NCBI GenBank assembly: GCA_903864515.1
Contig: CAIPFZ010000027.1
Coordinates: 1 to 44,644 of the forward strand
Reading direction: 5' to 3'
Length of the DNA stretch: 44,644 nt
Source of the DNA: an uncultured bacterium
GTDB lineage: Bacteria > Patescibacteriota > Minisyncoccia > Phycocordibacterales > CAIZLB01
The notes under the pieces were generated by a model. That model saw only the letters and a program-made list of their open reading frames with translations. It was not told the DNA's origin and did no database searches. Positions 1 to 44,644 of the stretch are shown here, one piece after another; position 1 is the stretch's first letter, and each line of letters opens with the position of its first letter. Position numbers and translations under genes: made by a program.

Positions 1-204
1 AATTCTTTGGAATTCTTACCCCAAAACTATTGCCCCATTTTTTAATCTTAGTATTCATATTATCAAGTATATACATAGTATAGCCATTGTCAATCTGGAA
101 ATTATACTAAAACAAATTTACAATGTTTTAAAACTATAACAAACAGTCTTAAAGTTTCTATAAAGATTATATAAAGAATTCCTAAATATTTTATATACAA
201 AGAC

Positions 205-1038
205 CTAAACCCTCTCCATCACCCCTCGTATTGCCTTATTGTGATCAATTTTCCTACCACCCATCTTAACAAACTCAAACATATCAGAGAGAAATAACGC
301 CATACTCTTGTTCGTAATTTCAATTGCAACCTCCTCATGCCAGTTTATGAGTAGCGCAGTGTTTTTAAATAGCCAAACCTCACAATTGTGATTGAAGAAA
401 TTATTTGGAAAAACCGTATAGTCTGCCATTCTACCGCTCAAACTCTCCACCGTTTCTTTATTTTTTCTTGGGTCTTTCTTTATTTCTTGCAAATATGAGT
501 CATAAGCAGATTCATTAAGCATTCCATCCAATATTAAATGATTCTTAACAATAGATCTATTGAAATCAACCAGCTGGTCCTTGCTAACCTTATCTTGCAG
601 TTCAAGCCATGACTTGTGGTGTTGAATTGCTTTAATACGTTCATTCTTATTTACCGATGCAATTCTTTGATACGCCGGAACAATTTCCTTGGCACCAACG
701 TGAATAATAAACTCATTTTCTTTGGACGTTTTAATTCTTGCACCACGGAGTTCTCCAGAACTTTTTGATTCAATATTAATTTCATCAAACACATCTTTAA
801 ACTTTGATGATAATTCTTTTTTACCAATCGCAATATAGACAGATCTTTTTCCAACCTTAACACACTCAACAAGACCCTTGTCCATCAACTTCTCCAGTAC
901 ATATAAAATACCCGTACGAGATAATCCCGTGAGTCTTTTGATATCCTGAGGGCTCTTTGCTAGGTCCAAGGCCTTAAGCACCTCAATTTCAGTCTCGGTC
1001 AATCCAAGTATTTTGAATGTTTTACTATACCAATTCAT
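205..1038 (-). CDS. TrmB-family transcriptional regulator (partner of SBP A)
   Basis: 277 aa. Residues 10-72 form a TrmB-type winged helix-turn-helix (LGLTETEIEVLKAL, then a recognition-helix region LSRTGILYVLEKL), followed by an effector-like C-terminal domain with a short VGAKEIVPAYQ segment and the stretch SGRMADYTVFP. The C-terminal half resembles the regulator at 6528-7373, which has SGRSADTSKLP. It is divergent from the binding protein at 1226, so it probably controls that gene and itself; ligand unknown. The ATG lies 6 nt after a -10 box (TATATT), so the mRNA is probably leaderless, which fixes this start. Family call is from motif recognition; target and ligand are inference. Confidence 0.85.
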   Translation of the reverse strand: MNWYSKTFKILGLTETEIEVLKALDLAKSPQDIKRLTGLSRTGILYVLEKLMDKGLVECVKVGKRSVYIAIGKKELSSKFKDVFDEINIESKSSGELRGARIKTSKENEFIIHVGAKEIVPAYQRIASVNKNERIKAIQHHKSWLELQDKVSKDQLVDFNRSIVKNHLILDGMLNESAYDSYLQEIKKDPRKNKETVESLSGRMADYTVFPNNFFNHNCEVWLFKNTALLINWHEEVAIEITNKSMALFLSDMFEFVKMGGRKIDHNKAIRGVMERV

Positions 1039-1044
1039 ATGTTA

Positions 1045-1073
1045 AATATATCAAATAACTAATTTTTAGTCAA
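1045..1073 (-). promoter_or_regulatory. promoter of TrmB A, leaderless type
   Basis: On the minus strand TTGACT (1068-1073), a 17-bp spacer and TATATT (1045-1050) are followed after 6 nt by the ATG of the TrmB gene, leaving no room for a ribosome binding site. Confidence 0.75.
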
Positions 1074-1225
1074 TTGTATATAATAAAATACAGCCTTGTA
1101 AAGCCGTAATTATGTAAAATAATCTTAATGACACATTTTTATAGACCATGTCAAATCAATCCCCTATAATTAACCCATTATCAATTAACCAAACCGCGAT
1201 ACAAAAGCGGAATAAATTAAAAATT

Positions 1226-2332
1226 ATGAATAAAAAAAATATTGGAATACTGGCGATCATAGTCATCGTAATTATCGCGGCAATAGGTTTTAACAACAGA
1301 AATACCGCGCATAATCCAGAAACTCTAAAGATTGGGGTTATCGCTCCCCTATCTGGCGACTTTGGTGCTGTTGGTGAAAACTTCGTCAATGGAATCAAAA
1401 CCGCAAAAGTTGCATACGAGAAGAAAACTGGAAATACAGTTGAACTCGTAATTGAAAATGATGGAGGTGAGGCAACCAAAGGACTTAGCGCTTTCAAGAA
1501 GCTGAGTGAGGTTGATAAGGTTGATGGAATGATAAATACATTCACAAGTACAATGGATGCAATTTATACTCCCAGTCAAACTCTTCCCTACCCAATCATG
1601 ATGGGATTCTTTCAGGCAAACAATTCACTAGATGACAACGTATTTCAAATCACCCTCAGAAATGATGGGGTTTGGAACAAGTACGCTGACTATCTCAAGA
1701 AGACTGATTTTGATAAAAGTAATCTCGTAATTGTTCGTTCAATAGATTCTGCACAAGATTCAATGGCAAAAGATTTTGAAAAGAATTATGGCGATAAGTT
1801 CACAGAAGTAACAGCATCATCTGACAAAGAAGCGCTTAAAACTGATGCTGCAAAGATTGCGGGATTGAAGCCGACAGCAATTGTCTTCTTCATGACACCT
1901 GAGAATGGTGCAATACTTACAAAGGAACTATTACAGCTCATTCCAAAAAATACTCAATTGATTTATGACATTCAAATCAATACAGGTATTCAGTATTACA
2001 AAGATCAACTTGGAGATTTGAATAAGATAAACGGCGCAATAACAATTGTTCCTGAAGCTGAAGCAAATCAAAAGTTTATTAGCGAATACAAGGCGGTGAT
2101 TGGAAAGGATCCTGGATTCACATCAGACTTTGGATATGATGCCTTCATGGTATACATGGAGAATTACAACAAAGATAAAGGCGCTTGGATTTCAAGTCTT
2201 AAGGAGACTGACAAGGCAGGAGCAAGTGGTCAACTTAAGTTTGATAGTAAAGGTGTGGTAATTCCAAACCTAACAATTAAGAAAGTTGAAGGAGGAGAAA
2301 TGAAGGTGGTGGAGAGATTGCCTTTTAACTAA
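1226..2332 (+). CDS. Liv-type substrate-binding protein A, membrane anchored
   Basis: 368 aa from the ATG at 1226. The frame is open back to an ATG at 1148, but the later start puts a MNKK plus hydrophobic anchor at the N terminus, as in all seven paralogues here, and gives the usual roughly 190-bp divergent spacer. Residues 4-22 are a membrane anchor with no lipobox cysteine. The mature part starts with LKIGVIAPLSGDFGAVGE, the first strand of the periplasmic-binding-protein type I fold of branched-chain amino acid (LivJ/LivK) receptors. It should sit outside the cytoplasmic membrane and bind a small ligand; which one cannot be told from sequence. Divergent from the TrmB gene at 205-1038. Confidence 0.88.
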   Translation: MNKKNIGILAIIVIVIIAAIGFNNRNTAHNPETLKIGVIAPLSGDFGAVGENFVNGIKTAKVAYEKKTGNTVELVIENDGGEATKGLSAFKKLSEVDKVDGMINTFTSTMDAIYTPSQTLPYPIMMGFFQANNSLDDNVFQITLRNDGVWNKYADYLKKTDFDKSNLVIVRSIDSAQDSMAKDFEKNYGDKFTEVTASSDKEALKTDAAKIAGLKPTAIVFFMTPENGAILTKELLQLIPKNTQLIYDIQINTGIQYYKDQLGDLNKINGAITIVPEAEANQKFISEYKAVIGKDPGFTSDFGYDAFMVYMENYNKDKGAWISSLKETDKAGASGQLKFDSKGVVIPNLTIKKVEGGEMKVVERLPFN

Positions 2333-2359
2333 TCCCCTTTATTGAGTCATTGAAAAGTA

Positions 2360-2368
2360 TGGTATAAT
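2360..2368 (+). promoter_or_regulatory. extended -10 promoter element
   Basis: TGGTATAAT is a textbook extended -10 box. It lies 28 nt before the ATG at 2397 and after the stop of SBP A, so the next gene can be transcribed on its own. Confidence 0.6.
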
Positions 2369-2396
2369 CTCAAAGTTAAAAGTAAAATATAAAAAT

Positions 2397-2798
2397 ATGA
2401 TTAATTTTGATAAAGATTTTCTCGGTAGAGACAATACTGAAATTAAACCAAGAGTTTTAAACTCTGAGGAGAATAGGCCCAACAAGGATGCCTTAGATGC
2501 TCAACGAATAAAGTATATAATTCAAGCCATAGATGAATGTGAAGATGAGATTAAGAAGATGCAGCAAAATGATGTAAACGATGCGAATCGCTATATCGCA
2601 GTAATCAGAAACCAACTTAATCTTGATCATCTAAAATCTTTTAGTGGTAAAGATGAAAGTGAGTCAAAAGAAGTCACATATGAAGTATATACTACATATG
2701 ATGATAAAATTATAGGAAAACGTTTATTAGCACACTCTCTGTCTCACGGATTTTCTGTGGAAGCGAAGAATTCATTAAGAAGAGAGTCTGGTATATAA
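2397..2798 (+). CDS. hypothetical acidic, helical protein
   Basis: 133 aa, charged, no signal peptide or membrane segment, so probably cytoplasmic. Residues 33-75 are predicted helical and rich in Glu, Asp and Lys (IIQAIDECEDEIKK). The C-terminal part (LLAHSLSHGFS) is less charged. I do not recognise a family. It has its own extended -10 promoter and is followed by a strong bidirectional hairpin terminator, so it is probably a monocistronic gene between SBP A and SBP B. Codon use looks like its neighbours. Confidence 0.6.
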   Translation: MINFDKDFLGRDNTEIKPRVLNSEENRPNKDALDAQRIKYIIQAIDECEDEIKKMQQNDVNDANRYIAVIRNQLNLDHLKSFSGKDESESKEVTYEVYTTYDDKIIGKRLLAHSLSHGFSVEAKNSLRRESGI

Positions 2799-2827
2799 AA
2801 CACTTGATTAGTTTATGTCACCAACAC

Positions 2828-2865
2828 AATGACAAAACCCCGAGACATCTCGGGGTTTTGTCATT
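2828..2865. terminator. bidirectional intrinsic terminator
   Basis: A perfect 18-bp inverted repeat (AATGACAAAACCCCGAGA at 2828-2845, complement at 2848-2865) with a 2-nt centre. T-rich edges on both strands let it serve the plus-strand gene ending at 2798 and the minus-strand SBP B ending at 2883. Confidence 0.9.
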
Positions 2866-2882
2866 GATCTAGTAGAAGTTTA

Positions 2883-3962
2883 TTACTTCACAACCTCAAA
2901 CTCAGCACCAACAATCTTAAATAGAGTATTGTCTCTCAACTTTATTTCCTGATTATTATCAATACTTATTTTACCAACATATGTTCCTCTGTCGCGTACT
3001 TGCCTTAATTTATCAGATACACACTTCACAGTATTTTTAGAACATTCTTTCTGGTTCTCATACATCATCTTTACCATTTCATATCCAACCAAAGCAAAAT
3101 CATTTGGGTATCTGTTATATTTAGCAAAATATCTATTAGTAAAAGTTTTATCTGGATAAATAGATGTTGAAGAAAATACAACTAGCTTTTTCTGATTATC
3201 ACTCAAACTGTTTGCAACATCCTTGTTTACTGAATATGATGTTGTGTAAACCTTTGGAGAGATTCCTTGCTCAATCATTTGATTCATGAATCCTTTAAAG
3301 TAATTACTTTTTATTTCAATAAATATACAATCTGGATTATGTGACTTAACTTTAGTAACAACATCTTTAAAGTCATTTTTATCTGTTAAGAAAGTATCAT
3401 TCATTACAATCTTATCCACCCCTAAAGCCTGTGTAAAACCTTTAACTTTATCCAAACCACCGTCTGTATTTTCAGTTAAAGTAACAACCTTAGAGCATTG
3501 TTTACTTGCATTTGTACCATCTGCAAAACCGTTTTGTATCATTTCAGCACCTATTGCAAAGAAATTCTTTCCATAACTACCTATTGGTTTAACATCAGAT
3601 GTAGCGGTTGTAGAGAAAACAATTACATCGTCTTTGTTTTTAAAATTTGATGCGACAGAAATACTTGCACCTCTAAACGCTGTCATGATTATATTATTAC
3701 CATCATTGTATAATTGAAGAGCTGCATTTAAACTATCAGTAGGATTTGCTTTTCCATCTTGATAATTCAATTTAACTCCATAATCTTCTGCGGCCATATC
3801 CATTCCCCTTTTATAATCTTCCCCAACCGCTGAGACAGGACCTGTAAGTGGCAATACAACACCAACTTTTATTCCATTATCATTTATAGTTGATTTACTG
3901 ATCATAAAGACTATTATAACAATGACCACAACAACTGAAATTATTTTAATTATTTTTTTCAT
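2883..3962 (-). CDS. Liv-type substrate-binding protein B, membrane anchored
   Basis: 359 aa. Residues 4-22 are a hydrophobic anchor without a lipobox; the domain starts with IKVGVVLPLTGPVSAVGED, typical of type I periplasmic-binding receptors of branched-chain amino acid transporters. The segment MDMAAEDYGVKLNYQDG lacks the canonical IN-x-x-GGI-x-G motif seen in paralogues D, E and H, so this is a divergent member. It has three cysteines (in ASKQCSKV, ENQKECSKN and TVKCVSD) and probably binds ligand outside the membrane. It is divergent from the TrmB gene at 4153 and has a good promoter (CTGACA, 17 bp, TATAAT) with a leader of about 58 nt. Confidence 0.88.
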   Translation of the reverse strand: MKKIIKIISVVVVIVIIVFMISKSTINDNGIKVGVVLPLTGPVSAVGEDYKRGMDMAAEDYGVKLNYQDGKANPTDSLNAALQLYNDGNNIIMTAFRGASISVASNFKNKDDVIVFSTTATSDVKPIGSYGKNFFAIGAEMIQNGFADGTNASKQCSKVVTLTENTDGGLDKVKGFTQALGVDKIVMNDTFLTDKNDFKDVVTKVKSHNPDCIFIEIKSNYFKGFMNQMIEQGISPKVYTTSYSVNKDVANSLSDNQKKLVVFSSTSIYPDKTFTNRYFAKYNRYPNDFALVGYEMVKMMYENQKECSKNTVKCVSDKLRQVRDRGTYVGKISIDNNQEIKLRDNTLFKIVGAEFEVVK

Positions 3963-4027
3963 ATTTTATTCAGCAGGACGATTCTAATGAATCACCCACT
4001 GCGTTTATTTAATATTTAACTATGTAA

Positions 4028-4056
4028 ATTATAAGACACTTTTATATTGCTGTCAG
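4028..4056 (-). promoter_or_regulatory. promoter of SBP B
   Basis: CTGACA (4051-4056 on the minus strand), 17-bp spacer, TATAAT (4028-4033). The -35 box sits in the imperfect palindrome TTACTGACAGCAA, a plausible operator for the divergent TrmB regulator (inference). Confidence 0.75.
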
Positions 4057-4117
4057 TAATTTTAATGATATATTTCTATTTTGCATTTAGAGCTTAAGAT
4101 TAGGCTTTAAACACTCG

Positions 4118-4146
4118 TTTACTGTTGTCCCGTTTTGTGACAGAAT
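4118..4146 (+). promoter_or_regulatory. weak promoter of TrmB B, leaderless spacing
   Basis: TTTACT (4118-4123), 17 bp, CAGAAT (4141-4146), then 6 nt to the ATG at 4153. The hexamers are weak, but the geometry matches the other TrmB genes. Confidence 0.5.
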
Positions 4147-4152
4147 ATTAGC

Positions 4153-4893
4153 ATGACCAATTTAGCAAAAAACCTTGAATTATTTGGATTTGATTCAAGA
4201 GAAATTAAAATATATATCTTCCTATTATCAAACAAGGATTTACCTGTTTATAAGATAGCTACGGAAATAGGATTACCAAGAACTACTGTATACAAAATTC
4301 TCGAATCACTGAGAAAGCAAGGATTTGTATCAAGCTGGATTAAAAATGGCGTTAAATACTTCTCTGCTGAAAGTCCTGAAAGACTAAATGATTTAATACA
4401 AAAGAAACAAGAGGCGCTAAAAGAGGCAATGCCTGAAATGCTGAGTATGTTTGATTCCAAATCCATTTATCCCAAAGCAAAGCTTTATTTTGGGAAAGAA
4501 GGTGTTAAACACGCATTTGAAATGTTATTAGACAATCTAAAGACAAACAAAACTCCAATCATCTATGCATATACAGACAATATGCTAACAAAACAATTTC
4601 CAGTTTTTTTTAAGGAGTGGCGAGAAAGAAAAAACAAAGCAACAAATGCTTTTACCCAACTTATCGTTCCATTTGGAACTTCAATGGATAAAGATTATTT
4701 AACCGATCAGCACAGAGAGACTCGAGTGATGCCAAAAGATTTTTCCTTCACTGGTGCAGTAGATATATGTGATGGACTAGTTCTATTCTTTTCCTTTCAT
4801 GAGAAGGAAGTCTATTCAATAGTTATCGAATCTCCCATCGTTTCAGACATGCTAACAAAATTGTTTAAATATATTTGGAAGACGTTGGAATAA
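4153..4893 (+). CDS. TrmB-family transcriptional regulator (partner of SBP B)
   Basis: 246 aa. N-terminal winged HTH at residues 5-72 (LFGFDSREIKIYIFLL, then LPRTTVYKILESLRKQGF), a short linker, and a C-terminal domain opening with KAKLYFGKEGVKHAF. The regulator at 23355 has the nearly identical opening KIKFYFGKEGIKQAF, so these two are the closest pair by motif. The short basic loop WIKNGVKYF is the wing. Divergent from SBP B and probably its regulator. Start chosen because a promoter-like element ends 6 nt upstream. Confidence 0.87.
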   Translation: MTNLAKNLELFGFDSREIKIYIFLLSNKDLPVYKIATEIGLPRTTVYKILESLRKQGFVSSWIKNGVKYFSAESPERLNDLIQKKQEALKEAMPEMLSMFDSKSIYPKAKLYFGKEGVKHAFEMLLDNLKTNKTPIIYAYTDNMLTKQFPVFFKEWRERKNKATNAFTQLIVPFGTSMDKDYLTDQHRETRVMPKDFSFTGAVDICDGLVLFFSFHEKEVYSIVIESPIVSDMLTKLFKYIWKTLE

Positions 4894-4934
4894 ATAATTC
4901 GTAAACAAATAAATCATTTGATATAATAAATTTA

Positions 4935-5129
4935 ATGAATAAAACAAAAGAAGGTTTCATTATAGGAATCGCCATCTCAGTAATTATAATCATGGGTACA
5001 TTTTCATTGTGTAGTCAAAGTGGTAGTGGATGTGGCGAAAATCCTATTCAAATTTTTGCAATATTCGGGTCAATGATTGTTATCTTTATAAGCGGAGCAA
5101 TCGGATCATTGATTAAAACTAAACAGTGA
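4935..5129 (+). CDS. small two-helix membrane protein
   Basis: 64 aa with two predicted membrane segments (about residues 8-24 and 40-58) joined by a loop containing two cysteines (LCSQSGSGCGENP). No family recognised. A clean TATAAT at 4922-4927 lies 7 nt before the ATG, so the gene has its own leaderless promoter and is not simply co-transcribed with the TrmB gene 41 bp upstream. A hairpin terminator follows at 5157. Confidence 0.65.
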   Translation: MNKTKEGFIIGIAISVIIIMGTFSLCSQSGSGCGENPIQIFAIFGSMIVIFISGAIGSLIKTKQ

Positions 5130-5156
5130 TTTATTTGATAAATTCAACAGTAAAAG

Positions 5157-5186
5157 AAATCGGTAGCCTTATATGGTTACCGATTT
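5157..5186 (+). terminator. intrinsic terminator
   Basis: AAATCGGTAGCC and GGTTACCGATTT form a 12-bp stem with one G-U pair and a 6-nt loop, followed by GTTTTATTTTT. It ends the transcript of the small membrane protein. Confidence 0.85.
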
Positions 5187-5234
5187 GTTTTATTTTTATA
5201 ATGTAGAAGTAAATAATAATTCTATTACTCCCTA

Positions 5235-6344
5235 TCATCTCTCAAACTTCACAAACTTTCCATCCTTAAAGATATGTAGCTCACTTACAAGTGTCCTTGA
5301 ACCAGTCTTATCAAAGGTTATCTTTCCAGACATTCCTTCAATTGATAGTCCATCTTTCTCAAGTGTAGCCTTCCAATCTTTTTTATCTTTGCCAGCAAGA
5401 ACCTTTCCGATAACTTGCACCGCATCATACCCATAAACTCCAAGGAAGTTTGGTTCTGAATTGTAGGCCGCCTTGTATCTTTGTAGATAATCTTTACTTG
5501 TGTTATCAGCAATCATTGTTGATAGACATCCTTCAAAAGCACTGTTAGTCAAACCTTTTTTAAGATAGTCACCAATTGAAAGCTCAATGTTTCCATCGCA
5601 AATTATTTGAGGCTTCACACCTTTTGATTGCTTGTTGACCTCATTGATAAACTTAACACCTTGATCAACTCCCAAGAAAACTGTGTATGAATCGACTCCT
5701 TGATCGAGCATCTTTGAAACTTCTGTTCTAACGTCTGAGTTTGATGACACAGGTACCTCAATATATTCTTGATTACTTAGTCCTTGAATCATCATATTCT
5801 TGTTTGTCATGAAGAGCTGTGAGTCTGATGCATAAACAATCGCAACCTTTTTATACTTTCCAGAAACTTCTTTTCCTAATGTCTTAAACAACTCCGTTGC
5901 CCAAGGAATCACTTCAAAGACATTGTCTTTCTCAACCGTAGATTCATTACCAACCGTCAACATCAATTCATCTGTTTGATTAATCTTTGGTTTAAGAACC
6001 TCAAGTGTTGGGCTATCAAGACCCACAACAATATCCACATTATCAACTGATTGTAATTTGTTGTATGCAGAAAGTCCTTTTGCTGAATCGAATTGACCAT
6101 CTTCAAATATAATTTCTATATTATTATTTTGTAAATCCTTCAAACTCATCTCCATTGAATTTTTTACACTTTCACCAAACGATGCGTATTGTCCTGAAAG
6201 TGGTATAACAACTCCAACCTTTATTTTATTGTTTGTTACCGGCTTGTTGCCGTTACTGTATGATACAGCTCCCACAACAATCAGTATCAGAACCACAACC
6301 GCAATAATTATTTTTTTGTTTTTCATGTGATTTTGCGAAATCAT
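5235..6344 (-). CDS. Liv-type substrate-binding protein C, membrane anchored
   Basis: 369 aa. An anchor at residues 9-27 is followed by the type I periplasmic-binding core starting IKVGVVIPLSGQYASFGES. The C-terminal half keeps the family pattern GVYGYDAVQVIGKVLAGK. There is no lipobox. The ATG at 6344 is preferred over the internal one at 6326 because GGAGG lies a few nt upstream, one of the few clear Shine-Dalgarno sites in the host genes. That site is partly folded into a hairpin (6345-6371). Divergent from the TrmB gene at 6528. Ligand unknown. Confidence 0.88.
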   Translation of the reverse strand: MISQNHMKNKKIIIAVVVLILIVVGAVSYSNGNKPVTNNKIKVGVVIPLSGQYASFGESVKNSMEMSLKDLQNNNIEIIFEDGQFDSAKGLSAYNKLQSVDNVDIVVGLDSPTLEVLKPKINQTDELMLTVGNESTVEKDNVFEVIPWATELFKTLGKEVSGKYKKVAIVYASDSQLFMTNKNMMIQGLSNQEYIEVPVSSNSDVRTEVSKMLDQGVDSYTVFLGVDQGVKFINEVNKQSKGVKPQIICDGNIELSIGDYLKKGLTNSAFEGCLSTMIADNTSKDYLQRYKAAYNSEPNFLGVYGYDAVQVIGKVLAGKDKKDWKATLEKDGLSIEGMSGKITFDKTGSRTLVSELHIFKDGKFVKFER

Positions 6345-6371
6345 GTCGCGCCTCCGTCCATATGGCGAGAC
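6345..6371 (-). promoter_or_regulatory. hairpin over the ribosome binding site of SBP C
   Basis: In the transcript GUCUCGCC and GGCGCGAC pair (7 of 8 bp). The stem abuts the ATG and its 3' arm holds part of the GGAGG Shine-Dalgarno site. It could limit translation unless opened (inference). Confidence 0.5.
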
Positions 6372-6491
6372 TCTGATTGATTAATTTTTAATAACTAAAT
6401 TATGTAACAATTATAGGGTGTTGTAAAATATGGTATTTTCCAAAACTACCCCCATTTTAATCTATGTTTACAGCCATATACTCCCTATCGC

Positions 6492-6521
6492 TTGACGGAA
6501 TTTCCGACAAAGTGGTATAGT
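6492..6521 (+). promoter_or_regulatory. promoter of TrmB C, leaderless type
   Basis: TTGACG (6492-6497), 18-bp spacer, TATAGT (6516-6521), then 6 nt to the ATG at 6528. Confidence 0.75.
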
Positions 6522-6527
6522 TAAGGC

Positions 6528-7373
6528 ATGAAATTAACCAAAGACTTGGTAAAAATACTTGGTTTAACTGATTATGAAGTTACAATCCTAAAGGCTCTGA
6601 AGGAGAAAGAACTTATAATTCAAGATCTCGCTGTATATACCGACATACCTAGAACCTCCCTATACTATGCCCTACCCCATCTTGTGGATCGTGGCTTTAT
6701 TGAATCTTTCAGAAGAAACAAAAAGACATACTGGAGAAATACATACAAAGAGACAATTGATGATTTATTTGAGAAGCATAAATTAGATGAGGATGAAAAA
6801 GAGACAGGCGACACCTCTAATACTGAAGATAATTTTATTAAGAAAATTTCTCCAAAAACAAAAGTATATTTTTACAATGGAAAAAACCAAGCGGTTAATG
6901 TTTTTAGAGATATAGAAAAGTTACCACCACATAGTAGGTTTTATGGAATTCAACCTGAGGCATCCATTGTTGGCGCGATAACAGAAAATAGATTAGAAGA
7001 TATAATTGAATTTAATAAAAAAGTTAAATCATCAAAACTAATTGTTGAAGGAATAATTCATGAGAGAGGAACAGAGAGTATGGTTCAGTCACTCTCCCCG
7101 TCTGATAAAAAGAGACTTCTTGATAGTTTTTCAGGAAGATCAGCAGATACTTCAAAACTACCAGAGGGATTTCTTAATGATACTAAAGCTGAAATATATT
7201 TTTATGATGATAAAAAGATAGCAATAGTTAACTGGTATGAAGATTTTGCCATCATTATTGAGAACAAAGATGTCTTTGATTTGTTAATTGAGATGTTCAA
7301 ATCAACAAAGTATATGTTGAAAAAGTATGACCAGAATGAAAAGATTGCAAGGAAGTTGGTGGAGTTGGGATAG
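6528..7373 (+). CDS. TrmB-family transcriptional regulator (partner of SBP C)
   Basis: 281 aa. Winged HTH at residues 5-70 (ILGLTDYEVTILKALKEK, then IPRTSLYYALPHLVDRGF), an acidic linker around residues 84-103, then KTKVYFYNGKNQAVNVF. The segment SGRSADTSKLPEGF and the following NWYEDFAIIIENKDVF match the regulator at 205-1038, so the two form a subgroup. Divergent from SBP C and probably its regulator. The ligand is unknown; classical archaeal TrmB proteins bind sugars, but the neighbours here are amino-acid-type receptors. Confidence 0.87.
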   Translation: MKLTKDLVKILGLTDYEVTILKALKEKELIIQDLAVYTDIPRTSLYYALPHLVDRGFIESFRRNKKTYWRNTYKETIDDLFEKHKLDEDEKETGDTSNTEDNFIKKISPKTKVYFYNGKNQAVNVFRDIEKLPPHSRFYGIQPEASIVGAITENRLEDIIEFNKKVKSSKLIVEGIIHERGTESMVQSLSPSDKKRLLDSFSGRSADTSKLPEGFLNDTKAEIYFYDDKKIAIVNWYEDFAIIIENKDVFDLLIEMFKSTKYMLKKYDQNEKIARKLVELG

Positions 7374-7393
7374 ATGATAAATTTTAGATAATT

Positions 7394-7693
7394 TTATTTT
7401 ATAGAGTTTAACCATCTTATTGCATCTTTTGAGTTTTTGAACGTAGGAGATTTATCTGATTTCTTTTCTAAGTTGGTAGCTTTTATTATAGACTCCAAAT
7501 GTTTCGTCATCTTATACTCAGAAGGTGTATGTGATTTTTTATTTGCCACGTATTTTTTAGATACAGCTCTCTTGTTCATACCAATATAGTATATACCAAA
7601 ATCCATACGATGTGGAACATCAAGAATGTGTGTTGATGGATAAGATGTTTTAGTTTTGCAAAAAAAACAAAAGAAAAAGCCCCACGTTTTCAC
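7394..7693 (-). CDS. hypothetical basic protein, start uncertain
   Basis: Open frame of 99 aa from a GTG at 7693. The first codons overlap the T-tract of a minus-strand terminator and encode an odd run of Phe and Cys, so the real start is probably later, for example the ATG at 7606 or 7579. The remainder is Lys- and Ser-rich and ends KNSKDAIRWLNSIK. No family recognised. It is convergent with TrmB C (20-bp gap). It may be a fragment of an older gene. Coding status is moderately supported by composition only. Confidence 0.35.
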   Translation of the reverse strand: MKTWGFFFCFFCKTKTSYPSTHILDVPHRMDFGIYYIGMNKRAVSKKYVANKKSHTPSEYKMTKHLESIIKATNLEKKSDKSPTFKNSKDAIRWLNSIK

Positions 7694-7702
7694 GCAGAGG
7701 CT
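7662..7702 (-). terminator. intrinsic terminator of the lipoprotein transcript
   Basis: On the minus strand AGCCUC...GGGGCU with an inner CGU/ACG pairing around GAAA forms a stem followed by UUUUUCUUUUGUUUUUUUU. It ends the transcript of the gene at 7775-8227. Confidence 0.8.
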
Positions 7703-7774
7703 ATTTTATGATTTAGGGAATTGAACCCACGGCCATTCAACCGAGTGGAGAATACCACTATGAGACAACTGGGG

Positions 7775-8227
7775 CTACGCGCCGTTATGACGCGCAACAC
7801 TCCTGATTCCGAACTTCCGCCATGGGACGGTGCGGATTTCTCCGCTTGAGAGGACTTGCCTCTCAAAGTATCGGATGAGGGTGACATTATCCCCTCGCGA
7901 CCCCTGCCCCTCTAGGAAGAGCGTGACCGGCCCAGGGCCGACCAGATAGCTGAGGTCATAGGAGGTCATCGGCCTCCCGCGCCACGGTGCGGCGGTGAGG
8001 AGAACCTCTTTGTCCGCCGCAATGGAGTGGATCTTGATCTCGGCCGGAACCGAGACCTCCTTCCACACCAGGTCGCGCTTAACGACCGAGGCTTCCTTGC
8101 CTCCCTGCTTTTGACCACAGGAAGTGAAGGTGCAGGCGATGAATCCTGCAAGGGCGAATAGACAGATTAAGCTGCCCACTTTCACGATTTTGGCCGTGAT
8201 GCCGTTGGTGCTGGTGTTGTTAGCCAT
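7775..8227 (-). CDS. putative lipoprotein, GC-rich, probably acquired
   Basis: 150 aa from the ATG at 8227 (a TTG two codons earlier is less likely). The N terminus has a signal peptide (about residues 15-36) ending in a lipobox-like FTSC, so it is probably a lipoprotein, unlike the binding proteins here, which use uncleaved anchors. The rest has no motif I recognise. GC content is clearly above the neighbouring genes, with many CCG, GCC and GAC codons, which suggests transfer from a GC-richer donor. The stop TAG abuts a tRNA-like but non-folding stretch and then a terminator. Confidence 0.6.
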   Translation of the reverse strand: MANNTSTNGITAKIVKVGSLICLFALAGFIACTFTSCGQKQGGKEASVVKRDLVWKEVSVPAEIKIHSIAADKEVLLTAAPWRGRPMTSYDLSYLVGPGPVTLFLEGQGSRGDNVTLIRYFERQVLSSGEIRTVPWRKFGIRSVARHNGA

Positions 8228-8330
8228 AAGCAAGGATCTAAAGATACATAAGCTTTAAATCTTTAATTATGACTAACAAGCACAACGTTTTTAAAGATCT
8301 ATATCTGCAGTATAATATCAGACAATACGC

Positions 8331-8356
8331 ATATGTCAAGCATATATTTGACATAT
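8331..8356. repeat. perfect inverted repeat, operator-like
   Basis: ATATGTCAA (8331-8339) and TTGACATAT (8348-8356) with an 8-bp spacer lie in the 230-bp gap between the divergent genes at 8227 and 8458. The size and symmetry suit a dimeric repressor site; a TATAAT lies nearby at about 8311. No assigned regulator. Confidence 0.5.
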
Positions 8357-8457
8357 TTATAGTTATGTTCTAAAATCTCAGTAGAGTTCCCTAGCCACAA
8401 CGGCAATTGATGAATCTCTATCTTTGACAACAAACCAAGCACCAAACCAATACAGAA

Positions 8458-8922
8458 ATGAAAGTTAAACTCACAGCAATTGTAACCATCCCCCGTTGCC
8501 ACCCTTACGAACTGACTGTCACACTCCACGAGAGCCATACCACAAATGACCGGCTTGTGAGTGGGAATGCACTCTACCGCCACGCCAGATCGGATTTGTA
8601 TCCAGACGGCACTCATTTTGAGATGGAGCTTAGCAATGATACAGTCTCCACCTTAGCAATTCCAAAGCCTTCAATCATTCACGCTGTCTTAGGGGAAAAC
8701 GGCAAATACTTTGTCTGCTACCCCAACAAGATTGAGACCCAAGGTGCCGCTGAGGATATTTTCAAAATCTGGGCAACAGGCTCTGTCGCCAGTCTGGATG
8801 AAGAGAAGGATCTACTACGACAACACTTCAACCCTGAGATCAGCACGGAGGGATTCCTGAAAATCATGAAGATTCGTTACGGGGTTACCTTGGCTAATTT
8901 CAAGATTACGGTTGAGGAGTAA
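8458..8922 (+). CDS. hypothetical protein, GC-rich, probably acquired
   Basis: 154 aa, soluble, no signal peptide. The N-terminal third looks beta-rich (VKLTAIVTIPRCHPYELTVTL), and the C-terminal third is helical (residues 110-145). No family recognised. Base composition is near balanced, unlike the AT-rich surroundings, and resembles the genes at 13762-14217 and 21420-22046. It sits divergent from the lipoprotein gene with an inverted repeat between them, and ends at a strong terminator shared with SBP D. A possible cargo gene of an old insertion (inference). Confidence 0.55.
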   Translation: MKVKLTAIVTIPRCHPYELTVTLHESHTTNDRLVSGNALYRHARSDLYPDGTHFEMELSNDTVSTLAIPKPSIIHAVLGENGKYFVCYPNKIETQGAAEDIFKIWATGSVASLDEEKDLLRQHFNPEISTEGFLKIMKIRYGVTLANFKITVEE

Positions 8923-8942
8923 AATACGGAGAGGAGATTCAT

Positions 8943-8975
8943 CAAAACCGCCCAGCGCAATCTGGGCGGCTTTTG
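8943..8975. terminator. bidirectional intrinsic terminator
   Basis: CCGCCCAG (8948-8955) and CTGGGCGG (8962-8969) pair perfectly around CGCAAT, flanked by A4 and T4. It serves the plus-strand gene ending at 8922 and SBP D ending at 8987. Confidence 0.88.
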
Positions 8976-8986
8976 ATTTGATTATT

Positions 8987-10144
8987 TTATTTTGCTTCCA
9001 CAAACTCTCCACCCCTAACCCCCTTCAAAACAAACGCATCATCCTTGGTGATCACAAAACCCATCTTATCAAAGACAATCTCCGGCATTGAAGATCCTTT
9101 GGTAAATTTTATTTTTGTAATCTCATTCATTATTCCTTCCCTACTCAATTCCCTACCACTAACCACCGTCTTCCTCATCGCCTCAACTGTAACAAGCATT
9201 GCATCGTATGATGTGACGGCACTTGGCGAAAGTGGTTTGGAGCCAAATCGTGCTATATAAGCTTTTTCAAATTCTGCATATTTAGAATCTTGTCCTGGTG
9301 TACTGTAATATAGTGAACCTTCAAGAGTTCCTGTACAATTTGCCAATGCTTTAGGTGTTCCAGCAGATTCTGTTGAAAGAAGTGGAACGTTTAATCCCTG
9401 ATTCTTTGCTTGTTGAATGAGCAAGCATTCTAAATCTGCATAAGATCCAAAGACAGCATCTGGTTTTGTCTGCTTTGCTTTTGCAATCAAAGTCTTGTAA
9501 TCAGTATTTGCTAAATCATTTCCATACTCCTCACTAACAATTTCAACACCATAATCTTTTGCATGATTCTTCATCAGGTCCGATGTATATTTCCAAAATC
9601 CAAATCCAGCAGGTTGCACAATCGCAACCCTTTTATACCCCTTCTTTTTTGCAAATTTGAGTATAGTTTTGATTCCAACTTCATCAGAGTAAAATGTTCC
9701 AAAGAAATATGGAGAAGAAACTTTTTCTTCAACTTGAGGAGATGAGTTGGGACTGATTATTGGAATTTTTAAGTCCAATGATAACGGAACCGCAATTGAT
9801 GCAGAGTCATCCCATTGTGGACCAACTATTGCTAAGACCTTATCAACATTCACAAGTTTTTGTATTGCTGATGAAGTGACCTTCAATTTATCAATTGATA
9901 CATCTTCACTTATCATCTCAATTTTTCTCCCCTCTACCCCACCATTTTTATTGATATATTCAACTGCAAGCAAGGCTCCATTTCGCTCTTCTTGGCCGAC
10001 GTCTGATCCAAAGCCACTTAAAGCCGATATTTGCCCCACCTTGATGACCTTACCCTCCATTTCACCTTTATTACCAGAGAGGTACAAATACCCTCCCAAA
10101 ACCCCTATTAATACAATTGCGGCTATAATATTTATTTTTTTCAT
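8987..10144 (-). CDS. Liv-type substrate-binding protein D, membrane anchored
   Basis: 385 aa. N-terminal anchor at residues 4-22, then IKVGQISALSGFGSDVGQE and the canonical motif AVEYINKNGGVEGRKIEM of branched-chain amino acid receptors. IVGPQWDDSASIAVPL and IPIISPNSSP are the conserved ligand-pocket strands. With E and H it is one of the three paralogues closest to standard LivJ/LivK proteins. The promoter overlaps that of the divergent TrmB gene: its -35 box lies in the first codons of that gene. Ligand probably an amino acid or related polar compound (inference). Confidence 0.92.
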   Translation of the reverse strand: MKKINIIAAIVLIGVLGGYLYLSGNKGEMEGKVIKVGQISALSGFGSDVGQEERNGALLAVEYINKNGGVEGRKIEMISEDVSIDKLKVTSSAIQKLVNVDKVLAIVGPQWDDSASIAVPLSLDLKIPIISPNSSPQVEEKVSSPYFFGTFYSDEVGIKTILKFAKKKGYKRVAIVQPAGFGFWKYTSDLMKNHAKDYGVEIVSEEYGNDLANTDYKTLIAKAKQTKPDAVFGSYADLECLLIQQAKNQGLNVPLLSTESAGTPKALANCTGTLEGSLYYSTPGQDSKYAEFEKAYIARFGSKPLSPSAVTSYDAMLVTVEAMRKTVVSGRELSREGIMNEITKIKFTKGSSMPEIVFDKMGFVITKDDAFVLKGVRGGEFVEAK

Positions 10145-10152
10145 GAATACTA

Positions 10153-10181
10153 TTGTTTAATTATTAATGTTGTTGTATTAT
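10153..10181 (+). promoter_or_regulatory. promoter of TrmB D, leaderless type
   Basis: TTGTTT (10153-10158), 17 bp, TATTAT (10176-10181), then 7 nt to the ATG at 10189. The -10 box overlaps that of the opposing SBP D promoter. Confidence 0.7.
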
Positions 10182-10204
10182 ATTGGGTATGGAAAATAAA
10201 ACAA
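10177..10204 (-). promoter_or_regulatory. promoter of SBP D, overlapping TrmB D promoter
   Basis: On the minus strand TTGTTT (10199-10204), 16 bp, TATAAT (10177-10182). The -10 hexamer shares five base pairs with the opposing -10 box, so the two promoters cannot be occupied together. Confidence 0.7.
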
Positions 10205-10962
10205 ACTCTCCACTTCTGGAGAAGAACATAGGTACAATCTTAAAGAGACAAGGATTTACTAATAATGAAGTTTTGATTTATGAATATCTATTAAAGAACG
10301 GTCGATCAAAATCCGGACCAATTATTAAACATACAAAAGTAGCCAGCTCTGCATTTTATGAAGCGGTCTCTTCCCTAACAAACAAGGGGTTCATTTCTTA
10401 TGAGGTAATAAACAATATAAAATTCTATAATCCAGAAACACCCGAGAGACAAATCAATCAATTACAAAATGACATTGGAGATTTAAAAGCAATCTCTGAG
10501 ATGTTAGGAGAAATTACTTCTGCACAGCGCGATAGAAATATGATAAATGTCTATGAAGGTAATTACGGATTCAAAAGAGCGTTTGAAGAATTTACAAAGA
10601 AAGTTAATAATAAAGATCAAGTTAAAATAATTTCATATAATACAGAATATGAAAAACAATATGATTTCAGAAAGTTCTTCGTTAATCTTGATAAAGGCAT
10701 ACAAGAGCGAGGTGGTGTTGCAAAGGTGTTAATGCAAAAGGAACTTCAGGGGTTATTCAAGAAAGAAAGAGCTGGAATAAATATTTACGATATAAAAACC
10801 CTCCCCTCCAAATACTTTGGACCCTGGGCAATAGACACAACCCCGCATGAGGTTCTCATCTCCATCATTTCAGATAATCCAGTTGCAATTAGTATTAAGC
10901 ACCCAATCATTGTTGAGTCATTTAATAAGAACTTTGACTATTTGTGGGGTTCAGCGAAGTAG
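10189..10962 (+). CDS. TrmB-family transcriptional regulator (partner of SBP D)
   Basis: 257 aa from the ATG at 10189; an in-frame TTG at 10183 is rejected because it lies in the transcription start region. Winged HTH at about residues 15-80 (LKRQGFTNNEVLIYEYLL, recognition helix VASSAFYEAVSSLTNKGF), then a helical linker and INVYEGNYGFKRAFEEF opening the effector domain. Divergent from SBP D with only 44 bp between start codons. Shares a terminator with the convergent methyltransferase. Confidence 0.86.
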   Translation: MENKTNSPLLEKNIGTILKRQGFTNNEVLIYEYLLKNGRSKSGPIIKHTKVASSAFYEAVSSLTNKGFISYEVINNIKFYNPETPERQINQLQNDIGDLKAISEMLGEITSAQRDRNMINVYEGNYGFKRAFEEFTKKVNNKDQVKIISYNTEYEKQYDFRKFFVNLDKGIQERGGVAKVLMQKELQGLFKKERAGINIYDIKTLPSKYFGPWAIDTTPHEVLISIISDNPVAISIKHPIIVESFNKNFDYLWGSAK

Positions 10963-10977
10963 CAAAAGAGGCAACAT

Positions 10978-11013
10978 AAAATACCCAACATTTTGTATGA
11001 TGTTGGGTATTTT
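10978..11013. terminator. bidirectional intrinsic terminator
   Basis: A perfect 14-bp stem (AAAATACCCAACAT and its complement) with an 8-nt loop and T-rich edges on both strands, between convergent genes ending at 10962 and 11032. Confidence 0.9.
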
Positions 11014-11031
11014 AATTTACTGAACAGCTAA

Positions 11032-11823
11032 TTAAACCTTCACCGCACTCACTGTAATCACTAGATCATATCTCTTTCCCCATTCAACATCTGTAAAACC
11101 AAGTTTTTCAAACATTTCTATTTGCTCATTAACTGTTATCTTAACCTTTTCATCTTCCCACATGTGATTTATCCACTCTTCTCTTACCTGTCTAAAGTGA
11201 TCCGCTCTAACCAAACCCTCTGTCTTTGAAACTTCATCAGCAACGTCATCAAATTTATCATAGCTTTTTAATTCCCCATCTAAATCTTTCTTATGTGCTT
11301 CCTCATCATCTTCAGCATATTTGTCGCCGTTAATAAACACACCACCCTTTTTTAATTTTTTGGAAATAAGTTCAATAACTTTATTTCTGAAATCTGGAGT
11401 GAAGTTATGTAATGTATATACAGATGCAAATACGTCAAAACTCTCGTCTAGGCATGATTCAAGAAAGGCTAAGATATCGGCCATAACAAATTCAACCCTA
11501 CTTTTTAATTCTTCTATTGTTGCAAATCTTCCTTTAACAACATCAAGCATTTTAGGTTCATTATCAACAGCAACAACCTTGACTCTAGGATCTGCTTTAA
11601 TTAATTCAAGAGTTGTTATTCCAGTTCCAGGGCCAGCCTCTAATACTTTAATCTCTGTTGCATCAATACAATGATTTTGAAGATATTTTTTTAAAGCCAA
11701 ACCGGTTTGTGATTCAAATTCATTATACCAATCTAGTGCAAGTAATAATTCATCGTATTCTGCCCCTCCTAGAATACTTGAAAATCTGGCGTCGTAGGAG
11801 CTTATGTTTTGTTGTGTTGTCAT
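11032..11823 (-). CDS. class I SAM-dependent methyltransferase
   Basis: 263 aa. Residues 58-70 hold the SAM-binding motif I (VLEAGPGTGITTLEL), residue region 80-90 the acidic VVAVDNEPKML, and about 130 the motif IV-like FDVFASVYTLHNFTP. This is the Rossmann-fold methyltransferase pattern of small-molecule enzymes; the substrate is unknown. It lies 66 bp downstream of SBP E on the same strand, but a terminator and a separate -10 box (TGATACAAT, 6 nt before the ATG) separate them, so it is probably its own leaderless transcript. Confidence 0.88.
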   Translation of the reverse strand: MTTQQNISSYDARFSSILGGAEYDELLLALDWYNEFESQTGLALKKYLQNHCIDATEIKVLEAGPGTGITTLELIKADPRVKVVAVDNEPKMLDVVKGRFATIEELKSRVEFVMADILAFLESCLDESFDVFASVYTLHNFTPDFRNKVIELISKKLKKGGVFINGDKYAEDDEEAHKKDLDGELKSYDKFDDVADEVSKTEGLVRADHFRQVREEWINHMWEDEKVKITVNEQIEMFEKLGFTDVEWGKRYDLVITVSAVKV

Positions 11824-11844
11824 AATATAATTGTATCATACAAT

Positions 11845-11871
11845 AAAAATCATCCGGAATGAATGATTTTT
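11845..11871 (-). terminator. intrinsic terminator of SBP E
   Basis: AAAAATCAT and ATGATTTTT pair (9 bp) around a 9-nt loop, with a T-tract on the minus strand, just after the SBP E stop codon. Confidence 0.7.
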
Positions 11872-11889
11872 ATTTATTTTTACTTATTT

Positions 11890-12999
11890 TTATTTAAGTT
11901 CTACAGGTATTCCAGACTTAATGATCATTGTCTTAAAATCTTTTGTGAAAGCCCCCTTTCCATCGGAATTCAAAATACCAGATTGTCCGTCATATGTCTT
12001 AATGTTATTAAGATATTTTTGCACAACGTTTGTGTCCAGAGACTTTGTTTCCTTTATACCTTTAGCAATCAACATAACAGCATCGTAAGCTGAATCAGAT
12101 CCAATTTCCACTTCTCTATTGTAAATACTTTTATATTTTGCTGAGAAATCTGCTTTAGGAGTAAGGGCGGTTAAAAACTCCCAACCGTTACATGTTCCCT
12201 CACAATTCTTTATAACTGTATTATCTAGTGTTATGGAATATGTTGGCATCTTAATCCCCAAATCTCTCATTTGTTTTCCATATACAGAGGTTAATCCGTA
12301 ACCATCTGAAGTAACAACAATTGCTTGCAGATCTTTTATTTGCTTAAGTTTCAATAAATCTGTTCTTACGTCTCTCTGATCTGTTGTTGGTTCGTAAACA
12401 AAACTCACAACACCACCCAATTTTTCAAATCTTTCCTTGAAAGCCATAGTCTGCGCCTTACACCAAACTTCATTAGCTCCAAGTATCGCTACGTTTTTAA
12501 CACCTTTAGCAAGCACGTAATCAGCAAGCTTTGCAGAAAGAATGTAATCATGAGGCCATGTGTTGAATATGAATTTACTTGTTTCGTTAAAGTTAGCATT
12601 TCCAAGACTTGGAGAAATGACGATTTCATTAGTAATTAAATCCTTTATAGGATCGCCGTTCTTTGACCAAGATGGACCAACGATAAATTTAACACCATCT
12701 GTTTGAGTTAGCTTTCTAAACGCACCAACTGTTTTAGCTGGGTCTCCTGCATCATCTTCATGTATGGCAACAACCTTCTTACCAAGTATTCCACCTTGAT
12801 CGTTTATTTCTTTGATTGCCAAATCCATTCCATTTCTAGCAGCTTCTCCCCATGAAGCACCGTCCCCTGATTCAATCAAGATGCTACCAATTTTTATTTC
12901 ATTAATTGCAGATAAATTGTTTTGATTCTTGTTACTGACCCAAACTCCCAAGACAATCAAAATGATTATCACTATTCCAATTATTATTTTTTTATTCAT
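11890..12999 (-). CDS. Liv-type substrate-binding protein E, membrane anchored
   Basis: 369 aa from the ATG at 12999. The frame stays open upstream into the first hammerhead repeat, but MNKK plus hydrophobic anchor is the paralogue pattern. The core begins IKIGSILIESGDGASWGEA and carries the canonical AIKEINDQGGILGKKV motif of branched-chain amino acid receptors; FIVGPSWSKNGDPI is a ligand-pocket strand. Its TrmB partner is 1.7 kb away at 14738 because a three-gene insertion lies between. A TTGACA at 13039-13044, in the end of the ribozyme repeat, could be its -35 box, but no good -10 box follows. Confidence 0.92.
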   Translation of the reverse strand: MNKKIIIGIVIIILIVLGVWVSNKNQNNLSAINEIKIGSILIESGDGASWGEAARNGMDLAIKEINDQGGILGKKVVAIHEDDAGDPAKTVGAFRKLTQTDGVKFIVGPSWSKNGDPIKDLITNEIVISPSLGNANFNETSKFIFNTWPHDYILSAKLADYVLAKGVKNVAILGANEVWCKAQTMAFKERFEKLGGVVSFVYEPTTDQRDVRTDLLKLKQIKDLQAIVVTSDGYGLTSVYGKQMRDLGIKMPTYSITLDNTVIKNCEGTCNGWEFLTALTPKADFSAKYKSIYNREVEIGSDSAYDAVMLIAKGIKETKSLDTNVVQKYLNNIKTYDGQSGILNSDGKGAFTKDFKTMIIKSGIPVELK

Positions 13000-13040
13000 A
13001 TTATTTATATATTTGTTTAATTTTACCCCTCGAAAATATG

Positions 13041-13127
13041 TCAATTTGTTTCGTCCTTTTAGACTCATCAGGCAAGATACACATCTTGCGACAGTGGAAG
13101 TTTTAGGAGAAACTTCCAAACCGATTT
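13041..13127 (-). ncRNA. hammerhead ribozyme, copy 1
   Basis: Minus-strand order: hairpin GGAAGUUU/AAACUUCC, ACUGUC cleavage site, closed stem I (GCAAGAU, loop GUGU, AUCUUGC), core CUGAUGA, closed stem II (GUCU, AAAA, GGAC), core GAAA, then ACA pairing back to UGU. This is type III topology (stem III open). All invariant core bases are present, including the G10.1-C11.1 and A15.1-U16.1 pairs. Predicted cut between 13090 and 13089. Outer stem III extends as UCGGUUU with AAAUUGA. It lies between the gene at 13135 and SBP E. Confidence 0.92.
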
Positions 13128-13134
13128 GAAAAAT

Positions 13135-13623
13135 CTAGTGCCAACAATACTTAGAAGATGAATATCCCCCGATTTCACCAAATACTTCACAAGGCTTGGA
13201 CTTCTTTCCAATCATCAAAGTAAGAATTATCGGATTTTCTTCACCTCCAGTAAAAACTTGTTTGAGAATACTTTTCCAGATAGCAACATCTTCCTTTGTG
13301 CCGTAAAAAATCTTACCGATATCTCCGACACTCACGCATTCCTTTCCATGGCCAAACCCTCCACTTACGATAATGGTTGGAACCATCCAGCTCCAACACA
13401 GGCAAGCTACCTTGAACCCAGAATGTTTTTCCTCCATATTCATGTCAGAAATGACAAAATCAAATTTTGGACAATCATTTCCGACCTCATTGAAGAAATC
13501 AGCTGCGGAATTAAAAGTTGATATGTTGGCGTTTGGTAGAAATTCATTAATAGCAATAACTGCTGCTTTGAGATTTTCTGGAGTATCATCAACTATCGCA
13601 ATATTTTTGATATTGTTTTTCAT
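13135..13623 (-). CDS. receiver-domain-like cassette protein
   Basis: 162 aa. The N-terminal 110 residues resemble a CheY-like receiver: IAIVDDTPENLKAAV carries the acidic pair, FDFVISDMNMEE the putative phospho-acceptor Asp (about residue 60), and VPTIIVSGG the conserved Ser/Thr strand. The C-terminal 50 residues do not fit the fold, and no output domain is present, so it may be a degenerate or single-domain receiver. Third gene of the hammerhead array. Its leader holds GTAGAAAG upstream of the ATG. GC is higher than in host genes. Confidence 0.6.
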   Translation of the reverse strand: MKNNIKNIAIVDDTPENLKAAVIAINEFLPNANISTFNSAADFFNEVGNDCPKFDFVISDMNMEEKHSGFKVACLCWSWMVPTIIVSGGFGHGKECVSVGDIGKIFYGTKEDVAIWKSILKQVFTGGEENPIILTLMIGKKSKPCEVFGEIGGYSSSKYCWH

Positions 13624-13657
13624 TTTTCTATACTTTCTACTTTTGTTTTAAAGATCT

Positions 13658-13740
13658 GGTTTCTGTTTCGTCCTTTTGGACTCATCAGGCAAGATACATA
13701 TCTTGCGACAGTGGAAGTTTTAGGAGAAACTTCCAAACCG
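13658..13740 (-). ncRNA. hammerhead ribozyme, copy 2
   Basis: Same architecture as the copy at 13041. Stem I is GCAAGAU, AUGU, AUCUUGC; stem II is perfectly paired (GUCC, AAAA, GGAC); core CUGAUGA and GAAA are intact. Stem III is ACAG with CUGU, continued as AAACC with GGUUU beyond the side hairpin, giving a bent stem with a three-way junction. Predicted cut after GUC, between 13707 and 13706. It separates the genes at 13762-14217 and 13135-13623. Confidence 0.93.
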
Positions 13741-13761
13741 ATTACAGTAGATACCAGTTAA

Positions 13762-14217
13762 TCATTGAAGCCTGCGAATAAACGCAAACTCAATACCGCT
13801 ACCGTATGGGACATTCATTGCGTAATCGAAACCATGGAAATGGTGAACCGCAAGAAAGACGTTACTTACAGACCTTTCTTGTCCAGGCTGTTGTGCCCTT
13901 CTAGACTCAGATGCAAAGACAAAACATTCTTCATTTCCCAACCCCTCCTGAATGACGTAATGAAATGGCAAGTAAGATGGACAAAGATCAAAGCCATCAG
14001 CAAGCGCTAAGTCAAAGAACTCCTTGCAAGGCACTACACCGGTGAGTTTGTATTTACAGCACCTCAACCCAACAAGCTCAACGGTTTCAATCTGAGGAAC
14101 TTGTCCAGGTAAAAAATGTCTTGCAATGTTTGGATATTTATTAACAGCCTTTTCTTGAAGTTGACGTCCGCTAATTCCACCAATTTGAAGACGTGGAACA
14201 ATTATTCTTTGGCACAT
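13762..14217 (-). CDS. hypothetical cassette protein
   Basis: 151 aa, soluble, six cysteines (CQR, RCCKY, VPCKEF, DLCPSY, EECFVF). The stretch LADGFDLCPSYLPFHYVIQ followed by ECFVFASES and a C-terminal GIEFAFIRRLQ recalls short uncharacterised proteins I associate with CPR genomes, but I cannot name a family. Second gene of the array, with a hammerhead on each side, so self-cleavage would release it as a separate mRNA. GC is well above the flanking binding-protein genes, and the leader has GTAGAGAAA rather than a full Shine-Dalgarno site. Confidence 0.6.
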   Translation of the reverse strand: MCQRIIVPRLQIGGISGRQLQEKAVNKYPNIARHFLPGQVPQIETVELVGLRCCKYKLTGVVPCKEFFDLALADGFDLCPSYLPFHYVIQEGLGNEECFVFASESRRAQQPGQERSVSNVFLAVHHFHGFDYAMNVPYGSGIEFAFIRRLQ

Positions 14218-14248
14218 AATTTTTCTCTACTTGTTTTAATGACCATGT

Positions 14249-14330
14249 TTCTGTTTCGTCTTTTCAGACTCATCAGGCAAGATACACATCTTGCAACAGT
14301 GGAAGTTTTAGGAGAAACTTCCAAACCGAG
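14249..14330 (-). ncRNA. hammerhead ribozyme, copy 3
   Basis: Same fold, with two informative changes. Stem II is GUCU, GAAA, AGAC, so its last pair is U-A where copy 2 has C-G and copy 1 U-G, a compensatory series. The cleavage triplet is GUU instead of GUC, which still obeys the NUH rule. Predicted cut between 14295 and 14294. Inner stem III is ACAG with CUGU. It follows the gene at 14337-14549. Confidence 0.92.
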
Positions 14331-14336
14331 TGTCAA

Positions 14337-14549
14337 TCAATAATCATCATCATAGTTAGGCATACGTCCGCCATTGAACCTTACATCCCTAACAATTGAT
14401 TCCATACCAGGGCCAATCTTTTTTGCCTCTTCCATTGCCTGACAGTAAAGATCCCCTGCAAGCCGATGATCATCAATTCGGCGGTCTTCTTTGAGACATT
14501 GCTTCATCAAATCATCAATCTTCTTCAGTTTTTCTCTTATATTACTCAT
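14337..14549 (-). CDS. small hypothetical cassette protein
   Basis: 70 aa, mostly helical and charged (REKLKKIDDLMKQCLKEDRR at residues 5-24), ending in an acidic YDDDY tail. No family recognised. First gene of the hammerhead array; its leader carries a real Shine-Dalgarno site (AGAAAGGA about 7 nt before the ATG), unlike most genes in the window. No hammerhead lies upstream, so the transcript probably starts just before its leader, in the AT-rich stretch at about 14590-14620. Confidence 0.55.
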   Translation of the reverse strand: MSNIREKLKKIDDLMKQCLKEDRRIDDHRLAGDLYCQAMEEAKKIGPGMESIVRDVRFNGGRMPNYDDDY

Positions 14550-14673
14550 ATTTATTCCTTTCTACTTGGTGTGCTTTATCACCAGGTTCTGACATAAATA
14601 TATTCCTAAATTACATATTGTGTTGAGAAATAGAGCTTAAATGTAATAGAATACCCATATTTCCCAATATATA

Positions 14674-14701
14674 TTGACATTCAAGGATGTGCTGTTATAA
14701 T
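14674..14701 (+). promoter_or_regulatory. promoter of TrmB E
   Basis: TTGACA (14674-14679), 16 bp, TATAAT (14696-14701), near consensus. It gives a leader of about 30 nt, unlike the leaderless TrmB genes. Confidence 0.8.
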
Positions 14702-14737
14702 TATAGTGTAATAAATAGTTACAATTTAAATAAATAT

Positions 14738-15457
14738 ATGAATTATCCAATATTAAAAAACCTTGGCTTAGACCAAAATGAAGAAAAGACTTATTTGTTT
14801 TTGCTAGAAAACGGAGCTTCCTCCCCTACTGACATTGAAAAGAAGATAGATATTCACAGACCAATAGTTTATAAATCACTTGAGTCCTTAAAGAATAAAA
14901 ATCTAGTAACTATTTCCCCTAAAGGAAAAAGAACTCTTTACATTGCTGAGTCACCAGAAAAGCTGGAATATATTTTTAGAGAATTAGAAAAAAACTTCTT
15001 TAATGATGTAGAAGATTTACATAACCTATATGAATTAGGACAAAAGAATAAACCAAAAATTACCTACAGTGAAGGAAAACAAGCTATTCAGGATTCATAT
15101 ATGGATATACCAAACACATTAGATAAAGATGCGGAGTATTATAGGTACATGTCTGTGCAAAATTCCAATCGTGAGAAGTTTCTTCCAAAAGGATACAGAG
15201 AATTACGAGACAAGAAGGGTCTTGAGAGTATGATTATCACAAACAAGTCTTCAAAGAAGGACAAGGTAAGGCTTGGTTCTAGAGTTAAGGTATTACCAGA
15301 TTCTTGTGGACTATTTGAATATAACATTGGGCAAGTGGTATATGGAGACAAGGTAGCGATAGTTGATTATGATTCTCAATCCGTAATCACAATCAATCAC
15401 CCTAAATTTGCAGAATTTCAAAAGAAGCTTTTTAAATTGTTATTTGAGAAGATCTAA
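14738..15457 (+). CDS. TrmB-family transcriptional regulator (presumed partner of SBP E)
   Basis: 239 aa from the ATG at 14738; an upstream in-frame ATG at 14687 lies inside the promoter and is rejected. Winged HTH at residues 3-70 (LKNLGLDQNEEKTYLFLL, recognition helix IHRPIVYKSLESLKNKNL), then KPKITYSEGKQAIQDSY opening the effector domain. By orientation it is the partner of SBP E, from which the hammerhead array separates it. Its stop codon abuts the stop of the convergent membrane protein. Confidence 0.86.
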   Translation: MNYPILKNLGLDQNEEKTYLFLLENGASSPTDIEKKIDIHRPIVYKSLESLKNKNLVTISPKGKRTLYIAESPEKLEYIFRELEKNFFNDVEDLHNLYELGQKNKPKITYSEGKQAIQDSYMDIPNTLDKDAEYYRYMSVQNSNREKFLPKGYRELRDKKGLESMIITNKSSKKDKVRLGSRVKVLPDSCGLFEYNIGQVVYGDKVAIVDYDSQSVITINHPKFAEFQKKLFKLLFEKI

Positions 15458-15961
15458 TTACTTCAACACCAATGCAATAGAGGATGCTATAATCCCTAAA
15501 ACTAAAATATTTCTGGCTAATAAAAATAGTTTTCTCTTTGGAGTGTAATAAAATTTATATATCCCAAAAATATAACTAGCTACATTTTTTACCGTCTTAT
15601 CTCTATCCTTAAGAGTTTCCAACAGCTTATTTGCATACTCTTCTGAAGAATCAAAATTTACAATGTTACCGTTAGATATTAGGTTATGCTCTTTATTTTT
15701 ATTGTTTCTTGGTGGATATATAGAATAGATACTCACTATCGCAGAAAGACCAGCAAAAAAAGCCAGTATACCAAATACAGTATTATCGCCAGAACTTTTA
15801 ATTTGAGTTGCTGAAAATGCAAATATAGCCATGCTTATACCAATTAATATATTAGCCTGACTATCAAAATGCCTGACGGATTGAACACTTTTATTCATTA
15901 TAGCCGCAGTCATTCTAATAATTGAACTATTATCCATTTCATTTGAATTATTATTTTCCAT
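15458..15961 (-). CDS. PycTM/DUF5706-like two-helix membrane protein
   Basis: 167 aa from the ATG at 15961. Pattern: a soluble helix, SVRHFDSQANILIGISMAIF starting the first membrane segment (about residues 37-55), a second segment (60-80) ending IYPPR, a soluble middle with FDSSEEYANKLLETLKDRD, and a last hydrophobic segment (145-165) after KRKLFLLARN. This is the order seen in Pycsar effector (PycTM, DUF5706) proteins, which cause membrane damage in anti-phage signalling when paired with a cyclase. No cyclase is in the window, so a defence role is only a possibility. Convergent with TrmB E. Confidence 0.55.
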   Translation of the reverse strand: MENNNSNEMDNSSIIRMTAAIMNKSVQSVRHFDSQANILIGISMAIFAFSATQIKSSGDNTVFGILAFFAGLSAIVSIYSIYPPRNNKNKEHNLISNGNIVNFDSSEEYANKLLETLKDRDKTVKNVASYIFGIYKFYYTPKRKLFLLARNILVLGIIASSIALVLK

Positions 15962-16040
15962 ATTCGTATATTTTACCACAAATCACAAGACAAAAGTACA
16001 CACCTCTTTAGAAAATATGTAATCCAAGAACACTTTATAC

Positions 16041-16074
16041 AAAAAAAGACCCGCCGCCCTGTGAAGGACGGCGG
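16041..16074 (-). terminator. second terminator downstream of SBP F
   Basis: CCGCCG...CGGCGG stem with one internal mismatch around GTGAA; on the minus strand it is followed by TCTTTTTTT. Back-up to the terminator at 16146. Confidence 0.75.
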
Positions 16075-16145
16075 TAACATCTGATACCTAATATATTATT
16101 CCTTTTTTATTTTTTGTCAATCAAAAGATGTAGATAATTTACCAA

Positions 16146-16171
16146 ACAAAAAACGAGCACTTTCATGCCCG
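16146..16171 (-). terminator. intrinsic terminator of SBP F
   Basis: On the minus strand CGGGCA and UGCUCG pair (6 bp, one G-U) around UGAAAG, followed by UUUUUUG, 27 nt after the SBP F stop codon. Confidence 0.8.
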
Positions 16172-16198
16172 CCTTTTATCTTTTAATACATGAATCTA

Positions 16199-17287
16199 TT
16201 ATTTCACAAACTCCGCTTGCTTATTCTTCATAACCTTAACAGATGCTTCTGTTATAAACAGACCATCCTTATCAATCTTAGTCTTTCCAAACAAAACAGA
16301 ATTGTATTCACCGTCTTTGTTTAGCATCTTAGCAAAATCCTCAGATGACAACTTATTTTTAGAATTCTCTTGAGACTTAATCATAAGAGTAACCAAGTCA
16401 TAAACATAAGCCGATCCAGGTTTTGGAGTATGACCATAAGTTTTTACAAACTTATCTGTAAACTCTTGAGGAACAACAGAGTCTCCAACAAACCACATCC
16501 CTTCATAAAGCTCAGGCTCGTTACTCCACTCAAATGACTCAGCAGATGTAATCTTAAACTTAGCACCTAAATCCTTCGCTTGTTTTGTAAACAACTCTAT
16601 TTCTGGTGAAAACAAAACTAGTGCAACTATTTCTGGATTTTCACCCTTAAGTTTTGTAATCAATGTTCTGAAATCTTTATCACCAACATTTGTTAAATTA
16701 TATGAAGTCAATTTAACATTAGAAGTTTCTAGTGCTTTTTTAATGCCACCAGAAACTGCCATTGTACCTGGATGATTTGCGTCTACGATAGCAACTGTTT
16801 TATGAGCTCTTTTATCTATTTCTTTAACTAACAAATCACCTTCTTTATACGCTGGAGTCCAGTGTATAAAGTTGTATTCCCCTATCGCAGAAGTTGGATC
16901 AGAAGCAAGACCAAATCTTGGTATTTTTGCATTCTCATTTACAGGGGCTGATGCGTTACTTGTACCAGATCCGAAAGTAATTATTGACCAAACCTTATCT
17001 ACATTAATAAACTTTGTAATAGCTGTTACAGTTTTTGTTGGATTGAAAGCATCATCTTCAAACACAAGACTGTAATTATATTTTGTATTTCCTGCGTCTT
17101 TCAAAGCTAGCTCAGCAGCTTGTTTTGCAGACTCACCTAGAAAAGCAGCTCCACCAGTTAACGGAAGAGACAGACCAATTTTAACAGGTTCATTTGTATC
17201 AGACTTTTTACTGAATACACCAGAAAGTGTGGACATCAACAGAATGGCTACTATAACGACAATTCCTATAATAATTTTCTTTTTCAT
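16199..17287 (-). CDS. Liv-type substrate-binding protein F, membrane anchored
   Basis: 362 aa. Anchor at residues 4-22 (IIIGIVVIVAILLMSTL), then VKIGLSLPLTGGAAFLGES, the opening strand and pocket loop of type I binding receptors. LVFEDDAFNPTKTVTAITKF and IITFGSGTSNASAP are conserved pocket regions. The IN-x-x-GGI motif is missing, placing it with paralogues A, B, C and G. Promoter TTGATA-17-TAATAT, with a palindromic operator candidate over the -35 box. Divergent from the TrmB gene at 17481; followed by two terminators. Confidence 0.9.
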   Translation of the reverse strand: MKKKIIIGIVVIVAILLMSTLSGVFSKKSDTNEPVKIGLSLPLTGGAAFLGESAKQAAELALKDAGNTKYNYSLVFEDDAFNPTKTVTAITKFINVDKVWSIITFGSGTSNASAPVNENAKIPRFGLASDPTSAIGEYNFIHWTPAYKEGDLLVKEIDKRAHKTVAIVDANHPGTMAVSGGIKKALETSNVKLTSYNLTNVGDKDFRTLITKLKGENPEIVALVLFSPEIELFTKQAKDLGAKFKITSAESFEWSNEPELYEGMWFVGDSVVPQEFTDKFVKTYGHTPKPGSAYVYDLVTLMIKSQENSKNKLSSEDFAKMLNKDGEYNSVLFGKTKIDKDGLFITEASVKVMKNKQAEFVK

Positions 17288-17350
17288 ATTTTAAGTAAGT
17301 AATTTAATTTATAAATAACCCCCTTGAGTTATGTTAAGATTATGACACGT

Positions 17351-17383
17351 ATATTAGTTTTGTGTAATCATGTTATCAACATG
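17351..17383 (-). promoter_or_regulatory. promoter of SBP F with palindromic operator
   Basis: TTGATA (17374-17379), 17 bp, TAATAT (17351-17356) on the minus strand. The perfect palindrome CATGTT-ATC-AACATG (17369-17383) is centred on the -35 box, the right place for a repressor site of the divergent TrmB protein (inference). Confidence 0.65.
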
Positions 17384-17445
17384 TATCATAAATATTCATA
17401 TTTTAGGCTATATTTTAGCCTTCCGCTGGCTTTTGTTCGTAAAAA

Positions 17446-17474
17446 TTGACAGAAATTAGGCCTCCTGCGATAAT
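17446..17474 (+). promoter_or_regulatory. promoter of TrmB F, leaderless type
   Basis: TTGACA (17446-17451), 17 bp, GATAAT (17469-17474), then 6 nt to the ATG at 17481. Confidence 0.78.
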
Positions 17475-17480
17475 ATAATC

Positions 17481-18308
17481 ATGTTAGAAATTGACCAATT
17501 ACAAGCTCGCCTAGAAAAGACCGGGCTGACGGATAAAGAATCTATCGTTTACTCTGCCCTACTAGAGCATGGCGGTGCATATCCTTCTAAGATTGCAGAA
17601 GAAACAAAGTTGAATAGAAGTACAGTTTATAAGATTCTTCTTGACCTCTCTGTAAAAGGATTGATAAGTGAAATACAAAAGAAGGGAAAATTATTTTATC
17701 AAGTAGAAAATCCCGAGAAACTCACTAGATATCTTAAAGATAAAGTAACTATTGCAAATGATCATTTGGAGAAGGCAAATAAATTGATTCCGGAAATTGA
17801 AGGTCTATACAGTCTTTTTGCCGATAAGCCGAAGATTTCATATTTTGAAGGGCAAGAGAATGTTATGCAAATTTATGCAGATCATTTGAATGTTAAAAAA
17901 CCATATGAGATGCTTGCTTGGGCAAACACAACATACTTAAAAGATTTATTAAAATCTGACTTCTTCCTACACTACAGGACAACAAAAGAGAAACTTGGAA
18001 TAACGACAAGAGGTATTGTTCCTGATACAGAATACGATGTGGATTTTGTTAAAAATACATATACAAAAATTGGTATTGCAGAAAAGTACTGGCCCAACAT
18101 GAAATACATCTCACATAAAGATTTCTCATTTGAAGGAGAGATTACAATTTACGGAGAGGATAAAGTTTCTATTGTTAATCTAAACAAGAATCACTTTACG
18201 GGGACTGTCATACAAGATAAAACTATTCACAATATGATGCGAATGATTTTTGAGTTGTCTTGGAAGGGTGCGGATTCTTATGACCTTCTGGCTAAAAAGT
18301 CCCCATAG
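17481..18308 (+). CDS. TrmB-family transcriptional regulator (partner of SBP F)
   Basis: 275 aa. Winged HTH at residues 8-78 (LEKTGLTDKESIVYSALL, recognition helix LNRSTVYKILLDLSVKGL), then KPKISYFEGQENVMQIY at the start of the effector domain. The late segment HKDFSFEGEITIYGEDKVSIVNL resembles the equivalent part of the other TrmB proteins here. Divergent from SBP F and probably its regulator. Convergent with the methyltransferase at 18315 with a 6-bp gap. Confidence 0.88.
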   Translation: MLEIDQLQARLEKTGLTDKESIVYSALLEHGGAYPSKIAEETKLNRSTVYKILLDLSVKGLISEIQKKGKLFYQVENPEKLTRYLKDKVTIANDHLEKANKLIPEIEGLYSLFADKPKISYFEGQENVMQIYADHLNVKKPYEMLAWANTTYLKDLLKSDFFLHYRTTKEKLGITTRGIVPDTEYDVDFVKNTYTKIGIAEKYWPNMKYISHKDFSFEGEITIYGEDKVSIVNLNKNHFTGTVIQDKTIHNMMRMIFELSWKGADSYDLLAKKSP

Positions 18309-18314
18309 TGTATT

Positions 18315-19202
18315 TTATTTCCAAACTCTAATATTCTTATTTTGTAATGATAATTCTTTTAGCCCCCTAGTAATTGAGCTATCTTCGTCTTTTAAATTAA
18401 TAGTTAATTTAAAGTTTTCTAGTACGAAATCCATTTCAGGCTTACTCAGCATATAATCTACATTCACAATATCCATATTAAGAAGTTTTTTCCAAAACAA
18501 ATTCTCTAATTCAAAATTTCTCAAGTCATTCTTATACACAGAGCTACCTGACACACCTGATATTTTATTCATCCCCTCTTTTATTATCTCATTATCTTGA
18601 AATTCAGGGTGGTTTCTAAGTGTGTCGTCCAACATAAATATACTACCGTTTGCACTCATGAGAGGTTTAATAAAATTTGATATTTTAGATTTTAAATCAT
18701 CATCAAAATATTGAGATACAACACCTTCGCTAAAAATCAGAACGGGGTTATCTAAATTCAATTCACCTTCTATTCTCTTCCAAGTCTCTTCTTCTGCTAA
18801 ATCGCCCGAGATGAACTTTAGATTATCGATCTCACCTTTTGTTTCACTAATAATATCTCTTTTTAAATCTGAATTTTCCTTGAATTCAACCTCAATATAT
18901 TTTCCAATCCTGCAATCTAAATTCAAAAAGTGTGGAGTAAAACCAGCTCCTAATTCAACTATCTGCAATCTTTCACCGAACTCCTTTGCCATAAAGTTCA
19001 AAATTGATTGATTTGTATGAAATCTAGCAACTGGAAAAGCAGAGAAATTATCACTTGACATTTTAGACCAGATTTTAGGCCACATCTCGCCAATTCTATT
19101 TTTTAAAGCATTGATTATTTCTTCACTGTATTTAACATCTGCATGGTCATTTAAATCAAGTATTGTACTTGAAGTTTTCTGTATTTTTTCTTTATCTATC
19201 AT
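18315..19202 (-). CDS. leucine-carboxyl-methyltransferase-like SAM methyltransferase
   Basis: 295 aa. The motif LQIVELGAGFTPHFLNLDC and the following YIEVEFKEN with a downstream acidic loop are typical of the LCM/Tcmp branch of SAM-dependent O-methyltransferases; VLIFSEGVVSQYF is the motif IV region. The substrate is unknown. It is the last gene of a three-gene transcript: SBP G, the HemB-like protein and this gene (5-bp gap to the HemB-like stop). Co-transcription suggests all three act on or sense the same compound, which is inference. Confidence 0.75.
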   Translation of the reverse strand: MIDKEKIQKTSSTILDLNDHADVKYSEEIINALKNRIGEMWPKIWSKMSSDNFSAFPVARFHTNQSILNFMAKEFGERLQIVELGAGFTPHFLNLDCRIGKYIEVEFKENSDLKRDIISETKGEIDNLKFISGDLAEEETWKRIEGELNLDNPVLIFSEGVVSQYFDDDLKSKISNFIKPLMSANGSIFMLDDTLRNHPEFQDNEIIKEGMNKISGVSGSSVYKNDLRNFELENLFWKKLLNMDIVNVDYMLSKPEMDFVLENFKLTINLKDEDSSITRGLKELSLQNKNIRVWK

Positions 19203-19207
19203 AATAT

Positions 19208-20095
19208 TTAATTATTTTTATTTGACCATCTCAAGAAATGATCTGGTGCGTAACCTATTATATAATCTGTACCACATCTTTTAAAGGCAGAATGTACTTC
19301 ATCGAAAGCTTCATTTTCATCAACTACCCCCACCCTTCCAGCCTCCTTAAGCATAGAGTATTCACCACTTACATGGTAGATAGAAATAGGTAATTTAGTT
19401 TGCTGTCTTGCTCTATAAATTATATCTAAATACATCATGGCTGGTTTTACCATAACAATATCCGCACCCTGCTTTTCATCCTCAGAAATATGATTCAATG
19501 CTTCCTCGGCATTCAATGGAGAAATATGAAATTCATAAGGCATCTTTCCATCTTTAGGAGACTGAATTGTCTTAAAATATGGACCATAGAGAGATGAAGA
19601 GAACTTTGCACTATACCCCATTATTTTTGTAGAAGTTAAACCAGATTCATTTAAAACTTTTTTAACCTCACGAACTTGGTTCTCTAATGGTAGACATGGA
19701 CAAACATAATCAGCGCCAGCATTTGCAAATGCAACAGCAAGCTTTCCGGCAAGCTCATAACTCTTTTCATAATCAACTTTCTCATCTTTTATAATCAAGC
19801 TATGCCCATCTGCAGAATATGGTGACAATCCAACATCAGCATGAATTACAATATCTGTACCAAATTTTTCTTTGGCAATTTTAATAAAGTTCTTAATCAA
19901 ACCATCAGTACAAGCAAATTCTACAGATTTATTATCAGTTGAACCAAATACTAGGAAATCTGTTATTCCTTGATCTAGATAAGTTTTTATGAATTCTAAT
20001 CCTGATTCAAGAGTGTGATAATAGACATCAACCATTGGTGAGTCTTGTCTATCAGTTATTCCTTCCTTTAGGAAAATGCAAGCTATGTATTTCAT
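19208..20095 (-). CDS. HemB-like (ALAD-fold) protein
   Basis: 295 aa from the ATG at 20095. Both Schiff-base lysine motifs of porphobilinogen synthase are visible: IMGYSAKFSSSLYGP (about residue 165) and GADIVMVKPAMMYLDII (about 220), plus ISIYHVSGEYSMLKEA. The metal-binding cysteine triad is absent; the site reads DVGLSPYSADGHSLI, as in zinc-independent enzymes. The usual PSDMMDGR loop is replaced by CPCLPLENQ, and the N terminus is shorter than the roughly 325-330 aa norm. Heme synthesis is rare in CPR bacteria and no other heme gene is near, so it may be a re-purposed ALAD-fold enzyme. It lies between SBP G and a methyltransferase. Confidence 0.8.
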   Translation of the reverse strand: MKYIACIFLKEGITDRQDSPMVDVYYHTLESGLEFIKTYLDQGITDFLVFGSTDNKSVEFACTDGLIKNFIKIAKEKFGTDIVIHADVGLSPYSADGHSLIIKDEKVDYEKSYELAGKLAVAFANAGADYVCPCLPLENQVREVKKVLNESGLTSTKIMGYSAKFSSSLYGPYFKTIQSPKDGKMPYEFHISPLNAEEALNHISEDEKQGADIVMVKPAMMYLDIIYRARQQTKLPISIYHVSGEYSMLKEAGRVGVVDENEAFDEVHSAFKRCGTDYIIGYAPDHFLRWSNKNN

Positions 20096-20120
20096 GTTAG
20101 TGTTTATTTCTATATTATTT

Positions 20121-21233
20121 TTACAGATTCGCAAAAGTTCCGTCTGTATTAACCTTTCTCCAAACCAACTTCTTATTTATATTCTGACATGATCCGTCAA
20201 AAGATACGTCACCAGTAATACCCTTAAACTCTGCCATTTTTGGTAAGTACTCAGCAATCTTTTTTGGATTTCCTCCAACTTCATTTATTGCCTTGCTTAA
20301 AATATTGTATGAATCGTAGGTTAATGCACCGAGGAGTATAGGCGAAGCGTTATAATTTGATGTGTATGTATTTGAATAATTTACAGCATCTGAATTTGCA
20401 TTAAGATCCGCCTGTGGAGAATACATGTAGTCAACAAATTTTACATCCTTAGCGATAGTTCTATTTTTAAGATTAGGACTTGTAATTGTCCAGATATCGG
20501 AAACGATAGGCTTAGACCAACCCATTTCTTTTAACTGATTAAACATTGGCTCTGGTGTAATATTATTAATTACAACCAGTGCATCTATATCTTTTTGTTT
20601 TTCAGTTAACTTTAAGATATTGGATCTTAGGTCTCCTGATGCCTGATCGTATATTTCAACACCCACAACTTCTCCACCAAGTTCCACAAATGATGCTTTG
20701 ACTTGCTCAATCATCACTTTTCCATATTCATTATTTGGAGACAGCATCGCAATCTTTTTATATTTCAATGTATTATTTACATACTCCGAAATAGAACCGC
20801 CTAATATATCTGCGGTTAATCCGATTCTACATGTTAATGGACTATCATCAGTAAAAGCTGGTGTTGTTGCCGATTGTGCGAAGATCATGATTCCATCCTG
20901 TACAGCTTTTTCTCTCACTGCGGCAACCACAGGACTTCCATCGGCAATGATTATTTTTACCCCCTTCATCTTAAGTGCTTCGTATCCCGAAACAGATGTC
21001 TTTGGATCATATCTTGAGTCCTCATAAATTAGTTCGATTTTTTCATTTGGATTGTCTTTTACCACCATGGCAAGCGCATTCTTTTGAACTTCCCCCGCAA
21101 TTGCAAGTGGGCCAGAAAGAGGAGTTAGAACTCCAATCTTAATTTTTCCATTATCATCTTCCTTATTAACACCAAGAACTACTAAAATAATCACTACAAT
21201 AATAATGATTGCCCAAATAATTTTCTTTTTCAT
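20121..21233 (-). CDS. Liv-type substrate-binding protein G, membrane anchored
   Basis: 370 aa from the ATG at 21233 (a TTG three codons earlier is less likely). Anchor at residues 4-20, then IKIGVLTPLSGPLAIAGEV of the type I binding fold. The later segments MLSPNNEYGKVMIEQV and DALVVINNITPEPMF are second-lobe strands typical of Liv receptors. This is the only SBP of the array without a TrmB partner: the divergent position is taken by the PEP-CTERM-like gene at 21420. It heads a transcript with the HemB-like protein and a methyltransferase. Confidence 0.9.
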   Translation of the reverse strand: MKKKIIWAIIIIVVIILVVLGVNKEDDNGKIKIGVLTPLSGPLAIAGEVQKNALAMVVKDNPNEKIELIYEDSRYDPKTSVSGYEALKMKGVKIIIADGSPVVAAVREKAVQDGIMIFAQSATTPAFTDDSPLTCRIGLTADILGGSISEYVNNTLKYKKIAMLSPNNEYGKVMIEQVKASFVELGGEVVGVEIYDQASGDLRSNILKLTEKQKDIDALVVINNITPEPMFNQLKEMGWSKPIVSDIWTITSPNLKNRTIAKDVKFVDYMYSPQADLNANSDAVNYSNTYTSNYNASPILLGALTYDSYNILSKAINEVGGNPKKIAEYLPKMAEFKGITGDVSFDGSCQNINKKLVWRKVNTDGTFANL

Positions 21234-21316
21234 ATATAACAATTTTACTCTTTATCGCCTTAAAATACAACACAAATACAGATTAAAATGTATTTCTATT
21301 ACATATTATCTAGGCA

Positions 21317-21345
21317 TTGACAGCAATGTTTTCTTATATTATAAT
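21317..21345 (+). promoter_or_regulatory. consensus promoter of the PEP-CTERM-like gene
   Basis: TTGACA (21317-21322), 17 bp, TATAAT (21340-21345): a perfect sigma-70 match. The -35 box lies in the palindrome CATTG-ACAG-CAATG. The motif TGACAGCAAT also occurs at the -35 of SBP B. Confidence 0.85.
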
Positions 21346-21419
21346 ACTAAACAGATCTTTCCAATTAAGGACAGACACTTTTCATTAAACCAACAAACAA
21401 TTAGGAACAAGAACACATA

Positions 21420-22046
21420 GTGAAAACAAACACTGGACTAGTTATTATTACCACCATTCTGTCAGCCATCCAGATCGCAGCCGGCGCCACCACCGCATTC
21501 TTCTACAAGTCAGGACCCATCGGAAGCTATATTGCTCAAAATGGACTGGATTACATTGTAGACAATCAGGGCGGTTGGACATTCCAAACCCCTGGTGGCG
21601 TTGATTTCGGAGACCAGAAGATGTGGACCTCCCTCACCAATATTAACGGCCAATATTGGCATCTGTATCTAACTGCGCCCAATGGAAAATCTTTGTCCGC
21701 AGGACTGTATCAGACAGTGGGCTGGGGTCAAAACCCCAATGGATACACTTTCACGTGGCTAGGTAATGGCCGAGGTGGCTCATCGATTTGCTGGGTGAAT
21801 ATTTTGGAATTTGTGTACGATCCTAAAACAAATATCGTGACAAATTTGGCGATTGATTTCATTCAAAGCGAAGGAACATCTTTTGATCCTAGCATGCAAC
21901 CATCAGCCTACGGATCATTTCGTAGCAATTCCAACTATTCGATCAACATGTCCTCGGATGCAATCAATCTTGTCATCCCTGAGCCGTCAAGCTTTCTGCT
22001 TGCAGGCATCGGGACATGCATTATGTTCATCCGGCGTCGGCGATAA
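21420..22046 (+). CDS. PEP-CTERM-like secreted protein
   Basis: 208 aa from a GTG. Signal peptide at residues 1-23, a Gly- and aromatic-rich middle with no known domain, and a C-terminal tripartite signal: VIPEPSSF, a hydrophobic segment of about 14 residues, then RRRR. This is the PEP-CTERM sorting signal used by exosortase systems, common in Verrucomicrobia, Planctomycetes and Proteobacteria. I know of no exosortase in CPR genomes and none is in the window. GC is visibly higher than the neighbours. It has a perfect sigma-70 promoter and a strong terminator, so it is a self-contained unit, probably acquired. Confidence 0.75.
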   Translation: MKTNTGLVIITTILSAIQIAAGATTAFFYKSGPIGSYIAQNGLDYIVDNQGGWTFQTPGGVDFGDQKMWTSLTNINGQYWHLYLTAPNGKSLSAGLYQTVGWGQNPNGYTFTWLGNGRGGSSICWVNILEFVYDPKTNIVTNLAIDFIQSEGTSFDPSMQPSAYGSFRSNSNYSINMSSDAINLVIPEPSSFLLAGIGTCIMFIRRRR

Positions 22047-22087
22047 AAAGCTGACACTTCAAGTTACTCTTTCAATCTAAAAGAGAA

Positions 22088-22114
22088 GACCCCGTGGCGC
22101 AAGCCAGCGGGGTC
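22088..22114. terminator. bidirectional intrinsic terminator
   Basis: GACCCCG/CGGGGTC (7 bp) continued by GGC/GCC around a GCAA tetraloop, with T-rich sequence on both sides; serves the PEP-CTERM-like gene and SBP H. Confidence 0.85.
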
Positions 22115-22153
22115 AAACTTTTGCTTATTTTTTAATTTCGATCCCAAATAAAC

Positions 22154-23284
22154 CTACTTCACCTCCTTAACCACCACCATCTCCCCTCCCTTAATATTAT
22201 AAATATTTATTGGAGTATCTTTTGCGGAATGTTTTGAAGTGAATGAGGTATCTCCATTTACTGTCTTGAATGTGTTGCCTTCTATATACTTTGGTATTTC
22301 TTCAGCCGTTTTTGATTTTGCAATGGATTCTGCAAGAATATAAATTGCATCATAACTTTTATTAGCTCCTCTTCTTGGTTTTTCTCCATATTTTTTCTCA
22401 AATCTTTTTACAAACTCATCAGAAGGGACTTCCCAATCAATCATTATTACACCTTCAATCTTACTCTTATCTACCTTTTGATTATTGAACACATCTCTCA
22501 TTGTCGTATAAGCAATTAATTGTGGTTTGAAATTTAAATTCTCCGCCACCTCAAGATATTTTACAATATCAAAATCTAACATATCCAAGAAAACTGCCGT
22601 AGGTTTCTTATCAACCAATTTAAGGATATTTGTCCTAAAATCGCTTGATCCAATAGCGGTATAAGATTCAACATTAAAAGAACCTTTGTCTTTCATAATA
22701 TTTGCAAGCGTATGTTCGATAGATTCACCAAACCCTGACTTATATCTAATCATCGCAAGATTATTAATTTTATTATCCGCAATTACAGAATCCAATTGAG
22801 AAATAACCTGATTGAATTTTGGGTACAAAACAAAACTATAATCATTCATTTCAAATGACCCGTCTATTTGAAAATTTACAGGAGAAATAAATACCTTCTT
22901 ATCCTTTTGTGCAAGTGCAAAAATTGGTTGCGCGGTAAAATCAAAAATCCCACCAATCACAGCATCAGCATTTTGAATTCCAACAAGTTTCTGATATGCA
23001 GAGACAGACCCTTGTGGTGTTGTTTGATCGTCCTCTATGTAGAGCTCAACAGGCCTACCATCTATACCACCGTTTTTGTTTATCTCCTCAACTGCCAAAT
23101 CCATTGCCTTCTTAGACATATTCCCAAAATCAGCTGCTACCCCCGTTAGTGAAATCATCGCTCCAATTTTTATAGGCTTTGCGCTCTTTGACAGAGTGCC
23201 GCCCTGCTTATTACCTACATTAAATATTAATACCAAACCCAAAGCCACAGCTATTAGTATTACCAAATATATTATTTTCTTCAT
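22154..23284 (-). CDS. Liv-type substrate-binding protein H, membrane anchored
   Basis: 376 aa from the ATG at 23284; an upstream in-frame TTG overlaps the promoter. Anchor at residues 4-22, then IKIGAMISLTGVAADFGNM and the canonical AVEEINKNGGIDGRPVEL motif of branched-chain amino acid receptors, so it belongs with paralogues D and E. Divergent from the TrmB gene at 23355 with 70 bp between starts. It is the SBP nearest to the lone LivM permease (24155-25021) and the best candidate for working with it. Confidence 0.92.
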   Translation of the reverse strand: MKKIIYLVILIAVALGLVLIFNVGNKQGGTLSKSAKPIKIGAMISLTGVAADFGNMSKKAMDLAVEEINKNGGIDGRPVELYIEDDQTTPQGSVSAYQKLVGIQNADAVIGGIFDFTAQPIFALAQKDKKVFISPVNFQIDGSFEMNDYSFVLYPKFNQVISQLDSVIADNKINNLAMIRYKSGFGESIEHTLANIMKDKGSFNVESYTAIGSSDFRTNILKLVDKKPTAVFLDMLDFDIVKYLEVAENLNFKPQLIAYTTMRDVFNNQKVDKSKIEGVIMIDWEVPSDEFVKRFEKKYGEKPRRGANKSYDAIYILAESIAKSKTAEEIPKYIEGNTFKTVNGDTSFTSKHSAKDTPINIYNIKGGEMVVVKEVK

Positions 23285-23292
23285 ATTGGACA

Positions 23293-23348
23293 ATAGTATA
23301 TATTATGTGTTATTATTGTTAACAGTTCGGCGAATTACGAATAACAAT
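23293..23348. promoter_or_regulatory. back-to-back promoters of SBP H and TrmB H
   Basis: Both directions can use a TTAACA -35 from the shared palindrome GTTAAC (23318-23323): minus-strand TTAACA-18-TACTAT (23293-23298) for SBP H, plus-strand TTAACA-18-AACAAT (23343-23348), 6 nt before the TrmB ATG. Hexamers are imperfect. Confidence 0.45.
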
Positions 23349-23354
23349 GAAAAT

Positions 23355-24128
23355 ATGACCCAAAAGACTAGTACTGAAAATCTATTTAAGACACTTCAAA
23401 TAAAACCTAACGCTCAGCTTGTTTTAGACTATTTAATCAAACACGGCCTATCCCCTGTTAAAGACATAGCTCACTCTTTAAATATACCTAAATCAACTGT
23501 ATACGATTCCCTAGACGAGCTAGTCACACAAAGTTTAGTCATAGAATACTCTGAAGAAAGAGGTCGTATTTTTGGAATTGCGGACAAAGAACAAATTGCC
23601 AAAATTAGTGAACAGAAGATTAAGGAACTCCAAGATAATCAAAATAAATTAATCGAATATATCAAAAACACGGAGCGTGAAGATCCTACTTCAAAACCTA
23701 AGATAAAATTTTATTTTGGCAAGGAAGGAATTAAGCAAGCCTTTAGAGATACAATGTGGAATGAGAAATGCAAACAAACATATCTAATGTGGTCCACAAA
23801 GGACATGTTAGATATCCTTGGACCAGAGTTTAGCGAGTGGCATAGCTCAATGAGACTCAGACATAAAATTGTATTGAATGTAATCAGAAAGAAAGAAGAC
23901 AAGAAATTTGATAAAACCGAAGGTCTTAAAGAAGGATGGAACAGTTTTAGAGACATTAGACAAGCACCCAAAAATATTGATTGGAACATGAGTTATTGGA
24001 TATATGACAATAGAGTCTTATTTTCCGGTGGAGGAAGTGATAAATTTGCCTTTGTTGTGCATGACAAAGAATTTGCAAATCTAATGACAACTTTATGGAA
24101 GCAGGTCTGGGAAATTAGTGAGAAGTAG
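23355..24128 (+). CDS. TrmB-family transcriptional regulator (partner of SBP H)
   Basis: 257 aa from the ATG at 23355; the frame is open further upstream but that part is antisense to SBP H. Winged HTH at residues 8-78 (LQIKPNAQLVLDYLIKHG, recognition helix IPKSTVYDSLDELVTQSL), a helical linker, then KIKFYFGKEGIKQAFRD, nearly the same as in the regulator at 4153. Divergent from SBP H and convergent with livM, so it may control both (inference). Confidence 0.88.
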   Translation: MTQKTSTENLFKTLQIKPNAQLVLDYLIKHGLSPVKDIAHSLNIPKSTVYDSLDELVTQSLVIEYSEERGRIFGIADKEQIAKISEQKIKELQDNQNKLIEYIKNTEREDPTSKPKIKFYFGKEGIKQAFRDTMWNEKCKQTYLMWSTKDMLDILGPEFSEWHSSMRLRHKIVLNVIRKKEDKKFDKTEGLKEGWNSFRDIRQAPKNIDWNMSYWIYDNRVLFSGGGSDKFAFVVHDKEFANLMTTLWKQVWEISEK

Positions 24129-24154
24129 AACCAGTGTGTTAAGTTGAGGTAAAT

Positions 24155-25021
24155 CTACAACTTATACTCCCCCATGAACCCCTGCGGTCTATACATCATC
24201 AAGAACAATAGAAGCAATCCATATACGACTTGTCTCATTTGAGCAGCCACATCTGTTGGAAAGCCAACAAAGCGTAACGCCTCAGGCAACAACATCAAGA
24301 ACACTGTTCCCCAGAACACTCCCTTATTACTTGCAAGCCCTCCTAATATAACAATTGATAGAATAAAGATTGATTCATTCAATGAGAAACTTGATGGATC
24401 AATGAAGGTAATGTAAGAAGCAAAGAGTGCACCAGCGACAGCCGCCATTCCTGCGGCTAACACAAAAACAATCATTTTGTATATTTTTGTATTATACCCA
24501 AAGACAGAAATTGCTTGCTCATCCTCTCTGATTGCCTTTATTACTCGTCCAAAGCTAGAGCCAACAATATATTGTGATAATAAATAGACAAGAAGAGCGA
24601 GAACGGCCGAGAGAATTAAAAAATGCAAATTTGATTTAAATATAAAATCAAATATTTGCGGCCTCCCTATTCCTGGAATTCCGAGTGGTCCTCTTGTTAG
24701 ACTTTGCCAATTCAACATTATACTGAATGCGATAATATTAAAACCAAAAGATGCTAGTGCATAATAGTCCCCCTTAAACTTCCCGAGTATTGCACCAAGA
24801 ACCAAGGAGACAATCATGGCAATTATCATACCCACAATCATCGCCAAGAAAAAGTTCCATCCATATGAAGTCATTAGTATCGCCGTTCCATACGCCCCCA
24901 CCCCAAAGAATGTTGCGTGTGTGATTGAAAGTAACCCTGTATATCCCACAACAAGATTTAAACTAATTCCTAGTATTGACCAAATCGAAATTAAAACCAA
25001 AAGGTGAATTATATATTCCAT
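24155..25021 (-). CDS. livM: branched-chain amino acid ABC permease, LivM type
   Basis: 288 aa, eight or nine predicted membrane segments. Signature regions are SLNLVVGYTGLLSITHATFFGVGAY near the N terminus and IREDEQAISVFGYNTKIYK (about residue 170), the cytoplasmic loop that contacts the ATPases, followed by the conserved LGGLASNKGVFWGTVF. LivM normally works with LivH and the ATPases LivG and LivF; none lies in this window, so they must be elsewhere or missing. A -10 box (TGATATTAT) lies 6 nt before the ATG, so the gene has its own leaderless promoter, separate from the structured RNA upstream. Confidence 0.93.
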   Translation of the reverse strand: MEYIIHLLVLISIWSILGISLNLVVGYTGLLSITHATFFGVGAYGTAILMTSYGWNFFLAMIVGMIIAMIVSLVLGAILGKFKGDYYALASFGFNIIAFSIMLNWQSLTRGPLGIPGIGRPQIFDFIFKSNLHFLILSAVLALLVYLLSQYIVGSSFGRVIKAIREDEQAISVFGYNTKIYKMIVFVLAAGMAAVAGALFASYITFIDPSSFSLNESIFILSIVILGGLASNKGVFWGTVFLMLLPEALRFVGFPTDVAAQMRQVVYGLLLLFLMMYRPQGFMGEYKL

Positions 25022-25027
25022 ATTTAA

Positions 25028-25036
25028 ATAATATCA
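25028..25036 (-). promoter_or_regulatory. extended -10 of livM, leaderless
   Basis: TGATATTAT on the minus strand, 6 nt before the livM ATG and downstream of the terminator at 25069. Confidence 0.6.
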
Positions 25037-25068
25037 AAAAAGAAGGCGGGTGGCGAATTTCCTAATAG

Positions 25069-25399
25069 AAAAAAACCGCCCATTTAGGGTCGGCAGGAGG
25101 ACGACGAGATCATCCTCAATAAAAATGAAAGCGGGTGCGGAAACCCTTGATAAGCTAATATGCTAAGTACGAGAAGTGTTCCCTCTCGGATTATCACATC
25201 TACATGACTACGAAGAAAAAGACGCGTAACCGAAAACCATTAACCGCGCCACAAACAATACAATCGTAGACAGTATACCTTTTGAATATTAGCTCACTCA
25301 ATGTACAAACAGAACTCTCGTGCCTTACCGGCATTGAACAGGAATTGCATCAATCTCACAACCTGAAGAGGCAACTACCCGCAAGGATGTTCCGCACCC
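25069..25399 (-). ncRNA. structured non-coding RNA of unknown family, about 331 nt
   Basis: Minus-strand RNA starting GGGUGCGGAA (25399-25390), which pairs perfectly over 10 bp with UUCCGCACCC (25142-25133). Inside are several helices: UCUUCAGG-region pairing, GCC-GGUAA-GGC, CUACGA/UCGUAG (25208-25213 with 25264-25269), CGAGA/UCUCG and UGAUAA/UUAUCA. After the closing stem come a hairpin (25097-25117) with a G-U pair that only works on this strand, and an intrinsic terminator with U7 (25069-25093). An extended -10 box ends 6 nt upstream. I find no RNase P, tmRNA, SRP or T-box consensus. Confidence 0.75.
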
Positions 25400-25405
25400 A
25401 CAGAT

Positions 25406-25414
25406 AATATAGCA
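25406..25414 (-). promoter_or_regulatory. extended -10 promoter of the structured RNA
   Basis: TGCTATATT on the minus strand; 6 nt later the GGG that opens the RNA closing stem begins, the expected +1 position. Confidence 0.65.
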
Positions 25415-25550
25415 TACAAATTTAAAGTTAAACAGTCTTAAACAACATACAAGAAGCTAGTATTTCACATTATTAATAAAATAATTTAACACTCAAATGG
25501 TTTCAATAATTAGGGACAAGTCAGCAAGTGTGTCATAGTACACAATTTAG

Positions 25551-25566
25551 CTTGACACATGTCAAG
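25551..25566. repeat. perfect palindrome in an intergenic region
   Basis: CTTGACA-CA-TGTCAAG, 7-bp arms. A looser repeat, TGTGT...ACACA, lies just upstream. Both fall in the 460-bp gene-free gap between the structured RNA and the surface protein and look like protein-binding sites. Confidence 0.45.
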
Positions 25567-25607
25567 GGTAGGAACATACTTACTAAGTCGCAAGGATGTC
25601 TCATCAA

Positions 25608-25698
25608 GAATAAATAATTAGAGCTCGGAATTTTCATTTAAAAATCGACTGCGGTAACTTCTCCCCTCCCGCATTGAAAAGTATCTAATTATTTATTC
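25608..25698. repeat. 91-bp inverted-repeat element
   Basis: Perfect 15-bp terminal inverted repeats (GAATAAATAATTAGA and its complement) enclose 61 nt that can fold further (TTTTCA/TGAAAA, then TGCGG/CCGCA). It could be a small structured RNA or a miniature inverted-repeat element. The 11-mer CGCAAGGATGT occurs 7 bp before it and again inside the structured RNA at about 25380. No coding capacity. Confidence 0.55.
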
Positions 25699-25864
25699 AA
25701 ATTAAAGTTTAATCACAAAGGATCACAAGTCCAAAGTTTTTTCCTTTTCTAGATATTTTTACTTCTTAATAATATTAGATAAATAGCAGCAATATTATCA
25801 GACCATTAATTGTTTACATTTAATTGGAAAAATAAAGTTGTACGCTAAATAATAAAATAAAATT

Positions 25865-26539
25865 ATGAATAAAATAATAAATTCTCTTAAGACTACAAAA
25901 AGTTTTATAATCGCATTAGGTTTAACAACAGCAGTATTATTTACTGTAATAATGCCTTCAATCACAAGTGCTGATGTACTTTATCGTCAATTACAATTAG
26001 GATCACGTGGTGCTGATGTTACATCACTCCAATCTTTCCTAGCAGAGGATTCCACAATTTACCCACAAGGTAAAGTAACTGGATACTTTGGATCACTTAC
26101 AAAGTCAGCTGTTTCAAATTTCCAAGCACGTAATGGTATTGCAACAGTAGGACGTGTTGGACCATCAACTCTTCCTGTGATAAATGAGCAAATGTTGAAT
26201 GGAGTAGATGCCGGTGCAAATATTTCAGCTCCAATCATAACTAGTGCAGGAGTTAATAATATCAGTAGAAATTCAGCAACAATCAATTGGTATACAAATG
26301 AGAATGCAAAAGGTTTAGTTTATTACAGTACAACCCCACTTAGTTTAGGAGAACACTTAAACTCAGTTGACGTATCAGGAAACACAGCGATGGTTGATTC
26401 AAACTATCGTACAAATCAATCTGTTACACTACAAAACTTACAGCCAAATACAACCTATTACTACCTAGCGTATGTAACAGGTCTATCAGGTAGAGTTAGT
26501 ATCACATGGCCTGCAACATTCACAACTTCAAGCTACTAG
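25865..26539 (+). CDS. secreted peptidoglycan-binding protein with fibronectin-like domain
   Basis: 224 aa. Signal peptide at residues 1-36 (ending TSADV). Residues 40-105 are a PG_binding_1 domain: LQLGSRGADVTSLQSFLAE and GYFGSLTKSAVSNFQARNG are its two repeat helices. Residues 120-224 form a fibronectin type III / purple-acid-phosphatase N-like beta domain (SATINWYTNENAKGLVYYS, then LQPNTTYYYLAYV). This arrangement is very common in Patescibacteria surface proteins. It should bind the cell wall and expose the beta domain. Own transcript, followed by a terminator. Confidence 0.88.
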   Translation: MNKIINSLKTTKSFIIALGLTTAVLFTVIMPSITSADVLYRQLQLGSRGADVTSLQSFLAEDSTIYPQGKVTGYFGSLTKSAVSNFQARNGIATVGRVGPSTLPVINEQMLNGVDAGANISAPIITSAGVNNISRNSATINWYTNENAKGLVYYSTTPLSLGEHLNSVDVSGNTAMVDSNYRTNQSVTLQNLQPNTTYYYLAYVTGLSGRVSITWPATFTTSSY

Positions 26540-26615
26540 TCAGTCAAATAAAATTAGACCCGCAAAGGTTGGAGTAGAATTGAAGAAAATACTTAGTCTA
26601 ATCTAAGTAACAAGG

Positions 26616-26641
26616 ACCGTCATTAATTTGGCGGTTTTTTG
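26616..26641 (+). terminator. intrinsic terminator
   Basis: ACCGTC and GGCGGT pair (6 bp, one G-U) around 8 nt, followed by T6. A further small hairpin (ACTTAG/CTAAGT) precedes it at 26591-26608. Confidence 0.8.
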
Positions 26642-26694
26642 TTATCATATATTTTCTTTTACCTTTTTTTCAGAAAAAATGCTAATATACCCCA

Positions 26695-27960
26695 ATGGAA
26701 ACAAGTACTAAATGGGACACAATCATTGTTGGAGGAGGACCAGCTGGAATGATTTCAGCAGGAAAGGCAGCAGAGAATGGTGCCCGCGTTCTTCTAATTG
26801 AGAAAAATGAAACTCTTGGTAAAAAGTTATTAATCACTGGTGGAGGGAGATGTAATGTCACAAATTCTGAATTTGATGTAAGAAAATTTTTAGAGAGATT
26901 TAAAGATGATGGTAAATTTCTTTTCTCTGCTTTTTCACAACATAGTGTAAAAGACTCCTTAGATTTCTTTCACAAAAGAGGAATGGAAACTAAGGTGGAA
27001 AATGAATTACGTACCTTCCCTGTCTCTGATAGATCACAATCCGTCTTAGATGTTCTCTTGGACTACATGAGAGAAGGTGGAGTTGAAATACTTTCCAATT
27101 CTCCAGTTGTTGGAATTGCAATGGAAGAAAATAAAGTGATTGGTGTTATTCTAAAAAATAAGAAGGTTTTACATGCAGACAATGTGATAATAGCAACGGG
27201 TGGAGCATCTCTTCCAGAAACTGGTTCAACAGGAGACGGCTTTGCGTGGCTTAATAACATTGGCCACACAATAATTCCCCCTACCCCATCCCTTGTACCT
27301 GTTGCCATAAAAGATAAATGGATAGAAAGTCTTGCTGGCATTAGCTTAACTGATATAAAAATTTCAATATTTCAAAATGATAAGAAACAATTATCCAAAA
27401 AAGGAAAGATTCTCTTCACTCATGTTGGATTAAGTGGACCAACAATATTAAACATGAGTAAGGACATTGGTGATTTATTGAAGTATGGGCCAGTCATTGT
27501 CAGTCTTGATATTCTACCATCGGAAGACAATGGAACACTAAACACAAAACTGCAAGAATTATTTAAAGAGCATGATAAAAAGAAATTTAGAAATGCTATC
27601 GCAAATATTGTTCCGGCAAAACTCGCTCCAATAATTGTAGACCTATCATTAATTGATCCTGAAAAGGAATGCAATAGCATCACACGTGAAGAGCGAATTA
27701 AATTAATCAATCTTCTTAAGGGTATTCCCATGCAAGTAGATAAATTGCTTGGAGTAGACAAGGCAATAATCACAAGCGGAGGAGTATCACTTGATGAAGT
27801 TGATTTTAAGACAATGTCCTCTCGTCTATTTCCTAATCTATATCTAGTTGGTGATATTTTAAACATAGATCGCCCTTCTGGTGGATTCAGTCTTCAACTC
27901 TGCTGGACAACTGGAATTGTTGCTGGAGATTCTTCTACGAAATCCTTGAAAAAATCTTAA
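26695..27960 (+). CDS. HI0933/YhiN-family FAD-dependent oxidoreductase
   Basis: 421 aa. N-terminal FAD-binding Rossmann motif IIVGGGPAGMISAGKAAENG at residues 11-30, then the family signature GKKLLITGGGRCNVTN (about 43-58). FTHVGLSGPTILNMSK (about 240) is the insert-domain signature and GGVSLDEVDFKTM plus YLVGDILNIDRPSGGFSLQ the C-terminal FAD motif. Members reduce varied substrates (the BaiN branch reduces bile acids); the true substrate is usually unknown. TAATAT ends 6 nt before the ATG, so leaderless. Its last 26 bp overlap the convergent phospholipase D-like gene. Confidence 0.93.
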   Translation: METSTKWDTIIVGGGPAGMISAGKAAENGARVLLIEKNETLGKKLLITGGGRCNVTNSEFDVRKFLERFKDDGKFLFSAFSQHSVKDSLDFFHKRGMETKVENELRTFPVSDRSQSVLDVLLDYMREGGVEILSNSPVVGIAMEENKVIGVILKNKKVLHADNVIIATGGASLPETGSTGDGFAWLNNIGHTIIPPTPSLVPVAIKDKWIESLAGISLTDIKISIFQNDKKQLSKKGKILFTHVGLSGPTILNMSKDIGDLLKYGPVIVSLDILPSEDNGTLNTKLQELFKEHDKKKFRNAIANIVPAKLAPIIVDLSLIDPEKECNSITREERIKLINLLKGIPMQVDKLLGVDKAIITSGGVSLDEVDFKTMSSRLFPNLYLVGDILNIDRPSGGFSLQLCWTTGIVAGDSSTKSLKKS

Positions 27961-28990
27961 ATATTGGAGATATAATATAATCAAACCACTTCATTTTGTA
28001 TGACTTTGCATCAAAGAGTACAGAGTCTCTTTTCCATCCATTTGTAATATTTGCAATTCTATTTATTGCCACCCTATCGTTAAAGAAAATACCAATTTCT
28101 GAATTCAATTCAAAAGACAAAAAATCAAGATTATTAGATCCAACAATTGCTTCCTTAAAATCAATCATCATAATCTTTGCATGATTCATTTGAGGTCCAA
28201 GAAAGAAATCAACCCCCAGCCTTGATAGTTTATTCATATAAAAATAGTTTACTCTATCAACAAAATGATGATCTGCTGTCTCTGGTACTAATATATGAAT
28301 ATTAACACCCCTTAGGTGTGCTTGGTGCAACAGACCCATAAACCAACGCCTTGGCATAAAATATGGCGTGACAAGAGTTATGTTTTCCTTTGCCATAGAT
28401 ATGTGTGTTGTGTAAATCTTTCTTAATCTATAATTATTCTTAACTGGAGAATGTTCAATGAGCCAATCTTTAACTCTTCTCTTCTCCTTTTTGTTTTTAT
28501 GTACCTTATTTTTCTTTATACTCTTTAAAACTATTTCAGGATCCTTCCCTCCGCATTCAATATAAGTCTTTGCAAATGATCTGATTATTGAATGAACCAA
28601 TTTCCCTCTAACCCTCACAACCAAGTCATTCCACAAGGATGAACTTTGATGAAAATTAACACCACCAATAAAGGCAATCTTACCATCAATAGCTAATATT
28701 TTACGATGAGTTCTGTGTAAGAAATAACTCAAGAACAACAGCTCAGCACCTGATTCCCTTATATCGGAAATAGCTTTTTTACTTAATCCAAAACTTCCAA
28801 AGGAATCCAATATAATTTTAACCTTAATACCTGACATTGCCTTTTCCTTTAATAAAGTTAAAAAATCAAATTCAACCATGTCATCTTGAAAAATATAAAC
28901 CTCCAAATAAATAGACTCCCTTGCAGAGGAAATAGCCTCAAACATTGCCTGCCAAGTTTTTTGTGAATTAGCAAAGAATTTATAAATCAT
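27935..28990 (-). CDS. phospholipase D-like / cardiolipin synthase-type protein
   Basis: 351 aa. Two HKD motifs: HRKILAIDGKIAFIGGVN (about residue 96) and HAKIMMIDFKEAIVGSNN (about 275), the paired catalytic sites of the phospholipase D superfamily. Length is shorter than the usual 480 aa ClsA because the N-terminal membrane helices are missing, so it resembles ClsB-like or short CPR forms. It probably makes cardiolipin or acts on another phosphodiester. Overlaps the 3' end of the flavoprotein gene by 26 bp. Confidence 0.9.
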   Translation of the reverse strand: MIYKFFANSQKTWQAMFEAISSARESIYLEVYIFQDDMVEFDFLTLLKEKAMSGIKVKIILDSFGSFGLSKKAISDIRESGAELLFLSYFLHRTHRKILAIDGKIAFIGGVNFHQSSSLWNDLVVRVRGKLVHSIIRSFAKTYIECGGKDPEIVLKSIKKNKVHKNKKEKRRVKDWLIEHSPVKNNYRLRKIYTTHISMAKENITLVTPYFMPRRWFMGLLHQAHLRGVNIHILVPETADHHFVDRVNYFYMNKLSRLGVDFFLGPQMNHAKIMMIDFKEAIVGSNNLDFLSFELNSEIGIFFNDRVAINRIANITNGWKRDSVLFDAKSYKMKWFDYIISPIFKIFSRIS

Positions 28991-29059
28991 ATGGTTATTA
29001 CCTCTCTATTATACACCAAATTATGCATATATAGTACGAGATGTTACAATGGGATTACT

Positions 29060-29461
29060 ATGAAAAAAGGATATAAACAAAATATTGAGAAAGAGACTTT
29101 AGCGAATACAAATTTCAGAAAGGTACTCTACACCGGAGAGCATATGCAACTGGTTCTTATGTCTCTTAAGCCAAATGAGGATATAGGATCAGAAATTCAC
29201 ACTGAGAATGATCAATTTTTTAGATTTGAAAAAGGTAACGGAAAAGTAATAATCGGAGAGGCAGAATATGAAGTTGAAGACGGTGACGCTGTTGTTGTAC
29301 CATCAGGCACGCAACATAACATTATAAACACATCTTTTACTGAAGATTTGAAGATGTATACAATCTACTCCCCTGCACATCACAAAGACGGAATAATAAG
29401 AGAAACAAAAGAAGAGGCTGAGAAAGATTCTCCTGAATTTGATGGGATATTAACTGAATAA
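29060..29461 (+). CDS. cupin-domain protein
   Basis: 133 aa from the ATG at 29060; the open frame upstream lacks a plausible start. Cupin motif 1 is EDIGSEIHTENDQFFRFEKG with a single His, Glu replacing some ligands, and motif 2 is GDAVVVPSGTQHNIIN. This matches short single-cupin proteins often annotated as mannose-6-phosphate isomerase-like. Substrate unknown; metal binding likely through the remaining His and Glu residues. It runs 11 bp ahead of the acyltransferase gene and may be co-transcribed. Confidence 0.85.
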   Translation: MKKGYKQNIEKETLANTNFRKVLYTGEHMQLVLMSLKPNEDIGSEIHTENDQFFRFEKGNGKVIIGEAEYEVEDGDAVVVPSGTQHNIINTSFTEDLKMYTIYSPAHHKDGIIRETKEEAEKDSPEFDGILTE

Positions 29462-29471
29462 AACCTCCAGT

Positions 29472-30659
29472 ATGACCAGTAGCAAGCCGGTGTATTTTGA
29501 AAATCTTGATGGTCTACGTTTCTTTGCGTTCCTTGCAGTGTTTATTTCTCACGCTTCACTTTTTTTAGGATATAACAATGAATCAAATCTCTGGCTCGGT
29601 ATAAAAAAATATATATTAATCAATGGAGATGTTGGCGTATCCTTTTTCTTTGTATTATCTGGATTTTTGATAACCTATCTATTATTTAGAGAAAAGGATA
29701 ATCATGGAAAGATATCTCTGAAGAATTTCTATTTACGAAGAATATTAAGAATTTGGCCAGTGTACTTTATAACGCTAATTGTTGGATTTTTTATATTGCC
29801 GATCGTAGCAAAGCTACTACTTGAGAATGGTTCATTCATATTTTCATTAACACCAACATTCTCCATACTACCTTATTATCTATTTTTCCTAGCAAACTTC
29901 AATCTTGCATTTTACGGTGGAGGAAGCGTTCCCGTGGATGTTTTATGGTCAATATCAGTTGAAGAACAATTCTATTTGATTTGGCCATGGGTAATTGCAT
30001 TTCTTCCAAGAAAACATCTTTTGAAATTTCTAGGTAGCATAGTTCTAGTATCATGTATTTACAGATATACCTATGCACTTTCACCTAATGTAATAGCCTA
30101 TTCAACTTTTTCTGTTATGTCAGATTTAGCGATAGGTTCAATGCTCGCCTTCTTTGTCTACACTAAAAATTATACAGCAGGTAAGATACGCGGTGCTATT
30201 CTATCCATTCCAAAAAAAGGAATTGCAATAATTTATGCAGTCATGTTTCTTTTAATATTTGGAAGGCATCTAATTACAGACCTACTGATTCAAAACAACT
30301 CAATTGGTCATTCAATTTTTTACAATTTATTTGTTGCAATTTTACCACTGATTCTTGCTCTTCTTTTTGCTTTTGTAATTTTTGAACAAAATGAATCTTC
30401 AAAATCCCTCTTTAAGATTGGTAGATCAAAGACAACCACGCTCTTGGGTAAGATATCATATGGACTATACTCATATCACATGTTTGCATTTGTTATTGTA
30501 TTGCTAACAATATCATCTCTGGGATTTAGTCTAGAATACACATCATTCTTTCAATGGTTAATTATATCTCTCTTGTCTCTGATTTCTGTATTAATCCTAG
30601 CTTTTATTTCCTATTACGGCATAGAAAAATGGTTCTTAAAGATGAAACCGAAGGATTAG
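29472..30659 (+). CDS. acyltransferase-3 family membrane protein (OafA/YrhL type)
   Basis: 395 aa, about ten membrane segments. Starts ENLDGLRFFAFLAVFISHAS, the family signature with the catalytic His, and FFVLSGFLITYLL; FYLRRILRIWPVYF is the next conserved loop, and WSISVEEQFYLIWP follows at about 157. These enzymes O-acylate surface carbohydrates or peptidoglycan. No C-terminal SGNH domain, so it is the short form. Probably modifies a surface glycan, in keeping with the GT2 gene nearby. Confidence 0.93.
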   Translation: MTSSKPVYFENLDGLRFFAFLAVFISHASLFLGYNNESNLWLGIKKYILINGDVGVSFFFVLSGFLITYLLFREKDNHGKISLKNFYLRRILRIWPVYFITLIVGFFILPIVAKLLLENGSFIFSLTPTFSILPYYLFFLANFNLAFYGGGSVPVDVLWSISVEEQFYLIWPWVIAFLPRKHLLKFLGSIVLVSCIYRYTYALSPNVIAYSTFSVMSDLAIGSMLAFFVYTKNYTAGKIRGAILSIPKKGIAIIYAVMFLLIFGRHLITDLLIQNNSIGHSIFYNLFVAILPLILALLFAFVIFEQNESSKSLFKIGRSKTTTLLGKISYGLYSYHMFAFVIVLLTISSLGFSLEYTSFFQWLIISLLSLISVLILAFISYYGIEKWFLKMKPKD

Positions 30660-30741
30660 TCGCGACTCTATCTTTTTTCATAACTCGTGGTATTATTACA
30701 AACGGTCTTAGACCAGAAACCCACAAAGAAAGGAGTTCTTT

Positions 30742-31143
30742 ATGCCAAATAGAATGCCGGAATTTGATCATCGTGGATACACGATGGAGCAAGTCATTGA
30801 AGCCCTGACCTGCCCCGTAAACAGACACGCAACGAGAGTTAAGCATAGTTGCACTGATTACGATCTATTTAAAAATCCACAATGGCTTCTAGACAACTAT
30901 ATCGAAAATGGCGGAGCTGAAGGTTTCGCCAAGAGAAGAGAGGAGTACAAGAGTCTATGCGAATACGTGGAGACATGTTGGTTCGGAGAAGTTTGTGAGC
31001 TTGCTCTTGCTCGTTCAAGATATAGTATGTGTCCAATCAGGTACATAAGTAACAAATACGGTCGATTCATTTGTGGCCGTTGCTGTGCTAAAAAAGCACT
31101 ATTGTTGGCAGAAAAAGCCAAATCACCAGAGGATCAAAAATAA
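30742..31143 (+). CDS. hypothetical Cys-rich protein, cargo-like
   Basis: 133 aa with eight cysteines (TCPVN, HSCTD, LCEYVETCWFGEVCEL, MCPIR, FICGRCCAKK), suggesting metal or disulfide bonds. No family recognised. It has a strong Shine-Dalgarno site (GAAAGGAG, 6 nt before the ATG), a higher GC content than its neighbours and its own terminator, the same traits as the cassette genes near 14 kb. No hammerhead flanks it. Possibly another acquired single-gene unit. Confidence 0.6.
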   Translation: MPNRMPEFDHRGYTMEQVIEALTCPVNRHATRVKHSCTDYDLFKNPQWLLDNYIENGGAEGFAKRREEYKSLCEYVETCWFGEVCELALARSRYSMCPIRYISNKYGRFICGRCCAKKALLLAEKAKSPEDQK

Positions 31144-31152
31144 ACAATCTTG

Positions 31153-31180
31153 TGCCGCCCTATCGGGCGGCATGTTTTTT
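31153..31180 (+). terminator. intrinsic terminator
   Basis: TGCCGCCC and GGGCGGCA pair perfectly (8 bp) around TATC, followed by TGTTTTTT. Confidence 0.92.
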
Positions 31181-31207
31181 AATTAATGTTATAATATTAT
31201 CAATACA

Positions 31208-31891
31208 ATGAGAGTCTCAATAATCATACCTGCATATAATGAAGAACCAAACATAAAAGATACTCTTCAGTCTGTCTTGAAACAAAACTATGCAGATTTT
31301 GAAGTTATTGTAGTAGATAATAATAGTACTGATAAAACAGCTGAAATTGCAAAGAGTATGGGGGTTACAGTTTTACATGAAAGTAGAAAAGGAACTCAAT
31401 GGGCCAGAGAGTGCGGGAGAAAAATTGCAACAGGAGAAATTATAGCAAACCTAGATGCGGACTGCCTACCTGAACCTCTATGGCTCAAGAGTGGAGTTAA
31501 ACACTTTACCAACAAGAAAGTTATCGCTGTTGGTGGGCCTTATGATTATTACGATGGAAGATGGTCATTCAGAATTTTTTCCTTAATTTTTCAGAAGACT
31601 ATTTATCGCCTATTTAATTTCTTAATGCAAAAATCTAACAAAGGTGCAGTTCTTATTGGAGGAAACGTTTTCTTAAGAGCAGAAACACTTGAAAAAATTG
31701 GCGGGTATAATACTGACATAGTATTCTATGGCGATGATACTGATACAGCAAAAAGAATGTCAAAGGAAGGTTTGGTGATATTTGATACAAAATTAATTGT
31801 AAAAACCTCAGCAAGAAGACTTAAGTCCCATGGGTCATTTAAAATATCTGTTATCTATATTTATCACTTTTTCAAGACTATCTTTTCTTAA
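31208..31891 (+). CDS. family 2 glycosyltransferase
   Basis: 227 aa. GT-A fold start VSIIIPAYNEEPNIKDTLQS, nucleotide-binding VVDNNSTDKTAEIAK, and the DxD-like LDADCLPEPLW (about residue 87) are the GT2 signature. FYGDDTDTAKRM (about 177) supplies the ED-type acidic site. No membrane domain except a weak C-terminal hydrophobic tail. It transfers a sugar to an unknown acceptor, probably for surface glycans. TATTAT lies 7 nt before the ATG, so leaderless. Confidence 0.92.
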   Translation: MRVSIIIPAYNEEPNIKDTLQSVLKQNYADFEVIVVDNNSTDKTAEIAKSMGVTVLHESRKGTQWARECGRKIATGEIIANLDADCLPEPLWLKSGVKHFTNKKVIAVGGPYDYYDGRWSFRIFSLIFQKTIYRLFNFLMQKSNKGAVLIGGNVFLRAETLEKIGGYNTDIVFYGDDTDTAKRMSKEGLVIFDTKLIVKTSARRLKSHGSFKISVIYIYHFFKTIFS

Positions 31892-31960
31892 TACCTAACC
31901 CTGATTATCGGTAGAATTTCTAAATTTTAATATAACAATAAAGCATGTTAATATTTAAAT

Positions 31961-32422
31961 ATGTCTAAAATACAAAAGATGCCATATGCAGAATTTAAGG
32001 ATATTTACAGTAAGGTTCCAAAACTATCAGTTGAAGTCATAGTATTTAAGGAAGGTAAAATACTACTAACAAGAAGAGCTATTACGCCTGGGATTGGAGA
32101 ATGGCACACACCAGGAGGAACTGTTCTAAAGGGAGAAAAATTGAATCAAACAGTCAAGAGGGTTGCAAAGGAAGAACTTGGACTATCTGTTGATATTGTA
32201 AAGTTTTTGGGAATAATTGAATATGATAAATTCATTAATAAATATGAACAAGGAATAAGCCTGGCTTTTCTTGTTTCCCCAAAAGATAAAGGTAAAATTA
32301 CCCTAGATAGACAGTCAGATAAATATGAATATTTTCAAGAACTACCTAAAAATACAATTCGTAAGCAAAGAGACTTCTGCGTTGAAGTTTTAAGCATGAA
32401 AGTGTCAGAGAAGAAAGTTTAA
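31961..32422 (+). CDS. NUDIX hydrolase
   Basis: 153 aa. NUDIX box GGTVLKGEKLNQTVKRVAKEELGL at residues 53-75 fits G-x5-E-x7-R-x-A-x-E-E-x-G-U, with the catalytic Glu residues intact. HTPGG precedes it. N-terminal 20 residues resemble GDP-mannose mannosyl hydrolase-like proteins, but the substrate cannot be fixed. Acts on a nucleoside diphosphate linked to another moiety. Confidence 0.9.
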   Translation: MSKIQKMPYAEFKDIYSKVPKLSVEVIVFKEGKILLTRRAITPGIGEWHTPGGTVLKGEKLNQTVKRVAKEELGLSVDIVKFLGIIEYDKFINKYEQGISLAFLVSPKDKGKITLDRQSDKYEYFQELPKNTIRKQRDFCVEVLSMKVSEKKV

Positions 32423-32475
32423 AGATAATTGATTGAAATAATAATCAAACTTTTGTTTTAATTCTATAAAAATAC

Positions 32476-33051
32476 ATGATTTACTTACTCCTTAAGAAAA
32501 TAATAAAAATTACAATATCTTTATTTATCATCATCTTTGCACTGACTGTAATAATTATTGTAACTGACGGCTTAATTGATAATGTAAAGAAAAGCGATGT
32601 AATAGTAATATTAGGAAACAAAGTTGAATTAGATGGATCTCCTTCACCTAGGCTCAAAAGCAGACTTGATAAGGGTCTTGAACTCTATAAAAAGAATCTC
32701 GCACCACTTGTCATAGTAAGTGGTGGAACTGGAGTGGAAGGATACGATGAAGCCTTGACTATGAAAAACTATTTGATTAATCAAGGAATACCTTCAGAAA
32801 ATATAATACAAGACAGCGCCGGCATAGACAGTTTTAATACTGCAAGAAACGCAAAAAAGATAATTAGTGAAATGAAATTATCCTCCGCACTAGTTGTCAG
32901 TAATTATTATCACATATCAAGAACAAGGCTAGCGTTTAACAAACTTGGTGTAGAGAAAGTTTATTCAGCACATGCGGATTATTTTGAGACTAGAGACTTT
33001 TATTCTATCGCAAGAGAAGTTGCTGGATACTATTATCATCTTATCAGATAG
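32476..33051 (+). CDS. YdcF/SanA-like DUF218 protein
   Basis: 191 aa. N-terminal membrane anchor (residues 8-30), then the DUF218 core: SDVIVILGNKVELDGSPSPRL, PLVIVSGGTGVEGYDEA and the ALVVSNYYHISRTRLAF strand. In other bacteria the family includes SanA and ElyC, linked to envelope carrier-lipid or peptidoglycan metabolism; function here is inferred only as envelope-related. Active domain outside the membrane. Confidence 0.88.
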   Translation: MIYLLLKKIIKITISLFIIIFALTVIIIVTDGLIDNVKKSDVIVILGNKVELDGSPSPRLKSRLDKGLELYKKNLAPLVIVSGGTGVEGYDEALTMKNYLINQGIPSENIIQDSAGIDSFNTARNAKKIISEMKLSSALVVSNYYHISRTRLAFNKLGVEKVYSAHADYFETRDFYSIAREVAGYYYHLIR

Positions 33052-33123
33052 TTTTCATTTGAATGATATGAATTATAATATTACCAGGCAGAACACTAAT
33101 TACATGCTCCCGATAAGACATTA

Positions 33124-33639
33124 CTACTCGCACTTAATTTCTTGAAAGAAAATCATCTTAGGTGCCCCTACTCTGTCTGGTGTTAAAACTCCATCCTTAT
33201 CAGACAACAACCAATGCATCTTAACTAAGGTATCATTTTGAAATTTATAGACCTCCAATTCCTTCCCCTTTGAGCCCTCAACAATATAGGAATAAGTAAG
33301 CTCTAAATCTTCACCTTTTATAAATCCGGCTAAGTCACCGGTATACCCATTTGTCATATCAGGTCCATTCTGAGTTCCATTTTTAGATCCCACAACTCCG
33401 CCATCCTTAATATTTAGAACAACCTTCTCTTCCACTCTGTATGGCTCTTTTGCTGTAGCTAACTGTAAACGATGAAAACAATATTTTCCATTTTCTTTTA
33501 CAAACTCCTTAGGTTCAACAACCTTTTTTGCCTCTGTTGTTACCTTCACCCCTGAAGATGAGTCATTTTTGATATATAAAATACTCACAATAACAAGTAT
33601 TGCGATTCCAATCATTATCATTACCCTCTTCATATTCAT
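33124..33639 (-). CDS. membrane-anchored hypothetical protein
   Basis: 171 aa. One hydrophobic anchor at residues 5-23, then an extracytoplasmic, beta-rich domain with two cysteines (KYCFHRL and the C-terminal IKCE) that could form a disulfide. I recognise no family name, although this plan is common in CPR genomes. TATGAT lies 6 nt before the ATG at 33639, favouring that start over the one at 33633. Confidence 0.65.
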   Translation of the reverse strand: MNMKRVMIMIGIAILVIVSILYIKNDSSSGVKVTTEAKKVVEPKEFVKENGKYCFHRLQLATAKEPYRVEEKVVLNIKDGGVVGSKNGTQNGPDMTNGYTGDLAGFIKGEDLELTYSYIVEGSKGKELEVYKFQNDTLVKMHWLLSDKDGVLTPDRVGAPKMIFFQEIKCE

Positions 33640-33684
33640 ATCTATATCATATCACAAATTTAAGTATTCATTTTGACAGATACT

Positions 33685-33909
33685 CTATTCCTCCATATAT
33701 CTTCGGCTATTTTGTTCAATTAAATTCTTTGCATTATCAGCTTGATTAATCATCTCTCTTCCCTCTTCAATTGTATTTTTCCCATCTTTTTTATCCTTGA
33801 ATAAATCAGATCTCATTATTATAAAAGAAATGATCGCAACACCAATTAAAAGTGACACTAATCCAATGTAGCCATTATTAAATTTATTTTTTCTCAGGTT
33901 TTCCTTCAT
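33685..33909 (-). CDS. small single-helix membrane protein
   Basis: 74 aa, one membrane segment (residues 15-33) followed by a charged helical tail. No family known. Its start overlaps the 3' end of the MazG-like gene by 26 bp, so the two are translationally linked. Confidence 0.6.
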   Translation of the reverse strand: MKENLRKNKFNNGYIGLVSLLIGVAIISFIIMRSDLFKDKKDGKNTIEEGREMINQADNAKNLIEQNSRRYMEE

Positions 33910-34240
33910 GTTTTTTGTCTTTATATTTAGCTAATATTCTGCCCGATACAAGATTGAACGATTTTGTAACATCCACATCAAGTTGATTAGCAAGTCTACA
34001 TAAACCAAAAAATAAATCACCTATTCCATCTTCAAATGAATCCTTATCTGCCTTTATCACAGATTTCATTTCAGATGAATTCTTGTATCTAAGTAATTTG
34101 GACATTTCAATCAATTCTTCATGAAGGTGATCAAATTTATCAATATTTGGTTCATCGGACCATTTATTGTCTTTAGCAAAACTCCTGACTAAGTCCTGGG
34201 CTTCTGATATCTTTATTATCTTTTTAGATGTTTGTCTCAT
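33884..34240 (-). CDS. MazG-like nucleotide pyrophosphohydrolase
   Basis: 118 aa from the ATG at 34240; TATAAT ends 7 nt upstream, so leaderless, and the upstream TTG is rejected. Metal site: HLHEELIEMSKLLRY (E-E-x-x-E type) and DGIGDLFFGLCRLANQL (E/D-x-x-D type), the all-alpha NTP pyrophosphatase pattern of MazG-like short proteins. It probably hydrolyses non-canonical NTPs. Overlaps the next small membrane protein gene. Confidence 0.8.
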   Translation of the reverse strand: MRQTSKKIIKISEAQDLVRSFAKDNKWSDEPNIDKFDHLHEELIEMSKLLRYKNSSEMKSVIKADKDSFEDGIGDLFFGLCRLANQLDVDVTKSFNLVSGRILAKYKDKKHEGKPEKK

Positions 34241-34342
34241 ATCATAAATTATAACATATCTGACCAAGTTAAAAACCAGACGTTAAATCGCCCATTGAAT
34301 TAGCCGCGGTATTCAAAAAGTAAAAGTAAAAGTGACTCAACA

Positions 34343-34900
34343 CTAAACTCCAAGTGACCCTAGAGCCTCTAGAACCTCTGGGAACTCAATATAACCATCA
34401 TCGCTAGTTAAATGACCACCCCTATGAATTATCACAAATTTTCCACCCAAATTCTTATGTAAATGTCTACCTGTTTCATTTAATACATATTTATCATTAT
34501 CAGAATGTATCATCACAACCCTATCTGAAATTATTTTCTTGATTTTTATAAAATCAACATCGCTTTGACAAAATCCATCCGGATATGAATAACCAACAGG
34601 TAATGCAAATGAAGCAACGAGAACAATACCACCCACCCTAGTATCCTCTGGTAGACCTTCAAGATATCTAAGTATGCTTATTCCACCAAGGCTGTGTCCA
34701 ACAAAAAAAGTATCTTCATCAACATCCTTAATATTTTCATTGAGATAATCAATCCAAACATTTTGAATTGGATGTTTTGAATCTGGCATGGTCAAGTCCA
34801 ACACTTTAACACCTCGTACCTCCAATTCCGATTTAAGCCAAGGAAACCAATTTGATGTTGGATTGCCGGCCCAACCGTGAACAATAATTACTCTTTTCAT
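34343..34900 (-). CDS. RBBP9/YdeN-family alpha/beta hydrolase
   Basis: 185 aa. VIIVHGWAGNPTSNWFPWL at the N terminus and the nucleophile elbow FFVGHSLGGISILRYL (Ser at about residue 73), with MIHSDNDKYV (Asp) and HRGGHLTSDDGY (His) completing the triad. This is the small serine hydrolase family RBBP9/YdeN; substrate unknown. Follows the small membrane protein by 2 bp, so one operon. Confidence 0.9.
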   Translation of the reverse strand: MKRVIIVHGWAGNPTSNWFPWLKSELEVRGVKVLDLTMPDSKHPIQNVWIDYLNENIKDVDEDTFFVGHSLGGISILRYLEGLPEDTRVGGIVLVASFALPVGYSYPDGFCQSDVDFIKIKKIISDRVVMIHSDNDKYVLNETGRHLHKNLGGKFVIIHRGGHLTSDDGYIEFPEVLEALGSLGV

Positions 34901-34902
34901 AT

Positions 34903-35169
34903 CTACTTAATATTATTTAGATTTTTATACAGAGTACCTGTAAACAAAAGAGCGATAATTCCAATTATCATCAAAAGAGATGGGTATCTTTGAAATACCT
35001 CTATTTTTTCTATCCATATATTAAATCCTCCTAAAATTGCAGCAAAACTGAAAACCGACAAGAAAGAGAATAGTAATGGATAACGTCTCAATACAGGCTG
35101 GGTATATTTACCAGCACCGTCGTTTACTCCTCTAACTATATCTTCAGCTTTTTTAATTGGATCTTTCAT
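34903..35169 (-). CDS. small two-helix membrane protein
   Basis: 88 aa with two hydrophobic segments (residues 32-52 and 65-81) and a basic N terminus. Not assigned to a named family. It ends 2 bp before the hydrolase start, so probably first gene of that operon. Confidence 0.65.
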   Translation of the reverse strand: MKDPIKKAEDIVRGVNDGAGKYTQPVLRRYPLLFSFLSVFSFAAILGGFNIWIEKIEVFQRYPSLLMIIGIIALLFTGTLYKNLNNIK

Positions 35170-35212
35170 TAATTATTTGTTTAAATTTTCGCCACTATAT
35201 TATTTTACTAAC

Positions 35213-35380
35213 TTATTGTGGCAAGAATGTACTAATTAGTACACCTATAAAATACGGCCACAGAATTATTGCCAATACCCCTTTCCAAAAAGATAACTTA
35301 AGAAAGCCGATCGTAAAAAGCCAACCTATCATCCAAACACCTCCCAAGAAACTGTTTTGTTCTACTTTTACTATACTCAT
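35213..35380 (-). CDS. very small membrane protein (55 aa)
   Basis: 55 aa starting MSIVKVEQNSFLGGVW and ending LISTFLPQ, with two hydrophobic stretches (about 13-28 and 34-50). TATAAT lies about 8 nt before the ATG. The opposite-strand reading frame here is likely a shadow. It lies in the gap between the membrane protein at 34903 and the plus-strand gene at 35503. Confidence 0.5.
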   Translation of the reverse strand: MSIVKVEQNSFLGGVWMIGWLFTIGFLKLSFWKGVLAIILWPYFIGVLISTFLPQ

Positions 35381-35502
35381 GATTTTATATTATAGTTGTT
35401 AATTTATACATTGCACCCAGCAACGTTTTACCCATTATAACAGATTTGAATGGTCATTAAAACAGTTATTCAAAAGATAATTGAATGTGCTACAATATAA
35501 AT

Positions 35503-35913
35503 ATGTCAGACTATATATCAAGAGTTAAAGCCCTTAATCTACCCGAAGATGAATTCTTTGTTTGTGGAAGTGCAATTATGGACGTACTTGGAATACGCAA
35601 AGCAGCGGACATAGATATACTAGTTTCCCCTCGCCTGTATGAAAAACTTGAAAGAGAAGACGGCTGGAAAAAGCACCCCAAATACAATATCCTTCAAGAT
35701 AAAGATAAAATATGTGGAGCAAAAGTTACGCTAGACTTCATGAAAGAGAATTATGCCCTTGAAGACGTCTTGCCTCTCGCTACTTTCATAGAAGGTGTAC
35801 CATTCATGAGTTTAGAAATGTTAATAAATGCAAAAGAACAAATGGGCAGAGATAAGGATTTTGCAGATATTAAGTTGATAGAGGAATATTTGGATAAAAA
35901 TAGGATAAACTAA
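35503..35913 (+). CDS. nucleotidyltransferase-fold protein
   Basis: 136 aa from the ATG at 35503 (TACAAT ends 6 nt upstream, so leaderless). FFVCGSAIMDVLGIRKAADIDILVS has the G-S and D-x-D pattern of the Pol-beta-type nucleotidyltransferase superfamily. The rest (MSLEMLINAKEQMGRDKDF) matches short uncharacterised members. No partner such as a MNT/HEPN or AbiEi gene is adjacent. Substrate unknown. Confidence 0.7.
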   Translation: MSDYISRVKALNLPEDEFFVCGSAIMDVLGIRKAADIDILVSPRLYEKLEREDGWKKHPKYNILQDKDKICGAKVTLDFMKENYALEDVLPLATFIEGVPFMSLEMLINAKEQMGRDKDFADIKLIEEYLDKNRIN

Positions 35914-35978
35914 TACTTAATGTGTATTTTAATATTCAAAAGAACTACAATTACTAGTAGTTATTGAATGAATTAATT

Positions 35979-36425
35979 CTATATCACCGCCTCCCTTATA
36001 ATACCTATAGTCTTAAGATACAGAAGCGTTGAATCTGATAGATATTTAATATTTTTAATTTCATCAATAGATAGGAATTTCTGCTGTTTATGTTTTTCTG
36101 GCTCATTATTTTTAACCTCTCCTGTGTATTTTAGAACTTTGAACAAATGCAGAAGTACTTCAACATCTACCCCGTCTCTATTATAGGAATAATTATTAGC
36201 TTCAATTTCCTCTGCAGATTCAATAATAATTCCACACTCCTCCAATACTTCCTGCTTTAAGCCGTCCTCTATACTCTGTTGAGGCAAGACCTTCCCCACT
36301 GGAATAGTCCAGAATCCATATTTAACATGCTCTTGCATTAACACCTCCCCCTCTTCATTGGTTATAATAGCAGCAATTCCGTGATGATTAGATATATCCT
36401 CTTGATTGTATTTAACTTTATTCAT
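35979..36425 (-). CDS. NUDIX hydrolase, divergent active site
   Basis: 148 aa. The NUDIX box GKVLPQQSIEDGLKQEVLEECG (about residues 44-65) deviates: the first Glu is Gln and the Arg is Gln, while the E-V-L-E-E core is intact. It may bind rather than hydrolyse, or act weakly. WTIPVGK precedes the box. Otherwise a typical MutT/NUDIX fold. Confidence 0.85.
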   Translation of the reverse strand: MNKVKYNQEDISNHHGIAAIITNEEGEVLMQEHVKYGFWTIPVGKVLPQQSIEDGLKQEVLEECGIIIESAEEIEANNYSYNRDGVDVEVLLHLFKVLKYTGEVKNNEPEKHKQQKFLSIDEIKNIKYLSDSTLLYLKTIGIIREAVI

Positions 36426-36584
36426 TATCTGTAAATAGTATCATTAATTTCTGAATACAATCAATGTCAAAAAAATGGCAATCTTAAGATGGTCGCCTTT
36501 AGATGGCATTAATTATAACATTTGTGATATCATATATATTGACATACTTAGAGTATTATAATTACTAAATAATATAAAAATAAA

Positions 36585-36794
36585 ATGACATTTAAAATTT
36601 CAAAAAATGAAGGTAACATGGACAGATTAATTCGCGTGCTTATTGCCATAGCACTCGCTCTATTTGCATACTTTTGGCTTGGTGGAATATGGCAGATTGT
36701 ATTCTATATAATTAGTGGTATCAGTCTTTTCACGGCAATAACAGGTTTTTGTACACTGTACAAAATACTTGGAATAAATACATGTAGAATTTAG
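36585..36794 (+). CDS. DUF2892-type inner membrane protein
   Basis: 69 aa. NEGNMDRLIRVLIAIALALF followed by a second hydrophobic segment and FTAITGFCTLYKILGINTC is the DUF2892 (YgaP membrane) pattern, including the conserved Cys pair. Two membrane helices. First gene before the ECF-sigma group. Confidence 0.85.
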   Translation: MTFKISKNEGNMDRLIRVLIAIALALFAYFWLGGIWQIVFYIISGISLFTAITGFCTLYKILGINTCRI

Positions 36795-36886
36795 TATTTG
36801 TCATATCGTACTAACAGATAGCATGGGGTGAAATTCCTTTTGTTAAAGTATACATCAAAACAGGACGATGAAAGAAAAAGGAGTGT

Positions 36887-36956
36887 TGTGTTGTATTAGA
36901 GGTAGGAAGGCTGAAATCAATTAAATCAATCTTTCTTTATCAATCTATACAACACA
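36887..36956 (+). promoter_or_regulatory. long-range inverted repeat in a leader
   Basis: TGTGTTGTAT (36887-36896) and ATACAACACA (36947-36956) pair over 10 bp just before the ATG at 36963, enclosing 50 nt. Could fold over the translation start region. Confidence 0.4.
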
Positions 36957-36962
36957 ATCATC

Positions 36963-37346
36963 ATGAAAAATACAACATTAAGAATAGGAATTTTAGCTCT
37001 CATTTTGGGAATAACAGCCATTTCCGTAGAATCAGCCTTTGCATACAAAGGAGATCCTGCTACAAAGGGTCCAAATTATTCAGTGGAGCGCCACACAGCA
37101 ATGTTAAAGGCTTTTGAAAATAAAGACTACACTGCTTGGAAGAATCTTATGCAAAGCAAAGGTAAGGTAACTCAAGTAATTACTGAAGCAAATTTTCCAA
37201 AGTTTGTAGAGGCCCACAATCTTGCATTGCAAGGTAAGACTGTGGAAGCACAAAAGATACGCCAAGAACTTGGACTGGGCTTAAAAAATGGGACAGGTAG
37301 ACATGGAGGCGGCATGGGAATGAATAAAAATCCAAAAAACAAGTAA
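36963..37346 (+). CDS. small secreted protein of unknown function
   Basis: 127 aa. Signal peptide at residues 1-27 (cut after SAFA), then a short helical domain (residues 40-100: MLKAFENKDYTAWKNLM, FPKFVEAHNLALQGKTVEA) and a Gly/His/Met-rich tail (GRHGGGMGMNKNP) that could bind metal. No family named. It precedes the ECF sigma gene and probably belongs to the same response, separated by a hairpin. Confidence 0.7.
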   Translation: MKNTTLRIGILALILGITAISVESAFAYKGDPATKGPNYSVERHTAMLKAFENKDYTAWKNLMQSKGKVTQVITEANFPKFVEAHNLALQGKTVEAQKIRQELGLGLKNGTGRHGGGMGMNKNPKNK

Positions 37347-37369
37347 TATTTTCAATTAATACTCCCTGA

Positions 37370-37399
37370 ATCAAACTCCGACATTTGCCGGAGTTTGAT
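37370..37399 (+). terminator. hairpin at the end of the secreted protein gene
   Basis: ATCAAACTCCG and its complement pair perfectly (11 bp). No strong T-tract follows; a TATAAT (37401-37406) does, so this may be both terminator and part of the sigma-gene promoter. Confidence 0.55.
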
Positions 37400-37429
37400 G
37401 TATAATTCCAATATGACATCAATATAGAT

Positions 37430-37972
37430 ATGCAAGAATCTTTAAATTTAACCGATGAAGAGATAGTGGAAAAAATTCGCTTAAACGATAGGGATCTTTA
37501 TGCTGTCATAATTGATAGATATAAGAATAAGCTTTTGAGATATGCTGGTAATTTAGTTCATGATGAAGATAAAGCAAGTCACATTGTCCAAGACTCATTA
37601 GTAAAAGCCTACATAAATCTTAATGGTTTTAATACAAAATATAAATTTTCAAGTTGGATATACAGAATTGTACACAATGAAGCGATAAACATCATAAAGA
37701 AACATAAAAAGGAAATTCCGCTATTAGATGATTTTGATTTTGAAAGCGAGGAAGATATTGCAAAAGACTTTGATAAAAAAGAAATGATAATATATTTAGA
37801 GAAATGTTTGGATTCAATACCACTCATGTATTCTGAACCACTCACTTTATATTATTTAGAAGAAAAATCATATGAAGAAATAAGTGATATTCTGAGAATT
37901 CCAACAGGTACAGTAGCTACAAGAATTAATAGAGCCAAGAAATTAATGAAAAAAACATGTCAAAAGAATTAG
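37430..37972 (+). CDS. ECF-type sigma-70 factor
   Basis: 180 aa. Region 2 at residues 12-80 (DRYKNKLLRYAGNLVHDEDKA, then VQDSLVKAYINLNGF and FSSWIYRIVHNEAINIIKK) and region 4 at 125-175 (LTLYYLEEKSYEEISDILRIPTGTVATRINRAKKLMKK). No region 3, as in ECF factors. It is followed with a 16-bp overlap by a three-helix membrane protein that may be its anti-sigma factor. Confidence 0.92.
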   Translation: MQESLNLTDEEIVEKIRLNDRDLYAVIIDRYKNKLLRYAGNLVHDEDKASHIVQDSLVKAYINLNGFNTKYKFSSWIYRIVHNEAINIIKKHKKEIPLLDDFDFESEEDIAKDFDKKEMIIYLEKCLDSIPLMYSEPLTLYYLEEKSYEEISDILRIPTGTVATRINRAKKLMKKTCQKN

Positions 37973-38478
37973 ATAAAATCAATAAAATTGAAGACAATAT
38001 CATGAATCAAATTCATGATGGTAAAATAAAGATGCGCCCTAAATCATATTTTATATTTGGATCAATACTTACTTTTATAGGACTTGTATCGTCCGTAATA
38101 GCATCAGTCTTCTTATTTGGCTTAATACGATTCTCCATACGATCTCACGGGCCAATGGGTAGTTATAAATTTGAAAAGATGCTATCAAATTTCCCCTGGT
38201 GGGCATTACTACTTGCAATTGTAGGTCTAATAGCTGGTATATGGCTACTTCGTAAATATGACTTTTCATTTAAAGTCAATTTCAAAGCGATTATTGTATT
38301 ATTTATTCTAGCCATAATGATTGGTGGCTGGATAATTGATAGCACAGGACTAAATGATAAGTTAATTCAACGTGGTCCAATGCGAGGCGTTATGAGACAG
38401 TATATGCAGGAGCCTAATTTACAGATGGACAATAATGCAGGCCGAGGCTGGGGTAAAGTAAACAAAGATTCAAATTAG
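37957..38478 (+). CDS. three-helix membrane protein, possible anti-sigma factor
   Basis: 173 aa, overlapping the sigma gene by 16 bp, so translationally coupled. N-terminal 28 residues are cytoplasmic and charged (KINKIEDNIMNQIHDGKIKM), then membrane segments at about 32-55, 80-95 and 108-122, and an extracytoplasmic tail rich in Met, Arg and Gly (MRGVMRQYMQEP). Position fits an anti-sigma factor; no ZAS-type HxxxCxxC motif, so this is inference. Confidence 0.65.
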   Translation: MSKELDKINKIEDNIMNQIHDGKIKMRPKSYFIFGSILTFIGLVSSVIASVFLFGLIRFSIRSHGPMGSYKFEKMLSNFPWWALLLAIVGLIAGIWLLRKYDFSFKVNFKAIIVLFILAIMIGGWIIDSTGLNDKLIQRGPMRGVMRQYMQEPNLQMDNNAGRGWGKVNKDSN

Positions 38479-38549
38479 ATATAAGGATATTTACTGTTTT
38501 TATACTTATCACATTACTACATTTGCCTAAAGATGGTAAAATAATATCT

Positions 38550-39152
38550 ATGAACAAAACAATTATAGCAACATTAGTCATTGGGATTCTAGCTGGTGGA
38601 ATTTCAATAAGTATCGCATCAAATTATAATAAGAAAGAATCAGATGTATCTCTGTTGGGTATGCAGACAAGTAGACAAAACAATAGTATCAACAAGGAAA
38701 ACTGTTTAGCTGATGAATGTTTATTAATTAATAATTTAGATTATCCAGTTGGAAAATTGAATGATAATATCAAAAAATCACTAGACAAAGCTATTCAAGA
38801 TGAATATAAAGCCAGATCAACATATGAGGCAGTAATTAAAAAGTTTGGATCTGTTAGACCATTCTCTATGATAATCAGAGCAGAAGAACAGCATATTAAT
38901 TCATTAAAAGCTATTTACGATAAATATGGAGTAGATATCCCAGAAGAGAAGAAACAACAAATTGTCTTACCAGAAACATTAAAAGAAGTGTGCTCAATCG
39001 GAGTTAAAGCAGAAATTGATAATGTAAAACTTTATAAGGAAGAATTATTACAAAATGTTTCTACTCATGAAGATATAGTATTTGTATTTACAAACCTTAT
39101 GAATGCTTCTCAAGATAAGCACCTACCTGCTTTTGAGAGATGTGCTAGATAG
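38550..39152 (+). CDS. DUF2202 ferritin-like protein, membrane anchored
   Basis: 200 aa from the ATG at 38550. Anchor at residues 4-22, a spacer with two cysteines (ENCLADECLL), then DUF2202: KAIQDEYKARSTYEAVIKKFG and IIRAEEQHINSLKAIYDKYG carry the Glu and E-x-x-H ferritin-like metal ligands, and KAEIDNVKLYKEELLQ the second pair. Probably a four-helix metal- or oxidant-handling protein outside the membrane. Likely part of the sigma-factor response. Confidence 0.85.
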   Translation: MNKTIIATLVIGILAGGISISIASNYNKKESDVSLLGMQTSRQNNSINKENCLADECLLINNLDYPVGKLNDNIKKSLDKAIQDEYKARSTYEAVIKKFGSVRPFSMIIRAEEQHINSLKAIYDKYGVDIPEEKKQQIVLPETLKEVCSIGVKAEIDNVKLYKEELLQNVSTHEDIVFVFTNLMNASQDKHLPAFERCAR

Positions 39153-39199
39153 CTTTTTACTGGGTATAATACACCAAGACTCCGATTAATTACGGGGAC

Positions 39200-39583
39200 T
39201 TACAGTCTTGGAATAATACCTCCATTATAAATTACAAATGAAATTGATAGGATGATTGTCAAAATATTAATCACCACAAAGAGTGTGTATATTTTATGAT
39301 CATACATTTTTGAGTGATCTGTTTTATCAGCCCTCCTAATTAATATGGATGATTTTATAGAAACAAAAATAGCAACAATACAATAAATTGAGAATAATCC
39401 CCAAAATATATTACCCTCATGTGTCATAGAAAAATTAAGGCCGCCTCCTTCAAAAACACCTTCTATCCAAAAATAGTAGAACGATGCTATTACAGCAGAC
39501 CACCACATGGGATTAAAGACCTGAGCTAAAAGAGAGGTTATGGTTATTGTTTTTAATATTAATTTATTGGAATTTTTTTGCAT
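39200..39583 (-). CDS. four-helix membrane protein
   Basis: 127 aa with membrane segments at about 13-40, 60-78 and 98-120. No family recognised. It follows the small gene at 39598-39759 on the same strand by 14 bp and is probably co-transcribed with it. Confidence 0.65.
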   Translation of the reverse strand: MQKNSNKLILKTITITSLLAQVFNPMWWSAVIASFYYFWIEGVFEGGGLNFSMTHEGNIFWGLFSIYCIVAIFVSIKSSILIRRADKTDHSKMYDHKIYTLFVVINILTIILSISFVIYNGGIIPRL

Positions 39584-39597
39584 ATTTCTAAGATTAT

Positions 39598-39759
39598 TTA
39601 ATTAGTTATCATATACCTTTTTCTTACAATATAACTTAATATTAGAAATACAGCATCATATTTTTCACCATTACCAGCTAAACTTCTCCAACTCTGAACT
39701 TCTTGATTAAACTCGTATGGAGATGTTTGCATAAAAGCATTATATTCACGACTTTCCAT
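39598..39759 (-). CDS. very small hypothetical protein (53 aa)
   Basis: 53 aa starting MESREYNAFMQTSPYEF and containing SWRSLAGNGEKYDAVFLIL, a pattern with one amphipathic and one more hydrophobic helix. TACAAT in an extended -10 (TGATACAAT) ends 6 nt before the ATG, the leaderless arrangement of real genes here. Upstream neighbour of the four-helix membrane protein. Confidence 0.5.
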   Translation of the reverse strand: MESREYNAFMQTSPYEFNQEVQSWRSLAGNGEKYDAVFLILSYIVRKRYMITN

Positions 39760-39845
39760 GTGGAGATTGTATCATAATTTAGTGAAAATTAAGAGGACAA
39801 TTTTATTGAATTGATTACATTCAACAATCATGATAATATACAATT

Positions 39846-39947
39846 ATGAAAACAAATAACACATGTCTGAATTCTCAGAGCCTCCTCAAGGGGTGTGTTA
39901 TTGTTGGCTCTATTTCTTTTTGTTCTACTTTTAATTTTGCTGCATAG
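39846..39947 (+). CDS. putative leader peptide of the PheS-like gene
   Basis: 33-codon frame that ends SFCSTFNFAA, with three Phe codons (TTT) near its stop, as in Phe-leader attenuators. Its stop codon overlaps a hairpin (39936-39956). Two alternative helices cross in the leader: 39855-39863 with 39894-39902 (9 bp), and 39877-39882 with 39906-39911 (6 bp). No clear Shine-Dalgarno site. Confidence 0.4.
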   Translation: MKTNNTCLNSQSLLKGCVIVGSISFCSTFNFAA

Positions 39948-40015
39948 CGCAGCAAATATATTTAATTTTAACCTATATTATTAGACACAATTAATGTCCA
40001 AAACGGACAAGTTTT
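39936..40015 (+). promoter_or_regulatory. attenuator-like hairpins before the PheS-like gene
   Basis: TTTGCTGC/GCAGCAAA (8 bp, 39936-39956), followed by a T-rich stretch, and TGTCC/GGACA (39995-40009), followed by GTTTT just before the start codon. Both could act as terminators or anti-Shine-Dalgarno structures. Confidence 0.45.
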
Positions 40016-40021
40016 AAACAT

Positions 40022-41149
40022 ATGAAAATGTATATAAAGCCTCTCACGAAGGAGGCCCTAAATGAATATTTAGAGGTAAAGGACCTCACGGAATCACAAA
40101 ATCCACATGCTATAAAAATGGTCTATGAAAAAATCAGGGACTATATATACTCTGTACATAAACAAAGTGATGTTAGAGTACACAGGAAGGATCCCATAGT
40201 AACAGTTGCAGATAACTTTGATAATTTACTATTCCCTGTAGATAACATTGGTCGATCTTCAACATACACTCACTACATAGACGATACACACATATTACGT
40301 ACCCACACCACAGCTAATATGCCAGGCATATTACGAGATCTAGCAGAAAGTGACGACTGGGAAGATGTCGTGATTCTTTTGCCTGGATTAGTTTACAGAA
40401 GAGATGTATCCGATAAAAAACACGTCGGTGAAGTTCACATGCTTGAAATGTGGAGAATTGTCAAAAATATATCACGTAAAGTTATATCCAAGGATGATTT
40501 ATTAGATGTCGTTAGAGGAGTTGCAGAAACAGCGGCACCAGGATGGAAGCTTCGCATAGAAGACTCTCCCCACCCCTACACAAAGGAGGGTGTTGAAGTT
40601 AATGCAATGAAGGATGATCATGACATAGAGATATTAGAGTGTGGTCTCATAAAGGACGAAATACTTTCACAGGCCGGGATTGATCCTGTGAACTATTCAG
40701 GATGGGCGCTCGGTATAGGTCTTGATCGTCTTGTTATGACTCTCAAGGAGATACCTGATATCAGATACCTTAGATCTACCAATCTAAAAATTGCGGAACA
40801 AATGGTAAATCTTGAAACTTATCACGAAGTCTCAAACCAGCCAGCCATCAGACGTGATATGTCATATGTTGTACCAGAGGAGTATGTGGATGAAGATATA
40901 AGTGAAGATATCAGAAGATCACTCGGTGACAAGGTGGACACGCTAGAGAGTGTGGAGATATTAGATCAAACACCATATTCAAAACTTCCGGATAAAATAA
41001 GAGAAAGACTAGGTTGTGATGCGTCACAGAAGAATGTCTTGGTTAGAATAACACTCAGACATCTTGAAAGAAGTATTACAAATGAAGAGGCTAATCAAAT
41101 TTATGATGAGATTTATGGAAGAATAAATAAAGGAACTGGAGGTTATTAG
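40022..41149 (+). CDS. PheS-like class II synthetase with C-terminal FDX-ACB domain
   Basis: 375 aa. Motif 2 region THILRTHTTANMPGILRDL and LLPGLVYRRDVSDKKHVGEVHMLEM, and motif 3 GWALGIGLDRLVMTLKEIPDIRYL (about residues 225-248), are those of phenylalanyl-tRNA synthetase alpha. The last 95 residues (RRDMSYVVPEEYVDEDI to RHLERSITNEEANQIYD) are an FDX-ACB domain, normally on PheT. The one-chain plan resembles mitochondrial PheRS. The usual HQxEG motif reads HMLEMW, so amino-acid specificity is uncertain. It may be a second, non-canonical synthetase-like enzyme. Leader at 39846-40015 suggests attenuation. Confidence 0.87.
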   Translation: MKMYIKPLTKEALNEYLEVKDLTESQNPHAIKMVYEKIRDYIYSVHKQSDVRVHRKDPIVTVADNFDNLLFPVDNIGRSSTYTHYIDDTHILRTHTTANMPGILRDLAESDDWEDVVILLPGLVYRRDVSDKKHVGEVHMLEMWRIVKNISRKVISKDDLLDVVRGVAETAAPGWKLRIEDSPHPYTKEGVEVNAMKDDHDIEILECGLIKDEILSQAGIDPVNYSGWALGIGLDRLVMTLKEIPDIRYLRSTNLKIAEQMVNLETYHEVSNQPAIRRDMSYVVPEEYVDEDISEDIRRSLGDKVDTLESVEILDQTPYSKLPDKIRERLGCDASQKNVLVRITLRHLERSITNEEANQIYDEIYGRINKGTGGY

Positions 41150-41165
41150 TCCGCAATATATTACG

Positions 41166-41642
41166 TTATCTTAATTGAGAAAACTCGCTCACTCGTTCCC
41201 AATCGTAATACGTAGATGAAGCATTAGGAAGCGCCTCTTCAAATAGCTTTCGCTCAATAGAGTATACTTTTTCTCCAGCCACAATACGGTACTGTTGTCC
41301 AAGACCTGCAGAGTAACACTGAATCTTTCCAGCGTTTGATGTATCACCCTCATACTTTCCAGGAAGTTTTGAGCAACTTCCATCTACTGTATCAATTAGC
41401 TTGCGGTCTGATAAATTGCTCTTATACGTTGCCAAAAGATACACGCTTGTTTGAGGTTGACCATCCAGATTAAGAGTTGAATCTTCTTCAAAGTCCCAGT
41501 TGAATGATGATATGGGTGTAAGAACACCATCTTGTTTTGTAGACACCGCAGGGGTTTCAACTCCCCTGTCTTTTGCAATAAAAATCAAAGAAATTATCAC
41601 TACTGCAATTATAATAAGTATGTAGATGAGAGTTTTTTTCAT
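41166..41642 (-). CDS. membrane-anchored hypothetical protein
   Basis: 158 aa. Anchor at residues 4-23, then an extracytoplasmic domain with two cysteines (GSCSKLPG and IQCYSAGL) in a short segment that could form a disulfide. Beta-rich. No family recognised, but similar in plan to the protein at 33124-33639. Confidence 0.65.
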   Translation of the reverse strand: MKKTLIYILIIIAVVIISLIFIAKDRGVETPAVSTKQDGVLTPISSFNWDFEEDSTLNLDGQPQTSVYLLATYKSNLSDRKLIDTVDGSCSKLPGKYEGDTSNAGKIQCYSAGLGQQYRIVAGEKVYSIERKLFEEALPNASSTYYDWERVSEFSQLR

Positions 41643-41722
41643 ACCTTAATTATACCATACAACAGAAGAGTTAGAGTTTGGTAGTCCACGGGCAATTTAA
41701 TATTAAATTGAAATATGCCAAA

Positions 41723-42151
41723 TTACTTCTCAGCCAATGATTTTAAGACATCTAGCGCCTTGGGCCACATTTCATTCATCATTTACTCATAACATTCAGG
41801 AATATTAACAAGCTCAATATCCAGTTGTGTACCACCTTCTTTTTCTGTAAGGATATAATTTTCAAAACCATCTCCATCTTCTTCGGAAAGTTTTTCAACC
41901 CCACCTTCTATAACGCCCAGATGTTAGATAGAGATATATTTGAAAGGTATATTCTTTTCTATACGACTAACCATACCTCCGTCACTACTACCAAGAAAAA
42001 GCATTTTTGATCCTTCACTCCAATCGCCCTGATAATGTGAATCTCCATCGAACGGTTTTGTCAATTCTCTATAGGTTACATCATCGAGCTGTGTACTCCA
42101 CACCTTTTCTTTTGATGCTTTTACATAAGTTGAAAATTTTAAAGTATTCAT
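41723..42151 (-). pseudogene. SRPBCC/AHSA1-family gene with two in-frame stops
   Basis: 143 codons. N-terminal part MNTLKFSTYVKASKEKVWS is the AHSA1/SRPBCC start and the C-terminal part ends MNEMWPKALDVLKSLAEK, a typical ending of the family. Two in-frame TAA codons interrupt it, at 41924-41926 (after NIPFKYISI) and 41783-41785 (after NIPECYE). The frame is otherwise intact, so two substitutions from AAA-like codons would explain it. TAA is used as a normal stop elsewhere, so this is decay, not recoding. Confidence 0.75.
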
Positions 42152-42286
42152 ATGATTGATTATTATTTACCTGCAAATATATTTTACATAAATTGCAGTG
42201 TGTTATTTTGATAATAGTAAGATCTAACTATGTATATTTTATCATTTTATGTTTACTATATAGTGCTAACTTACAAAGCAAGCAGT

Positions 42287-42610
42287 CTATCCAGGCCAGC
42301 GAGTATTAAATAGGATTAAAATATAAGACATCAAAAATGCACCCATCGCTAATATTGAGACGATGCATATCATGACAATATCTTTCCATACTTTAGAATA
42401 GTCTTCATTTAAAATATCTTTTGATACTACAATTAATAATAAAACCATGTGGATTACAAAGAAAGTAATTTGCACACAAAATGAATTTGATGGATGCACA
42501 AATAAATTTCCCAAATTTTCCCGTCCAGGCCAATCGGCAAGATATAAAGGGAACTGGATTAAGGAGTAACAAATGGCAATTATTGAATTATAAAGTACGT
42601 TCTTAGTCAT
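42287..42610 (-). CDS. three-helix membrane protein
   Basis: 107 aa with membrane segments at about 7-24, 46-64 and 77-100. No family recognised. It lies 55 bp downstream of dinB on the same strand. Confidence 0.6.
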   Translation of the reverse strand: MTKNVLYNSIIAICYSLIQFPLYLADWPGRENLGNLFVHPSNSFCVQITFFVIHMVLLLIVVSKDILNEDYSKVWKDIVMICIVSILAMGAFLMSYILILFNTRWPG

Positions 42611-42665
42611 TTGTTTAATATTAACAATATATTCAAAAAAAACAATCCATTAACACAACTAGAAA

Positions 42666-43949
42666 TTACAAAAACAGCAAGTTCTTGTCTAAATCCTCAG
42701 ATTCCGTTCCACCATCTTGAGACCTATAATCAAGTGCGTTTTTGGTTGATCCAAGGTATATAACTATTTTGCCAAATTTCTCTTCCAGTGAGTCAATTTG
42801 CTTATGTATTGTGTCAAACTTTAATGCTTTTGCATTACTCTCAAATAAGTCATTTTGTGGTACAAAATTAGCTGTTAAATCCAGAAGGGTCACTCCTGTT
42901 GTTCTGTATAATACTCCTCTTTTATGTATTCCTTCAAATTCTTTATGAACTAGTGGGAGTAAAATCTCAGGAGAGTTTGAAGGTGAAGGTAATAAAATTA
43001 AAGCTGTTATAAATTCAAAATCTTTTGTTTTAAGAAAAATTGAAAGCTTTTTGGGAACAAGATTGAAATGTCTCGCCTTCCTGCACGCTTCCTCAATATG
43101 TTTTGAAATTTGAGACCAAAGAAAATTTTTGTCATTTGTTGATGGATGAAATGAGCGAGTCTTTTGTAGTGATGAGTAAACTGTCTTTGATTCAGAATTT
43201 ATCTCCATTACAGAAATACCATGAAGCTCCTTCCAAATTGTCTCATACGGCTTTGATAGAATTAATTTAATCCATGCGATGTCTTTATCGTAAAAATCTT
43301 TTGCTGTTATTATATCCTTCTTATTCAATTGCTCTGCAGTTCTTGGGCCTATGCCCCAGATTTTTTTGACGGGAACTTTTTCTAAAAAATCTGGGGCTGA
43401 CTCCCTATCAATCACCGTCAATCCATTTGGCTTAACCCAATTTGATGCAACCTTTGCAAGAACTTTTGTTGGAGCAAGACCAATTGAAACTGACAAATCC
43501 AATTCTTCATTAACCTCTTTTTTAATTCTTTCAGCAATTTGTCTATAAGTCATACCAAGCGGTTTATCAAGACCAGTTAATTCTCCAAAACATTCATCTA
43601 TACTATACTCCTCAACATCGTCAACGTATCTCCTGACTATATCAAACATCTTAGTGGAATATTTTACATACGCCTTGTAGTCACCTGATAAAATTATAAC
43701 GTTTGGAAATTCTCTTTTAACTTTAAAAATAGGCATTCCTCTAGTTATTCCAAGTGCCTTAGCTTCATATGAAAGTGCAGAAACAATCCCTCGCTCTTCT
43801 CCTGTAACAACAGGGAGTCCCCGTAGTTTTGGATTCTTTGCAATTTCAACACCAACAAAAAAGGCATCCCCATCTATGTGGAGTATGACTTTTTCTTTCT
43901 TGGCATTAGCTGTACCAGATTCAATTATGTTCATATTACATGAGCTCAC
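42666..43949 (-). CDS. dinB: DNA polymerase IV (Y-family)
   Basis: 427 aa from the GTG at 43949: TACAAT ends exactly 6 nt before it, the leaderless arrangement of this genome, so it is favoured over the ATG at 43934. Catalytic acids are in VILHIDGDAFFVGVE (residues 20-34) and YSIDECFGEL (about 117); the helix-hairpin-helix KIWGIGPRTAEQL is at about 208; little-finger domain follows. Translesion polymerase. The C-terminal tail is acidic (TESEDLDKNLL) and lacks a clear beta-clamp motif. Confidence 0.95.
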   Translation of the reverse strand: MSSCNMNIIESGTANAKKEKVILHIDGDAFFVGVEIAKNPKLRGLPVVTGEERGIVSALSYEAKALGITRGMPIFKVKREFPNVIILSGDYKAYVKYSTKMFDIVRRYVDDVEEYSIDECFGELTGLDKPLGMTYRQIAERIKKEVNEELDLSVSIGLAPTKVLAKVASNWVKPNGLTVIDRESAPDFLEKVPVKKIWGIGPRTAEQLNKKDIITAKDFYDKDIAWIKLILSKPYETIWKELHGISVMEINSESKTVYSSLQKTRSFHPSTNDKNFLWSQISKHIEEACRKARHFNLVPKKLSIFLKTKDFEFITALILLPSPSNSPEILLPLVHKEFEGIHKRGVLYRTTGVTLLDLTANFVPQNDLFESNAKALKFDTIHKQIDSLEEKFGKIVIYLGSTKNALDYRSQDGGTESEDLDKNLLFL

Positions 43950-44016
43950 ATCGATATTGTATCACAACAAGAGCATGTCAATATCTTGAATTTTAAAGGC
44001 TCCGATAAACGCTAGT

Positions 44017-44644
44017 TTATTTTAGGAATTTAATAGTTGAAAGGAATTTATCAAAATTAGATACGTCATATAACAATACTTCATTTCTGGTGTCAAACGT
44101 GGGACTTGTAAAAGTTATACTTATGTATTTTCCGTCTTCTTTCTGTAAACCAACCATAACAACCTTCTGATATCCAATTACTAAATAAGTATCACCGACT
44201 TTATAATCAGAGAATACAGGACGAGCTTCTGTAGAATAAATAGCATTACTATTGCCTATTTTCTTCTTGATATAGGGATGTATTATGTATTGAGAATTAT
44301 TAGTATTTTTAACAAACTGATCAAGTAGACCTTCTCCTGTTTGACTAAAAATCTCAACATCTGGATCTATTTTACATTTAGCTGTTAAATTATAAGTTCC
44401 GTCTGGGCACACTTCAGGCATATGAGTATCTATTCTAAGCATAAAAGGTTTACCATATTGAAATACATCACCCCACTTTTCAGGATATTTAAAATAAATT
44501 TCACCTCTTTTGTCTAAATACTCCTTCCAAGTAGAATCTGTTCCAGTATTTAAATATTGATTGATATATAAATAGGACCCTAATCCAACCACAGAAATAG
44601 TAACAAATATTATAAAGGCATATATTCTAAATCTTTTCCTTTTA
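44017..44644 (-). CDS. membrane-anchored hypothetical protein, 5' end beyond the window
   Basis: The frame runs off the right edge. The visible part starts with a basic KRKRFRIY, then a membrane segment (VTISVVGLGSYLYINQYL), followed by a roughly 180-residue extracytoplasmic domain with two cysteines (PEVCPDG, AKCKID) and a C-terminal FDKFLSTIKFLK. This resembles PsbP-like/DUF1795-type anchored proteins common in CPR genomes (uncertain). The GTG at 44592 is not the real start. Confidence 0.65.
   Translation of the reverse strand, partial: KRKRFRIYAFIIFVTISVVGLGSYLYINQYLNTGTDSTWKEYLDKRGEIYFKYPEKWGDVFQYGKPFMLRIDTHMPEVCPDGTYNLTAKCKIDPDVEIFSQTGEGLLDQFVKNTNNSQYIIHPYIKKKIGNSNAIYSTEARPVFSDYKVGDTYLVIGYQKVVMVGLQKEDGKYISITFTSPTFDTRNEVLLYDVSNFDKFLSTIKFLK

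Follow-up and report, generated by a model that had tools for sequence, protein, structure and literature searches.

Type III hammerhead ribozymes at the gene borders of a TrmB-linked gene array in Patescibacteriota, with candidate boxA-like signals after the predicted cut sites

Introduction

Type III hammerhead ribozymes arranged in tandem on one strand leave 5'-OH and 2',3'-cyclic phosphate ends, and to our knowledge the role of bacterial hammerheads has been unsettled ever since many of them came to light in 2011. The closest described systems are clusters of hammerheads flanking single genes in prophages, for which the accessible portion of Perreault et al. 2011 (PMC3088659) suggests processing into single-gene mRNAs; three of these tandem arrangements cleave in vitro, and the triple of A. 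tumefaciens does so also in E. coli. A preliminary description of the DNA analyzed here had held that no bacterial operon of such a kind was known, a claim that these prophage gene–hammerhead–gene arrays, as presented in that portion of the paper, contradict. A second relevant system is the boxA element of rRNA leaders, which is bound by NusB/NusE and has the published gamma-proteobacterial consensus GYTCTTTAANA (PMC5725501).

Here we analyze a stretch of 44,644 nucleotides from an uncultured member of the Patescibacteriota (contig CAIPFZ010000027.1; hereafter the window), together with the genomes of its relatives.

Results

Three type III hammerheads in the window

The minus strand of the window harbors three repeats that had been read beforehand as type III hammerheads, an assignment borne out by RF00008 E-values of 3.4e-7 to 4e-4 and by covariation in relatives; the cut positions proposed for them are correct by inspection. 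The elements are as follows, with R1 denoting the covariance model introduced below.

13046 to 13094, minus strand: hammerhead ribozyme 1, type III (RF00008 30.6 bits; R1 72.9 bits)
13663 to 13711, minus strand: hammerhead ribozyme 2, type III (RF00008 41.5 bits; R1 76.2 bits)
14251 to 14299, minus strand: hammerhead ribozyme 3, type III (RF00008 38 bits; R1 72 bits)
13090/13089, minus strand: cleavage site of hammerhead 1 (inspection)
13707/13706, minus strand: cleavage site of hammerhead 2 (inspection)
14295/14294, minus strand: cleavage site of hammerhead 3, GUU (inspection)
13096 to 13117, minus strand: hairpin GGAAGUUU-CUCCUA-AAACUUCC, directly 5' of hammerhead 1 (fold and conservation, three copies)
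13713 to 13734, minus strand: hairpin directly 5' of hammerhead 2 (fold and conservation, three copies)
14301 to 14322, minus strand: hairpin directly 5' of hammerhead 3 (fold and conservation, three copies)

By inspection, each copy reads, in type III order, as an NUH triplet, a closed stem I of 7 to 8 bp, CUGAUGAG, a closed stem II of 4 bp capped by AAAA or GAAA, then GAAA, and a stem III that is open and, as in most homologues, only 3 to 4 bp long. The outermost stem III pair of hammerhead 1 is a C.A mismatch (CTG/CAA), and this copy may therefore be a weaker ribozyme. A search with RF00008, the check suggested in the preliminary description, called no window repeat at the gathering threshold of 48.5 bits, the best scoring 41.5 bits (E 3.4e-7); by E-value, however, RF00008 is the sole good Rfam family for these repeats (3.4e-7, 3.4e-6 and 4e-4). 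Scores are reduced because stem III is short, and the gathering cut-off is a library threshold, not a chemical requirement. The loose motif CTGATGA-N-GAAA occurs seven times in the window, two sites being double-counted via alternative ends, as compared with 1.5 expected (0/100 shuffles). The repeats are mutually 79 to 88% alike over 108 nt and 94 to 98% alike over 80 to 91 nt, and no further hammerhead copy was found in the window's own genome (934 kb, 77 contigs). We regard the three repeats as confirmed at the sequence level as real type III hammerheads, kept as RNA structures and predicted to cleave themselves. The hairpins lying 5' of all three copies support the earlier proposal that the upstream RNA would be closed by a hairpin; the proposal of structured 5' ends is supported as well.

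Array genes and exchange of a single unit

The genes of the array and its surroundings are listed in the order of transcription of the array, followed by the divergent neighbor.

14337 to 14549, minus strand: first array gene, 70 aa, with a 72-aa homologue in the congener G002
13762 to 14217, minus strand: second array gene, 151 aa, which with one hammerhead forms the unit missing from G002
13135 to 13623, minus strand: third array gene, 162 aa, with weak receiver-domain similarity (PF00072, E 4e-4, under the cut-off)
11890 to 12999, minus strand: Peripla_BP_6 substrate-binding protein, 369 aa, after hammerhead 1 (85% identical in G002)
14738 to 15457, plus strand: TrmB-family regulator, divergent, adjoining the array (PF01978, E 9e-15; 89% identical in G002)

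The positions of genes and ribozyme cores agree with the serial gene–ribozyme–gene layout on one strand that had been proposed. The further statement that the ribozymes lie between small genes holds for the array genes of 70, 151 and 162 aa, but not for the 369-aa gene that follows copy 1; this substrate-binding protein gene is probably the far flank of the array, and copy 1 may mark the array end rather than a junction of two cassette genes. No function could be assigned to the 151-aa and 70-aa genes with phage, defence or Pfam profiles, profile searches matched none of the three array genes to phage families, and no promoter of the window array was identified with confidence.

The window and G002 harbor three and two hammerheads, respectively, between flanking genes that are 89% (TrmB) and 85% (substrate-binding protein) identical, and they differ by exactly one gene-plus-hammerhead unit of 588 nt, consisting of the 151-aa gene and one hammerhead. 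The array genes common to both are merely 47 to 54% identical; for the receiver-like gene we obtained a dN of 0.44 and a dS of 2.0, and the sequences indicate that array genes evolve under purifying selection. Homologues of this 162-aa gene are found within arrays of G002 and G029, and array gene families recur in arrays of other families within the order. Next to the TrmB gene, positions 15458 to 15961 (minus strand) encode a small membrane protein with similarity to PycTM, a Pycsar effector (PADLOC, E 1.9e-9). The window as a whole (1 to 44644) contains an expansion of seven TrmB-family regulators (home-made profile) and several substrate-binding-protein genes.

Hammerheads in related genomes

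DNA and Rfam searches recovered diverged homologues from other genomes of the window's genus, family and order, and model R1 was built from the three window copies and 17 others. Within the order, 87 of 397 genomes contain matches to R1, with a maximum of 13 per genome, as do 39 of 380 genomes in a phylum sample; occurrence among relatives is patchy. The genomes of the order measure 0.4 to 1.7 Mb, with long 16S matches in some. Neither this wide occurrence in the order nor the TrmB neighbor and the boxA-like element after the ribozymes had figured in the preliminary description.

Among the 20 sequences, 99.3% of cells are standard pairs, with 73 double changes and with double changes at 12 of 14 pairs; none of 500 shuffles did as well, and pairing falls to 35 to 44% when the strands are slid. 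A further 47 homologues gave 99.4% paired cells and 193 double-change cells in an alignment that was fitted to the model and leans its way. We then define anatomy on 61 loci with a total of 116 hammerheads. In 116/116 the cut is preceded by C, A or U and never by G, and stem III has mostly 3 to 5 bp. Stem III is preceded, at a distance of 0 to 3 nt, by a hairpin of 6 bp or more in 84/116 (15 expected from shuffles), and the 5' flank could pair with the hairpin loop as an H-type pseudoknot of at least four Watson–Crick pairs in 33/100, as compared with 12.7 when permuted (maximum 22). Reading frames of 45 aa or longer begin within 160 nt of 92/116 hammerheads (median 41 nt), which is weak evidence because the opposite strand gives 72/116.

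The flanks of several relatives' arrays read as core genes. In L074 (genome G001), a hammerhead pair and a TrmB gene stand between genes reading as EF-G and as EF-Tu/ribosomal proteins S10, L3 and L4, a core chromosomal site. Elsewhere, a LOOT RNA (RF03000, 71 bits) lies at L133:8081-8217 (plus strand), about 1.5 kb from a hammerhead and on the opposite strand.

At least 99 type III hammerheads are found in phage sequences (IMG/VR); among the matches listed, 74/99 harbor the 5' hairpin and 5/99 a boxA-like site. In viral contigs L159–L238 and following, again among the matches listed, the adjacent 5' hairpin is often GTGTCTTCAAAGACAC and a start codon lies about 20 to 40 nt on. A hairpin and hammerhead before a gene is thus a form common in phages. 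A 16-base pattern gave five matches in viral contigs, consistent with chance, and blastn against phage genomes found nothing.

A boxA-like element after the ribozymes

A boxA-like motif, G(T/A)TCTTTGAAA, searched as [GA][ATG]TC[TA]TT, lies no more than 18 nt after 70 of the 116 hammerheads, as compared with 2.9 expected and with 3 in a control stretch 40 nt further on; the strict motif is found 70 times in sense and 11 times in antisense in array regions. The family consensus, GTTCTTTGAAA, is one base off the gamma-proteobacterial consensus GYTCTTTAANA. The window harbors one good and one weak site of this kind, the remaining hammerhead being followed by none.

13646 to 13656, minus strand: boxA-like GATCTTTAAAA after hammerhead 2 (sequence; family-wide enrichment)
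14234 to 14244, minus strand: weak boxA-like GGTCATTAAAA after hammerhead 3 (sequence)

NusB is encoded in 15/15 genomes checked, the window's own included. That the motif is boxA in this group is a good hypothesis, and its function is putative; we leave it at that grade because an exact GTTCTTTGAAA occurs at a plausible distance in just 1 of the 8 rRNA leaders examined. Upstream of the array, boxA directly follows a good promoter-like site at only 3/61 loci and at none in two controls. A candidate reading in which the terminal hammerhead of an array lacks a following boxA was dropped, the motif being not significantly rarer there (Fisher p 0.14).

In 21/68 cases the RNA after the boxA-like site is strongly folded, often into a long hairpin that is nearly perfect, and the window is without such a stretch; these folded leaders are perhaps RNase III substrates. 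They are found in L064, L066, L070, L077, L136, L138 and others, several of them being near-perfect hairpins of about 18 to 24 bp that begin 5 to 15 nt after boxA. In G049 (L144:4200-8200), the gene starts bear GTTCTTTGAAA, at a spacing of about 600 nt, together with a structured leader that recurs (CGTACGGCATCGGGTCGGTGATGG...); this array has terminator-like hairpins at some borders and just one hammerhead.

Association with TrmB and exchange with twister-P1

A TrmB-family gene is found no more than 3 kb from 35 of the 61 loci, typically in divergent or like orientation 0.4 to 1.5 kb ahead of the first hammerhead, divergence being frequent; 26 loci have none nearby, contig ends accounting for some. 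Array-bearing genomes mostly encode 1 to 11 TrmB copies (median about 2, none in one case), and in G287, G358, G081 and G091 the single copy lies close to the hammerhead locus. The TrmB neighbor in the window would mean less when taken alone, since its own genome harbors 19 TrmB genes.

Of the order's 397 genomes, 4 contain a twister-P1 ribozyme. Three of these ribozymes are strong (E 4e-11 to 2e-13; G220, G029 and G250) and lie among hammerheads or about 0.5 kb from them on the same strand, and the fourth is weak and shares its contig and strand with a hammerhead 5 kb away; all four score under the Rfam cut-off for the family. The strong examples are located as follows.

L070:5803-5869: twister-P1 inside a hammerhead array
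L061:7533-7601: twister-P1 inside a hammerhead array
G250:C36:3120-3190: twister-P1 about 0.5 kb from a hammerhead, same strand

These positions indicate that twister can replace the hammerhead at array borders. Since twister-P1 stands among hammerheads, cleavage itself appears to be the trait that is kept, and this is the best evidence that we have for it.

Discussion

As judged from sequence, hammerheads mark gene borders both in the window and in many relatives' arrays, with boxA-like sites and TrmB strongly associated, and cleavage at these borders is well supported. We consider it likely that the window harbors a TrmB-linked array of small accessory genes, made as one transcript and cut at the gene borders by self-cleaving ribozymes. 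Each border element would read, in order, a 3' hairpin (an H-type pseudoknot in some relatives), a type III hammerhead, a boxA-like signal, a leader and a start codon. The RNA would be cut at each border during its synthesis, such that the upstream message would end in the hairpin and a cyclic phosphate, and the downstream message would start with a 5'-OH at the stem I and stem II hairpins of the ribozyme. Because cleavage would free an upstream antitermination signal from the polymerase, a fresh boxA after the cut would be needed to sustain transcription; boxA after each cut might thus reload RNA polymerase with NusB/S10, a "cut and re-arm" step that we put forward tentatively, at somewhat under even chances. 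The full proposal, a widespread bacterial system in which hammerhead or twister ribozymes cut a TrmB-controlled transcript at every border, boxA reloads antitermination and separate mRNAs arise from exchangeable units, has by our estimate similar or slightly lower odds.

Other readings of the repeats deserve consideration. They could be mainly DNA recombination sites, each gene and repeat forming an integron-like mobile cassette in which the hammerhead is incidental or ancestral, as might be suggested by the single 588-nt unit that distinguishes the window from G002 between flanking genes of 85 to 89% identity, by the likeness of the window repeats (79 to 88% over 108 nt, 94 to 98% over 80 to 91 nt), and by gene families that recur in arrays across several families of the order. 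We think this unlikely: compensatory changes keep the structure while the sequence diverges, G is never found before the cut site, twister can substitute for the hammerhead, and inspection of the aligned repeats revealed no attC core pair (RYYYAAC/GTTRRRY) at their ends. It is improbable too that the hammerheads are remnants of phages or other mobile elements that lack a present host role. Their patchy occurrence would fit such an origin, as would the abundance of type III hammerheads on phage contigs, where the 5' hairpin is shared (74/99 among the matches listed) and a start codon comes soon after, but the stems and the cut site have been preserved, boxA-like sites follow 70/116 hammerheads here and 5/99 of the phage hammerheads among the matches listed, the TrmB association is strong, and genes reading as EF-G and EF-Tu/ribosomal protein genes flank at least one array.

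Each ribozyme might instead be an on/off control of the downstream gene, with cleavage lowering or altering translation and no processing of borders. The glmS ribozyme is a known precedent for such gene control, and the ribozymes here lie about 40 nt before the start codon; yet no conserved ligand-binding pocket was seen, the upstream stems vary freely, and the hairpin that would serve the upstream message is conserved, which together make this reading improbable to a similar degree. Least probable, and by our estimate very much so, are paired hammerheads that release unit-length gene RNAs for ligation into circles (e.g., by RtcB), as circular mRNAs or an RNA-borne mobile element. By established chemistry, 5'-OH and 2',3'-cyclic phosphate are the ends required for ligation. 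The 3' hairpin and the boxA-like site after the cut suit a linear mRNA better, however, no reverse transcriptase stood out in those arrays that were inspected, and for tandem bacterial arrays neither spliced nor circular products were detectable, according to the accessible portion of Perreault et al. 2011 (PMC3088659).

Should border processing by self-cleaving ribozymes be correct, bacteria with highly reduced genomes would have a nuclease-free way of dividing an operon into individual mRNAs. The role of these hammerheads becomes testable with more than 100 examples whose anatomy is fixed, and with a regulator gene, a likely transcription signal and the natural replacement of one ribozyme class by another: does cutting define the messages, and must the polymerase be re-armed after every cut? 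The tandem layout was already known, and what appears to be new is the setting, namely, the array with a boxA-like site, TrmB and twister exchange. In open papers we found no literature on hammerheads with boxA, TrmB or Patescibacteria, and the accessible portion of Perreault et al. 2011 (PMC3088659) makes no mention of a boxA link.

Comparison with known systems

The prophage clusters in that portion of the paper (A. tumefaciens ardA triple, Clostridium scindens and Azorhizobium caulinodans; PMC3088659) likewise have several hammerheads flanking single genes on one strand, but are of mixed types and lie in prophages, whereas those described here are uniformly type III, stand beside TrmB, are followed by a boxA-like site and belong to a small-genome order. 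With Hammerhead_3 (RF00008) they share the core, stems, part order and cleavage triplet, and differ in a short stem III (3 to 4 bp), an added 5' hairpin and scores under the gathering cut-off. In rRNA operons, boxA is likewise repeated along the transcript beside RNA-processing sites (before 16S and 23S, with NusB/S10 antitermination; PMC5725501), whereas here the genes are protein-coding and ribozymes replace processing enzymes. Finally, integron cassettes are also small genes of no assigned function, each with a repeated structured element and gained or lost as single units; in contrast, no attC core was seen in the arrays described here, and what is conserved is an RNA structure and its cut site, followed on the same strand by a leader with a boxA-like site.
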